Assembly: GCA_014384375.1 (NCBI GenBank)
Contig: JACNFY010000022.1
Span: 1 to 41,472 of the forward strand
Direction: 5' to 3'
Origin: Nanobdellati archaeon
GTDB taxonomy: Archaea > Nanobdellota > Nanobdellia > Woesearchaeales > GCA-2686295
DNA length: 41,472 bases
Within the stretch, counting starts at the first letter, position 1, and the number at the start of each line of letters is the position of its first letter. Below are positions 1 through 41,472 of this stretch, one piece after another. The notes under the pieces were generated by a model. The model had not been told where the DNA came from and did not search any database. It worked only from the letters and a program-made list of their open reading frames with translations. Both the position numbers and the translations under genes were made by a program.

Positions 1-503
1 AAACTGCAACTGCAAGGTATTTTATGCTTCATCCTATCAATAGCTCTCTTTCCAACATCCAAGAACTGTTTATCGACAAAAGCCTGGAATAAGACTTGCC
101 CCTTGGAAACCTGAGCAGCTAAACCAACAGGCTTACCAAAAGACTTTTGCATACCAGTGCTCATCCTATCAGCTCCTGCACCAACAGCAACAGGGTTTTC
201 CCTAAGAATATGATGAGGATAAACAAGTATCTTCAACTTATAACCCATCTTCCCACAATTGGCTTCTAACAATCTATTACTAGTCAATCTAGCTGATTCA
301 AGAGCATTATGCCTTATCTGAATGTCAGCACCTGACTTCAAAGAAACAACATATTCAAACTTCCTCTTCAAATCACCCATCTCATACTTGACAATCTTGT
401 TATGAGGAATAGCTCTAACAAACTGCTTATTCTTATACTTGCTCTTCCTGGTGTAAGGCCTCTCAATCCTTCTATAAGCAACAGCTCTTCTAAGTTTCGC
501 CAT
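1..503 (-). CDS. rpl10e: 50S ribosomal protein L10e (uL16 family), 3' end cut by window edge
   Basis: This is the large-subunit ribosomal protein at the base of the central protuberance, near the peptidyl-transferase centre and tRNA elbow. The minus strand reads from an ATG at 503 (MAKLRRAVAYRRIERPYTRK) and stays open to base 1, about 167 residues. L10e hallmarks are present: the basic N-terminus, a VSLKSGADIQIRHNALESAR block and an HHILRENPVAVGAGADRMS-like block followed by GMQKSFGKP. The family is usually 165-180 aa, so only the last few residues are missing. The ATG lies about 26 bases from the centre of the palindromic TATA element at 517-540, so the mRNA is probably leaderless. The family call is firm. 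Confidence 0.93.
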   Translation of the reverse strand, partial: MAKLRRAVAYRRIERPYTRKSKYKNKQFVRAIPHNKIVKYEMGDLKRKFEYVVSLKSGADIQIRHNALESARLTSNRLLEANCGKMGYKLKILVYPHHILRENPVAVGAGADRMSTGMQKSFGKPVGLAAQVSKGQVLFQAFVDKQFLDVGKRAIDRMKHKIPCSCS

Positions 504-516
504 AGCCTCGGAGAAA

Positions 517-540
517 AGTAATCTATTTAAATAGATTACT
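517..540. promoter_or_regulatory. palindromic bidirectional core promoter for L10e and tRNA-Gln
   Basis: This is a perfect 24-bp palindrome with half-site AGTAATCTATTT and an archaeal TATA box (CTATTTAAATAG) at its centre, between 528 and 529. The L10e ATG (503, minus) is about 26 bases to one side and the tRNA-Gln 5' end (559, plus) about 30 bases to the other. Both distances fit TBP-to-start spacing, so one symmetric element could serve both genes. A repressor dimer site is the alternative reading. Confidence 0.65.
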
Positions 541-558
541 GTTTTTCTAGAATCACGC

Positions 559-826
559 AGCCCTGTGGTGTAGTGGCCAAACAAAAATCGTGGATTTTTG
601 AAAGCCGAAAACCTTCGATTTTAGGCTAAGCATAACAGGCTCTGGAGAAGTTCGGAGACACCTGTTGACCCAGGTTCGAAACAACGATGTTCGTTCGTTG
701 ACACCGAAGTGCGCATTACGCTTCGCTTCAGCCCCACAGCGCTTGACGCCAAAGGCGTCGCGACTGAAAGGAGCATGATGGTGTCGACGGAAATGACCGT
801 CGTTGGCGAAAGTCCTGGCAGGGCTA
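559..826 (+). tRNA. tRNA-Gln(CTG) interrupted by three introns
   Basis: The exons rebuild a full archaeal tRNA-Gln. Acceptor AGCCCTG (559-565) pairs with CAGGGCT (819-825), and A826 is the discriminator. D stem GTGT (568-571) pairs with GCAT (630-633). Anticodon stem ACAGG (635-639) pairs with CCTGT (661-665) around loop CTCTGG+A, anticodon CTG at 642-644. T stem CCAGG (670-674) pairs with CCTGG (814-818). Three insertions remain: about 581-629 in the D loop (49 nt, boundary ambiguous by 1-2 nt), 646-659 at the canonical 37/38 site (14 nt), and about 681-812 in the T loop near 59/60 (132 nt). Removing them leaves a TTCGAAT T loop. No other reading gives all four stems. The shared promoter lies upstream at 517-540. 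Scanners without multi-intron models would probably miss the gene. Confidence 0.85.
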
Positions 827-840
827 TATTTTCTTAATAA

Positions 841-1329
841 AGTTTTACCAAAACAATTGGATTTCTGATTAAAAGAAAAGATGTTGTTGTTGCATTTAAA
901 GCCTATTTTGACATCTTATGGAATCAAGATATCCTAACCCTAAAAGGCCACAAAGGAATAATAAACCTGTGTGAGGAAGTTATCAAAGAAAAACAAGACC
1001 TTTACCTGATTGGAGCAAATGCCTCAATTGTTAAGACGCACTCAGAATATTTCCCAAAATGGGATAAAAGAAGAGTAGAAGCCGGCATAAAAAGATACCA
1101 TCTAAGCATTGAGAAAACTCGTAGTTCTGAGTTTAACAGACTTCCAAACACAGAAATAAAATATCTGTCAAAAGAATTTGAAAGTCCATTAGTAATATGG
1201 GTTTTTGGTAAAAAAGTTGCTCATGTTTTATGGGAAAAAGAAGAAATTATTTTTATGATTGAGAATAAAAGAATAGCAGATGATTACAGAAGATATTTTA
1301 AACTCCTATGGTCAAGCTCTAAACCATGA
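841..1329 (+). pseudogene. 5'-truncated TrmB-family regulator (C-terminal sensor part only)
   Basis: A reading frame of about 162 codons runs from in-frame stops at 835-840 to TGA 1327-1329, with no ATG, GTG or TTG near its beginning. The product (VVAFKAYFDILWNQ ... ADDYRRYFKLLW) resembles the second half of the intact TrmB-family protein at 35980-37116, which has ESFKAQFDILWNQ and EAYRKYFDLLW at matching places. The N-terminal winged-helix domain and first sensor domain are missing. The frame begins 15 bases after the tRNA-Gln 3' end, so the lost part was probably removed by an event at the tRNA. The frame is otherwise intact, so the decay may be recent. Confidence 0.7.
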
Positions 1330-1391
1330 ACCAAGTTGACTCTTTATTCAAAGCTTTAATTAAAATTGAAAGATTCCAGACTCACTAATGT

Positions 1392-1664
1392 TTACTTAGC
1401 AGAAAGATTACTTATGTCCCTACTTAATTTCTTAAAACTATTGTTCGTGATCTTCATGAATTCATTGACTTTGCCAACAAACATACCTATCTTAAAACTC
1501 ATTATAAGCAAATAAGAAACAACAACACCAAAGCCAACATAGAGAACCTGGAAATCTGTAGGGCTGTCTCTTAATAATTTCAAAGTCAGCTGTATTATAA
1601 ATATGATTGCCAGTATTAAAAATAAGAAAAACAAGATTTTCTCAATTATACTCTTTTTTGACAT
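1392..1664 (-). CDS. small two-helix membrane protein, unknown family
   Basis: About 90 aa. A lysine-rich start (MSKKSIIEK) leads into a hydrophobic helix (about residues 8-28), then a short loop, a second hydrophobic segment (FQVLYVGFGVVVSYLLIM) and a polar C-terminal tail (FMKITNNSFKKLSRDISNLS). It is probably an inner-membrane protein. An upstream GTG at 1670 overlaps the TAG stop of the preceding 31-codon ORF; the ATG at 1664 is preferred, and both starts imply coupling to that ORF. No family is recognised. Confidence 0.6.
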   Translation of the reverse strand: MSKKSIIEKILFFLFLILAIIFIIQLTLKLLRDSPTDFQVLYVGFGVVVSYLLIMSFKIGMFVGKVNEFMKITNNSFKKLSRDISNLSAK

Positions 1665-1669
1665 CTTCA

Positions 1670-1765
1670 CTAGAAAACACCTTTCTGAAACAAATAGATT
1701 ATTAATAAGACCAATATGACAATCAGAACCCAGTCAAATGAAGTGAACCATTGAGCTTTTTTCAT
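1670..1765 (-). CDS. 31-aa single-pass membrane microprotein
   Basis: ATG at 1763-1765 to TAG at 1670-1672. The peptide starts MKKAQWFTSFDWVLIV, continues with a strongly hydrophobic helix (LVLLIIYLF) and ends QKGVF. A TATA box (TTTATAAAG, about 1789-1797) lies about 28 bases upstream of the ATG, the spacing of leaderless genes elsewhere in this window. The stop overlaps the possible start of the 90-aa membrane protein downstream, suggesting a two-gene operon of membrane partners. Such a short ORF could arise by chance; promoter spacing and coupling raise confidence. Function is unknown. Confidence 0.5.
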   Translation of the reverse strand: MKKAQWFTSFDWVLIVILVLLIIYLFQKGVF

Positions 1766-1841
1766 ATGTAAAGATAATAACTTTATACTTTATAAAACTT
1801 ATCCAAATTTTTCCGGAAAGTTTTCAGAGAATTCAAAAACT

Positions 1842-2090
1842 CTAGAACAACTTCTCTCCTGTCTCTAAATCAAATATTTCAATGACATCTGCAGGGCACT
1901 GCTCACAAGCCATCTGCAAATACCTTGTTAACTCTGTTTCAAGAACCCATTTATCTCCTTCTTTTTTAGAACCTTTAAGATTCGCTTTTGCATCTTCACG
2001 ACTCATCTCCCAGAGCTCAGGGTTCAGATTGGCACATGTCACTGCACTGATACACTTATCACGGTCATACACAACCTTGACTTTCTTCAT
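1842..2090 (-). CDS. single-cluster ferredoxin (3Fe-4S/4Fe-4S type)
   Basis: 82 aa small cytoplasmic electron carrier. Cluster ligands are Cys13 and Cys19 in KCISAVTC and Cys65 in EQCPADV. The position that usually carries the fourth ligand (Cys or Asp, residue 16) is Ala, so a [3Fe-4S] cluster or an exchangeable iron is likely. Cys62 is extra and may form a disulfide, as in Pyrococcus and Thermotoga single-cluster ferredoxins. A reading frame continues upstream to 2180, but the ATG at 2090 starts the conserved sequence (MKKVKVVYDRDKC) and sits about 27 bases from a TATA-like element near 2117. The gene is divergent from the next one. Its redox partner is unknown. Confidence 0.85.
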   Translation of the reverse strand: MKKVKVVYDRDKCISAVTCANLNPELWEMSREDAKANLKGSKKEGDKWVLETELTRYLQMACEQCPADVIEIFDLETGEKLF

Positions 2091-2163
2091 GAAACAGCCA
2101 AACAGATACTTCCTATAAAAATATATCGAAAGACATTTATATGCTCTACAATTATGGATTTTT

Positions 2164-2493
2164 ATGACTAAGGAACCCAAAAAGATTTGTGTTAAGCAAA
2201 GAAGTAAGGAAGACTGGGAAATGGATGAAAAAAGCTATGTTCTTATCAGGGTAAACAAAGGATTAATTGAAGTAGGGGTTATGGAGGTACAGAAGGATCA
2301 ACTAATGGGTGGATTCGTTAGAACCCATAAAGAACTAGCAAGGTACAGCGGAGAGGACCCAGAAGACTTATACTACAAAATAATAAAAGATGGCTGGATA
2401 ACAAACATGCAGCACGCAGCATACCTTGGCTCAGAGCTACAAAAAGCATACATCGCCATGAAGAAAGGAATAAAGTATGTGCAGGATAAATAG
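2164..2493 (+). CDS. DUF4346-like protein
   Basis: 109 aa soluble protein. The core (SYVLIRVNKGLIEVGVMEV, then DLYYKIIKDGWITNMQHAAYLG and ELQKAYIAM) matches my memory of the archaeal DUF4346 family, which occurs alone or fused to thymidylate-synthase-like or methyltransferase proteins in tetrahydromethanopterin-using lineages. The assignment is by recall of motifs, without a search. The ATG at 2164 lies about 26 bases after TTTATATG (2136-2143), implying a leaderless mRNA. It is divergent from the ferredoxin gene. The molecular role is not established. Confidence 0.55.
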   Translation: MTKEPKKICVKQRSKEDWEMDEKSYVLIRVNKGLIEVGVMEVQKDQLMGGFVRTHKELARYSGEDPEDLYYKIIKDGWITNMQHAAYLGSELQKAYIAMKKGIKYVQDK

Positions 2494-2510
2494 CTTGAGA
2501 CATAAAAACC

Positions 2511-2518
2511 TTTTTAAA
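2511..2518 (+). promoter_or_regulatory. TATA box of S6e
   Basis: TTTTTAAA lies about 26 bases upstream of 2540. That places the predicted transcription start exactly at the beginning of the structured leader (2541-2594), so the leader would form the whole 5' UTR. Confidence 0.5.
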
Positions 2519-2540
2519 CAAACACTTTTTCTCAAACAAC

Positions 2541-2598
2541 GCTGAGGACACCTAATAGGTGATGTCAGGAGGAAAACCTGTCAGCATCCTCTGGAGGA
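2541..2598 (+). promoter_or_regulatory. structured 5' leader with Shine-Dalgarno, ahead of S6e
   Basis: The leader contains a hairpin CACCT-AAT-AGGTG (2549-2561), a second stem CAGG/CCTG (2566-2569 with 2577-2580) and two mutually exclusive closing stems: GCTGA (2541-2545) with TCAGC (2581-2585), or GAGGA (2544-2548) with TCCTC (2587-2591). TCCTC is complementary to the Shine-Dalgarno GGAGGA at 2593-2598, so it could mask or release it. This arrangement would suit translational autoregulation. No known riboswitch class is recognised. Most other genes here seem to lack a leader, which makes this one stand out. Confidence 0.45.
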
Positions 2599-2604
2599 AT
2601 TAAA

Positions 2605-3273
2605 ATGGCGGAATTTAAAGCAAATGTCGGAGACCCAAAGACGGGCAAGACATACAAACAAGACATTATTGGCGATGAAGCCAAACATCTTCTAGGAAAA
2701 AAGATAGGCGATAAAGTAAAAGGTGACAAGATAGGATTCTCTGGCTACGAATTTGAGATCACAGGTGGTTCTGACTCTTCAGGCTTTCCAATGAGAAAAG
2801 ATGTAAGTGGAACCATGAGGAAAAAAGTCTTAATAGCAAGTGGCGTCGGAACAAGGCATAACAGGAAAGGTATGAGACTCAGAAGAAGAGTGGCTGCAAA
2901 CACTATCCATGCAAAGACAAGCCAGATAAACATGAAAACACTAACATATGGAAAGAAAGCTTTAGATGCTGAGTCACCAAAAGAAGAAGCACCAGCAGAA
3001 GCTCCGAAAGAAGAGAAAACTGAAGAGAAGAAAGAGAAACCTCCTAAGGAAGAAGCAAAAGCAGAAGAAACCCCAAAGGAAGAAATCAAGGCAAAAGAGA
3101 AAGCTCCAAAAGAAGTCTCAGAAACAAAAGTTTCTGACGATGCTCAGAAACCAAAGGTTTCAGACAAAGCTAAAGAAAAGAAAAAAGAAGAGCCCAAAAA
3201 AGAAACTACGAAGAAAGAGAAAGTGAAGGAAGAGAAAGCTGAAAAACCTGCAAAAGAAAAGAAGAAAAAGTAA
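2605..3273 (+). CDS. rps6e: 30S ribosomal protein S6e with long charged C-terminal tail
   Basis: Residues 1 to about 125 are a standard archaeal S6e: start AEFKANVGDPKTGKTYK, a GYEFEITGGSDSSGFPMRKD block and an RKGMRLRRRVAANTI block. Archaeal S6e normally ends near residue 125-135. Here the frame continues to 222 aa with a Lys/Glu/Pro-rich, probably disordered tail (repeated KEE, PKEE and KEKAPKE units). S6e sits at the foot of the small subunit. A clear Shine-Dalgarno GGAGGA lies 6 bases before the ATG, behind a structured leader. The tail could bind RNA or protein, or be a lineage expansion. Confidence 0.93.
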   Translation: MAEFKANVGDPKTGKTYKQDIIGDEAKHLLGKKIGDKVKGDKIGFSGYEFEITGGSDSSGFPMRKDVSGTMRKKVLIASGVGTRHNRKGMRLRRRVAANTIHAKTSQINMKTLTYGKKALDAESPKEEAPAEAPKEEKTEEKKEKPPKEEAKAEETPKEEIKAKEKAPKEVSETKVSDDAQKPKVSDKAKEKKKEEPKKETTKKEKVKEEKAEKPAKEKKKK

Positions 3274-3369
3274 AGTTTCTCAATAATTTTTCTGTTTTTT
3301 AATATATTTTTCTAGCTTTTAAAATAAGAAAAGCTAATATACTACTATTTGGTAATAAAAATAGTTAGC

Positions 3370-3378
3370 TTTATAAAT
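3370..3378 (+). promoter_or_regulatory. TATA box of the RHH-kinase operon
   Basis: TTTATAAAT is centred about 27 bases upstream of the ATG at 3401, predicting a leaderless transcript that starts with the ribbon-helix-helix gene. No other convincing promoter is seen before 11886, and the downstream genes overlap or are separated by one base. Confidence 0.6.
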
Positions 3379-3400
3379 CATTAATAATTCTTAATAAGCT

Positions 3401-3541
3401 ATGAAACACATCATCAGCGTCAGTGTTGATGAAGATACTGTCATAAAAATCCGCGAAATTCTTAGAAAAAGCAGTTGCAGGAATAAAAGCCACGTAGTAG
3501 AGGAAGCAGTGAGAAAATTCTGGGAGGGGAAAAGGAGATGA
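3401..3541 (+). CDS. 46-aa ribbon-helix-helix (CopG/Arc-like) DNA-binding protein
   Basis: The peptide begins MKHIISVSVDEDTVIKIREI, with the beta-strand (HIISVSVDE) and the first helix of the RHH fold; a second helix follows in KSHVVEEAVRKFWEG. RHH proteins dimerise and contact DNA through the paired strands, acting as repressors or as antitoxins of toxin-antitoxin pairs. It is the first gene of the kinase operon, with its own TATA box. Its TGA overlaps the ATG of the first kinase (ATGA), and GGAG just before the overlap serves the kinase. Position and size suggest an autorepressor of the operon, which is an inference. Confidence 0.75.
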   Translation: MKHIISVSVDEDTVIKIREILRKSSCRNKSHVVEEAVRKFWEGKRR

Positions 3542-5250
3542 GTCTAGAAGAAGAACTGAAAAAAGGACTTGTAAGAGAAATAAAAGTAACCCAATTCGAT
3601 TTATTTGGACAACATGAAATAACAACAGTTAAAATTCCAAAAATAAACTTAGAAATAATTGGAAAATCAATTGGATACTATGATGACTACATTGAAGGAG
3701 GAGATCCTCTTGGCAAAGAATATTTTCTTGAATTAATTGAAATAACAGGACTTTCTGAATATGACCTAAACAAATTCCATAAAGACTTAAGAATTTTTGA
3801 AAGAATATACCTTTTAAAACACGGCATTACAAATGAAATTGCTAACAGTTACTGCCCTTTGCCAATAACAGATAACGATGAGACTTTTGTTTTAGAAATA
3901 CATGGAATATCTAGAGCAAAAGCAATCGAATTCTTTCATGAAAACAATATATCACCAGAAGAAGCTTCAGAAATTATAGACGGATATGATGACAGATTTT
4001 CAGACTTAACATGTCGTATGATTGTAGAAGGATTTTCATCAAAAGTAGCAAATGCTTATCCTGAAAGATTCAATGAATGGGAAATACACACTTTATGGGG
4101 AGATGGAAAAACTCCTGGAGAAGTAAAGCTCTTCCCAGATAATTTCAAAGCCACAGATTTCACAACATTAAATTATGCAGGTGTAAATTCCAAAAACTAC
4201 TCAAAAGAAGAAATTAGAAGATTAGGAGAAATTTTCAAATTAATTGGGAATTCTTTTCCAGAGGAAATAATAGAAAAAGAGATTTCAATCATAGGTACAG
4301 GAGTAAACGGAGTTGTCATAAGTTGGAAAGAATATGCCATAAAATTCTCAAAAGAAATCCAATATGAAGCAGAATTGTTGAAAAAAGTAAAAGCTGAAAA
4401 TAAGGAATTAAATCATGTTATACAAATAATGGAAGATACACATATGCCGTTTTATTCTGAAGATTATTTGAAATTCATAAGAAGAAGAGATGAAATACTT
4501 CGAGAAGAGTATGGTCTTACAGACATAGAAGAAAGATACGAAAATAGAAGCATACTTGAAGAATATGAAGACTGGGGAATAGGTGACGAGGAGGAAGAAT
4601 TTATAGCTAAAATAGAAGACGACCTAATGGAGGAAGGACACACTTTTGCTTCAAAACATCATCCGGCTAGCGAATTGGAAAAGCAAAGAGATAAACTATA
4701 CATTTGGCTTGAAAGAATAAGTGGAGAAACATTAGAAACAATGCTTAAGAAAGAATCATTACTCATATCGCCTTTTTCTTATGGGTATGATATACTACAA
4801 GGGATTCAAGAGCTTAGAAATGCAGAAATATACCATAGAGACCTTCATGACAGGAACATCATGATAGATGAGTTTGGTGAAGCTATCATTATAGATTTAG
4901 GTGCTGCAACTACAAACCCCAATGAAGTGCATGAACAAAACAGGTTGTATGGCGGCAACAATGACTTAATTTCTTTAGGATTATTAATGTACAAAATGGC
5001 AACAGGCCACAACTTATTCAGCGACGAAAGCGGACACTCCTATAGAGAAGAAATCAAAGATAGTATCAAAACAGAAAGAGAAAAAACCTATGAAGACCCA
5101 ACACTAAAAAAAGCAATGATAAACAAAGTAAGAACAGAAGTAGAAGGAGGACTAGGAAGAATAATTATGAACTTACTAGATGATGACCTGTGGACACAAC
5201 CAAGCATGAAAAAAATTGAACAAACACAAAGAATGTTTGATGAATACTAA
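3538..5250 (+). CDS. Hanks-type protein kinase with N-terminal degenerate repeats (kinase 1)
   Basis: 570 aa. Residues about 100-240 contain degenerate copies of a roughly 30-residue unit (for example NNISPEEASEIIDGYDDRF and GFSSKVANAYPERF). Residues about 250-560 form a protein-kinase-like domain: glycine loop IGTGVNGVV (about 251), Lys in AIKFSKE (about 267), catalytic HRDLHDRN (HRD about 433, Asn about 440), and DLG instead of DFG (about 452). The C-lobe has YGGNNDLISLGLLMYKMATG. A unique acidic insert (about 300-390, with EDWGIGDEEEEF) separates the lobes. All catalytic residues are present, so it is probably active. It starts by ATGA overlap with the RHH gene. Bases 4878-5203 are identical to a part of kinase 4. 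The substrate is unknown. Confidence 0.85.
   Translation: MSLEEELKKGLVREIKVTQFDLFGQHEITTVKIPKINLEIIGKSIGYYDDYIEGGDPLGKEYFLELIEITGLSEYDLNKFHKDLRIFERIYLLKHGITNEIANSYCPLPITDNDETFVLEIHGISRAKAIEFFHENNISPEEASEIIDGYDDRFSDLTCRMIVEGFSSKVANAYPERFNEWEIHTLWGDGKTPGEVKLFPDNFKATDFTTLNYAGVNSKNYSKEEIRRLGEIFKLIGNSFPEEIIEKEISIIGTGVNGVVISWKEYAIKFSKEIQYEAELLKKVKAENKELNHVIQIMEDTHMPFYSEDYLKFIRRRDEILREEYGLTDIEERYENRSILEEYEDWGIGDEEEEFIAKIEDDLMEEGHTFASKHHPASELEKQRDKLYIWLERISGETLETMLKKESLLISPFSYGYDILQGIQELRNAEIYHRDLHDRNIMIDEFGEAIIIDLGAATTNPNEVHEQNRLYGGNNDLISLGLLMYKMATGHNLFSDESGHSYREEIKDSIKTEREKTYEDPTLKKAMINKVRTEVEGGLGRIIMNLLDDDLWTQPSMKKIEQTQRMFDEY
4878..5203 (+). repeat. 326-bp tract identical to 11511-11836 (kinase 1 / kinase 4 C-lobe)
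   Basis: Base-by-base reading finds no difference between 4878-5203 and 11511-11836 (offset 6633), although the kinases diverge strongly on either side. The tract encodes the C-lobe from the DLG motif to LDDDLWTQP. It looks like a recent gene conversion or unequal exchange between paralogues. Confidence 0.9.
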
Positions 5251-5251
5251 A

Positions 5252-6712
5252 ATGACACTAGAAAACAAACTCCTGAGAGAAGAAAAAGAAAGAGCTAGAG
5301 AAAGGTTTAGAAAGAAAGCAAGAACAGATAAAGAGCCGAGTACAAATGACTATTCTGACAGATTTGATTTACATGAAAGATGTGAACTAGCTGATGGTTA
5401 TGTGAAACCAGAGTTTGCAGATAAATACGATGAAAGATTTAGAGGACAAGGAATAGCATGGCTCGTTAGAACAGGAGTCAGCCCTGAAGAAGCATCTTCT
5501 TTTTCATCATTCTTAGGCGGAGTTGGAATAGCGAAATTAGTAGAAATCGGCATGACACCAGAGAAAGTAGATGAATACATGGTTGAAGTTTTCAATGGCT
5601 TATCCATAGTAGAATTCGTTAAAGCAGGAATAAAACCAGAACAAGCAAACAAATATGCTATGCTTACGTTTGAATATGAACATGATAGTATTCAAGATAT
5701 AATTGACTTAATAAAAGAAGGAATAACACCAGAACAAGTAAGAGAATATGATAAAAGATTCAGCATAACAGATATAATTAATTGCAATGATATTGGTCCA
5801 TCAGAAGCCAATAATTTTCCAGAAGAAGTTGAAAACTATCTGATACCACTTTTGTCGATGATCAATGTTTTGCCAAGTCAATATTCTCAAGAAAAAATAA
5901 AAGGAATAGAAAGACATCTACTTACAGTCCTATTAAACATACACGATTTAAGAAAAAATCCTGATAATTATTACTTTCTTGGAACTGGTGTAAGCGCAGC
6001 AGCTATACTGAATAGAAAAACCAACACAAGTTATAAGTGTGCTGAGAATCTAGAAACTGAGATAGAATTATTAACCAAACTAAGAGAAGAAGTAGGTGAG
6101 ACAAAAAATGTTGTTAATTATAAACAAACAATTTCAAAAAAAGATATTCATGTTATAGAAATTGAATACATAAAAGGAGACACTCTAGAAAGAAAATTGA
6201 AAGAAGAAAAGAATTTTTCATCAAAAAAAATTCTACAATACGGTTCTGATATATTGAATGGAATTCTAGAGCTAAGAAATGCAGGCATCTACCATAGAGA
6301 CCTTCATGACAGGAACATCATGATTGATGAAGATGAAGACAAAGCTGTAATCATAGACTTGGGAGCAGCAACAACCAATCCTGAAAAGAGACATCCTCTT
6401 AACAGAAGTTATGGTGGTAATAATGACTTGGTATCTCTTGGTCAATTAATATATAAGATGTATACAGGACATAACCTGTTCAACGAAGGATTTGGATATT
6501 CAGGAGCTGATGAAACAAAAGACGAAATAAAAAAAGAACGAGAAGCAGCATATGATAACCCAGAAATACTAAAAAAATACCTGAACAAAGTAAGACGAGA
6601 TGTTAAAGGAGAACTAGGAGAAACAATAGCAACAATACTAAACGACGACCTGTGGACACAACCAAGCATGGAAAAAGTAGAACAAACAATAAGAATTCTT
6701 GAACAATACTAA
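5252..6712 (+). CDS. Hanks-type protein kinase with N-terminal helical repeats (kinase 2)
   Basis: About 486 aa from the ATG at 5252, one base after the stop of kinase 1 (TAA-A-ATG); the frame is open further upstream but would overlap kinase 1. Residues about 35-200 hold the clearest repeats: YDERFRGQGIAWLVRTGVSPEEA, a GIAKLVEIGMTPEKVDEY copy, a LSIVEFVKAGIKPEQANKY copy and a DIIDLIKEGITPEQVREYD copy. The kinase domain follows: loop LGTGVSAAAI (about 243), Lys in SYKCAEN, HRDLHDRN (about 347), DLGAAT (about 368), YGGNNDL. It shares short identical nucleotide segments with kinase 1 around the catalytic loop and at the 3' end. The active-site residues are intact. The substrate is unknown. Confidence 0.85.
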   Translation: MTLENKLLREEKERARERFRKKARTDKEPSTNDYSDRFDLHERCELADGYVKPEFADKYDERFRGQGIAWLVRTGVSPEEASSFSSFLGGVGIAKLVEIGMTPEKVDEYMVEVFNGLSIVEFVKAGIKPEQANKYAMLTFEYEHDSIQDIIDLIKEGITPEQVREYDKRFSITDIINCNDIGPSEANNFPEEVENYLIPLLSMINVLPSQYSQEKIKGIERHLLTVLLNIHDLRKNPDNYYFLGTGVSAAAILNRKTNTSYKCAENLETEIELLTKLREEVGETKNVVNYKQTISKKDIHVIEIEYIKGDTLERKLKEEKNFSSKKILQYGSDILNGILELRNAGIYHRDLHDRNIMIDEDEDKAVIIDLGAATTNPEKRHPLNRSYGGNNDLVSLGQLIYKMYTGHNLFNEGFGYSGADETKDEIKKEREAAYDNPEILKKYLNKVRRDVKGELGETIATILNDDLWTQPSMEKVEQTIRILEQY

Positions 6713-6713
6713 A

Positions 6714-8003
6714 ATGACACTAGAAGAACAAACACAAGAAGAGTATGATGAAAGGTTTGACATTTTAACAAAGAGATATTTTATCAAATATGAAATTCCT
6801 CCAAAGATTGCAAACCAATATAGTCCAGAATTTGATTCATATGATATATCAGAACTCATCACTGAAAATATTCTTCCAGATAAAGCAAACAGATATGCAG
6901 AATTAAGAAAAACTAGGATATGTGATGGGTTTCATATCTCAAAATTAATTGAATGGAATTATCCTCTCAGACTAGTAGACAAATTTGATTCACGATTTCA
7001 TGGAGAAGGCATCATAAATATACTCAGAGCTGGAGGAGAACCAGAAGAAGCAAATCAATACAACCCTCGTTTTTCAGGTTACGAAATTAATCATCTTCTT
7101 ATAGCAGAATGTCCTCCTGAAATAGCCAATGAATACGAACAGAATTGGAGCGGATTTAGCATTGCAATTTTATATAGTTTAGGAATAACATCTCAAGTTT
7201 TATCTTCATTCGATGAGGAAAAAAAGAAAAGAATACATTATATTCTTAAAGGCGTCATAAGTGAGTCTGGAAAAAGAGAGAAAAGAAGTCAATATTCATT
7301 CATAGGTGTAGGTAGCCAATCAGTTATTTTACTAAAAGAAAACAATGCTTGGAAATTCTCCCAAAACATTGAAAAAGAAGCAATGACGCTCAAAAAAATA
7401 AAAAATTCTCATAATGTAATAAGAATTAAAGGAGAAGTAGAAGAAGAGTTAACAGTCAGATTAGAATACATAAAAGGTCCAACATTAGAAAAACTTATAG
7501 AAAAACAAAAAACTCTTTCATCTGAAAAAGTTTTGCAATATAGCTTAGATATCATGAACGGACTCATCGAGATGCGTAGAGCTGGCATCTTTTATCATCG
7601 TGATATTCGTCCTGCTAACATAATGATAAACGAAAAAACAGACACAGCAATAATAATCGACTTAGGTATTGCAACTACAGACAGACACGCTTTACCCTTA
7701 GACAATCGTCGCTATGGTGGACCTAATGACTTAACAAGTCTGGGTCAGGTTATGTATAAGATGGCAACCGGAAAACACCTATTCGCAAAAAGCAAATCAA
7801 TGGAGAGAACAACACAAGCAGAACAACTAAAAGACCACAGAGAATGGATATACAAAAACCCCAGAAGAGTAAATTACTACTTAGAAAAAGTAGACAAAAA
7901 CATAGCAGACAAACAACTAAACACCATAATAAAACACTGCATAAAAGCAAAAAAACACCAATATATGCAAACACAAAGAATGCTCCAACAATACACAAAA
8001 TGA
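6714..8003 (+). CDS. Hanks-type protein kinase with N-terminal helical repeats (kinase 3)
   Basis: About 429 aa from the ATG at 6714, again one base after the previous stop (TAA-A-ATG). The N-terminus MTLEEQTQEEYDERFD is shared with kinase 4. Repeats occupy about residues 15-165 (FDSRFHGEGIINILRAGGEPEEA and NPRFSGYEINHLL copies). The kinase domain has loop GVGSQSVIL (about 196), Lys in AWKFSQN, HRDIRPANIMI (about 294; RPAN is closer to the common eukaryotic-like KPEN form), DLGIATTD (about 315) and YGGPNDL. Its C-terminal third differs from kinases 1, 2 and 4, so it has escaped the conversion seen there. It ends by ATGA overlap with the TPR-kinase gene. Confidence 0.84.
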   Translation: MTLEEQTQEEYDERFDILTKRYFIKYEIPPKIANQYSPEFDSYDISELITENILPDKANRYAELRKTRICDGFHISKLIEWNYPLRLVDKFDSRFHGEGIINILRAGGEPEEANQYNPRFSGYEINHLLIAECPPEIANEYEQNWSGFSIAILYSLGITSQVLSSFDEEKKKRIHYILKGVISESGKREKRSQYSFIGVGSQSVILLKENNAWKFSQNIEKEAMTLKKIKNSHNVIRIKGEVEEELTVRLEYIKGPTLEKLIEKQKTLSSEKVLQYSLDIMNGLIEMRRAGIFYHRDIRPANIMINEKTDTAIIIDLGIATTDRHALPLDNRRYGGPNDLTSLGQVMYKMATGKHLFAKSKSMERTTQAEQLKDHREWIYKNPRRVNYYLEKVDKNIADKQLNTIIKHCIKAKKHQYMQTQRMLQQYTK

Positions 8004-10531
8004 AATTAGAAAAATTAGTTAGGAAACTGGAAGAAGTGAAAAGGGATCCTAATAGTTTTCAAACTCCTGAAGAGTTCAAACAACTAGCAGATGGTTTCTA
8101 CAGCAGCGGAAGAAGAGATATCACCATAGAAACACTTGAGATTGCAGTAGACAGAGACATAACTAACGATATGACATATTACTCCTTAGGGTTCATGCAC
8201 AATGAAACAGGAGATCACGAGAAAATCATTGAAGCATTAGAGAAAGCTGTCGAAGTTAACCAGACAAACGAGCTTATTTTCAGGATGTTATCAGATACTT
8301 ATGTTAAAACAAATAAACCTGAAAAGGCCAAAATTATATGGGAAAAAGCAGCAGAAAAAGAACAAGCAGACATCAATATGATATTTGAACTCGCATTATC
8401 ATATCAACAAGAAGGAAATCTGGAAAAAGCAATAGCAGTTTCTGAACAAGCAGTAAAATCAGGTAAAGTGGATATAAGTAAGGTAGTTAAAAAAGAGGAT
8501 TTGAATGTTCTAACAAATCTGAGTACTTTTTATCTGCAAACAGGACAATTAGAAAAAGCAGGACAACTATGTGAAAACATTCTGCAAAAAGCAGCTACGC
8601 CTGCTATAGTAATAAACCTTTCTACTGTTTATCAGTATACAGGAAATGAAAATAGAGCAATATCATTGCTTAGCAAAGCACTGAAAAAAGGATTTAAAGT
8701 AGCACCGATATATTCTCTCTTAGGTTCGCTCTTGATGACCAAAGGAAACAAGAAAGGAGCAGTCAGTTTATGGGAAGAAGCTGTTGCAATAGGAGAAACC
8801 GACTCACACATTCTATTCAACTTGCCTTTGTTTTATCTCATGATTAGAAACTATGAGAGAGCTAAGGAACTTTCTGAAATGGCAATTAGAAAAAACCAAG
8901 TCCAAACAGGAGTATTCACTAATCTTGCACAAGCATATAACATGCTAGAGAATACAGACAAAGCAATTCAAGTAGCTGAAGGAGCCATGAAGTCAGGATA
9001 CATAGAGCCATTATTGATACACAACTTGGCAGGATACTATTCATTAAAAGATGATGAAATATCTTCAATTCAGATTTTAGAAGAAGGAATTAGAATCGGA
9101 CAGGTTAGCCCAAGTATATATTCAGCTCTTTATTATTACTACGGAAAATCTGGTTATATGACAAAAGCCTTAAGCGTTTTAGATGATGCAATAGAAAAAG
9201 GTCAAAGCAATGATTGGATTTTTTCTGTGCTAACTACTTACTATAAAAACAAATCAAATCTAGAAAAAGCAAGAGAATATGCTCAAAAAGCAATAGATAT
9301 AAACCAAACTAATTCTGACATTTACTATCTGGTAGGCAGCCTCGAAATGGAAGTAGATTGGATTAGAGAGCTTGTAAACATAACCGAAAAGAACAAAACA
9401 AATATATTGGCGCCAAAACAAGGAGACATTGAATACATGTCAGAAACTAGGGAAGGCCACTTCATTCATCATCAATCAGGCCCTGACATAGTAGATGAAA
9501 AAGATTATCGTGCTTATTATTATCTATCACTTGTGGCTGGAAAGCATCCTCTAACAAAAGACAAGACTCCAGAAGATTATTTCAGGGAGATGGTTTCTCT
9601 CATGGTTCAGAACATGGACTTCCGCGTAATGACAGGCACTTACAAAAAAGCAACAAACCAGATTAAAGTAATAAGTGCTGATTCAGATCTAGAGTCAACA
9701 GTTGTCATTAAAGGATACGATACTCTAAATGTGTCTGAAATTCAGAATAGGGATATACTGGAAGACATAGTTGGAGATATAGTTGATTTGCCAAAGCATG
9801 TTATTAGCTTTGAAGAAGAAGATATGTTTTTTTATGTCATGCGCCGAGAAGGAGGTCATACACTGACTGATTTTATGAAACATCGACCTGATAGATGGGA
9901 ATCAAAAAAAACCAGTGTAAACGAACGATTACTCTTGGCAATGTCCAGGATTTATGTCGAATTTCCTGTGAAAGACCTTGAAGATTATGATTACAGGGGA
10001 AAAATCTTTGAAAAGGGTTACATTGAGAAAATACTTCCACATGCGAATCCGGTAATAGAAGCTTTCGAGCATTCAGAATACATAGGTTACTTCAGTGATT
10101 CTTGGACTGACAATTGGTTAATCAATGAAGATAAAGTTATCTTAATAGATACAGAGGACAGAGGAAAAACACCTTTTGCACTTGATCTCGCCCATTACTT
10201 AAACTGCATCCCACACGGAACATTCGAAGAAAGAATAGCATACGTAAAAAAAGCAATTGAATATGTAAACGAAACAGCTCAAGAAAAAGAAATAGACAGA
10301 ACAATAGATTATGAAGATAAATTCATGAATGAATACTACAACGGAGTCATATACAGAGCATTACTAAACACTGCAAGCAGAAGAAGAGAAAAAAGAATAG
10401 GAGATTCAAGAAAAATAGCTAAAACAGGAATAGAGATGATAGATTTCATGGAAGAACAAAAGCTAATCCCAGAAGAACATATTAATGATTACCATGTATT
10501 AAAAGAAGTGTTGGAAGTGAGTATGAAATGA
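8000..10531 (+). CDS. TPR-repeat protein fused to an aminoglycoside-phosphotransferase-like kinase domain
   Basis: 843 aa from the ATG at 8000, which overlaps the stop of kinase 3 (ATGA); the frame extends upstream but inside kinase 3. Residues about 20-480 are a run of roughly a dozen TPR units of about 34 aa (YYSLGFMHNETGDHEKIIEA, NLEKAIAVSEQAVKSG, NLEKAREYAQKAIDI). The C-terminal half resembles APH/choline-kinase folds: VVIKGYD (possible ATP lysine), MRREGGHTLTDFM, the catalytic segment SDSWTDNWLI (Asp about 699, Asn five residues on) and IDTEDRG (metal Asp about 715). The usual HGD is changed to FSD. TPRs suggest a scaffold that recruits partners, perhaps the flanking kinases. The last gene begins by ATGA overlap. 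Confidence 0.78.
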   Translation: MKLEKLVRKLEEVKRDPNSFQTPEEFKQLADGFYSSGRRDITIETLEIAVDRDITNDMTYYSLGFMHNETGDHEKIIEALEKAVEVNQTNELIFRMLSDTYVKTNKPEKAKIIWEKAAEKEQADINMIFELALSYQQEGNLEKAIAVSEQAVKSGKVDISKVVKKEDLNVLTNLSTFYLQTGQLEKAGQLCENILQKAATPAIVINLSTVYQYTGNENRAISLLSKALKKGFKVAPIYSLLGSLLMTKGNKKGAVSLWEEAVAIGETDSHILFNLPLFYLMIRNYERAKELSEMAIRKNQVQTGVFTNLAQAYNMLENTDKAIQVAEGAMKSGYIEPLLIHNLAGYYSLKDDEISSIQILEEGIRIGQVSPSIYSALYYYYGKSGYMTKALSVLDDAIEKGQSNDWIFSVLTTYYKNKSNLEKAREYAQKAIDINQTNSDIYYLVGSLEMEVDWIRELVNITEKNKTNILAPKQGDIEYMSETREGHFIHHQSGPDIVDEKDYRAYYYLSLVAGKHPLTKDKTPEDYFREMVSLMVQNMDFRVMTGTYKKATNQIKVISADSDLESTVVIKGYDTLNVSEIQNRDILEDIVGDIVDLPKHVISFEEEDMFFYVMRREGGHTLTDFMKHRPDRWESKKTSVNERLLLAMSRIYVEFPVKDLEDYDYRGKIFEKGYIEKILPHANPVIEAFEHSEYIGYFSDSWTDNWLINEDKVILIDTEDRGKTPFALDLAHYLNCIPHGTFEERIAYVKKAIEYVNETAQEKEIDRTIDYEDKFMNEYYNGVIYRALLNTASRRREKRIGDSRKIAKTGIEMIDFMEEQKLIPEEHINDYHVLKEVLEVSMK

Positions 10532-11886
10532 GCCTTGAAGAACAAACACAAGAAGAGTACGATGAAAGATTTGATGAATACGATATAGCAAATTTTCTTG
10601 GACGAATGAATTCTAATAATCCAGATCATTGGAGCAAAGACTATTCTGCATCAAATGTAAACAAATTTTCAGAAAAGTTTGATGGATTTAATATTATTGA
10701 AATAATTGACAATGAATTTTCTTCAGACTATGTAAATAGATATTCTGATTTCTACAATGGTTTGGAAGCTACTACTTTACTAGCGTTCAAATGTTCTCCA
10801 GAAGTTGCAAACGAATTTGCAAAATCAAAACTTATCAATGATCCATTCAATAATCTAAAATTTAAAGAAGACATAGATGATCTTGAAAAAGAGTATTATA
10901 TTAGAATATATAAGAATTCGGCAATAGGAGCACACATAATCGCAGAGATATATAACATAGGAGTAAAACCAGAAGAAATTCCTTCAGATGCAAAACAATT
11001 TGACCTATTAATAAACGTTGCAGAATTATTATATGACAGATATATGGATGCAGTAGAATATTTTGATGAAGTTCAAGAGACAGAAAACAATGGCGAAGTT
11101 AATACAAAATTTCTTACACCAAAAAATTGGACTTTAATAGGTTCAGGAAAAAATTCTATAACACTTCTAAGCGATGTAACATTGTCAAAATTTGGATTTA
11201 GTCTTTGGAAAGAAGAAGAACTTTTTTATATATTAGGACGAAATATTATAGAAGAACCAAGAAACGTTGTTTACAAATATTCATCAAGAAATATAGACGA
11301 AGATAGTGACACCTTAATCCAAGAAATAGAACTAGAATTTGTTGGCAATTATGCTCTTGAACAACTCGTAAAAAAGGAAAAATTTCTTTCTTATGAGAAA
11401 GTTCTCAAATACAGCTCAAACATTCTGAACGGAATCTGGGAACTCAGACAAGCAGGTATTTATCACAGAGATATACATGATAGAAACATCATAATTAACG
11501 AAGAGTATGATGAAGCTATCATTATAGATTTAGGTGCTGCAACTACAAACCCCAATGAAGTGCATGAACAAAACAGGTTGTATGGCGGCAACAATGACTT
11601 AATTTCTTTAGGATTATTAATGTACAAAATGGCAACAGGCCACAACTTATTCAGCGACGAAAGCGGACACTCCTATAGAGAAGAAATCAAAGATAGTATC
11701 AAAACAGAAAGAGAAAAAACCTATGAAGACCCAACACTAAAAAAAGCAATGATAAACAAAGTAAGAACAGAAGTAGAAGGAGGACTAGGAAGAATAATTA
11801 TGAACTTACTAGATGATGACCTGTGGACACAACCAAACATAGAACAAGTAGAACAATCAAAAAAAATGTTTCAAGCCTACCTATAA
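10528..11886 (+). CDS. Hanks-type protein kinase with short N-terminal repeat region (kinase 4)
   Basis: 452 aa. It begins MSLEEQTQEEYDERFDEYDI, nearly the same N-terminus as kinase 3, then two or three degenerate repeats (SEKFDGFNIIEIID, YNGLEATTLLAFKCSPEVANEF). Kinase motifs: GSGKNSITLL (about 205), candidate Lys in LSKFGFS, HRDIHDRNIII (about 312), DLGAATTN (about 333), YGGNNDL. From 11511 to 11836 it is identical in DNA to kinase 1. It is the last gene of the operon. Its 3' end overlaps by 10 bases the convergent AbrB-PhoU gene, so the transcripts collide. Confidence 0.84.
   Translation: MSLEEQTQEEYDERFDEYDIANFLGRMNSNNPDHWSKDYSASNVNKFSEKFDGFNIIEIIDNEFSSDYVNRYSDFYNGLEATTLLAFKCSPEVANEFAKSKLINDPFNNLKFKEDIDDLEKEYYIRIYKNSAIGAHIIAEIYNIGVKPEEIPSDAKQFDLLINVAELLYDRYMDAVEYFDEVQETENNGEVNTKFLTPKNWTLIGSGKNSITLLSDVTLSKFGFSLWKEEELFYILGRNIIEEPRNVVYKYSSRNIDEDSDTLIQEIELEFVGNYALEQLVKKEKFLSYEKVLKYSSNILNGIWELRQAGIYHRDIHDRNIIINEEYDEAIIIDLGAATTNPNEVHEQNRLYGGNNDLISLGLLMYKMATGHNLFSDESGHSYREEIKDSIKTEREKTYEDPTLKKAMINKVRTEVEGGLGRIIMNLLDDDLWTQPNIEQVEQSKKMFQAYL
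11511..11836 (+). repeat. second copy of the 326-bp identical kinase tract
   Basis: It is identical to 4878-5203. Just upstream (GAAGAGTATGA against GAGTTTGG) and downstream (ACATAGAACAA against GCATGAAAAAA) the genes diverge at once, so the borders are sharp, as expected of a conversion tract. Confidence 0.9.
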
Positions 11887-12827
11887 TCCTCAAACAAAGT
11901 AATATGCGCTTCTGAGAAATCATTTATAGTGTCTAGGATTATATTGCATTCACTTATTACTTTCAGTTCTTCTTCGTTGAACTTCTCTGTATTAACTCTG
12001 TTTACCAAATCATACCTCTTCCTTATTAATTTATTTAGATCTTCCACTGGATAATTCTTCTTGTTTATCATCTCAAACTGCTCAATAAACAAGTCAAATA
12101 TTTCCTTAACATACTTTTTTATCTTTGGAGTTATCTTTTTCATCTCTTCAACTCGTTCACTTGTATGTCTAACTTTATCGATTATTTTGTCTATGATGAC
12201 AATAAGCCCAAACATTCTGATTTTCTTGTTTTCTGACCATTCTGAAAAATTAAGGAGACGTAGATAGTAAGCGGAGAACTTGACTATACTGTCATGATAG
12301 TCATATGATTTATCGTGAAACTTTTTGAAATCATCATCCATCGCTAGAACAAACTCATCAAAAAATTCTTTTATCAGGAAATATATCCTGTTTTGGGTAA
12401 CACTTGTCTTCTCCCATTCCTCTTTTGTGATTAAGCTTTGAAGAACTATTTTATTAGTCGCTCTGGATATGATCTCTAATCCAATGAATCTCTCTATTAC
12501 CTTTCTAACATACCTGTGTATCCTAATGTCCTTATTATACTTGTAATCAGGAATTGTTTCTTTTGTGAATTTAAGCACTATTTCTTCCACACCCTGTCTG
12601 TAGAACTCATCCAAGTGCCTGTTTAGCATATGCTTGTTAAAACCATCAATATTCAGATTTACCCTCTTTATTTTCTTAATGAAAGTCTTAGATGAAATTA
12701 TAAGATTACGCCCCTGTTCTGTCACTTCAACTTCCTTACCTGACTTCAAACCGTATTTTTTTACCCACTTACTCGGCAGGCTAACAGTAAGCGTGTTCTT
12801 CCCCACTCTGTTGACTTTTCTTTTCAT
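11877..12827 (-). CDS. AbrB-domain / PhoU-domain transcription regulator
   Basis: 316 aa. Residues 1-45 form a SpoVT-AbrB swapped-hairpin DNA-binding domain (MKRKVNRVGKNTLTVSLPSK, VKKYGLKSGKEVEV). The rest is helical with PhoU-like charged segments (IKEFFDEFVLAMDDDFKKFH, GLIVIIDKIIDKVRHTSERV). Archaea often fuse these domains, and such proteins are thought to control phosphate uptake or other stress genes. No pst or phosphate gene is nearby, so the target is open. It converges on and overlaps the kinase operon by 10 bases and is divergent from the Lrp-like gene, so it might control either; that is inference. Confidence 0.8.
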   Translation of the reverse strand: MKRKVNRVGKNTLTVSLPSKWVKKYGLKSGKEVEVTEQGRNLIISSKTFIKKIKRVNLNIDGFNKHMLNRHLDEFYRQGVEEIVLKFTKETIPDYKYNKDIRIHRYVRKVIERFIGLEIISRATNKIVLQSLITKEEWEKTSVTQNRIYFLIKEFFDEFVLAMDDDFKKFHDKSYDYHDSIVKFSAYYLRLLNFSEWSENKKIRMFGLIVIIDKIIDKVRHTSERVEEMKKITPKIKKYVKEIFDLFIEQFEMINKKNYPVEDLNKLIRKRYDLVNRVNTEKFNEEELKVISECNIILDTINDFSEAHITLFEDYR

Positions 12828-12965
12828 AACTATAAGAAAGAATAACTAATATAAATACTTTTTGGAAAATAAATACATAATTACTTGTAATAATTATATT
12901 TAGTAAAAGTATATATAAATCTTCCACTTTTATTGTAAATACTCCAAGAAAATTGGAAAAACAAG

Positions 12966-13427
12966 ATGAAAGAAACTGATAAGCAAATACTCAAACATTT
13001 GAGAAGAAACGCAAGGGATAGCATAACAAACATATCGAGAAGAACAGGAATACCGACATCAACGGTTTTCCTGAAAATCAGGGACCACGAAAATTCAATT
13101 ATCAAGAAACACACATCACTGATAGACTACTCAAAGCTCGGCTACAACTATTGGCAGAAAACAGTGCTAAAACTGGCAGAGTGCTACAACGAAGAATTCG
13201 AGCAATACCTGCTAGAACACCAAAATGTCAACTCAGCATACCAGATAAATAGCGGATACGATTACCTGATTGAGACAGTACACAAGAACATCAAGGAATA
13301 TACGGACTTCATTAGAAAACTGGAAACAAAATTCAAGATTGAAGAAAAGAAAGAATTCCAGATCATAAACGACCTGAAAAGAGAAAGTTTCCTAACAAAA
13401 AATCTGGAAGATTTCCGGAGTGAATAA
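12966..13427 (+). CDS. Lrp/AsnC-family transcription regulator
   Basis: 153 aa. The N-terminal HTH (KETDKQILKHLRRNARDSIT, NISRRTGIPTSTVFLKI) is typical of Lrp/AsnC, with the recognition helix at about residues 33-45. The C-terminal part (LKLAECYNEEFEQYLLEHQNV, NSAYQINSGYDYLIETVHKN) matches the RAM effector-binding domain (strand, helix, GxYD). Lrp proteins sense amino acids. The gene stands 114 bases upstream of the putative amino-acid ligase/epimerase cluster, on the same strand, and may regulate it. It is divergent from the AbrB-PhoU gene. Confidence 0.85.
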   Translation: MKETDKQILKHLRRNARDSITNISRRTGIPTSTVFLKIRDHENSIIKKHTSLIDYSKLGYNYWQKTVLKLAECYNEEFEQYLLEHQNVNSAYQINSGYDYLIETVHKNIKEYTDFIRKLETKFKIEEKKEFQIINDLKRESFLTKNLEDFRSE

Positions 13428-13541
13428 AAAACTTTCCGATAGAAGAATTTGACTATCATGAATGCGAAACTGAAGAGATAGACACTCCATAGCAACATCT
13501 GAGATTGTATGACAAAGAAATAAATTAGCGAGAGCTATGAA

Positions 13542-14417
13542 ATGATAAAAGACCAACTAACAAAAATCGTAATGCAGGAATCATTGGTGGAAAAGAAATC
13601 TACCAGGATATCCATCGAGCAAGCCAATATTAGTGAGATAAATAACATATATCTAGGAACAGGTGTTAGCACAGCAACTGACTTGTCTGTCGGTACACCA
13701 TTTGATGTTCTTAGCATGATACTACTTGCAGAAAAAGTTAGGAGAGCAACAAATAATGAGACAATATACCACAACATTGCAGATACACATGCCTTAACAA
13801 ATAAATTCCCAGCAGAAAAAGTCCAAGCAGCAACATTAACACAGAAGAACAACATCTCAAGAATAACAAAATCTCTGGGTTTGGAAAACTATGAAGTTAT
13901 ACTTTCATCAGAATTTCACAACTTAAAAGACTACGCGGATATAGTCTCAAGATTAGAAGTTGAAGCTCACGAGTACGTCAAATATGAAGTTGCAGATATA
14001 GAATTTTTTAGAAAGACAAGGAATGCAGGAATAAAAATAGGGTGGGCGATAAAATCTGACACTCAAACAAAGTTTGATGAAGTATTCTTTGACAAATACT
14101 ACCAACAAGTTTTCGGGAATTCAATTATATCAATCTACTCAGTGTCTGGTAAAAGGCTTGATGACAAAGCTCCAAACGCCGCGCCATATATTCTTACTGA
14201 GAGAGAGCTAGAGACAAGAATCCAATTATCAAGCAATGAAGATGTAGAGAAAAAACTTGCCAATGCAGATTGTTCTCCAACAACACTGAAGATGATGAAG
14301 AATCATCTCAAATCAATAACAAGACTATACCAGGAACTAATTGAACAACTTGAAGGAAATATTGAGGAAAAAACCAACTACATAATCCAAAAAATTACAG
14401 GAAGCAAAAATGACTGA
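13542..14417 (+). CDS. class I aminoacyl-tRNA-synthetase-like (HUP/Rossmann) protein, function unknown
   Basis: 291 aa. The segment YLGTGVSTATDLSVGTPFDV looks like the first strand and a HIGH-type loop (SVGTPFDV), and TIYHNIADTHALTN resembles the ADxHALT strand of Trp/TyrRS catalytic domains. Later it has VADIEFFRKTRNAGIKIGWA and FDEVFFDKYYQQVFG blocks. No KMSKS motif or anticodon-binding domain is evident. It may be a free-standing adenylating or aminoacyl-transferring enzyme; cyclodipeptide synthases also have this fold and size. The match is by eye and the family is not identified. It is the first gene of a five-gene overlapping run and overlaps the ligase gene by 8 bases. Confidence 0.5.
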   Translation: MIKDQLTKIVMQESLVEKKSTRISIEQANISEINNIYLGTGVSTATDLSVGTPFDVLSMILLAEKVRRATNNETIYHNIADTHALTNKFPAEKVQAATLTQKNNISRITKSLGLENYEVILSSEFHNLKDYADIVSRLEVEAHEYVKYEVADIEFFRKTRNAGIKIGWAIKSDTQTKFDEVFFDKYYQQVFGNSIISIYSVSGKRLDDKAPNAAPYILTERELETRIQLSSNEDVEKKLANADCSPTTLKMMKNHLKSITRLYQELIEQLEGNIEEKTNYIIQKITGSKND

Positions 14418-15789
14418 AGACTTAAACGCGTTTATGAAAAGCGAGAATGAAAGAGTAATGCGAAACAGGTTTTTTGAAAAAGTTTACAACATCTTATCCA
14501 ATGAGAAACAATACCAAAAACCAGGAGATAAGATAGGGCTTGAACTAGAAGTTCAGATAGTAGACAAGAAAACATTAGAGTTAGCAGAGGAGAAAGTCAG
14601 AGACTTTCTGTGCAAATATGACGATTCGAAATTTGATAAGGAACTTGGAAGTTCCCAACTAGAGATAAGAACTCCTCCTATAAAAATATCAGCAGGACTT
14701 GAAGGATTAGAGCAAATATTGAGAGATATAGTTAATGAGGGAAAACAATTCTTAGAAAAAGAATTCGACTCACAATACGGGTTTTTAATGCAGGGTTCAC
14801 ATCCTTTAGCAAATGTTAGTAATGTAAGTAGAACAAAGGCTGATAAGTACAAAATCGTTCCAAGTTTTCACAACGACTTCAAAGGAAAATACATAGACAC
14901 ACTAATCGGAAATTCTGAACTTATTGATGTCAAAGATGCAGGAGTTATATCTTTGATGAGTTCCATACAGTGCAATTTAGAAGCAAAAGATTTTACAGAC
15001 GCAATTGACAAGATGAACAGGTCATTCACGATAGGAAACTATGTTTCAGCAATCACATCAAATGCACGCTTCCTTGATGGAAAAGATTCTGGACTAGCAG
15101 ATGTGAGAATGGTCACATGGGAAAAAAGTCATGATGTGAGAACACCTGACCAACTTGCAAGAGAAGAAGTGCTGAGAATCGGCTTACCAAATGATTACGA
15201 TCAAAATATCAATCAATATTTTGAAAGAGTTGGTAGTCAACCGTTTATTCTCAACAAAGAAGAACACAGAGAACGCTGTTTTGAGATAGGGATAAGTCTT
15301 AACTGGAATGATACAAGAATAAAGTTCAACAGAGACAAAAAAGAAGTCTTAGTAGAGTTTAGACCGGTTTCAACACAACCAACTATTGAAGAAAATATAG
15401 CTGCAATGGGTTTCTATATGGGGCTTCTTCAGTACTCTCAAACAAATCAAGAGCCATTACTCCCAATGACTCTTGTCAGGAAGAACAGACAAGAAGTGAT
15501 GGATAAAGGATTAAAAAGCAGAGTTTACTTTTTGACTGGAGATGGGAATCTGAGAATTGATTTTGTGAAAAACGTTCTACCAGAAGAGTTCAAAAAAGCA
15601 TACTTTGGACTAGAACTACTAGGCTTTGAAAGAAACAGCATAGACAAGTATATAGGTCTAATGGAGAAACGGCTAACTGAATCAACGCCGGCAGACCAGT
15701 TTGCCTCAGCAGTATACAAGAATATGAACTCTGAGAGCATGTTGCAAGCGATAGTGAAAGCTGTGCATGAAAAAAAACTGGTGATTTAA
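14410..15789 (+). CDS. glutamate-cysteine ligase-like (GCS2 family) carboxylate-amine ligase
   Basis: 459 aa. The N-terminal signature IGLELEVQIVDKKT and the following KELGSSQLEIRTPP match GCS2/YbdK-type ligases, where these acidic residues bind Mg-ATP and glutamate. FLMQGSHPLANV and EVLVEFRPVSTQPTIEENIAAM are further family blocks. Such enzymes activate a carboxylate (often the gamma-carboxyl of Glu) as acyl phosphate and join it to an amine. No glutathione synthetase is beside it; its partners are an epimerase, an amidotransferase and an exporter, so a specialised gamma-glutamyl or dipeptide product is likelier than glutathione. The substrate is inferred only. The epimerase gene starts one base after its stop. 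Confidence 0.8.
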   Translation: MTEDLNAFMKSENERVMRNRFFEKVYNILSNEKQYQKPGDKIGLELEVQIVDKKTLELAEEKVRDFLCKYDDSKFDKELGSSQLEIRTPPIKISAGLEGLEQILRDIVNEGKQFLEKEFDSQYGFLMQGSHPLANVSNVSRTKADKYKIVPSFHNDFKGKYIDTLIGNSELIDVKDAGVISLMSSIQCNLEAKDFTDAIDKMNRSFTIGNYVSAITSNARFLDGKDSGLADVRMVTWEKSHDVRTPDQLAREEVLRIGLPNDYDQNINQYFERVGSQPFILNKEEHRERCFEIGISLNWNDTRIKFNRDKKEVLVEFRPVSTQPTIEENIAAMGFYMGLLQYSQTNQEPLLPMTLVRKNRQEVMDKGLKSRVYFLTGDGNLRIDFVKNVLPEEFKKAYFGLELLGFERNSIDKYIGLMEKRLTESTPADQFASAVYKNMNSESMLQAIVKAVHEKKLVI

Positions 15790-15790
15790 T

Positions 15791-17113
15791 ATGAGCTTCA
15801 AAATAAAGGACTCAAAGTCCTTTATGATTTCTATGGATCTTGATAATCCTTTCGAACTAGGTTTCGGAGTATTAAAAAATTTACCGAGAGTGATTTACGA
15901 AATAACTGCCACAAATGGAAGGGAAGAGAAAAAAGGATTTGGTGAAGCAAGCATTGACTTTCCATTCTCCAATTATGATGCTTGGGATATAATGTATGCT
16001 CTCGAAAAAACAAACACGGCAATAAAAGGAATAGATGTTAAAGAAAGAGAATCCCTATTAGGGCAGAATTTTATTACAATTTATTTGAAAAGATTTCCTG
16101 CTGCTTTATGCGCATTCAACATGGCACTTGACGATATTTATGGTAAGTGTGAAGAAAAAACAATTTTTGATATATATGGACAGACAAGATTAAGTGGAGT
16201 TGCCTTAAAAAGTATAGGATATAAAACCAAAGAAAGTCTCTCAACAAAAATTGGAGAGATAGTAAGAGAAGGATTTATACCAAAACCCAAAGTTGGAAGA
16301 AGTTTGGAGCAAGATGTTGATATTATATTACTAGTTGATAAACGAATAAAAGAATTAAACTCACAATACACTCTCGATTTCAATGCTTGTTACTCTATTA
16401 AAGAATTTATGGAATTGTTAGATGCATTGAAATCTAAGACCAATCTAAGCAGATGCTTAATTATTGAGCAACCAACTATTAAAGACGCCGGTATAGACGG
16501 AATATGCGAAGTTAAGAATTACGCATTACAGGAAGGATTTAAGATGAAGTTCATGGCAGACGAATCATTCATAACCATAAAAGACGCGATATATTGTTCA
16601 GAAAACGGAATATTATTGAACTTCAAATTACAAAAAATAGGTGGTCTATGTGCTGCTAAAGAAATTGAAGATGAGCTGGGGGAAAGAAATCTAGAAAGTA
16701 TGATTGGAGGAACCTTTCCGACAGCAATAGGCAGGACTTATGATCAACAAGCATCCTGTATCCTTAAATCAGCTAAATTACCAGGGGATGGACTACTACC
16801 TTCTCAAGAATACTTCAAGTATCAAAAGCATTTGATAAAAGAAGATTTCCAGAAAAAAGTATCCAATGGTAAAAAAAAAGTAACACCCTTCTCAGGATTT
16901 GGCCTTGGTATAAATATCGTTGAAGAAAAACTTAGAAGGTTCTTAGTCTCGAATCCGAAAGAAGAATACGGTCTTATAAGGAGTAATCAAAGTGGAAGGA
17001 AAATCAAGATTATACTAAATGAAGGACACACTTACAGCGAGTTATACAAAGAATTGTCTGGTAGGTCTCCAGACTGGAATTTAAACAAAGAGAATGAGAA
17101 TAACAGTATTTGA
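15791..17113 (+). CDS. enolase-superfamily (muconate cycloisomerase group) enzyme, probably dipeptide epimerase-like
   Basis: 440 aa. The barrel residues of the MLE/Ala-Glu epimerase group are visible: the KxK acid/base pair in PKPKVGRS (about residue 165), metal ligands in LDFNACYS (Asp), LIIEQP (Glu) and MADESF (Asp), and the opposite lysine in LNFKLQKIGGL. LESMIGGTFPTAIG closes the barrel. These residues suit proton abstraction alpha to a carboxylate, as in L-Ala-D/L-Glu epimerases. A C-terminal extension after about 370 (ending NKENENNS) is unusual. Dipeptide epimerisation is preferred because of the neighbouring ligase. It overlaps the next gene by 20 bases. Confidence 0.75.
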   Translation: MSFKIKDSKSFMISMDLDNPFELGFGVLKNLPRVIYEITATNGREEKKGFGEASIDFPFSNYDAWDIMYALEKTNTAIKGIDVKERESLLGQNFITIYLKRFPAALCAFNMALDDIYGKCEEKTIFDIYGQTRLSGVALKSIGYKTKESLSTKIGEIVREGFIPKPKVGRSLEQDVDIILLVDKRIKELNSQYTLDFNACYSIKEFMELLDALKSKTNLSRCLIIEQPTIKDAGIDGICEVKNYALQEGFKMKFMADESFITIKDAIYCSENGILLNFKLQKIGGLCAAKEIEDELGERNLESMIGGTFPTAIGRTYDQQASCILKSAKLPGDGLLPSQEYFKYQKHLIKEDFQKKVSNGKKKVTPFSGFGLGINIVEEKLRRFLVSNPKEEYGLIRSNQSGRKIKIILNEGHTYSELYKELSGRSPDWNLNKENENNSI

Positions 17114-17795
17114 GGAATGGGAAGAAAGAGCAAATGGTCTAGAAGAACAATTAAAAGATTTTGATCTAGAAATAATAAGACTGTACAAAGATGAAACTCT
17201 GCCAAAGGCAAGTAAAATTGATGCTTTAGTTCTTACTGGGAGTCCAGAAAGCATTATAGAAATTGACAGAATTCAATATTTGAAAAAACAAATCCCTCTC
17301 ATTAAAGAATTAGTCGAGCAAAAAAAACCAATATTAGGAATTTGCTTAGGATATCAATTGCTAGCATACTCCTTAGGAGCAACTATAAAGAAAAGCTCAA
17401 AACCAGAGATAGGTTGGTATGAAGTTTCGTTAAATTCAGATGGGTTGCAAAATAAGTTATTTAAAGATATGCCTAGAAAATTTTCAATGTTTCAATATCA
17501 TTTCGATGAAGTTTCAAAAGTATCTGATAAGTTTAAGATACTCGCTTATTCTGAAAAAACAAGTATTCAAGCATACCAAGTAATTGATAGAAAAGCTTGG
17601 GGAGTTCAATTTCATCCAGAAGTTAATGTAGTTAAATCCAAACAAATATTATCAGCAAGAAAAGAAGTTCTAGACCAATTTAATATAAACGCTAAAGAAA
17701 TGATTAGGCAAGGGTACGAAGTGTCACCAATAAATGCAAATAAGCTATTTGCAAATTTCTACAATTTAGTTCGAAATGACACGAGTTATAGATAA
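17094..17795 (+). CDS. class I glutamine amidotransferase-like protein
   Basis: 233 aa. The full catalytic triad is present: nucleophile Cys in PILGICLGYQLLAYSLGA (about residue 82), and His and Glu in GVQFHPEVN (about 175-178). DALVLTGSPESI is the oxyanion strand region. It resembles the GMP-synthase/PuuD branch, whose members either deliver ammonia from glutamine or hydrolyse gamma-glutamyl bonds. The second activity would pair naturally with a gamma-glutamyl ligase two genes upstream; that is inference. No synthetase domain is attached. It overlaps both neighbours by 20 bases, so it is co-translated with them. Confidence 0.82.
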   Translation: MRITVFEEWEERANGLEEQLKDFDLEIIRLYKDETLPKASKIDALVLTGSPESIIEIDRIQYLKKQIPLIKELVEQKKPILGICLGYQLLAYSLGATIKKSSKPEIGWYEVSLNSDGLQNKLFKDMPRKFSMFQYHFDEVSKVSDKFKILAYSEKTSIQAYQVIDRKAWGVQFHPEVNVVKSKQILSARKEVLDQFNINAKEMIRQGYEVSPINANKLFANFYNLVRNDTSYR

Positions 17796-18630
17796 ACTAA
17801 GCATATTAATAGGTGTTGTTTTATTCAGTTTTATTCCTATAATTGTTAGATTTGGTTCAAATATTAATTTATTCCAATTATCCTTTTTTAGAACATTCAT
17901 AAGTGCTATGAGTTTGTTTATTTTCTTTTTAATATCTAGAAATCAACGTTTAAGAATTAATAAGAATATCTTGCTGTTGTTTCTTTTCGGACTATTCCAC
18001 GCTGCTACGATAGTCACCTCATTTCGTGCTATAAACACTCTAACTATCGCACTTGCAACTGTCTTTCTTTTTGCAGGAAACATATACTTATATTTTTTCT
18101 CATTTTTGTTTTTAAAAGAGAGATTCACTATCAAATCCCTAATAACACTTACGTTATCAGTAGTTGGACTTATACTTATATGTTCAAAAAAAGAACTCAT
18201 AACACATGCAAGTGGTTTTGATTACATAATTGCTGTATCATCTGGGATTTTCATGTCACTAGTATTCATATACGGAAAGGTTCTCAGAAAAAGTTATGAT
18301 GAGAATTCACTAACATTTTTTCAAAACTTAATTGCATCAGTTATCCTAATACCTGCAATTCTAATAAAACCAATAAACACATCTTTTCAGAGCATAAATA
18401 TATACTTGCTAATAGGAGTCATTTGTACAGCAATACCATTCGTTCTTTTATACAAAGGAATGAAATCAGTTCAAACCAACGTATTATCTGTTTTAATGAC
18501 CCTAAACATTCCTTTACCAATAATATTCGGAGCTATAATCTTCAAAGAAATCCCTGGATTAGTAGAAATTATAGGAATTGCAATTATGATAATAGCTACA
18601 ATAATAGTATCAACTACAAATATCTCTTAG
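17776..18630 (+). CDS. EamA-family (DMT superfamily) membrane transporter
   Basis: 284 aa with about ten hydrophobic helices in two five-helix halves, the classic EamA duplication. Typical points are LSFFRTFISAMSLFIFF in helix 2, FLFLKERFTIKSLITLTLSVVGLILI at the end of the first half and IFKEIPGLVEIIGIAIMI in the second. EamA proteins export or import amino acids, metabolites or nucleotide sugars. As last gene of the ligase-epimerase-amidotransferase run it probably exports the product. Its 3' end overlaps the convergent aminotransferase gene by 21 bases. Confidence 0.85.
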   Translation: MTRVIDKLSILIGVVLFSFIPIIVRFGSNINLFQLSFFRTFISAMSLFIFFLISRNQRLRINKNILLLFLFGLFHAATIVTSFRAINTLTIALATVFLFAGNIYLYFFSFLFLKERFTIKSLITLTLSVVGLILICSKKELITHASGFDYIIAVSSGIFMSLVFIYGKVLRKSYDENSLTFFQNLIASVILIPAILIKPINTSFQSINIYLLIGVICTAIPFVLLYKGMKSVQTNVLSVLMTLNIPLPIIFGAIIFKEIPGLVEIIGIAIMIIATIIVSTTNIS

Positions 18631-19710
18631 TTCCTTAACAAGAAAATCATTCATATCCTTATCCCTAACAATAATCCTAACATAACCTCTTCCTTCTAAA
18701 CCATTAGCATTTCTAAAATCAGCAACTAGTACTTTTCTTTTGTGCAAGTCAGAGAACAAATCTTTGTCTTTGTGTTTTAACAAAATCGTATTTGTCATGG
18801 TTTCACTCGCAATATGAATCCCCGAAATTGTTTTCAATTCCTTAATCAGCTCTGATTTTATCTCACTGGTTTTCTGAACTGTTCTCTTTAGATGCTCATG
18901 ATCTTTCAACACTGCAAGAGCAACCTTCTGTGATAATGTTGAGGAGTTGTATGGAAGGCGGAACTTTTCAAAAAAACTTATGGTTTCCTCGTCGCCTATT
19001 CCAAAACCAAATCGTATTCCTGCAAGACCATAAGCCTTTGACAGACTTCTTAAAACAAGCAGGTTCTTCCTCCCATCAATCAATTTCACTGCAGAGGATT
19101 TAAAAGTTGGATCAATGAATTCATGAAGTGCTTCATCAACAACTACAAAGCAGTCTGTCTTATCCAAAACCTGTTTTATTTGCTCAAGAGACATCATAAC
19201 GCCTGTCGGGTTATTTGGATTGCATAACCATATCAACTTAACACCATCATCATTTGCCTCTCTGATGATTTTTTCAATTATGTTATCATTTATTGCAAAG
19301 CTCTCTGCCTCTTTTGTATGAATCATTGTAATTTCACAGTTCATCCTCGCGACTGAATCAAGGAATCTGAAGAAAGTCGGAATTATAGCCAGAGCCTTAT
19401 CCCCTTCATTCAACAGTAGCCGGGGTATTAGTTCTATTATCTCATCCGATCCAGCACCTGTTGTGACCATTTCAGGTTTCACTTTGAATATCTCTGCAAT
19501 CTTTTTCTTTAATTCAAAAAGACAGGGGTCAGGATAGTCATGCATATCACTTTCATTAAACTTCTTTATTTCATCAAAGACTTTCGGAGTAAATGGAAAC
19601 GCACTTTCTCCCATATCAAATCTTTTAAATTCTGCAAAGTCCTCTTCTTTGTATAAGTAGCTTGATACTTCTTCTCCCACGTAGTTTGATAAAAATCTGT
19701 TTGGTTTCAT
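18610..19710 (-). CDS. HisC-like PLP-dependent aminotransferase
   Basis: 366 aa fold-type I aminotransferase of the histidinol-phosphate/aromatic group. The N-terminus has YPDPCLFELKKKIAEIF, then VTTGAGSDEIIELI (cofactor phosphate region), LIWLCNPNNPTGVMM (Asn contacting PLP), FVVVDEALHEF (Asp/Tyr region) and the Schiff-base Lys in LRSLSKAYGLAGIRFG. It could act on histidinol phosphate or on Tyr/Phe keto acids. No other his gene is nearby; it follows tyrS by ATGA overlap, which favours an aromatic substrate. That is inference. It converges on the EamA gene. Confidence 0.85.
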   Translation of the reverse strand: MKPNRFLSNYVGEEVSSYLYKEEDFAEFKRFDMGESAFPFTPKVFDEIKKFNESDMHDYPDPCLFELKKKIAEIFKVKPEMVTTGAGSDEIIELIPRLLLNEGDKALAIIPTFFRFLDSVARMNCEITMIHTKEAESFAINDNIIEKIIREANDDGVKLIWLCNPNNPTGVMMSLEQIKQVLDKTDCFVVVDEALHEFIDPTFKSSAVKLIDGRKNLLVLRSLSKAYGLAGIRFGFGIGDEETISFFEKFRLPYNSSTLSQKVALAVLKDHEHLKRTVQKTSEIKSELIKELKTISGIHIASETMTNTILLKHKDKDLFSDLHKRKVLVADFRNANGLEGRGYVRIIVRDKDMNDFLVKELRDICS

Positions 19711-20900
19711 TTTATTATAATTTTCTTAAATGTTTTCTTACCAACATTTATCACATCACCATCCTTCGGACTATATTTTTGGAATGGGTCATTTATCGTT
19801 TGACCATTCAATCGAACAGCACTTTCTCTTATTAAATATTTTGCTTGTCTCTTGCTTGCTGTGAACTGAAAATAAATTAATGCTTCTTGCATATCGGATA
19901 TTTCAACCGCTTTTTCAATGGTTACTTCGGGCATTTCTAAAGGCATCTTTCTGTTTCGATGGACATTGCTGAACTCCTCTTCGGCATATTCAGCTTTCTC
20001 ATTACCAAATATTTGAGATACTATATCCTTCGCCAAGATCATTTTTATATTCATAGGATTAACTTCTTTTAATCTGACTTTTTTTTCCCACTCAGTTATT
20101 TGTTCAGACTCCAAAGTTGATAACAGCATTAAATAATCAAACATTATCTCATCGTTAATAGACATTATCTGCCCAAACATATTATCCGGCTTCTGATTCA
20201 AAGGTATTATGTTGTTAGAGCTACTGCTCATTTTATTCCCATCTGAACCCTTTAATAACGGAAGTGTCATAATTACTTCCGGCTTCTGTCCATATTTTTG
20301 CTGTATTGCTCTAGTGAACAAAAAGTTAAAGTATTGGTCTTCTCCACCTATCTCTATATCCACCTTTAGCTTCACAGAGTCATAAGCTTGAAGAAAAGGG
20401 TATATAAACTCAAGCATCGATACTGGTTTCCCTTCTTCTAGTCGCTGATGAACACCCTTACGTTTTATCAGAGTATTAATATTTTCATACGAGAAAAGAT
20501 CTATTAAGCTTTCCAAGTCAGTATTTTTCAACCATTTTGAATTGTAAACTACTCTAGTCTTATCTGGATTCAGAATCTTAAAAATCCATTCTTGGTATGA
20601 GGACATATTTTGTTGAACTATCTCTGGTGATAGTTTCCTTCTAAGCTTGCTTGTTCCACTAGGATCGCCTAATCTCGCTGTAAAATCACCTATAAAAAGT
20701 GTTACCTTGTAATCCAGATCTTGAAATGTTTTTAGCCTTTTTATCGGAACCAAGTGACCAAGATGAAGATCGGAATTCGTAGGATCTATCCCAAATTTTA
20801 TAGTTATATCTGACTGCTCCAGCTTATTATATAGCTCAGACTCTGAAACTAATTGAACTACGTTTTTTTTAACTAGTTCTAATTTATAGTTGGTTTTCAT
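19707..20900 (-). CDS. tyrS: tyrosyl-tRNA synthetase, bacterial type with C-terminal S4 domain
   Basis: About 397 aa from the ATG at 20900 (MKTNYKLELVKKN). An upstream in-frame ATG at 20921 would overlap the tRNA-Tyr gene and is rejected. Class I signatures: FGIDPTNSDLHLGHLVP (HIGH), GDFTARLGDPSGTSKLRRKL, LQAYDSVKLKVDIEIGGEDQ (tyrosine pocket) and the loop GSDGNKMSSSSNN (KMSKS degenerated to KMSSS). An S4 RNA-binding domain ends the protein (SKRQAKYLIRESAVRLNGQ). This is the bacterial TyrRS layout; typical archaeal TyrRS is shorter and lacks S4. It lies 14 bases behind tRNA-Tyr, probably on the same transcript, and overlaps the aminotransferase gene. Confidence 0.92.
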   Translation of the reverse strand: MKTNYKLELVKKNVVQLVSESELYNKLEQSDITIKFGIDPTNSDLHLGHLVPIKRLKTFQDLDYKVTLFIGDFTARLGDPSGTSKLRRKLSPEIVQQNMSSYQEWIFKILNPDKTRVVYNSKWLKNTDLESLIDLFSYENINTLIKRKGVHQRLEEGKPVSMLEFIYPFLQAYDSVKLKVDIEIGGEDQYFNFLFTRAIQQKYGQKPEVIMTLPLLKGSDGNKMSSSSNNIIPLNQKPDNMFGQIMSINDEIMFDYLMLLSTLESEQITEWEKKVRLKEVNPMNIKMILAKDIVSQIFGNEKAEYAEEEFSNVHRNRKMPLEMPEVTIEKAVEISDMQEALIYFQFTASKRQAKYLIRESAVRLNGQTINDPFQKYSPKDGDVINVGKKTFKKIIIK

Positions 20901-20914
20901 TTTCAAATCACAAA

Positions 20915-21039
20915 TCCCCACGCCCAGACTTGAACCGGGAACCTCTTGGTTACAGCTGACTTGCTTTCATTCACAGTGAAGCTTCACTTTTGTCTGCAAG
21001 TATCTACAGCCAAGCGCTCTACCCTTGAGCTACGCAGGG
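20915..21039 (-). tRNA. tRNA-Tyr(GTA) with 53-nt intron
   Basis: On the minus strand acceptor CCCTGCG (21039-21033) pairs with CGTGGGG (20922-20916) using G-U pairs, and A20915 is the discriminator. D stem is GCTC/GAGC, anticodon stem CTTGG (21014-21010) with CCAAG (20949-20945), T arm CCCGG-TTCAAGT-CTGGG. Loop CTGTAG+A gives anticodon GTA at 21007-21005. The intron occupies 21003-20951 at the canonical 37/38 position. C1-G72 is the archaeal/eukaryal tyrosine identity pair. A TTTAAA box at 21080-21085 is a plausible promoter. Confidence 0.92.
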
Positions 21040-21096
21040 GATGAATTCTACTACTACCTCAGATTGTTTTCATCCAGACTTTAAACTAAGCCCTCT

Positions 21097-21168
21097 TTAT
21101 TGATAATAATAGAATCCGGTCTGCAAACTACTAAAATCACGACTTTGATTTGAGGTTTGCTTGTTCAT
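21097..21168 (-). CDS. 23-codon leaderless ORF ending Tyr-Tyr-Tyr-Gln, upstream of tRNA-Tyr/tyrS
   Basis: ATG at 21166-21168 to TAA at 21097-21099. The peptide starts MNKQTSNQSRDF and ends GFYYYQ with three consecutive TAT codons. A strong TATA element (21189-21200) is centred about 27 bases upstream of the ATG, the leaderless spacing used elsewhere in the window. Downstream are tRNA-Tyr and tyrS. A Tyr-codon run just before a Tyr-charging operon recalls bacterial attenuation leaders. Such control is not established in archaea, and the ORF is short enough to be chance. Confidence 0.4.
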   Translation of the reverse strand: MNKQTSNQSRDFSSLQTGFYYYQ

Positions 21169-21188
21169 ACTGTAAGGTCAGATATGCT

Positions 21189-21200
21189 TATTTATAAATA
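21189..21200. promoter_or_regulatory. palindromic TATA element
   Basis: TATTTATAAATA is a perfect 12-bp palindrome. On the minus strand it is spaced correctly for initiation at the ATG of the 23-codon ORF (21168). On the plus strand no convincing gene follows. Confidence 0.5.
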
Positions 21201-21316
21201 TTACGCCTAATTTTTGAAAGATTTCCAGAAAAATCGGAAGATTTCCAAGAAAATAGAGATGATGTTGAAAAAATTGTTTTAAAGCTATTAGGAAAATGAA
21301 AGATGGCGAAAGAATT

Positions 21317-21613
21317 CTAAGAATTATCCAATCTCTCTTCCAATGTTTTCAGTTTTTCTTTGACTTTGTGAAACTTGTAAAGTTTCTCAACCAAAACTAT
21401 AACCCCAAATAATACTATAAGAACTGCTAACAACGAGGTGTAGAAATCATCCTCAAAGATAATTCTCATTACAAAAACGAACAAACCTACAACTGTAACC
21501 ACTGTTCTGATAAGTGACAAAAATGTTCTCTCCTCAGAATAAATTGTCCGCTCTTTAGCAAGAACAGTTCGCTCCTCTGCAAGGTCTGCGAGTTTATCCA
21601 ACCTCTTTTTCAT
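21317..21613 (-). CDS. DUF202-like small membrane protein
   Basis: 98 aa. The N-terminal segment LAKERTIYSEERTFLSLIRTVV is the DUF202/YidH signature (normally LANERTFLAWIRT), followed by two hydrophobic helices (VVTVVGLFVFVM and LLAVLIVLFGVIVLVE) and a coiled, charged C-terminus (KVKEKLKTLEERL). The members' function is not settled. Three CTTTG-loop hairpins lie just upstream (21641-21709). Confidence 0.7.
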   Translation of the reverse strand: MKKRLDKLADLAEERTVLAKERTIYSEERTFLSLIRTVVTVVGLFVFVMRIIFEDDFYTSLLAVLIVLFGVIVLVEKLYKFHKVKEKLKTLEERLDNS

Positions 21614-21640
21614 AAAAAACCTCTAAGTTTTTTTATGATA

Positions 21641-21709
21641 ACAAAACCTTTGAGTTTTGTATCCCAGAAAGCTTTGCTTTCTGTGAACTCAGAAAACTTT
21701 GTTTTCTGA
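21641..21709. repeat. three tandem stem-loops with the same CTTTG loop
   Basis: Hairpin 1 is ACAAAAC/GTTTTGT around CTTTGA (21641-21660). Hairpin 2 is CAGAAAG/CTTTCTG around CTTTG (21665-21683). Hairpin 3 is TCAGAAAA/TTTTCTGA around CTTTG (21689-21709). All lie between the divergent DUF202 and YhhQ genes. They could be tandem regulatory hairpins or protein-binding inverted repeats. Confidence 0.75.
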
Positions 21710-21807
21710 ATTTCATATTCTATTCAGAAGGTTTATAATATAAATATGTTTCTATATTATCGAGAATTTTCATAAATTTTATATATAAAACCTAATTCAC
21801 CCGAATT

Positions 21808-22485
21808 ATGAACGAAATATTATTTTTTGTATTTATTTTCATAGATTTATTCCTTGCTCTGTTATTTCTTAGATTTTTTGGAAAAAGAGGAGTTATGGTT
21901 TTCTATGTTGCTCATATAATTATGTCTCAGATTACAGTCAAAATGCAAATTAATCTTTTTGGATTTACTACTATTTTTGGTAGTATGTTATTTGCAGTAT
22001 TATTTCTATGTACTGATATAATCACTGAACACTTTGGAAAAAAAGAAGGTTATAGAACAGTTACTCTAGGAGTAGCATCACTATTATTTTTTATCTTTGT
22101 AATACAAGCTGCAACAATATTTGTTCCTAGTGAAACAAATACTGTATTTGATTCCTTTAAGAATTTGTTTTCCAATCAATGGAGAGTAGTTTTTGCAGAT
22201 ATAATAATTTCATACTTAATTTTACAGAAATTTGATGTTTGGCTCTTCCATAAAATAAATGAATGGACAAAGGGTAAACACTTATGGTTAAGAAATAATT
22301 TATCTACATGGACATCACAAACCTTAACAGCAATATTTTTCTTCCAAGCAGCGTTCTTTGGTATAATTCCACAAGCTATTTTATGGCAAATAATACTAAC
22401 TGGCTTAGCAATGAAACTACTAATAGCATTATTAGACACACCCTTTGTCTATCTAAGTTACAAATTCCTCCCAAAAAAGAAATAA
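21808..22485 (+). CDS. queuosine-precursor transporter (YhhQ/VUT family)
   Basis: 225 aa with about six membrane helices. Family marks are FGFTTIFGSMLFAVLFLCTDIITEHFGKKEG (Asp and Glu-x-x-Gly in helix 3) and later FKNLFSNQWRVVFADIIISYLI, then a WTSQTLTAIFFFQAAFFG helix. YhhQ proteins import preQ0/preQ1. Archaea use preQ0 for archaeosine at tRNA position 15, so salvage by an organism with few biosynthetic genes is plausible; that is inference. The gene is divergent from DUF202 and convergent with alaS. Confidence 0.82.
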   Translation: MNEILFFVFIFIDLFLALLFLRFFGKRGVMVFYVAHIIMSQITVKMQINLFGFTTIFGSMLFAVLFLCTDIITEHFGKKEGYRTVTLGVASLLFFIFVIQAATIFVPSETNTVFDSFKNLFSNQWRVVFADIIISYLILQKFDVWLFHKINEWTKGKHLWLRNNLSTWTSQTLTAIFFFQAAFFGIIPQAILWQIILTGLAMKLLIALLDTPFVYLSYKFLPKKK

Positions 22486-22486
22486 A

Positions 22487-24256
22487 TTACTTTTTATTTT
22501 CTTCAGCAACTATTTCAGCATAAATTCTTCTTACTCCTTTTGAAGAACTTTTTTCTTTTGTTATTTTAATTCTACCTATTTCAGAAGTTGATTCCACATG
22601 AGGTCCTCCACAAACTTCAAGAGAATAATCTCCGATTCTATACACACTTACTCCATCTTTAGGGTATTTATCTGCATCAAATAAACATAACGCTCCTTGA
22701 GTTTTTGTTTCTTCATAAGATAATATTTCTCTTGTGACTAGCAAATTTTCCATAACTTTTTGATTAATAAGATTTTCAACAGCTTCTATTTCTTCTGAAG
22801 TCATGGAGTGTTCATGATAAAAATCAAAACGTAAACGCTCATTCGTTATATTGCTTCCTGCCTGCGAAACATGATCTCCTAAAACTTGTCTAAGTGATTC
22901 TTGTAACAAATGGGTAGATGTATGATATTGTGTTGTTATTTCGGTTATTTCAGCCAACCCTCCTTTAAAACTTCTATCAGCACTTTTTCTTGATACTTCT
23001 TTATGTCGTTCTCTTGCTCTCTCAAATCCTTCCATATCAATCTCTATACCTCTTTCTACTGCTATATCTCTTGTCAACTCTAATGGAAAACCATAGGTTT
23101 CATAAAGTCTAAAAACTTTTTCTCCTGCCAATTTATTACTAACAACTGAAGACAATAAATCTTCTAGCTTCTTTCTTCCTTTTCTAAGTGTTTTACTAAA
23201 AGCGTTGTATTCATGAGAAAAAGTAGTTTTGATATGTTCAGATTGTTTTAGTTTCTTATCGGAATCTAGAATTTCTAAAGCCTCATTCACTAAAGCGTTA
23301 AAATTATTAATCCCTATGAGTTCAGCATTATATATAGCTTTTCTTAGCAGCCTTCGTAGAACATAGCCATGCAGCTTATTTGAAGGAGTAATACCTTCAT
23401 CAGCAATAAAAGTCGCAGCTCTTAAATGATCACTTATAACTCTCTGAGAAACTTCATCAACGTCCTCAGAAGCATAACTTAAAATTATATCTGAGAGTTC
23501 TTTAAGAGGAAAAACATCATATACTGATTGTTTACTTTGTAAAATAACTGCTAATCTTTCAAGTCCCGCACCTGTATCGACTACTTTTTGAGGTAAAAAA
23601 TCTAGTGATCCGTCTTTATTTCTATTATAAGCCATAAAAACGCCTGCGTTCCATATTTCAACAAAGCGAGGAGACTCATCACCAGGAGTAGCTGCTTTAC
23701 CATATTTTTCTCCTCTATCAAAAAAAACTTCTGTGCAAGGTCCACAAGGACCCACTTCTCCCATACTCCACAAGTTATCTTCAGCAGGTTTTAAATAAAT
23801 TTGAGATTGACCAATACCTAATGATTTCCAAATTTTAATTGATTCTTCATCTTTAGGTATTTGCTCATCCCCTTCAAAGACTGTAATTGCGAAATATTCA
23901 GAATTCAAATGAAGTCTCTCTGTTAATAAAGCATATGCGTGTTCTAATGCCCCTTCTTTCCAATAATCTCCAAAGGACCAACTTCCAAGCATATTAAAGT
24001 AAGTAAGTGTTCTAACACTCTGACCAACTCTATCGATATCTCTAGTTCTTATACAACTTTGATTAGAAGTAAGCTTTGTTGCTGGAGGATCCCTTAAACC
24101 CAAAACAAATGGCTTAATCGTATGAACACCTGAATTAATAAACAAAGCAGATGGGTCCATCTCATCAGGGATTAGACTATGGTTTTCCAGAAGATAATGA
24201 TCATTTTCTATGAAATACTCTAAAAAAGTTTCTTTGATTTCCTGTGTTGAAAGCAT
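22487..24256 (-). CDS. alaS: alanyl-tRNA synthetase, short form lacking the C-Ala domain
   Basis: 589 aa. The class II catalytic core is complete: DPSALFINSGVHTIKPFVLG, YFNMLGSWSFGDYWKEGA (motif 2 region) and VVDTGAGLERLA (motif 3). The editing domain keeps its zinc ligands in YHTSTHLLQESL and CGGPHVEST (usually HTATHLL and CGGTHV). The protein stops right after editing, whereas bacterial and archaeal AlaRS are about 850-900 aa with a C-terminal oligomerisation/tRNA-elbow domain. Short AlaRS are reported, to my knowledge, in some reduced genomes such as Patescibacteria, a possible source by transfer. ATG at 24256; the next gene is divergent. Confidence 0.92.
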   Translation of the reverse strand: MLSTQEIKETFLEYFIENDHYLLENHSLIPDEMDPSALFINSGVHTIKPFVLGLRDPPATKLTSNQSCIRTRDIDRVGQSVRTLTYFNMLGSWSFGDYWKEGALEHAYALLTERLHLNSEYFAITVFEGDEQIPKDEESIKIWKSLGIGQSQIYLKPAEDNLWSMGEVGPCGPCTEVFFDRGEKYGKAATPGDESPRFVEIWNAGVFMAYNRNKDGSLDFLPQKVVDTGAGLERLAVILQSKQSVYDVFPLKELSDIILSYASEDVDEVSQRVISDHLRAATFIADEGITPSNKLHGYVLRRLLRKAIYNAELIGINNFNALVNEALEILDSDKKLKQSEHIKTTFSHEYNAFSKTLRKGRKKLEDLLSSVVSNKLAGEKVFRLYETYGFPLELTRDIAVERGIEIDMEGFERARERHKEVSRKSADRSFKGGLAEITEITTQYHTSTHLLQESLRQVLGDHVSQAGSNITNERLRFDFYHEHSMTSEEIEAVENLINQKVMENLLVTREILSYEETKTQGALCLFDADKYPKDGVSVYRIGDYSLEVCGGPHVESTSEIGRIKITKEKSSSKGVRRIYAEIVAEENKK

Positions 24257-24353
24257 AAATTATAGAAAAATATCATAATTTATAAATTTTTACTACTGTA
24301 AATTAACAAAACACACAATATTTATATTAGCTCAGTAATTCTTTAATAATAAA

Positions 24354-25013
24354 ATGTCTTTTCATAATATGCACGAATGGAAACAAAGAGGAGATTTACC
24401 TTTAAAAATTACTAGAAAAGAGGAAGCTTATAAACTCTTGAAAAAAATGGGACTTTCAGTAATCGAGATGAAGACAATTAGGGGAGTTGATACAACTCAA
24501 GATAAGTCTTCTGAGCTAGAAGAATACTTGAATAAATACTCTCCATTTCTGATACTAGCAACCCCAAATGATAATCAACATCCAAAAGAAGGAGAATTTG
24601 ACATACAAACTATTGAAGATTTTCAAAGATTTGTTAATAAACTAAAGGACATAAACATATATGATTTAAATTTGATACAAATGGTTTTCGGAGTTCCTGA
24701 TGGCTTTGTTGGAACAGCTGTTAGTAGTAATTTAGAAACCTTTGTTGAGATATTGGTAGAAGAAGGAATAACTGATGTAAGAAAACTAACTTCTGGGAAC
24801 GCAGATGCTAGCAAAATAGCTAATGCAAGATTTATTGGGAGAATACTCAAGTCTGGAAATCCAAAAGATTATCTGAAATATTTATCAAAAATTAGGGATT
24901 TAGTAGGACCACGAGCAGGATATTATGAATTCATAAAGGGTGAGGTGAGAGGAGTAAAGAATATCTGGTTTGTTGATTATCAAGCAGATCCTATATACAA
25001 AAATATTTTATAA
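24354..25013 (+). CDS. uncharacterised soluble protein
   Basis: 219 aa with no family recognised. The N-terminus (KITRKEEAYKLLKKMGLSVI) resembles the first unit of ATP-grasp-type proteins, where a lysine-bearing helix precedes the nucleotide fold, but no ATP-grasp core is visible. The C-terminus has RAGYYEFIKGEVRGVKNIWF followed by VDYQADPIYK. There is no signal or membrane segment. It is divergent from alaS, and its ATG is preceded by an AT-rich promoter region (TTTATATTA near 24320). Confidence 0.6.
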   Translation: MSFHNMHEWKQRGDLPLKITRKEEAYKLLKKMGLSVIEMKTIRGVDTTQDKSSELEEYLNKYSPFLILATPNDNQHPKEGEFDIQTIEDFQRFVNKLKDINIYDLNLIQMVFGVPDGFVGTAVSSNLETFVEILVEEGITDVRKLTSGNADASKIANARFIGRILKSGNPKDYLKYLSKIRDLVGPRAGYYEFIKGEVRGVKNIWFVDYQADPIYKNIL

Positions 25014-25024
25014 CAAAAAACATC

Positions 25025-26467
25025 TTAATAATTTATAAAAGCACGTATCTCATCAAAATCAACGGTCTTTTTCTTATTCTTTTTTTTGTACTCATTTAAC
25101 ATTTCATAAAATTCATCTTTTGTAATAAAAGCTTCAATTTGTAAAAACTTTGAAAAATACTTTTTTAATTCTTTTTCAACTTTTTCTTTCTGATTTTTTT
25201 TCTCAATAACTTTTTCAATTTCTACAATATCAGGTGAACCAATCGTGTCATCTAAAGTAATAGTGATATTTTGATCTTTATTAGTAAAATATTCTCTTGT
25301 TCTGAAAAAGAAAGTATCTAATTTGAAACCTAATCTTAGAAACATATTATATACTGCTTCATAATCCTTAATCTCTGATTCTATCTCTTCCCTAGCTTCA
25401 TCAAATATTCCTCCTTTAAAACTCAAAGTTGAACTTCCAGGGGAGATTCTTAATCTAATTACAAAATCTCCATTGTCTTTTATTAGAAATATTGTTACCT
25501 GTTTTTCCTTCTTAATAAATATGTGCTTTGAGTTCAACAGATTTTTCTTAATAACATCTAATTTTGGGACCTTTGCAGCAACTTCAACTTCATACATGAC
25601 ATCAATAATATCAAATTGGTTTATAAAATTTTTGAATAATTCTAAAAAAACCACAACCTTGTCTTTTAATTCTTTAATTTGTTTTAAACTAGCATCTTTA
25701 TTTGATAACTCTTTAAACTCTATAAGAACCTCTTTGTGTGGAAGAGCATAAAATTTTTTGTTTCTGAAAATAATATCAATTGTTTTTTCAACATCATTTG
25801 TTTCTACTCGCCTAATATTTAACAAATTTATAATTGGCTTGAATAAAGCGTATTTTACGCAATGAATCAATTCATCTTCTTCAATGAATCGTTCTTTAAG
25901 TTTCACAATAAATTTTGAGTTAAGTAATTCCCACATAAAATACTTCAGCTTATTTGTTTTTAGCATCTCTATACAATGATTTAAACCTTCAAAATCATTT
26001 ATGACATTTTCTAAACTAATATTTATGCTTTTTAATTCTCTAAGTTCTTTTCCTTCTAAAAGCTGATTAAATTTAATATAAGTGTTAGTATGGATAACTG
26101 GTAGCTTTTGGAACTCCTCTAAATCAAAGTATATCAAATGTATTAAAACTGAAATCCTATCAGTTTTTTTGGGTTTTGCTATTCCTATAACAGTACTAGA
26201 ATACACATCAACATACTCGGAATTATATTTTTCTTCGCATTCTTTTAAGAATAAATGCAATAATTCAGCTTTTTCATATGTGACTTTGCTGAATATAACT
26301 CTTAAATCTAAATCATTAATTTTCTCAATTTTATAATCATTACCTATTAATGATCCAACAATAAATACAGAAAGGTAATCATCTAATAATTTATTTCTTT
26401 TTATAAAATCCAAAAAATCCTTTTTTATCGACTCTATTGTTCGTCTTACTATTTCCTCATTAACCAT
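25025..26467 (-). CDS. nucleotidyltransferase-CYTH domain fusion
   Basis: 480 aa. The N-terminal MNT-type nucleotidyltransferase has FIVGSLIGNDYKIEKINDLD, the GS-(x)n-D-x-D pattern, with VDVYSSTVIG further on. The C-terminal half (about residues 290-440) looks like a CYTH triphosphate-tunnel domain: YEVEVAAKVP (ExExK), FVIRLRISPGS, LSFKGGIFDEAREEIESE, FFRTREYFT and EIEKVIE, the alternating charged strands that line the tunnel. NTase and CYTH domains normally occur separately; both act on nucleotides or triphosphates. It is the last gene of a three-gene operon with two radical SAM enzymes, overlapping the preceding one by 8 bases. Its DNA is noticeably poorer in G and C than most neighbours, suggesting transfer. 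Confidence 0.72.
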   Translation of the reverse strand: MVNEEIVRRTIESIKKDFLDFIKRNKLLDDYLSVFIVGSLIGNDYKIEKINDLDLRVIFSKVTYEKAELLHLFLKECEEKYNSEYVDVYSSTVIGIAKPKKTDRISVLIHLIYFDLEEFQKLPVIHTNTYIKFNQLLEGKELRELKSINISLENVINDFEGLNHCIEMLKTNKLKYFMWELLNSKFIVKLKERFIEEDELIHCVKYALFKPIINLLNIRRVETNDVEKTIDIIFRNKKFYALPHKEVLIEFKELSNKDASLKQIKELKDKVVVFLELFKNFINQFDIIDVMYEVEVAAKVPKLDVIKKNLLNSKHIFIKKEKQVTIFLIKDNGDFVIRLRISPGSSTLSFKGGIFDEAREEIESEIKDYEAVYNMFLRLGFKLDTFFFRTREYFTNKDQNITITLDDTIGSPDIVEIEKVIEKKNQKEKVEKELKKYFSKFLQIEAFITKDEFYEMLNEYKKKNKKKTVDFDEIRAFINY

Positions 26468-27968
26468 TTTTTATTTCTTGCACTAGTAAATTATTAAGTT
26501 CTTTATGTGTAATTTTTAAATCTTTAGCAAAGGCATGTAATTGTAGAGCATTCATCATTATAAGATAACTCAAGAGTTCATAGTTACTAACATCCTTCAA
26601 GCTATAAGGTGGAGGAAAACTAAAACGTTCATATTGACTCCAATCTTTAGTTAAAATTTTAAAATCAAATTTTCTAGGATTATCAAAAGGGGATGTTCCT
26701 GGATAAGGTAAATAAAGCTTTATAATAGCATAATCACTTAATTTTTCTTTTATAAGAAATTTCAAGCCATTATAACTCTCTTCTAAAGTTTTTTTAGTTT
26801 CTCCTGGAAAACCAAGCATCCAATAAGTTTTAACTATCGGAACATTTGCTCTTTTTAGTTTTCTCAAAGCTTTAATAATGTCATTAAACGTTTCTTTTTT
26901 ATTCATTCTTTTTAATATCTTATCTGAAGCACTTTCTACACCTACTAAAAATTCTTTAAAGCCAGAATTCACCATTTTTCGTAAGTCATTTACAGAAAGA
27001 TTGTTGACTAAATCTGCACGTATATTTACACTATAACAAAATTTTAGATTTTTTTTGTTCAACAATGAAAGAAGAGAAGAAACATATTCTTTCGAAACTG
27101 GAAAATTACTGTCTGATATATGGATTAATCCATTTTTAAATCTTTTAATCATTAGCTCGATTTCACTTACAAAGCGAGTTATAGGTTTGTATCTAACATG
27201 ATGAGACCAGAAGTTTGTTTCTAAACAAAAAGAACAATTAAAAGGACAACCTCTGCTCGCTGATAAAGAGATGACAAACTTATCAGAAAATTCTTTTTGA
27301 ATCAGAGAAAAATCTGGAGAAGGAAAATCTGCACCACATAACAACTTTTGATCAGGATTTCTTTTAATTTTTCCATTTTTTCTATAAGTAAGTCCAAATA
27401 CTTTTGTAAAATTTTTAGTATGAAGAGAATCCATAATTTGTAAAAAACTTAGCTCTCCTTCACCTCTAACAACTAAATCTATTGATGGATGCTTCAATGT
27501 TTCAATATCAGTAAAAGAAACATGATGGCCACCAATAACTACTAGTATACTTGAGTCAACTTTTTTTATAAAAGAAGATATTTCAATAGCATTATAAAAA
27601 TTGGGTGTGGAACAACTTAAACCAACAAGAACAGTATCTTTTAACTTTTTTCTAAGAATATCCCAAGCCTTATTCTTGTATTTCTCTAAATAGTAACCCA
27701 TATGAAAATAGTCAATCAAATAACAATTCTTTTTATCAAGAGAATTCTTAAGATAACTTGAAATATTTAATAAACCCATTGTTACTGGTATATGACCTCC
27801 AAAAGAAAACATTCTTAAAAGATTTTTTTTATTTAGATTTTCTATATTCTTTTTTTTAGCAAGTTTTCTTAACCATAATTTGTGTGTTAATTTTGAAATA
27901 ACACTTATACTTTCAGGTGTTCTTGTAGAAGAATAATAAACATCTATTAACAATACCTTTTTTTTCAT
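26460..27968 (-). CDS. B12-binding-type radical SAM enzyme
   Basis: 502 aa. Residues about 1-190 resemble the cobalamin-binding Rossmann domain of class B radical SAM enzymes (VLVGLSCSTPNFYNAIEISS, LVVIGGHHVSFTDIETLKHP, DLVVRGEGELSF), without the DxHxxG base-off motif. The radical SAM core follows with SASRGCPFNCSFCLETNFW (CxxxCxxC iron-sulphur site), LIHISDSNFPVS and the GVESASDKILKRMNKKETF strand. Such enzymes methylate or rearrange unreactive carbons. The substrate is unknown. It is coupled to the HemW-like gene upstream (ATGA) and to the NTase-CYTH gene downstream. Confidence 0.85.
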   Translation of the reverse strand: MKKKVLLIDVYYSSTRTPESISVISKLTHKLWLRKLAKKKNIENLNKKNLLRMFSFGGHIPVTMGLLNISSYLKNSLDKKNCYLIDYFHMGYYLEKYKNKAWDILRKKLKDTVLVGLSCSTPNFYNAIEISSFIKKVDSSILVVIGGHHVSFTDIETLKHPSIDLVVRGEGELSFLQIMDSLHTKNFTKVFGLTYRKNGKIKRNPDQKLLCGADFPSPDFSLIQKEFSDKFVISLSASRGCPFNCSFCLETNFWSHHVRYKPITRFVSEIELMIKRFKNGLIHISDSNFPVSKEYVSSLLSLLNKKNLKFCYSVNIRADLVNNLSVNDLRKMVNSGFKEFLVGVESASDKILKRMNKKETFNDIIKALRKLKRANVPIVKTYWMLGFPGETKKTLEESYNGLKFLIKEKLSDYAIIKLYLPYPGTSPFDNPRKFDFKILTKDWSQYERFSFPPPYSLKDVSNYELLSYLIMMNALQLHAFAKDLKITHKELNNLLVQEIKNG

Positions 27969-29257
27969 CTTCTCCTAAAATCAGCGCCTACAGGTTGTCT
28001 AAATCCTTTATTTTCTTTTGTATAAAAGGTTTTACTAACTTCATTTGAAAATGCTTTTCCAAAAGTGGTTAACTTGAATTTATTTTTTAAATTAATAATA
28101 AGTCCTTTTTTGACTAAATCTTTTATTTCATTTTTAAAATATTTATCAATATCAATTCCTGTTATTTCATTAAATTTAGTCTTATTAATTTCAAATAGTT
28201 TACTTCCTAATACTATGCATCTTGTAATTTTTTCTAGATCATTGGCTCTTTTACCAGCTAATATTGGGATTTTATTCTTTTTTACACATTTTATATACTC
28301 ATCAACCAGATGAACGTTAGTATAAGACGTTTCATTAAAGAAAGAAAAGGCCCCTGCACCTAAACCCAAAATGTCTTTCTGAGGGAAACCCCATCTATTA
28401 ATATTATATTGTATTTCTTTTCCTTTTTTAGCAAAATGATAGGGAGTATACTCATAATAACCTTTTGAATGCATAATTGAAAGCAATTTTTTATACATAG
28501 CAAAATAAGTTTTCTTTCCAGCTTTTTTTGGAAGTTTTCCTTTTTTTATTAATCCAGGAATTGGCGTGTTCTCAATCTCCATAAATGGAAAAAAAGTTAT
28601 ATGATTAATGTTTGTTGATGTAATTTCCAGAATATCTTTTTCTAAATCCGCAATATTTTGTCCTGGAAGATAATACATGAAATCAGTATTTATGAAAAAT
28701 TTTGACTTAAGAAAAGATATTGTTTTTTTTGCATCAAGCGCATGATGTCTTCTCTTAAGAATGTTTCTTACATAATGCTCATTTAATGACTGAACTCCCA
28801 AGCTTATCTTGTTCACTTTATGTTTCTTTAAAATCTTAACTTTCTCTGAATTAAATGAACTACCATCAGCAATGCCTTCGAAAATTATTTCTATATTTTT
28901 ATAATTAAAGTTATCTTCTAGAATTGTAAAGATTCTATCAATTTGTTCTGGCAACAAATCCGAAGGAGTTCCGCCTCCAATCCAAATAGTGCTTATCTTA
29001 AGATTTTTAATGTTTACTCTTTTATTTATTAGTTTAATCTCTAGCTCTAATGCACCCAAATACTCATCTACTACCTTATCATCATATATGTAACGATTAA
29101 AGGGACAAAAGAAACATCCTCCTCTACAGAATGGAATATGAACATACAAACTAACTGTTTTAGGACCAAAAACAACTTCTTGATCAATTTTGCTAATATT
29201 GCAAGGATACCATCTAATGCAATCCTCAATCTCATCAAATTTATTTAAGTCATACAT
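27965..29257 (-). CDS. HemW/HemN-like radical SAM protein
   Basis: 430 aa. YVHIPFCRGGCFFCPFN holds the CxxxCxxC site with the extra Cys typical of coproporphyrinogen-oxidase-like proteins, then STIWIGGGTPSDL, NKISLGVQSLNEHYVRNILKRRH and NTDFMYYLPGQ. A HemN C-terminal-like winged region ends the protein. HemW is a heme chaperone and HemN an oxygen-independent coproporphyrinogen III dehydrogenase. No heme genes are nearby, so a different substrate shared with the next radical SAM enzyme is possible. It is the first gene of the operon. Confidence 0.83.
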   Translation of the reverse strand: MYDLNKFDEIEDCIRWYPCNISKIDQEVVFGPKTVSLYVHIPFCRGGCFFCPFNRYIYDDKVVDEYLGALELEIKLINKRVNIKNLKISTIWIGGGTPSDLLPEQIDRIFTILEDNFNYKNIEIIFEGIADGSSFNSEKVKILKKHKVNKISLGVQSLNEHYVRNILKRRHHALDAKKTISFLKSKFFINTDFMYYLPGQNIADLEKDILEITSTNINHITFFPFMEIENTPIPGLIKKGKLPKKAGKKTYFAMYKKLLSIMHSKGYYEYTPYHFAKKGKEIQYNINRWGFPQKDILGLGAGAFSFFNETSYTNVHLVDEYIKCVKKNKIPILAGKRANDLEKITRCIVLGSKLFEINKTKFNEITGIDIDKYFKNEIKDLVKKGLIINLKNKFKLTTFGKAFSNEVSKTFYTKENKGFRQPVGADFRRR

Positions 29258-29355
29258 AAATCAAGGAAATCTCTACTTAATTTTAAAGTTTACTATATTT
29301 TTTACTAATATTCTGTCTCATAAAATTTATAATTAAAAACTATTTCTATTAATAG

Positions 29356-29880
29356 ATGATATACGAACCTAGAGAAGATTCATTCTTGCTATTAAAGCAT
29401 ATAAAGAAGTATGCAAAAAGCTTAGTTTTGGATATGGGGACAGGCTCAGGCATTTTAGCAGAAGAAGCAGCGAAGTACGCAGACAAAGTTTTAGGTGTTG
29501 ATATAAATGAGAAAGCAATTGAGTATTGTAAAAAGAAATTTAACAATATTAATAATTTAAGATTCAGAAATAGTGATTTATTTTCAAACATAAAAGAAAA
29601 ATTTAATCTTATAATCTTCAATCCTCCATATCTGTCAAGTGAACCAAAAGCCCCAGACACTGCTTTAGACGGTGGAAAACAAGGTTATGAAGTGATAGAA
29701 CAATTCCTGAAAAAAGCAAAGAATTACCTAAAAGAAAAAGGAGTTATACTATTACTATTCAGTTCTTTATCTAAAAAAAACAAGATAGATTCAATCCTAA
29801 AAGAGGAAAATTATAAATACCAAGAGATAGATAAAGAACATATACACTTTGAAGAACTATACGTTTACAAAATACAATGA
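29356..29880 (+). CDS. HemK/PrmC-like N5-glutamine methyltransferase (Mtq2-type)
   Basis: 174 aa class I SAM methyltransferase. VLDMGTGSGILAEEAAKY is the SAM-binding loop, VLGVDINEKAIEYC the acidic loop and IIFNPPYLSS the NPPY catalytic motif. YEPREDSFLLLKHI at the N-terminus is typical of the archaeal/eukaryal Mtq2 branch, which lacks the bacterial PrmC N-domain and methylates the GGQ glutamine of aRF1. The next gene begins inside its stop codon (ATGA). Confidence 0.88.
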   Translation: MIYEPREDSFLLLKHIKKYAKSLVLDMGTGSGILAEEAAKYADKVLGVDINEKAIEYCKKKFNNINNLRFRNSDLFSNIKEKFNLIIFNPPYLSSEPKAPDTALDGGKQGYEVIEQFLKKAKNYLKEKGVILLLFSSLSKKNKIDSILKEENYKYQEIDKEHIHFEELYVYKIQ

Positions 29881-30467
29881 AAAAACTCTTAGCAAAAGGA
29901 AAAAGGGGAAATGTCTACACTTACAAGTCTACTGTTGACGGTAAAGAGGTTTGTGTAAAAGAACTTAATCCAGAGACAGAAGCAGAGGATGTTATTCATA
30001 ACGAAGCAAAATTTCTTCGAATGGTGAACGAGCAAGGTATAGGACCCGCTCTTCTGAAAGAAGAAGATGATAAAGTAATCATGGAATTCGTCCAAGGAGA
30101 GAGAATTCTTGACTTTTTTGAAAGAGCTGACAAGACAGGGATTGTAAAAGTTATAAAAGACTCATTGAGCCAAGCAAGAAAACTTGACAAGATAGGTGTC
30201 AACAAGTATGAACTTACAAACCCATACAAACATATCATTGTGAAGTATGAGAAGCCAGTTATGATTGACTTCGAAAGATGCAAGGAAGTGAAGAAGCCAA
30301 AAAATGTCACACAACTAGTGCAATTCTTAACATCTGGCAAAGTAAAGAGAATTCTAAAAGAGAAAAAAATCGACTTAGACACAGAAGAACTTAGACAGTT
30401 AGCAAAGAAGTACAAAGAGAAGTATGATAAGAAGTTGTTTGAAGAAATTAAAGAAGAAATAAAATAA
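29877..30467 (+). CDS. small RIO/Bud32-like archaeal protein kinase
   Basis: 196 aa compact kinase. The glycine-rich start is LAKGKRGNVYTYKS, the probable ATP lysine lies in VCVKELNPE, with IHNEAKFLRMVN (C-helix Glu) and VIMEFVQGERILDF (hinge). In the catalytic segment YELTNPYKHIIV, Glu stands where HxD kinases have the Asp, with KPVMIDFERC as the metal-binding strand. Related small archaeal proteins, as I recall them, share the ELTxPxKH form, so this may be a family trait and not inactivation. It overlaps the methyltransferase gene. The substrate is unknown. Confidence 0.75.
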   Translation: MKKLLAKGKRGNVYTYKSTVDGKEVCVKELNPETEAEDVIHNEAKFLRMVNEQGIGPALLKEEDDKVIMEFVQGERILDFFERADKTGIVKVIKDSLSQARKLDKIGVNKYELTNPYKHIIVKYEKPVMIDFERCKEVKKPKNVTQLVQFLTSGKVKRILKEKKIDLDTEELRQLAKKYKEKYDKKLFEEIKEEIK

Positions 30468-30472
30468 AAAAA

Positions 30473-30817
30473 TTAATCTTTAGCTAACTGAAATGTCGAT
30501 TTCAAAGCTACAATAACTGTTGCAGGTATGAACAGCAATAGGATTGCATTCAATACATTACCAACAACTGGTATTATCGCCATTGATTCTGCTCCAAGAG
30601 CACTTACTATTACCAACACAGTGCCTCCGAACAAGAATGGTTGGATCTCCTTCTCAGTTATGTTCAAGAATCCGACTACCAATCCAAGAACTACTAGCAG
30701 CCATGCAATAACATCAGTCACTCCAATAATCCCAAATAGTAGTGCCAAAACAAAACCTATCAAGAAAGCCCAGCTTCCAAAACTTCTTGTGTTCTTTCTT
30801 GTATCTTTTTTAACCAT
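30473..30817 (-). CDS. small multi-pass membrane protein
   Basis: 114 aa. A basic N-terminus (MVKKDTRKNTRSFGSW) precedes about four hydrophobic helices (FLIGFVLALLFGIIGV, VIAWLLVVLGLVVGFL, GTVLVIVSALG, VGNVLNAILLLFIPATVIVAL). The family is not firmly recognised; similar short proteins are common in DPANN genomes. It is convergent with the RIO-like kinase gene. Confidence 0.65.
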   Translation of the reverse strand: MVKKDTRKNTRSFGSWAFLIGFVLALLFGIIGVTDVIAWLLVVLGLVVGFLNITEKEIQPFLFGGTVLVIVSALGAESMAIIPVVGNVLNAILLLFIPATVIVALKSTFQLAKD

Positions 30818-30862
30818 ATTATCACCCCAAAACTCAAATTAAATAAAACATTATTTAAAAGT

Positions 30863-30883
30863 TTCGAAAACATAGTTTTCGAA
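30863..30883. repeat. 9-bp perfect stem-loop
   Basis: TTCGAAAAC-ATA-GTTTTCGAA lies between two minus-strand genes, after the stop of the cupredoxin-like gene. A T-rich run follows that stop at about 30903-30912. Together they may be transcription-end signals. Confidence 0.5.
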
Positions 30884-30914
30884 GCCTAAAAATCTTTGAA
30901 TTCAATTAAAAAAA

Positions 30915-31277
30915 TTAGATTACTCTCAAGACTCCTGTTGTAGCCTTGTTGCAATCTATGCATTCGAAGTCGAACACTCCTTCCTTGTCAGCAACAAATT
31001 CTATGAAGTGATTACCATTCACTCTTTCAGCTATCCCATAGTCTGGCAAAGAAAATGTGAAAGTATTCCCGTTCATAAACTGTAGTCTTACACTAGTTCC
31101 TTTACTCACTTCTATCGTATTTGGGTCAAATATCTCATCAACAAATCTCATCTCTATCAGTTCATAACCCTCTGAGACTTCAACCTCTTCCTCGATAATC
31201 TCTGGCTCTGTTGCTGTTTCAGTTGTACATGCTGTTACTAAGAGCATGATTGTCAAAATCGTTATTATCCACTTCAT
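30915..31277 (-). CDS. cupredoxin-like lipoprotein
   Basis: 120 aa. The signal peptide MKWIITILTIMLLVTAC ends in a lipobox (LVTAC), so the mature protein is probably lipid-anchored outside the membrane after an acidic linker (about 20-37). The rest has the cupredoxin strand order (FVDEIFDPNTIEVSKGTSVR, FSLPDYGI, FDFECIDCNKATTGVLRV). The CxxC near the end and the His in NGNHFIEF could bind copper, as in COX2-like CuA sites, but a full ligand set is not evident. It follows the Ig-like lipoprotein gene by 13 bases. Confidence 0.72.
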   Translation of the reverse strand: MKWIITILTIMLLVTACTTETATEPEIIEEEVEVSEGYELIEMRFVDEIFDPNTIEVSKGTSVRLQFMNGNTFTFSLPDYGIAERVNGNHFIEFVADKEGVFDFECIDCNKATTGVLRVI

Positions 31278-31290
31278 CCTAAATCACCTT

Positions 31291-32448
31291 TTATGCTGGT
31301 ATCTTGAAAACCGGCGGTCTGTTTATATCATTCACTACAATCTCTACTTCTTGAGAGCCTGATAGCTCCCCATCACTAACTGTTACAGTTACTGTGTGGT
31401 TTCCAGCGTCTTCAAAAGTAGTTATATAAGTCTCTGTCTCAAACCATCCGCTTACTGTTATTGTCAACTCATCGCCTTCTCTGTCATATGCGTTGATTGG
31501 CAGAGTTATGGTTTCTCCTTCGTCAACTATGATAGATGGGATGAATTCCAGAGTTGGAGCGGTATTCTTCTGTGTGACAACCACGGTGAACTCTTTTCTT
31601 GTCATGCCAGTTCCATCTGAGACACTAACGTAAGCCTCATAAGTTCCTGCGTCTCCTAGTTTGGTTTCCCACTCACCATCCTTATCAAATGGTTCGGAAT
31701 ACCTGAATGTTAACTTGTCTCCATCCAAATCTGAAGCTTCAATATCTAGAGTTACTTTCTCTGTTTCCTCAACAGTAATCTCATCAATGTCACCTACTAC
31801 TGGAGGTCTGTTAAGGTTATTCACAGTAATAGCTATTGTCTTGGATGAGGTTCTCTCGCCATCTGAGGCTTTTATCGTGACTTCGTATTCTCCTTCGTCT
31901 TCATAAGTTGCTTGATATTCATCGCTTTCTAACCATCCACTGTACTCGACATCAACATCTGTGTCTTCAGGATCATAGATATTACAATCAAGCTTTACAA
32001 GATCTCCTTCCTTGAATGACATTTCATCAGGACACTCAATCACAGGCGCCTTGTTCGTTGGTTTTATAATTACCAACACATCTTCTGACGTTGAAAGTCT
32101 ACCATCAGAGGCTGTTACCGTAACAACATATTTGCCTGCATCGCCTTCCTCTGTCTGCCATTCTCCATCCTTATCGAATGGCTCTGTAAATGTGTAAAGT
32201 ATAACATCCCCGTCAGGGTCGTATGCATCCGGTTTCAATGTCATCAAGTCACCCTCAACACCTTCAACCCTTACAAGTATATCAGCATATGTATCTTCAG
32301 GTTCTTCTATATCAACAACTATGTCTTCTGATGGAGGTATCTCTATAACTTCACCTGTTATCATATCTCCTTCTTCAATTTTTAAGTATTGGCAACCACT
32401 TAATATAATAATTATCACTCCTAGTAATACAAGAAGTTTCTTAGACAT
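31291..32448 (-). CDS. surface lipoprotein with four Ig/cadherin-like repeats
   Basis: 385 aa. Signal MSKKLLVLLGVIIIILSGC with lipobox LSGC. Four tandem units of about 80-85 aa follow; each has an AYDPDGD/ASDLDGD calcium-binding-like turn and ends GDAGTYEAYVSVSDG or a near match. Units 1 and 3 share PFDKDGEW and units 2 and 4 share GWxExxxYxxTxEDxGxxxVT, so an A-B pair was duplicated. The role is probably in the cell surface or adhesion. It is co-directional with and just upstream of the cupredoxin-like lipoprotein gene. Confidence 0.8.
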   Translation of the reverse strand: MSKKLLVLLGVIIIILSGCQYLKIEEGDMITGEVIEIPPSEDIVVDIEEPEDTYADILVRVEGVEGDLMTLKPDAYDPDGDVILYTFTEPFDKDGEWQTEEGDAGKYVVTVTASDGRLSTSEDVLVIIKPTNKAPVIECPDEMSFKEGDLVKLDCNIYDPEDTDVDVEYSGWLESDEYQATYEDEGEYEVTIKASDGERTSSKTIAITVNNLNRPPVVGDIDEITVEETEKVTLDIEASDLDGDKLTFRYSEPFDKDGEWETKLGDAGTYEAYVSVSDGTGMTRKEFTVVVTQKNTAPTLEFIPSIIVDEGETITLPINAYDREGDELTITVSGWFETETYITTFEDAGNHTVTVTVSDGELSGSQEVEIVVNDINRPPVFKIPA

Positions 32449-32583
32449 TTTTTACCACCCTCTTAGCTCTTCTTATAAGCTTTAAAGAAAGGAGCATAGT
32501 TAGTATATAAATTTTTCTATTCTAGAGTAGAAACAAAATAACAAAGAAAAAGTTTATATATTAATTAGTCAAATAGCTATTCC

Positions 32584-33264
32584 ATGGTCAACTTTGTTGA
32601 AGGATTAAAAAGACCTTTCTCAGATTGGAAAAAGCTAGGGATAGGATTCCTGCTTTATCTTGTTCCAGTTGTCAACTTAATCACAGGACTCTTTGCATGG
32701 GGTTTTGAGCTTGAATGTGCAAGAACTGCAATGAAAAAAAAGAAAGAGCTCCCAGAATGGAATAACTGGGGTAAACTCTTTGTCAGAGGACTATCAGCTC
32801 TAGCAGTCAGTATAATATACGCTATACCATCAATAGCAATAGGAGTCTCTTTCATGTGGAGGTTAGTATTACAATTAACTCAGCAAACCACGGAAATAAA
32901 CGCTTTGCAAATATTCCAGATAATAAAAGATAACCTAAGCGGCGATATCATAGCATTTGCCTTAATATTATTGTTAACTGCGTATGTCACGCCAATGGCT
33001 ATAATAATGTATGCTAAGAATTATGAATTCAGGAACGCATTCAGATTCAAAGAAGTCTTCTCAAAGATATTCATCTGGAAGTACTTTGGAGCGTGGATTT
33101 TTATGGCAGCATACGCTATAATAATGTCTATAGTCTTGCAAGGAATAGTGTTTGCTGTTAAAGAACCAAACTTTGTGCCAATAATTCTCGGCGCTTTCAC
33201 AAGCATATTTGTAGGTATCACCAGATTCACAATATTTGGAGATGTATTGAGAGAGTTAAAATAA
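32584..33264 (+). CDS. DUF4013 membrane protein
   Basis: 226 aa. The DUF4013 opening is present (FVEGLKRPFSDWKKLGIGFLLYLVPVVNLI, then ELPEWNNWGKLFVRGL) followed by about five hydrophobic helices. The family is widespread in archaea and of unknown function. TTTATATATTAA at about 32550-32560 places a leaderless start at the ATG. Confidence 0.8.
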   Translation: MVNFVEGLKRPFSDWKKLGIGFLLYLVPVVNLITGLFAWGFELECARTAMKKKKELPEWNNWGKLFVRGLSALAVSIIYAIPSIAIGVSFMWRLVLQLTQQTTEINALQIFQIIKDNLSGDIIAFALILLLTAYVTPMAIIMYAKNYEFRNAFRFKEVFSKIFIWKYFGAWIFMAAYAIIMSIVLQGIVFAVKEPNFVPIILGAFTSIFVGITRFTIFGDVLRELK

Positions 33265-33267
33265 CTC

Positions 33268-33933
33268 TTATTTGAATTCTATTTCATCATGCAAGTAAAC
33301 CCCTTTATCAAGCCTTACAGGACGCCAATGGTCTAGCACTAGTTCTGCACTCAACCACTTGGCTAGCTCCTTAGGATTACCTATTGTGGCACTAAGGCCG
33401 ATTATCTGGAGTTTTGGCAGAAGTTTTCTAAGGACAGTTATTAATATCTCAAGAGTAGGTCCTCTGCTAGGGTCGGTGAGTAAGTGTATTTCATCTAGGA
33501 CAACAACCTTTACCTGCGATATCCAGTGAGCTCTATGCCTGAGCAAGGAATCAAGTTTTTCACTTGTGGTTATTATTAAATTATATCTTGCTAGGTAGGA
33601 GTCAGCGCTATCAATATCTCCAGAGCTAATAGCTATTCTGAAATGTTTCTCATACAGTTTTTTGAAATCCTTGTATTTTTCAGAAGCCAAAGCTCTGAGA
33701 GGAACGACATAAATAATCTTTCCCTTATCATGAAATATAGCGTTAAGAATTGCAAGCTCTGCAACCAATGTCTTGCCAGATGCAGTTGGTGTGCAAACAA
33801 GCAAGTTCTTGTCCTTGAACAAACCTTTATTGATACTCTTGGTTTGACAAGGACGAAGCTCTTCAAAGCCCCTTTTCTTCAGAACAGAAAAAACCTTCTT
33901 AGGAATCTTTTTCTCAAATTTAGCTAACTTCAT
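33268..33933 (-). CDS. Hel308-like helicase fragment: first RecA domain only
   Basis: 221 aa. SF2 motifs are complete for RecA domain 1: Q-like region RGFEELRPCQTKSI, motif I CTPTASGKTL, Ia VPLRALASEKY, Ib TTSEKLDSLL, II LDEIHLL (DEIH) and III GLSATIGN. The sequence stops after WRPVRLDKGVYLHDEIEF, where Hel308 (about 700 aa) passes to RecA domain 2. The remaining domains are not found in this window; the downstream gene is convergent DUF4013. It is either a split helicase whose other part is elsewhere or a truncated remnant. Fold and motifs are intact, so it may still bind ATP and DNA. Confidence 0.85.
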   Translation of the reverse strand: MKLAKFEKKIPKKVFSVLKKRGFEELRPCQTKSINKGLFKDKNLLVCTPTASGKTLVAELAILNAIFHDKGKIIYVVPLRALASEKYKDFKKLYEKHFRIAISSGDIDSADSYLARYNLIITTSEKLDSLLRHRAHWISQVKVVVLDEIHLLTDPSRGPTLEILITVLRKLLPKLQIIGLSATIGNPKELAKWLSAELVLDHWRPVRLDKGVYLHDEIEFK

Positions 33934-34004
33934 GAAAAAGGAAAAAAGAAAGAGATTTAAAAAATTAGTGAAAATTTAAAAACTTTTCAACAATCCCAAT
34001 AAAA

Positions 34005-34925
34005 ATGGTTAAAAAAATATTTTTAGCTACTCCAAGAGGCTTCTGCGCAGGAGTTGATAGAGCAATTGAGATTGTTGAAAAATCGTTGGAGTTGTACGGC
34101 AAGCCTGTCTACGTAAGGCATAAGATAGTCCACAATGAATATGTCGTTAAGTCCTTAGAGGACAAAGGAGTAGTGTTTGTTGAGGAGCTAGATGAAGTGC
34201 CAGATGAAAGCGTTGTTATATTCAGTGCACATGGTATAACTCCAGAAATTAGGGAAGATACAGAAAAAATGGGTTTGAAAGCGATAGACGCTACCTGTCC
34301 ACTGGTCACGAAGGTTCATCTGGAAGCTGAGAAATATGACAAGGAAGGATACTTGATAATATTGATAGGTCATAAAGGGCATCAAGAGGTTATAGGAACA
34401 ATGGGTTACGCGAAAATGAATCTGATTGAATCTCAAGAAGATGTTAATAATCTAAATATAGAAAATCCTGACAAGGTTGTTTATTTGACACAGACAACAC
34501 TTTCAATAGATGACACTGAAGAGATTGTTAAAGCTCTCAAGAAGAAGTTTCCCTCAATTGTTCCAAAGGATGATATCTGCTATGCTACACAGAACAGACA
34601 GAACTCTGTTAAAGAACTATCAAAGCATTGCGATTACATATTGGTTGTCGGCTCAAAAGAAAGCTCTAATTCTAACAGGCTTGTTGAAACCGCTAGAAGA
34701 CTGAATATCCAATCAAAACTAATTCCCGACAAGAGTTACTTGGATAACCATGATTTGCTGGCAAACATTGAAACGCTTGGAATAACATCAGGAGCATCAG
34801 TACCAGAAATTTTAGTTGAAGAAGTAATCCAACACATACAAGAACAATTTGGCCAGCCACCTGTTGAAACTCTAGAATACCTTGTTGAAAATACTAATTT
34901 CTCATTGCCAAAAGAATTAAGATAA
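34005..34925 (+). CDS. ispH: 4-hydroxy-3-methylbut-2-enyl diphosphate reductase (IspH/LytB)
   Basis: 306 aa, standard length. IspH makes IPP and DMAPP from HMBPP in the last step of the MEP pathway. The three cluster cysteines are in TPRGFCAGV, AIDATCPLV and DDICYATQNRQ; substrate residues lie in VRHKIVHN, SAHGITPE, LIGHKGHQE and GSKESSNS. ATTTAAAAAC about 25 bases upstream predicts a leaderless mRNA. Archaea normally use the mevalonate route, so the gene was probably acquired from bacteria. No other MEP gene is in the window. Confidence 0.93.
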   Translation: MVKKIFLATPRGFCAGVDRAIEIVEKSLELYGKPVYVRHKIVHNEYVVKSLEDKGVVFVEELDEVPDESVVIFSAHGITPEIREDTEKMGLKAIDATCPLVTKVHLEAEKYDKEGYLIILIGHKGHQEVIGTMGYAKMNLIESQEDVNNLNIENPDKVVYLTQTTLSIDDTEEIVKALKKKFPSIVPKDDICYATQNRQNSVKELSKHCDYILVVGSKESSNSNRLVETARRLNIQSKLIPDKSYLDNHDLLANIETLGITSGASVPEILVEEVIQHIQEQFGQPPVETLEYLVENTNFSLPKELR

Positions 34926-34940
34926 AGAAAATTAATTGTG

Positions 34941-35040
34941 CGCCGCGGCTGGGAGTTTCGCCTAGAAGGTTTCGAACCCAGAAGCCATTTCTGGCAGAGG
35001 GTTATCAATCCTCCGCTATAACCAATTAAGCGACCGCGGC
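34941..35040 (-). tRNA. tRNA-Ile(GAT) with T-loop intron and extended variable region
   Basis: Minus strand: acceptor GCCGCGG (35040-35034) pairs with CCGCGGC (34948-34942), discriminator G34941. D arm is GCTTAATTGGTTATAGC. Anticodon loop TTGATAA carries GAT; stem GAGGA/CCCTC has one A-C mismatch. T stem CTGGG (34981-34977) pairs with CCCAG (34953-34949), but the T loop holds 23 nt instead of 7, so a 16-nt intron lies at about 34970-34955, leaving TTCGAAT. The variable region is 15 nt (TGCCAGAAATGGCTT), 10 more than usual, either a small hairpin arm or a second mini-intron. G73 is unusual for Ile. TATA at 35064-35071 fits a start at the tRNA end. Confidence 0.7.
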
Positions 35041-35063
35041 ATAAAAACATAACATTTAAATAC

Positions 35064-35071
35064 TATAAAAT
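35064..35071 (-). promoter_or_regulatory. TATA box of tRNA-Ile
   Basis: TTTTATAG (minus strand) lies about 27 bases from the tRNA 5' end (35040), so transcription may start at the mature end. A nearer TTTAAA (35055-35060) is too close to position a start upstream of the tRNA. Confidence 0.45.
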
Positions 35072-35078
35072 AATAATA

Positions 35079-35123
35079 CGCAACGGGTTATCAATCCTCT
35101 GCGATTACCATTAGGCGATCGCT
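35079..35123 (-). pseudogene. tRNA-Ile-like fragment (D arm and anticodon arm only)
   Basis: The minus strand has TCGCCTAATGG-TAATCGC, then GAGGATTGATAACCC, closely matching the D and anticodon arms of the tRNA-Ile gene just downstream, but no acceptor or T arm is recognisable. CGCA/TGCG can close the anticodon hairpin. A TATA element at 35151-35160 would start a transcript at about 35128, right at the fragment. It is either a decayed duplicate or a deliberate tRNA-like RNA. Confidence 0.55.
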
Positions 35124-35150
35124 TTTTCTTTATTTTTTAGAACCGAGTTT

Positions 35151-35160
35151 TATTTATATA
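35151..35160 (-). promoter_or_regulatory. TATA box of the tRNA-like fragment
   Basis: TATATAAATA (minus strand), spaced about 26-28 bases ahead of the tRNA-like fragment, suggests that the fragment is transcribed. Confidence 0.45.
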
Positions 35161-35249
35161 CGCCACGCAGCCATTTGTCTAGTGCTATTTCTTCTCGTCA
35201 TGAAAGAATTCCGAATGTCTAGTTAAAATTTACGAAGAAAAGAAAAAAA

Positions 35250-35846
35250 TTAAAAATTTATTTTCACACCAATGGAATAACTTGTTGACTCCTGCCATGG
35301 AAATTTCTCTGCTCTAACAACCGCTGATAATCCATCACTGACTTCTTTGGAAGCTTCTATTTCCCCCATAGGGGTTACCTTTCCATCGATGTAATCAAAG
35401 TCAGCCCAACCTTCTATGCCTATACCTGCAATGTTAGTGGAGGCATAAACTCCTAATTGCTGCCCTTGACTTCTTGTTGATTCTGTTGGTGAAAACTTGG
35501 CATCAATAAAAACATGGCCGAGATTACCTGAATATCCTACCTGTGGTCTTATTAAATCATCCAAGCCTGTTCCACCATTATACTCAAGACCCATACTAAA
35601 TCCTTTTCCAAGGTTTTTCTTGACTCTAAATTCTCCGTACATGGTTTCAAGATCTCCATGCTTGTTGCCAAACAAGTCTAAAAACCCGTATGTGTTGTCG
35701 GTTCCTCTCTGAAATCTTAGGGCTGTTGCATCGTGGTTTACATTGTAGACTCCTGTAAGAGTCTGCCAGTCCTGTGCGTTCACTGAAGATACTACTAATG
35801 TCACCAATGTAGCAACGATGGTTCCTATTTTTTGTATTGTTTTCAT
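35250..35846 (-). CDS. secreted beta-barrel-like protein (outer-membrane-protein style)
   Basis: 198 aa from the ATG at 35846; the Shine-Dalgarno GAGGTG lies 6 bases upstream, so the in-frame GTG at 35855 is not preferred. A signal peptide (to about residue 24, SSVNA|QDW) is followed by alternating polar/hydrophobic strands rich in Gly, Tyr and Phe (FSMGLEYNGGTGL, GHVFIDAKFS, GIGIEGWADFDYI) and an aromatic end, SYSIGVKINF. These are features of bacterial outer-membrane barrels of the 8-10-strand kind; a loose resemblance to DUF5020 is noted. Archaea of this type lack a bacterial outer membrane, so location is uncertain. An inverted repeat (35860-35874) lies in the leader. It is divergent from the TrmB gene. 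Confidence 0.6.
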   Translation of the reverse strand: MKTIQKIGTIVATLVTLVVSSVNAQDWQTLTGVYNVNHDATALRFQRGTDNTYGFLDLFGNKHGDLETMYGEFRVKKNLGKGFSMGLEYNGGTGLDDLIRPQVGYSGNLGHVFIDAKFSPTESTRSQGQQLGVYASTNIAGIGIEGWADFDYIDGKVTPMGEIEASKEVSDGLSAVVRAEKFPWQESTSYSIGVKINF

Positions 35847-35859
35847 TTTTTTCACCTCT

Positions 35860-35874
35860 TTTCACATAGTGAAA
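35860..35874. promoter_or_regulatory. inverted repeat in the leader of the beta-barrel gene
   Basis: TTTCAC-ATA-GTGAAA is a perfect 6-bp stem just upstream of the Shine-Dalgarno of the barrel-like gene and downstream of its TATA box (about 35902-35912). It could be an operator for the divergent TrmB-like regulator or an mRNA hairpin. Confidence 0.4.
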
Positions 35875-35979
35875 TTGTTTGTTATTACTGTAGAGTGATT
35901 ATTATATATAAATTTAACCTCACCCTTAGGGGGGAGAAAATAGAAAGAAATATAAATAATCAAATATAACTAATTAAAC

Positions 35980-37116
35980 ATGATAGAATTATTAGAACAA
36001 GTAGGACTAACTAAATCAGAAATAAAAGTGTATTTTGCTTTACTAGAACTTGGGTCCTCTAGCACAGGAGCGATAGTGGACAAGTCAGGTGCTTCAAGCT
36101 CAAAAATATATGAAATACTAGAAAGACTAATCCAAAAAGGATTAGTCAGCTACGTATTAAAAGGAAAAATAAAATACTTCGAAGCCTCCTCTCCAGAAAG
36201 AATAATAGATTATATCAATGAGAAAGAAAAAGAACTGAAACAACAAAAACAAGGGATTGAGAAAATACTTCCAGAATTAATGCTAAAAAAAGAACTATCA
36301 AAATTCAAGCAAGACGCTACAATCTACAAAGGAATGAAAGGATTAGAAACCGCTTTCTTTGAAGCAGTAAAAACCATGAAAAAAGGCGACATAGTTCATG
36401 TTACAGGTGTACCTTCAAGATCTAAAAAAGTAAACTTGTTCTTTGTAAGATGGAACAAATTCAGAGCAGAACACGGAGTGAAAATGAAAATTTTATTTAA
36501 TGAAAGTGCTCGAGGAGAACTACAAACAAAACCTGAAAACAACCCACTCGCAAAAATAAAATATATGCCTGAAGAAATCATGACTCCGGCAGCAATAAAC
36601 GTCTTCAATGAAAAAACAATAATATTCCCTTCAGAAACTGAAAAGCAACCGATTCTAATAACTATAAACAGCAAAGAAGTGGCAGAATCATTCAAAGCCC
36701 AGTTTGATATCCTATGGAATCAACAGACAATAGTCTATACTGGCTTAACAGGGCCAAAAATCGTACTTAAAGACATGGTTAAAACCGGGAAAGAAGTATT
36801 AGCCTTTGGATTAGAAGAAAATAAACTTCAAAAAAATGTACCGGATGAACTTAATGAATTTATCAAAGATATGGAAGGAAAAAAAATTCCGGAAAAATTA
36901 CTATTTAAGAAAGGGAGTGAGATTGTTGTATCAAAATACTCAAAAGTCAAGTTTTTACCAAAAGAGTTTTTCAACCCATTACATATAGAGATTTATGGGA
37001 ACAAAGTCGCAATAACAGACTGGACAGAGCCAATAACAACAATAATTATGGAAAAGACAGAAATAGCAGAAGCTTATAGAAAATACTTTGACTTGTTATG
37101 GAAAATGGCAAAATAA
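35980..37116 (+). CDS. TrmB-family transcription regulator with duplicated sensor domain
   Basis: 378 aa. Residues 1-75 are the TrmB winged helix (LLEQVGLTKSEIKVYFALLE, SGASSSKIYEILERLIQKGLVSYVL), followed by a coiled coil (about 78-105). Two similar sensor halves then end in ESFKAQFDILWNQ (about 245) and EAYRKYFDLLWKM (C-terminus), so the effector region is duplicated; most TrmB-like proteins of this group have one. TrmB proteins respond to sugars or other ligands. TATA ATATAAATA about 28 bases upstream implies a leaderless mRNA. The barrel-like gene is divergent and a possible target. A truncated relative lies at 841-1329. Confidence 0.85.
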   Translation: MIELLEQVGLTKSEIKVYFALLELGSSSTGAIVDKSGASSSKIYEILERLIQKGLVSYVLKGKIKYFEASSPERIIDYINEKEKELKQQKQGIEKILPELMLKKELSKFKQDATIYKGMKGLETAFFEAVKTMKKGDIVHVTGVPSRSKKVNLFFVRWNKFRAEHGVKMKILFNESARGELQTKPENNPLAKIKYMPEEIMTPAAINVFNEKTIIFPSETEKQPILITINSKEVAESFKAQFDILWNQQTIVYTGLTGPKIVLKDMVKTGKEVLAFGLEENKLQKNVPDELNEFIKDMEGKKIPEKLLFKKGSEIVVSKYSKVKFLPKEFFNPLHIEIYGNKVAITDWTEPITTIIMEKTEIAEAYRKYFDLLWKMAK

Positions 37117-37125
37117 GAAAAAAAA

Positions 37126-38775
37126 TTACATACCCATTCCAGGGGGCATTCCGCCTCCATGAGGCATTCCACCTGGTGGCATATCTCCACCGCCTGAACC
37201 TGTTGAAGCAATTACGTCATCAATCCTTAGAATCATGCCTGCAACCTCTGCAGCGCTGCTCACAGCCTGGGTTTTTATCTTCAAAGGCTCAATAACTCCT
37301 TCCTTCCAAGCATCCATTACCTTGCCTGTGAACACATTGATACCTACCCAATTCATCTTCCTGTCATGCTTTGACTTCAGTTCTGTCAAGACATCTATCG
37401 GATCAAGACCCGCGTTCTCTGCCAAAGTTCTTGGGATTACCTCCATTGCATCTGCAAAAGCTTGAACTGCTAGTTGCTCCCTGCCTGACAAGGAGTCTGC
37501 ATACTTTCTAATACCCTTAGCAAGCTCAACCTCTGTCGCTCCTGCGCCACCAACAGCTTTATGATTTCTAAGAGATGCTGCAACATCACCAATGGCATCT
37601 TCCATTGCCCTCTTCACTTCGTCAACAACGTGTTCAGTGCCTCCCATTATAAGCACTGTGACTGCCTTTGCATTCTTACAATCCTTAACATAAATCATTC
37701 CTTCATCGCCAACCTTCACCTCTTCTACAGTCCCTGCCTTTCCAAGGTCTGATGATGACAAGTCATCAAGATTTGAGGCTATATTTCCACCAGTAGCTTT
37801 AGCCAATAACTCCATATCGCTTTTCTTCACTCTACGAGCTGCAAATATTCCCTTCTTCCCAAGGAAGTGCTGTGCTAAATCATCAACCCCTTTCTGGCAG
37901 AAAACAACGTTTGCTCCTGAACCAGTAATCTTATCAACCATCTTTTTAAGCATATTCTCTTCCATGTCAAGGAAAGCCTGCATCTTCTCAGGATCAGTAA
38001 TGCTTATCTTGGCATCTGTTTCTGTGCTTTTGATCTCGATTGCTGAATCAACCAAAGCTATCTTCGCATTCTTGACAACCCGAGGCATTCCTGAATGAAC
38101 TCTCTCTTTGTCAATAACCACTCCTTCTATGAGCTCAGTGTCCTCAACACTTCCACCAACTTTTTTCTCGATCTTAACATTGCCTGTGTCAATGGTTATA
38201 ACGTTCCCTTCAATCTCACTAATCCTGCTAATTGCTTTAACAGTTATATCTGATAGATGATCCTTTGAATGCTCTGTTCCCTTACCAGTCATAGCAGTAG
38301 TCGCTATTTTTTGCAAGACTTTTTCATCTTTCTCGCTTATGGTCTCAGCCATTTTATTGAGAAGCTCATGAGCCTTCTCAGCTGCAAGTCTGTATCCCTT
38401 AGATATAACAGTTGGATGTATATCCTGATCTAGTAAGTCTTCTGCTTTCTTCAAAAGCTCTCCTGCAAGAACGACAGCTGTTGTTGTGCCATCGCCAACC
38501 TCATCTTCCTGTGTTTTTGCAATCTCTACAATCATCTTGGCACTTGGATGCTCGATATTCATCTCTTCAAGGATCGTCACACCATCATTTGTGACAGTGA
38601 CATCCCCCATGCTGTCTACAAGCATCTTGTCCATACCCTTAGGGCCAAGGGTTGTTCTTACAGTTTCTGCTACTAATTTAGCTGCAGTGATGTTCATCCT
38701 TTGCGCGTCCTTACCACTAGTTCTTTTAGAATCCTCAGGTAATATAAAAATCGGTTGTATATTATCTTGAGCCAT
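37126..38775 (-). CDS. thermosome subunit (group II chaperonin)
   Basis: 549 aa ATP-dependent folding chamber subunit. Signatures: [48 protein letters not shown] (ATP site), [16 protein letters not shown] and [18 protein letters not shown]. The tail is Gly/Met-rich ([15 protein letters not shown]), as in TCP-1 family proteins. The Shine-Dalgarno AGGAGGT (38786-38792) is 10 bases from the ATG, and TATA TTTATAAATA at about 38844-38853 predicts a leader of about 45 nt. It is convergent with the TrmB gene. Confidence 0.96.
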
Positions 38776-38902
38776 TTTCTTCAGTACCTCCTAGTTTTCT
38801 GCTTTGTCTCCCCTATTAGAAGCAATAATGCGAATTATGAAGTATTTATAAACTTAATTGTTGGTGAAGGTTTATAAAATATCTATAATTACCATCTAAA
38901 CA

Positions 38903-39454
38903 ATGAACTTAGTCAACATAGCAACTGAATTTGGACTAATACTAGAGCGTCAAGCAAAAAAGTTTGATATAGAACAATTCGCTTTATATGGTTCTTTTGC
39001 TCGAAAAGAAAAAAATACCAGAGATATAGATATAATCTTAATTCATCATAATCCTGCTTTTGATAGCTTTGATAAGCTAATAAAAAGCGCTAACAACAAT
39101 CTCGAAACTAATCTTGAAGCATTTTCCTTATTTCAAGAACAACTAATAAAACATGGACATGCTCCTTTTCCAGACTTATCAAAAATCCCTATGATTCGAC
39201 AGGCATTAGAAGAAAAAACATTAGGAGTCACTTATTTAGATTCAAAATTTTTTTCAGACCCGATATACCAAGAAGAAATAATAGCAAGGAACAACGATAA
39301 AGAGTTCTTTCTCAATATTTTTAATGATGCTCTTTTATGGAATCAGGAGACTTCAAGATTTGATATTCCTATAACCAGAGAATATATAATACCAGAAAAT
39401 GTTCATAGAATAATAAGAGCCTATCAAGAAAGAGAAACAGTTGAAAAAATATAA
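38903..39454 (+). CDS. MNT-type nucleotidyltransferase domain protein
   Basis: 183 aa. ALYGSFARKEKNTRDIDIIL is the GSx(n)DxD nucleotidyltransferase motif near residue 30. The rest is helical and unassigned (ENVHRIIRAYQERETVEK at the end). MNT proteins often pair with HEPN partners as toxin-antitoxin modules; no HEPN gene is adjacent, so it appears to be an orphan. TTTATAAAA about 28 bases upstream suggests a leaderless start. Confidence 0.7.
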   Translation: MNLVNIATEFGLILERQAKKFDIEQFALYGSFARKEKNTRDIDIILIHHNPAFDSFDKLIKSANNNLETNLEAFSLFQEQLIKHGHAPFPDLSKIPMIRQALEEKTLGVTYLDSKFFSDPIYQEEIIARNNDKEFFLNIFNDALLWNQETSRFDIPITREYIIPENVHRIIRAYQERETVEKI

Positions 39455-39480
39455 ATACTATTTCTGAAAACATTACTCTT

Positions 39481-40038
39481 ATGATAATAACTATTACTGG
39501 CTGGCCTGGGTCTGGTAACAGTTCATTGGCTAGATTGCTGGCTAAGAAGCTCGGGTATAAGCATTATTCTGGTGGTGATATGAGGCGTAAGCTCGCTAAT
39601 AAACGAGGGATAAGCCTTCCAGAACTCAACAAAATAGGAGAGAAAGAATCTTGGACAGATGTAGAGGTTGATAACTTCCTTAAAGAACTTGGTAAGAAAG
39701 AGGATAACGTCGTCTTAGACGCTAAGATTGGCAACTATTTAATACCTAACTCCTTCAAGATATTCCTAATAGCAGATTTAGATGTTAGAGCCAAAAGAGT
39801 CTTCTTGGCCAAGAGGCATGAAGAGATGTTTAACACCATTGAAAAAGTCAAAAAAGCTCTAGATGAAAGGGTAATATCAGACAAGAAACGCTACAAGAAA
39901 TACTATGGAATTGAAACATACACAGGTAAAGGCTTTGACTTAGTGATTGACACAACAAATCTAAACCTTGATACTCTCCTCGAAACCGTACTGAAAAAAG
40001 TGTCAGAGCATAAAAACAAAAACATCAGAAAAGCTTAA
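39481..40038 (+). CDS. cmk: archaeal cytidylate kinase-like protein with altered P-loop
   Basis: 185 aa, the usual length of the archaeal Cmk family that phosphorylates CMP/dCMP. TGWPGSGNSSLARLLAKKLG is the P-loop, but the invariant Lys of GSGKS/T is Asn (codon AAC at 39517-39519). Other family marks are intact: HYSGGDMRRKLANKRGISLPE, DNVVLDAKIGNYL, FLIADLDVRAKRVF and YGIETYTGKGFDLVIDT. A Lys-to-Asn change should cripple ATP binding unless compensated. A single-base sequencing error (AAG to AAC) is the simplest alternative. The promoter overlaps the end of the preceding gene. Confidence 0.82.
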   Translation: MIITITGWPGSGNSSLARLLAKKLGYKHYSGGDMRRKLANKRGISLPELNKIGEKESWTDVEVDNFLKELGKKEDNVVLDAKIGNYLIPNSFKIFLIADLDVRAKRVFLAKRHEEMFNTIEKVKKALDERVISDKKRYKKYYGIETYTGKGFDLVIDTTNLNLDTLLETVLKKVSEHKNKNIRKA

Positions 40039-40097
40039 CTTTTCTAGGCTTACTTTAGAAAACTTTAAATAAAAACTAGAATAATAAACATTAAAAG

Positions 40098-40496
40098 ATG
40101 AAAAAACAACATCATCTAGAAAATCCTAACCAAGTCGTTATAATGGTTATAGTCGCTGTAGTGGCTATGTTAGCTATATTTTCTGCAAACCAAGCAAACA
40201 TAGGGGGAGAGGCTGTAACAGAGCCTGGAATCGAGTGTGAGGAAGAGTTCTACTGCATAAACTGGACTTGGGTTAATGAAACAGAGCCTGTATGCCTGAA
40301 TAGTGAATTCGTCGAATACAAGAAGTGTGATAAGTACAGCTGGCCTGAAGACGCAGATGGAAAACCAACTATGACCTGTGATTCATGGGGTATTTATTAC
40401 GAAAACGAGTGCACAGACTGGTCTGCTGAAGTATCTTGGCACAGGGAATGCACAAAGCAAATTCCGAAAAAGAAGTGCTACGCAGTCATTGAATAA
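40098..40496 (+). CDS. membrane-anchored Cys-rich extracellular protein
   Basis: 132 aa. One N-terminal membrane anchor (VVIMVIVAVVAMLAIFSAN, about 13-31) is followed by an extracytoplasmic domain with eight cysteines and many Trp/Glu residues (IECEEEFYCINWTWVN, YKKCDKYSWPEDADG, ECTDWSAEVSWHRECTK). The cysteines are probably disulfide-bonded. No family is recognised. TTTAAATA about 30 bases upstream gives a short leader. Confidence 0.65.
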   Translation: MKKQHHLENPNQVVIMVIVAVVAMLAIFSANQANIGGEAVTEPGIECEEEFYCINWTWVNETEPVCLNSEFVEYKKCDKYSWPEDADGKPTMTCDSWGIYYENECTDWSAEVSWHRECTKQIPKKKCYAVIE

Positions 40497-40557
40497 GTAT
40501 TCTCTACCCTGAAATCATAAAGAAAGTTTAAAAACTTCTAATTTCTAGAATAGAGTT

Positions 40558-41412
40558 ATGGTTCTGGAACACTTATTCCCTGAGAACTGGCTTGAGAAGA
40601 AGAGTCAATACGCTTTCTTATTAGGAGCAGGATACTCAATAATAGCGATAATAATAGCCAGAATCCTCTTTCCCTCAGACCCTGCACTTGTAGCAGTTGC
40701 ATTCACAGCATTGTTGATACTCCCAGAGCTCTACAAGTTATTCTCAATTGAGGAACGTATAGAAGAGAAGGAGAAGAGATTCAGCCTCAAGAAACTCTTC
40801 AAAGACAACAAGGACTTTGTGAAGATTTATTTGTTCATAAGCCTAGGAATATTTCTAGTATACGCGATAGGTGCTTTAATATTACCATCTTTCCAAGTGA
40901 ACCAGTTATTCAGAGAACAACTAGAAATGAGAGGTGCTGGCGGTGGAGCGGTTTTTGAAATGCCTCTGTTCTGGGAAATCCTGATAAACAACTGGTGGGT
41001 GTTGCTAGCGATATTCCTCATATCATTGTTGACAGGCGACGGAGCAATCTTTCTCATAACCTGGAATGCAAGCATGTGGGGAACAATATTTGGAGTCACA
41101 GCCAGGAACGCAGCTCTATACTCCCAAGGAAACCCATTCTTTTACCTTGTGATAGTTTTATTGATAGTCTTTCCACACGCTTTCCTCGAGATACTGTCAT
41201 ACATCCTAGCAGCTATCAGCGGAGGAGTCATATCAAAGGATGTGTTACTTGAGAAGTTTGAAAGCGCAAGGTTCAACAAAGTGTTCAAGTACAACCTATG
41301 GCTATTCATAATAGCAATAATAATACTAATAATAGGAGGAATAGTGGAAACATACGTGCTTGGAAACGTCGACCTCTACAAAGCGATAATCATGCAGAGT
41401 TATATGGTTTGA
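40558..41412 (+). CDS. SpoIIM-like (stage II sporulation protein M family) membrane protein
   Basis: 284 aa with about seven hydrophobic helices. Family blocks are ILINNWWVLLAIFLISLLTGDGAIFL, TWNASMWGTIFGV and VFPHAFLEILSYILAAISGGV. The SpoIIM/DUF95 family is common in archaea, where its role is unknown (in Bacillus it works in forespore engulfment). An acidic/basic cytoplasmic segment (EERIEEKEKRFSLKKLFKDN) lies between helices 2 and 3. TTTAAAAA about 30 bases upstream of the ATG suggests a leaderless mRNA. Confidence 0.85.
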   Translation: MVLEHLFPENWLEKKSQYAFLLGAGYSIIAIIIARILFPSDPALVAVAFTALLILPELYKLFSIEERIEEKEKRFSLKKLFKDNKDFVKIYLFISLGIFLVYAIGALILPSFQVNQLFREQLEMRGAGGGAVFEMPLFWEILINNWWVLLAIFLISLLTGDGAIFLITWNASMWGTIFGVTARNAALYSQGNPFFYLVIVLLIVFPHAFLEILSYILAAISGGVISKDVLLEKFESARFNKVFKYNLWLFIIAIIILIIGGIVETYVLGNVDLYKAIIMQSYMV

Positions 41413-41437
41413 AAACCGGCTCTGTCCAGAATAGTGA

Positions 41438-41468
41438 TTTGAAATTCAATGGTTAATTGAATTTCAAA
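41438..41468. repeat. 13-bp perfect inverted repeat (stem-loop)
   Basis: TTTGAAATTCAAT-GGTTA-ATTGAATTTCAAA lies 25 bases after the SpoIIM-like stop, at the window edge. It could be a transcript-end hairpin or the tip of a larger repeat that continues outside. Confidence 0.7.
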
Positions 41469-41472
41469 GCAT

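Follow-up and report, generated by a model that had tools for sequence, protein, structure and literature searches.

The tRNA-Gln(CTG) gene described here is likely a functional tRNA gene, found once in its genome, whose T-loop intron derives from a mobile element that targets tRNA genes and is tolerated through a bulge-helix-bulge (BHB) junction. Splicing and mobility are inferred in this reading, as no RNA data are available. What is new is a structured repeat family that serves as a tRNA intron in some places and occurs as a free, repeat-flanked element in others. The gene lies in a stretch of 41,472 nt (hereafter the window) and belongs to a 1.27-Mb assembly that is 95% complete (G000). 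Archaeal origin of this genome is based on L10e, RNase P RNA and the splicing endonuclease, and we infer that it is a DPANN archaeon. Five congeneric genomes (G001-G005) were used for comparison.

The gene occupies positions 559-826 of the window (+ strand) and consists of four exons and three introns. A likely TATA box, TATTTAAATA, was read from the sequence at 524-533 (+), about 31 nt 5' of the tRNA; its function is inferred, and a similar stretch is found upstream of the orthologues in G001, G004 and G005. Exon 1 (559-580, +) comprises the 5' strands of the acceptor and D stems and the D loop up to A21, as judged from ARAGORN on the joined exons and from the orthologue alignment. Intron 1 (581-629, +; 49 nt) interrupts the D loop at about 21/22, offers a 4-bp junction helix GGCC/GGCT and has no counterpart in the G005 orthologue. 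Exon 2 (630-645, +) carries the 3' strand of the D stem, the 5' strand of the anticodon stem and the anticodon CTG up to position 37, followed at the canonical 37/38 site by intron 2 (646-659, +; 14 nt; 4-bp helix CTCT/GGAG), a site that is uninterrupted in the orthologues of G001, G002, G004 and G005. Exon 3 (660-680, +) extends from the 3' strand of the anticodon stem into the T loop TTCGAA (position 59), which is interrupted at 59/60 by intron 3 (681-812, +; 132 nt; junction helix TTCG/CGAA), the copy of the repeat family. Hairpin 1 forms the 5' end of the element within this intron (682-700, +) and is a covarying helix in alignment A1. The conserved 3' module of 58 nt (745-802, +) scores 82.7 bits with our covariance model R1, shows covariation on 16 copies and contains hairpins B (745-759), C (760-774) and 2 (785-802), all on the + strand. 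Exon 4 (813-826, +) supplies T60, the 3' strands of the T and acceptor stems and the discriminator A.

Splicing in silico yields a standard tRNA-Gln(ctg) of 73 bases according to ARAGORN. Because the intron-free syntenic orthologue in G005 is the same tRNA, the exon/intron boundaries are also backed externally, and we regard this anatomy as shown. The original prediction, made from sequence alone, had given the intron positions and lengths (49, 14 and 132 nt), the anticodon and both ends of the gene, and all of these held. It had also suggested that ordinary tRNA scanners would probably miss the gene, which was confirmed: ARAGORN made no call on the unspliced 559-826, nor after removal of the D-loop intron alone, and reported zero tRNAs in the whole window, while Rfam at gathering cut-offs matched only a different tRNA at 20915-21039 (-). 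The unspliced RNA folds at -112 kcal/mol compared to -82.7 (sd 5.4) for 200 dinucleotide shuffles (z -5.4; none of the 200 as low), and its minimum free energy (MFE) structure holds the cloverleaf stems together with the intron helices. For the 132-nt intron alone the fold z-score was -5.0, again with 0 of 200 shuffles as low.

A search of the genome with the pattern GTGTAGTGGYYAA, allowing up to 1 mismatch, returned 7 matches, and both exact ones are Gln genes: tRNA-Gln(TTG) and the present tRNA-Gln(CTG). A second intact tRNA-Gln(CTG), which the original prediction had proposed to look for, was not found in this pattern search. The tRNA-Gln(TTG) likewise has interruptions in its D loop, its anticodon loop and its T loop. 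A further tRNA-Gln(TTG) named by ARAGORN, at locus L014, was rejected, since by reading it is a tRNA-Ser(GCT) with introns. CAG is the minor glutamine codon (81 of 324 glutamine codons in 33 open reading frames of the window). Gln(TTG) can also read CAG by wobble, so that the gene need not be essential.

Comparison with the congeners showed that the introns are present or absent between orthologues. Synteny was judged from ribosomal protein L10e on one flank (83% in G004, 74% in G005, and its first 22 amino acids in G001) and the open reading frame at 1842-2180 on the other (90% in G004, 94% over 32 amino acids in G001, 60% in G002). Syntenic tRNA-Gln(CTG) genes carry D-loop, anticodon-loop and T-loop introns of 49, 14 and 132 nt in G000, D-loop and T-loop introns of 34 and 85 nt in G001 and of 43 and 81 nt in G002, a D-loop intron of 77 nt in G004 and none in G005; no orthologue was found in G003. 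The gene was therefore readable in five of six genomes of the genus, our own included, with D-loop and T-loop introns in three, a D-loop intron only in one, no intron in one, and a 37/38 intron in a single one. The D- and T-loop introns come and go at identical sites throughout, and the 14-nt intron is private to our genome among the orthologues compared. Five further genomes of the order, which each represent a different family, have T-loop introns of other sequence in tRNA-Gln (L122, L124, L127, L130, L131), so that the T-loop site of tRNA-Gln is used beyond the genus.

The original prediction had proposed to fold each junction for a BHB motif. A 4-bp helix is possible at all three, with the bulges partly relaxed. 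The T-loop junction reads TTCG AA^A / CGAA AG^T, and splicing there would give TTCGAAT, the usual archaeal T loop. The D-loop junction (GGCC AA^A / GGCT AA^G) and the anticodon junction (CTCT GG^A / GGAG AC^A) offer four pairs each. In the MFE structure only the T-loop junction comes near the textbook BHB, and even there a single additional G is left unpaired across from the 5' bulge; the 5' bulge of the D-loop junction has 5 nt instead of 3, and the 14-nt intron appears as a 7-bp hairpin with a 3-nt bulge on the 3' side only. To test for such junctions without presupposing them, interrupted T loops were sought via stem pairing alone, without any BHB condition. This gave 37 candidates, of which 4 were excluded since an intact T arm was possible. 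All four BHB pairs were present in 30 of the remaining 33, three pairs in two and two pairs in one, compared to 2.0% of random 4-mers that reach four pairs. These loci are not a random sample, as many were fetched via intron similarity or the 5' junction. A tRNA scan that imposed the BHB condition returned 28 cases, compared to zero in shuffled sequence. The T-loop junction sequences are very uniform, with AG before the cut in most.

One tRNA splicing endonuclease is encoded in the genome (C23, at and around 58770-59030), with both tRNA_int_endo Pfam domains. It is nearest by sequence to 3iey_A and 1a79_A, which we take to be the catalytic subunit from Nanoarchaeum and the enzyme from Methanocaldococcus. 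No partner subunit for this single alpha-type endonuclease was detected in the genome. Non-canonical introns have been linked to two-subunit endonucleases and the alpha type to few such introns (PMC4090602); a lone alpha-type enzyme hence counts against the proposed splicing of three BHB junctions. The single alpha-type subunit detected (L214:1474-2130, -) contrasts with the many introns at non-canonical sites in the genome.

The 5' junction pattern GGTTCRAAACAAHG of the T-loop intron occurs eight times in the genome, compared to zero occurrences of the reversed control. All eight sites are T loops of tRNAs, by reading those of Glu(CTC), Pro(TGG), Ser(TGA), Leu(TAG), Gly(TCC), Ala(GGC), Pro(GGG) and Gln(CTG). 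A match to the pattern in a congener (G005:C39, L204) was discarded, as it lies in coding sequence without a tRNA. The eight introns, which belong to non-orthologous tRNAs, are 66-94% identical in the 28 pairwise comparisons. The Leu and Ser introns share 92% identity over 146 nt, with 70% between the tRNA bodies, and the Glu and Pro(TGG) introns 94% over 81 nt, with 73% between the bodies. Similarity between non-orthologous tRNAs was also seen at the D loop, where the Gln intron of G004 and the Leu intron of our genome are 88% identical over 76 nt.

T-loop introns of this family measure 81-211 nt, and the 3' module is common to the long ones. In an alignment of 16 copies, 91.9% of the cells in the three helices of the module pair compared to 77.9% in shuffled alignments, and two-sided changes number 32 compared to 9.3; none of 500 shuffles reached either value. 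The repeat family and the conserved structure of its 3' module are thereby shown. No Rfam match to a group I intron core was obtained in the window or in 12 loci with copies at E<=1, and no non-tRNA Rfam family exceeded its cut-off at the window and the element loci; the rows below cut-off (tmRNA, YrlA, SmY, HgcC, mascRNA) fall on tRNAs or are weak. A box C/D guide RNA within the intron was considered and rejected, as the CTGA and ATGATG-like words become CCAA and CTTATG in other copies. Hairpins of the form CAAAAA..TTTTTG, which resemble the D-loop intron at 581-629, constitute a second palindromic repeat family; it appears nested inside T-loop introns of relatives and was also seen at L162, L205, L207 and L164.

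Model R1 gave 22 matches in the genome at E<=0.01, of which two are reverse-strand echoes, leaving 20 distinct copies. Placement was assigned by reading, and 18 of the 20 either are part of a same-strand tRNA gene or are no more than 120 nt away from one, which shows the association of the module with tRNAs. Five copies are part of T-loop introns (Gln, Pro(GGG), Ser, Leu, Gly(TCC)). Four are leaders that end at the 5' end of the tRNA (C34:44604, C34:4424, C2:32497, C34:43335) and another four lie slightly further upstream (C3:5741, C3:5635, C1:12472, C1:3961). Five are trailers within 120 nt (C18:18812, C34:31289, C1:27533, C19:523, C34:7428), and the last two are located beside a protein gene adjoining tRNA-Val (C3:38209, C3:38568). 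Modules ending at a tRNA 5' end are also present in relatives, at L155, L157, L160, L262 and L264 of G004 and at L271 of G006. The module further occurs as an anticodon-loop intron (tRNA-Arg of G002, L170) and inside a D loop (tRNA-Arg of G007, L270). All five congeners contain matches at E<=1, with 1 to 20 per genome, and 12 of 193 genomes drawn from the order match at E<=0.01, six in the same family and six elsewhere with weak scores (E 0.0003-0.005).

Direct repeats of 10-25 nt flank seven of 37 copies from our genome and the loci of relatives, and these beat 40 shuffles. Their lengths are not constant (19, 18, 15, 15, 25, 24 and 10 nt); the three longest carry one to three mismatches, and the 10-nt repeat at L252 is marginal. 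Six of the seven repeats correspond to the 3' end of the tRNA in front of the element, so that this tRNA is left intact. At the seventh, L266, an imperfect 25-nt repeat corresponds to the 3'-terminal 25 nt of a protein gene, stop codon included, with the element just behind it. A tRNA 5' end is duplicated at L211 and L268. The elements between the repeats measure 52 to 116 nt; the 3' part is contained in every one, and the copies of 52-76 nt are without the left part. In long copies hairpin 1 resembles hairpin 2 in inverted sense, as judged by reading. No clear flanking repeat was found for the other 30 copies. The repeat at L157, the eighth to beat its shuffles, was not counted since it reflects the T arms of two adjacent tRNAs, and a 15-nt repeat with three mismatches at L145 failed to beat its shuffles. 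The flanking repeats are shown, while movement as a discrete element is inferred from them, from the length variants and from the copies outside tRNAs. In a search for the mover, no reverse transcriptase (RVT_1), Y1 transposase (Y1_Tnp) or Cas1 was found in our 95%-complete genome; one of the five congeners has a single weak Cas1 match below cut-off. For a possible viral origin, two exact patterns retrieved no stretches from viral_contigs.

Based on these data we propose that the gene, as the only detected tRNA-Gln(CTG), would be transcribed as a single precursor. The splicing endonuclease would cut the BHB junctions in the D loop, at 37/38 and in the T loop, and ligation of the exons would yield a normal tRNA. 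Intron 3, in the T loop, would represent one copy of a structured element, and this element would multiply in the genus by insertion into or beside tRNA genes. Such an insertion may survive if a duplicated, intact tRNA end is left, or if the new junction forms a spliceable BHB, which the loop motifs TTCGAA and GGCC, both palindromic, would ease. Splicing in the cell, mobility and this rescue model are all inferences without RNA data, and the mover is unidentified. That the palindromic motifs confer instant spliceability is no more than a possible hypothesis, as the present data cannot separate it from selection for BHB junctions. A bolder reading, which we put forward only tentatively, is a gene-less structured mobile element of about 50-210 nt that targets gene ends and tRNA genes, generates target duplications of 10-25 nt and would become an instant intron upon landing in the D or the T loop of a tRNA, as duplication of the palindromic TTCGAA or GGCC would supply the central helix of the BHB. 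If true, this would be a concrete mechanism for the gain of archaeal tRNA introns.

Among the alternatives, it remains possible that ordinary recombination, gene conversion between tRNA genes or reverse splicing spread the introns without any dedicated mobile element. Intron spread is known in Thermoproteales with its mechanism open (PMC4090602), the T-loop junctions are very uniform, mostly with AG preceding the cut, and no transposase or reverse transcriptase of the tested families was found. Against this stand the copies outside tRNAs, as leaders and trailers, and the copy at L266, just behind the stop codon of a protein gene and with an imperfect 25-nt direct repeat, a type of repeat that reverse splicing does not predict. 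We consider it unlikely that the 58-nt module is an RNA of use to the host, for instance in the processing or stability of pre-tRNA leaders and trailers, that was recruited several times and in some cases ended up within an intron. Its conserved structure, its same-strand bias and its position directly at tRNA 5' ends in several loci of our genome, G004 and G006 would fit such a role. However, many tRNAs were found without the module, its copy number differs among congeners (1 to 24 matches), and the flanking repeats and the protein-gene copy favour insertion. RNase P RNA is present (151 bits), so that there is no 5' processing gap to fill, and absence of RNase P was rejected as a cause of the leaders. 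Very unlikely, finally, is a decaying pseudogene interrupted by a repeat, with CAG read by Gln(TTG): three interruptions in one gene, the minor status of CAG and the existence of Gln(TTG) speak for it, but every stem pairs once the gene is spliced, the exons agree with syntenic orthologues that have few introns, the TATA-like box is preserved, the 4-bp helix is retained in 30 of 33 T-loop junctions, and interruption is no marker of dead genes here because Gln(TTG) is itself interrupted in the same three loops.

The proposed tRNA-targeting element resembles known systems only in part. Transposed tRNA introns are known from Thermoproteales, where their mechanism is open (PMC4090602) and intron transposition was reportedly described by Fujishima et al. 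in 2010. As there, similar introns occupy non-orthologous tRNAs and are present or absent between close orthologues, whereas the present family is strongly structured, measures 81-211 nt at the T loop, occurs also outside tRNAs, has partly repeat-flanked copies and belongs to another lineage whose endonuclease looks single-subunit. Archaeal tRNA genes contain up to three introns each, and the 59/60 site is known (PMC4090602, PMC8450103). The tRNA-Pro(UGG) of Pyrobaculum islandicum carries introns at 25/26 and 56/57 in addition to the canonical one (PMC4090602). Both genes combine one canonical with two non-canonical introns, inferred to be of the BHB type in tRNA-Gln(CTG), whereas tRNA-Gln(CTG) has D-loop and 59/60 sites, a T-loop intron of 132 nt and an origin of that intron in a repeat family. 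The disruption model for the tRNA-Thr of Caldiarchaeum subterraneum (PMC3293823) likewise connects the gain of an intron with a mobile element and with directly repeated tRNA sequence, but the insertion there is 1,868 bp long with a putative recombinase, whereas the present elements measure about 50-210 nt and have no gene. Casposons and their possible non-autonomous derivatives (PMC4046053) insert, as inferred for the present element, at the 3' ends of tRNA genes or of a protein gene with duplication of the target; in contrast, our genome has no detected Cas1, and the present element is found inside tRNA loops as well. The open-access literature searched (including PMC3293823, PMC4090602, PMC8450103, PMC6125680 and PMC4046053) yielded nothing on the repeat family, with most subscription papers outside the scope of the search.

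Several other features of the window were noted. The tRNA at 20915-21039 (-) is, by reading, a tRNA-Tyr(GTA) with a 37/38 intron and lies directly before a synthetase gene of the tRNA-synt_1b (Trp/Tyr) type at 19707-20921. At 34959-35040 (-) there is a weak tRNA match (21 bits) whose variable arm is long, whose anticodon loop was read as TTGATAA and whose T loop seems to hold an intron of 16 nt. Two loci of the same genome that look similar, L027 and L030, have Ser-like D arms but odd anticodons. A short alanyl-tRNA synthetase of 589 amino acids is encoded at 22487-24256 (-). Its relatives in genome_contigs are almost all bacterial, which suggests horizontal transfer; no close one is named, and one of 80 loci is a Woesearchaeota record, in whose genome R1 was not matched. 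Between 3538 and 10531 (+), two proteins with protein kinase domains (3538-5250 and 5216-6712) are followed by a large TPR protein (7844-10531).

The origin of introns in archaeal tRNA genes has been called unknown (PMC4090602). The genus studied here offers a natural series, in which the number of introns in the same tRNA ranges from zero to three, with identical sites throughout. Related elements are found inside and outside tRNAs, some of them flanked by repeats, and may show how tRNA introns are gained. As the tRNAs of such genomes can escape ordinary scanners, apparent tRNA losses in these archaea need to be treated with care.

What the first reader, a model, noticed from the sequence alone, without database searches (positions are those of the whole stretch)
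3401..11886. RHH regulator plus four repeat-kinases and a TPR-phosphotransferase kinase in one coupled operon
Six genes run without gaps (ATGA, TAA-A-ATG, TAA-A-ATG, ATGA, ATGA). Four are Hanks-type kinases with complete HRDxxxxN and DLG residues behind an unusual N-terminal repeat. The fifth joins about a dozen TPRs to an APH-like kinase, and the first is a 46-aa RHH protein. Five kinases in one operon is exceptional for a small archaeal genome. I know of no described system with this layout. Candidate roles: a phospho-signalling relay on a TPR scaffold, control of a toxin-like kinase by an RHH partner, or defence or contact with a host.
Basis: partly seen in the sequence, partly recalled or inferred. 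Interest (0 to 1): 0.85.

Follow-up and report, generated by a model that had tools for sequence, protein, structure and literature searches.

The report
Archaeal kinase operon paired with regulator
A small-genome (Woesearchaeota-type) archaeon carries six overlapping genes encoding four repeat-bearing protein kinases, a TPR-armed phosphotransferase and a tiny DNA-binding protein; related kinase clusters recur in about 7% of the genomes of its order, usually tail-to-tail with one subfamily of DNA-binding regulator, which points to an undescribed archaeal phospho-signalling module.

Summary
Six genes (3401-11886) overlap or abut: a 46-aa RHH protein, kinases K1-K3, a TPR+APH-fold phosphotransferase, and kinase K4. 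All four kinases keep their catalytic residues. The N-terminal repeat is a 24-25-aa helical unit with no Pfam match; AlphaFold2 models it confidently. It is not a one-strain oddity. Related repeat proteins (nearly all kinases) occur in 24 of 353 genomes of the order, often 2-4 in tandem, but in none of five congeners. Its subfamily co-occurs with repeat kinases (15 of 17 genomes with it, 9 of 336 without). In several families the block sits next to the same Lrp gene, and in some also eS6. Recurrent extras are TPR-APH proteins, HAD phosphatases and the RHH gene; RHH promoters from different families share an operator-like palindrome. Best reading: a phospho-signalling locus, autoregulated through RHH and functionally linked to an AbrB-PhoU regulator. 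Co-inheritance is well supported; phosphorylation and its targets are inferred. A kinase-toxin defence role remains a rival. New variant of a known kind.

The parts
3340..3358 (+). operator-like palindrome TACTACTATTTGGTAATAA, about 43-61 bases upstream of the RHH start
   Evidence: conserved in RHH promoters of 5 loci (score 48 against shuffles 24.8 +- 2.2, maximum 33) and seen as ACTACTTTTCAGTAGT in a sixth locus fetched later (L171); not unique in the genome
3370..3378 (+). TATA box TTTATAAAT centred 27 bases before the ATG (possibly leaderless transcript)
   Evidence: read from sequence; same position in sister loci
3381..3397 (+). direct repeat TTAATAA-ttc-TTAATAA between TATA box and start codon, possible second RHH site
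3401..3541 (+). RHH (CopG-type) mini-protein, 46 aa
   Evidence: PF01402 just above cut-off; orthologues at the head of the cluster in L060, L063, L064, L070, L073, L171
3538..5250 (+). K1, repeat + Hanks kinase, 570 aa
   Evidence: Pkinase 1.7e-15; close relative in G007 (L057)
4878..5203 (+). 326-bp stretch identical to 11511-11836 (K1/K4 conversion or duplication tract)
5252..6712 (+). K2, repeat + Hanks kinase, 486 aa
   Evidence: Pkinase 5.3e-19; 6 repeat units
6714..8003 (+). K3, repeat + Hanks kinase, 429 aa
   Evidence: Pkinase 4.6e-20; AlphaFold2 pLDDT 88; 58-60% identical kinase domain in G007
8000..10531 (+). TPR array + APH-fold phosphotransferase, 843 aa
   Evidence: TPR families; Foldseek APH(3')-Ia 1.4e-8; D, N and DTED residues mostly kept in relatives
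10528..11886 (+). K4, repeat + Hanks kinase, 452 aa; mosaic (5' 47 nt 89% like K3, 3' 432 nt 93% like K1)
11511..11836 (+). second copy of the 326-bp identical tract
11877..12827 (-). AbrB-domain regulator of the AbrB-PhoU family, 316 aa, tail-to-tail with K4
   Evidence: PF04014 7.6e-8; kinase-linked clade in tree; co-occurrence
12966..13427 (+). Lrp/AsnC-type regulator, conserved flank of the site
   Evidence: PF13404/PF01037; adjacent to the AbrB-PhoU gene in most sister loci
2605..3273 (+). ribosomal protein eS6, conserved upstream flank in part of the loci (not part of the module)
   Evidence: PF01092; L057, L060, L066, L125, L171

Best explanation
A phospho-signalling locus. The RHH mini-protein represses its own operon at the palindrome and repeat around the TATA box. 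The operon makes several Hanks kinases whose N-terminal helical solenoids bind different inputs or substrates while the kinase halves stay alike, helped by recombination between copies, plus a TPR-APH phosphotransferase; sister loci add a HAD phosphatase. The AbrB-PhoU-family DNA-binding protein encoded tail-to-tail is functionally tied to the kinases, most simply as their transcriptional output (its activity set by phosphorylation) or as the regulator of the locus. Shown: gene content, intact and conserved active sites, purifying selection, recurrence, co-inheritance with this AbrB-PhoU subfamily, conserved operator-like DNA. Inferred: that the kinases are active, what they sense, that AbrB-PhoU is substrate or controller, that RHH binds the motif.
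For: Catalytic Gly, Lys, Glu, HRD His and Asp, Asn and DFG Asp are invariant in 21 homologues. pN is well below pS between K1/K3 and their G007 relatives. 24 of 353 genomes of the order have a match at E<=1e-20, often 2-4 kinases in tandem. 15 of 17 genomes with the AbrB-PhoU subfamily (E<=1e-56; next value 1.9e-33) have it, against 9 of 336 others; of the two exceptions, G128 has a TPR/APH-like protein next to it and G283 an ATP-grasp protein. In the AbrB-PhoU tree 11 of 12 members of a fully supported clade adjoin repeat kinases; the clade spans at least 8 families, and the label is more clustered than in 500 shuffles. G329, first found in the phylum-wide search, shows the same arrangement. 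In congener G002 the eS6-Lrp site holds one PLP-enzyme gene and a diverged AbrB-PhoU (28% id) although Lrp is 65% identical, so kinases and their AbrB-PhoU change together. HAD-type genes lie near repeat kinases in 9 of 28 loci (10 of 95 near genes against 4 of 717). Shared RHH promoter motif. TPR-APH-type proteins also in G246 (L064+L170), G211 (L171) and G043 (L066).
Against: No biochemistry. Convergent orientation means no shared transcript between kinases and AbrB-PhoU. Several kinase genomes (G250, G089, G056, G043, G179, G087, G023) lack this subfamily; some have a more distant AbrB-PhoU instead and G250 and G089 none adjacent. Pfam PhoU does not match the window protein itself; the name rests on homology to paralogue L182 (26% id, E 1e-16), whose locus does match PF01895. 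The window operon has no phosphatase. HAD enzymes often act on small molecules. The operator-like motif has other genomic copies not at RHH genes.
Confidence: 0.5

Rival explanations
1. A kinase-based defence or toxin-antitoxin-like module: the kinases are kept off (by RHH repression, AbrB-PhoU or a phosphatase) and stop growth when triggered by a virus, as in the KKP module.
For: Patchy distribution and turnover at fixed sites, several kinases with phosphatases in sister loci, an AbrB/MazE-fold partner, matches to PD-T4-6, MAD6 and PglW kinase models, fast-evolving repeat in K3. KKP is a precedent (PMC11341870).
Against: The PADLOC/NCBIfam matches cover only the generic kinase core and lie far below NCBIfam cut-offs. 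HAD, not PP2C, phosphatases; no FHA or CSD domain. The locus lies among core genes (eS6, Lrp), with no integrase seen in the operon or its immediate flanks; no relatives in the phage collection or viral contigs. RHH has no antitoxin tail.
Confidence: 0.22
2. The AbrB-PhoU gene is only a syntenic neighbour. The kinase array is an independent, locally amplified kinase family in a permissive convergent site.
For: Convergent genes need not be functionally linked; the Lrp-AbrB-PhoU pair also exists elsewhere without kinases (L182, L184, L185); L065 and L067 have kinases without it.
Against: One AbrB-PhoU subfamily tracks the kinases across families; kinases and AbrB-PhoU change together while Lrp stays; AbrB-PhoU paralogues are tail-to-tail with a neighbour in 46 of 60 cases (about 18 of 26 among loci picked by AbrB-PhoU alone, my count) against 34% of other genes.
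Confidence: 0.2
3. Host- or symbiont-contact effectors of a DPANN archaeon.
Against: No obvious signal peptide or membrane segment in the window proteins (by eye, no predictor run); operon with RHH and convergent DNA-binding gene points to intracellular regulation.
Confidence: 0.08

Closest known systems
Archaeal eukaryotic-like protein kinases with TPR (Sulfolobus SiRe_2030, SiRe_2056) and kinases acting on ArnA/ArnB (PMC5682000)
   Same: Hanks kinases, some with TPR, phosphorylating each other and transcription regulators
   Different: not described there as a tandem array with RHH, a different repeat, a TPR-APH protein and a convergent AbrB-PhoU gene
KKP kinase-kinase-phosphatase module of prophages (PMC11341870)
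   Same: several Ser/Thr kinases, a phosphatase in sister loci, a DNA-binding protein as possible target
   Different: PP2C phosphatase, CSD/FHA kinases, prophage-borne, bacterial; here HAD, helical repeats, core-genome site
PD-T4-6 / MAD6 / PglW defence kinases (PADLOC, NCBIfam)
   Same: Hanks kinase core
   Different: similarity limited to the kinase core, below NCBIfam cut-offs; accessory domains and partners absent
Archaeal AbrB-PhoU (PhoU-family) transcription regulators
   Same: AbrB DNA-binding domain plus helical domain, many paralogues per genome
   Different: kinase-linked subfamily, PhoU profile no longer recognisable, tail-to-tail with a kinase array
Aminoglycoside/choline-type phosphotransferases (APH)
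   Same: fold and most catalytic residues of the fifth protein
   Different: fused to about 12 TPRs; HRD histidine replaced; substrate unknown

Membership tests
Hanks-type Ser/Thr protein kinases (K1-K4) | Pkinase profile over cut-off | tested here: met
   all four over 31.7 bits
Hanks-type Ser/Thr protein kinases (K1-K4) | Gly loop, VAIK Lys, alphaC Glu, HRD, Asn, DFG Asp | tested here: met
   invariant in A2; motifs
Hanks-type Ser/Thr protein kinases (K1-K4) | protein kinase activity on Ser/Thr | not testable with these tools
   needs assay
APH-fold phosphotransferase (8000-10531) | Pfam APH profile over cut-off | tested here: inconclusive
   not among the 25 of 29 families shown for this protein; relative L066 matches at 1.2e-7
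APH-fold phosphotransferase (8000-10531) | APH fold and catalytic Asp/Asn/Asp | tested here: met
   Foldseek E 1.4e-8; SDSWTDN and IDTED
RHH/CopG DNA-binding proteins | RHH_1 profile | tested here: met
   21.0 bits, cut-off 20.5
RHH antitoxin of a toxin-antitoxin pair | C-terminal toxin-binding extension beyond the RHH fold | tested here: not met
   46-49 aa in seven loci, fold only
AbrB-PhoU regulators (11877-12827) | AbrB/MazE domain | tested here: met
   PF04014 in 22 of 22 members
AbrB-PhoU regulators (11877-12827) | PhoU profile PF01895 | tested here: not met
   0 of 22 members; met only at the paralogous locus G000:C2, whose protein is 26% identical
KKP module | PP2C phosphatase followed by two kinases, FHA/CSD domains | tested here: not met
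   no PP2C, FHA or CSD matches in the scanned window proteins; definition
PD-T4-6 / MADS / BREX kinases | full-length family match and partner genes | tested here: not met
   kinase-core matches only, below NCBIfam cut-offs

The most novel reading that the evidence does not exclude
The order uses AbrB-PhoU regulators as a general signalling platform: each paralogue is paired tail-to-tail with its own large, exchangeable partner (repeat-kinase arrays, TPR-APH, guanylate-kinase-like or ATP-grasp proteins), a two-gene regulator-sensor logic in archaea different from two-component systems, with repeat kinases diversified by recombination between copies.
Probability: 0.3. Interest if true: 0.82.

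Novelty: new variant of a known kind. Interest (0 to 1): 0.62.

Why it matters
Very little is known of how small-genome archaea sense and respond, and few archaeal kinases have known targets. This locus offers a bounded, testable set: kinases, a possible output regulator next door, a possible operator, and natural genomes with and without it. If AbrB-PhoU proteins are outputs of adjacent phosphotransferases, a common archaeal regulator family gains a mechanism. The repeat also defines a new helical recognition module without a Pfam model.

Tried and rejected
Viral origin: no match in the phage records or viral contigs. Spread beyond the order: two weak matches in the same class only. RHH paralogues elsewhere in the genome: none. 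Ungapped test of promoter conservation anchored at the ATG was not significant; allowing +-2 bases of offset it was, so the result depends on that choice, though a further locus later showed the motif. The operator-like motif is not specific: other exact matches in the genome are not at RHH genes. Literature searches gave no paper describing this layout; subscription papers are not covered. A first regular expression for HRD motifs was wrong and was replaced. The Fisher values treat genomes and genes as independent, which related genomes are not.
Full report
Check of the observation. Pfam confirms an RHH protein, four Hanks kinases and a TPR protein; the APH-like end of the TPR protein is supported by a model and a fold match rather than by Pfam. 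The genome is 1.27 Mb, 95% complete. Its only other Pkinase matches are a 192-aa protein that reads like Bud32 and a weak 196-aa match.

Anatomy. Each kinase is an N-terminal array of a 24-25-aa unit, consensus YDKRFSGEDIIELIKAGISPEKAN, and a C-terminal kinase domain. The unit has no Pfam match. The AlphaFold2 model of K3 (21 sequences, pLDDT 88) shows a helix-short-helix solenoid followed by a kinase fold closest to Stk1/PknB. Catalytic positions are invariant in 21 homologues. Selection is purifying; in K3 the repeat is 30% and the kinase 60% identical to the closest relative in G007, while in K1 the two parts are alike (45% and 43%).

Recombination. K1 and K4 share a 326-bp identical tract. 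K4 starts like K3 (47 nt, 89%) and ends like K1 (432 nt, 93%). Similar high 3' identity between neighbours occurs in L060 (86% over 315 nt) and L061 (89% over 538 nt). Contigs of G007 break inside kinase genes with 141- and 136-bp shared ends, as near-identical copies would cause. An assembly chimera in the window is not excluded.

Distribution. In all 353 held genomes of the order, 24 match the kinase alignment at E<=1e-20, one of them (G151) by the repeat alone in a lipoprotein-like protein. None of five congeners matches, and one of two genomes of the sister genus does (G007). The public records behind 12 of the loci are titled Woesearchaeota, Nanoarchaeota or Nanoarchaeia. Outside the order, weak matches are two; none is viral.

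Neighbourhood. The flank convergent with K4 is an AbrB-domain protein, then an Lrp-type gene. Both recur beside repeat kinases in many families; eS6 lies upstream in some (L057, L066, and further off in L060 and L171). In congener G002 the site reads eS6, one PLP-enzyme gene, a diverged AbrB-PhoU, Lrp. The Lrp there is 65% identical but the AbrB-PhoU only 28%, whereas in G007, which has the kinases, they are 71% and 58%.

Co-inheritance. The AbrB-PhoU family is multicopy. One subfamily, separated by a wide gap in E-value (1e-56 against 2e-33), tracks the kinases: 15 of 17 genomes against 9 of 336. In the tree it is a fully supported clade of 12, 11 next to repeat kinases. The two exceptions hold a TPR/APH-like protein (G128) and an ATP-grasp protein (G283) at the same position. 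G329, which came up only in the phylum-wide search, has three kinase genes tail-to-tail with this AbrB-PhoU, then Lrp. Kinase genomes without the subfamily exist, so the link is strong but not absolute.

Recurrent extras. TPR-APH-type proteins stand in the same clusters in G246 (split over L064 and L170), G211 and G043. HAD phosphatase-type genes lie within two genes of repeat kinases in 9 of 28 loci. RHH orthologues head the cluster in L060, L063, L064, L070, L073 and L171, always 46-49 aa.

Promoter. Five RHH upstream regions share a palindrome TACTACTTTATRGTAGT, a TATA box and a TTAATAA repeat (score 48, shuffles 24.8 +- 2.2, maximum 33). L171, fetched afterwards, has ACTACTTTTCAGTAGT, GCTTTATAAAT and TTATTAATTCTTATTAAT. 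The palindrome also occurs elsewhere in the genome away from RHH genes, so RHH binding is a proposal.

Name of the regulator. Pfam sees the AbrB domain in 22 of 22 members and PhoU in none. The genome's PF01895 match lies in the paralogue L182, which also sits beside an Lrp gene and is 26% identical to the window protein. AbrB-PhoU is therefore a family name by homology.

Mechanism. I take the locus to be a phospho-signalling module: RHH keeps the operon in check, solenoids give the kinases their specificity, the TPR-APH protein is a further phosphotransferase and possible scaffold, and AbrB-PhoU is output or controller. Gene content, conservation and co-inheritance are shown; activity, input, substrates and RHH binding are inferred. 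The main rivals are a kinase-toxin defence module like KKP and an unlinked neighbour.

Comparison. Sulfolobus kinases with TPR and kinases acting on ArnA/ArnB are the nearest archaeal precedent (PMC5682000). KKP is the nearest multi-kinase module (PMC11341870), but its defining PP2C, FHA and CSD features are not met. I found no paper describing this layout in the library searched.

Noticed in passing
L101-L124, L136, L139 (genomes of the order): AbrB-PhoU paralogues are often tail-to-tail with large variable partners: guanylate-kinase-like P-loop proteins, some with a receiver domain, APH-like and other proteins.
   Followed up: partly
L082:1345-2691 and L090:9180-10175: The kinase repeat also forms most of two lipoprotein-like proteins without a kinase domain; a 6368-aa open frame in G171 matches it too.
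   Followed up: partly
L083:1546-1990: Three tandem RHH mini-genes of 46-59 aa, near-copies of each other.
   Followed up: no
L061:8558-9973 and L059:3096-4505: Inositol-monophosphatase-type domain fused to a HAD phosphatase inside kinase clusters.
   Followed up: no
L064:1832-4243: A kinase with a long non-repeat N-terminal region that looks beta-propeller-like by eye, in the same kind of cluster.
   Followed up: no
window:29877-30467: 196-aa partial protein-kinase-like protein beside a methyltransferase-like gene, weak Pkinase match.
   Followed up: no
L182:4616-6158, L184, L185: A second, widely kept divergent pair Lrp / AbrB-PhoU without kinases, in the window's genome and congeners.
   Followed up: partly
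L169:1333-12632: Three AbrB-PhoU genes within 11 kb in G283, one with an ATP-grasp partner.
   Followed up: no
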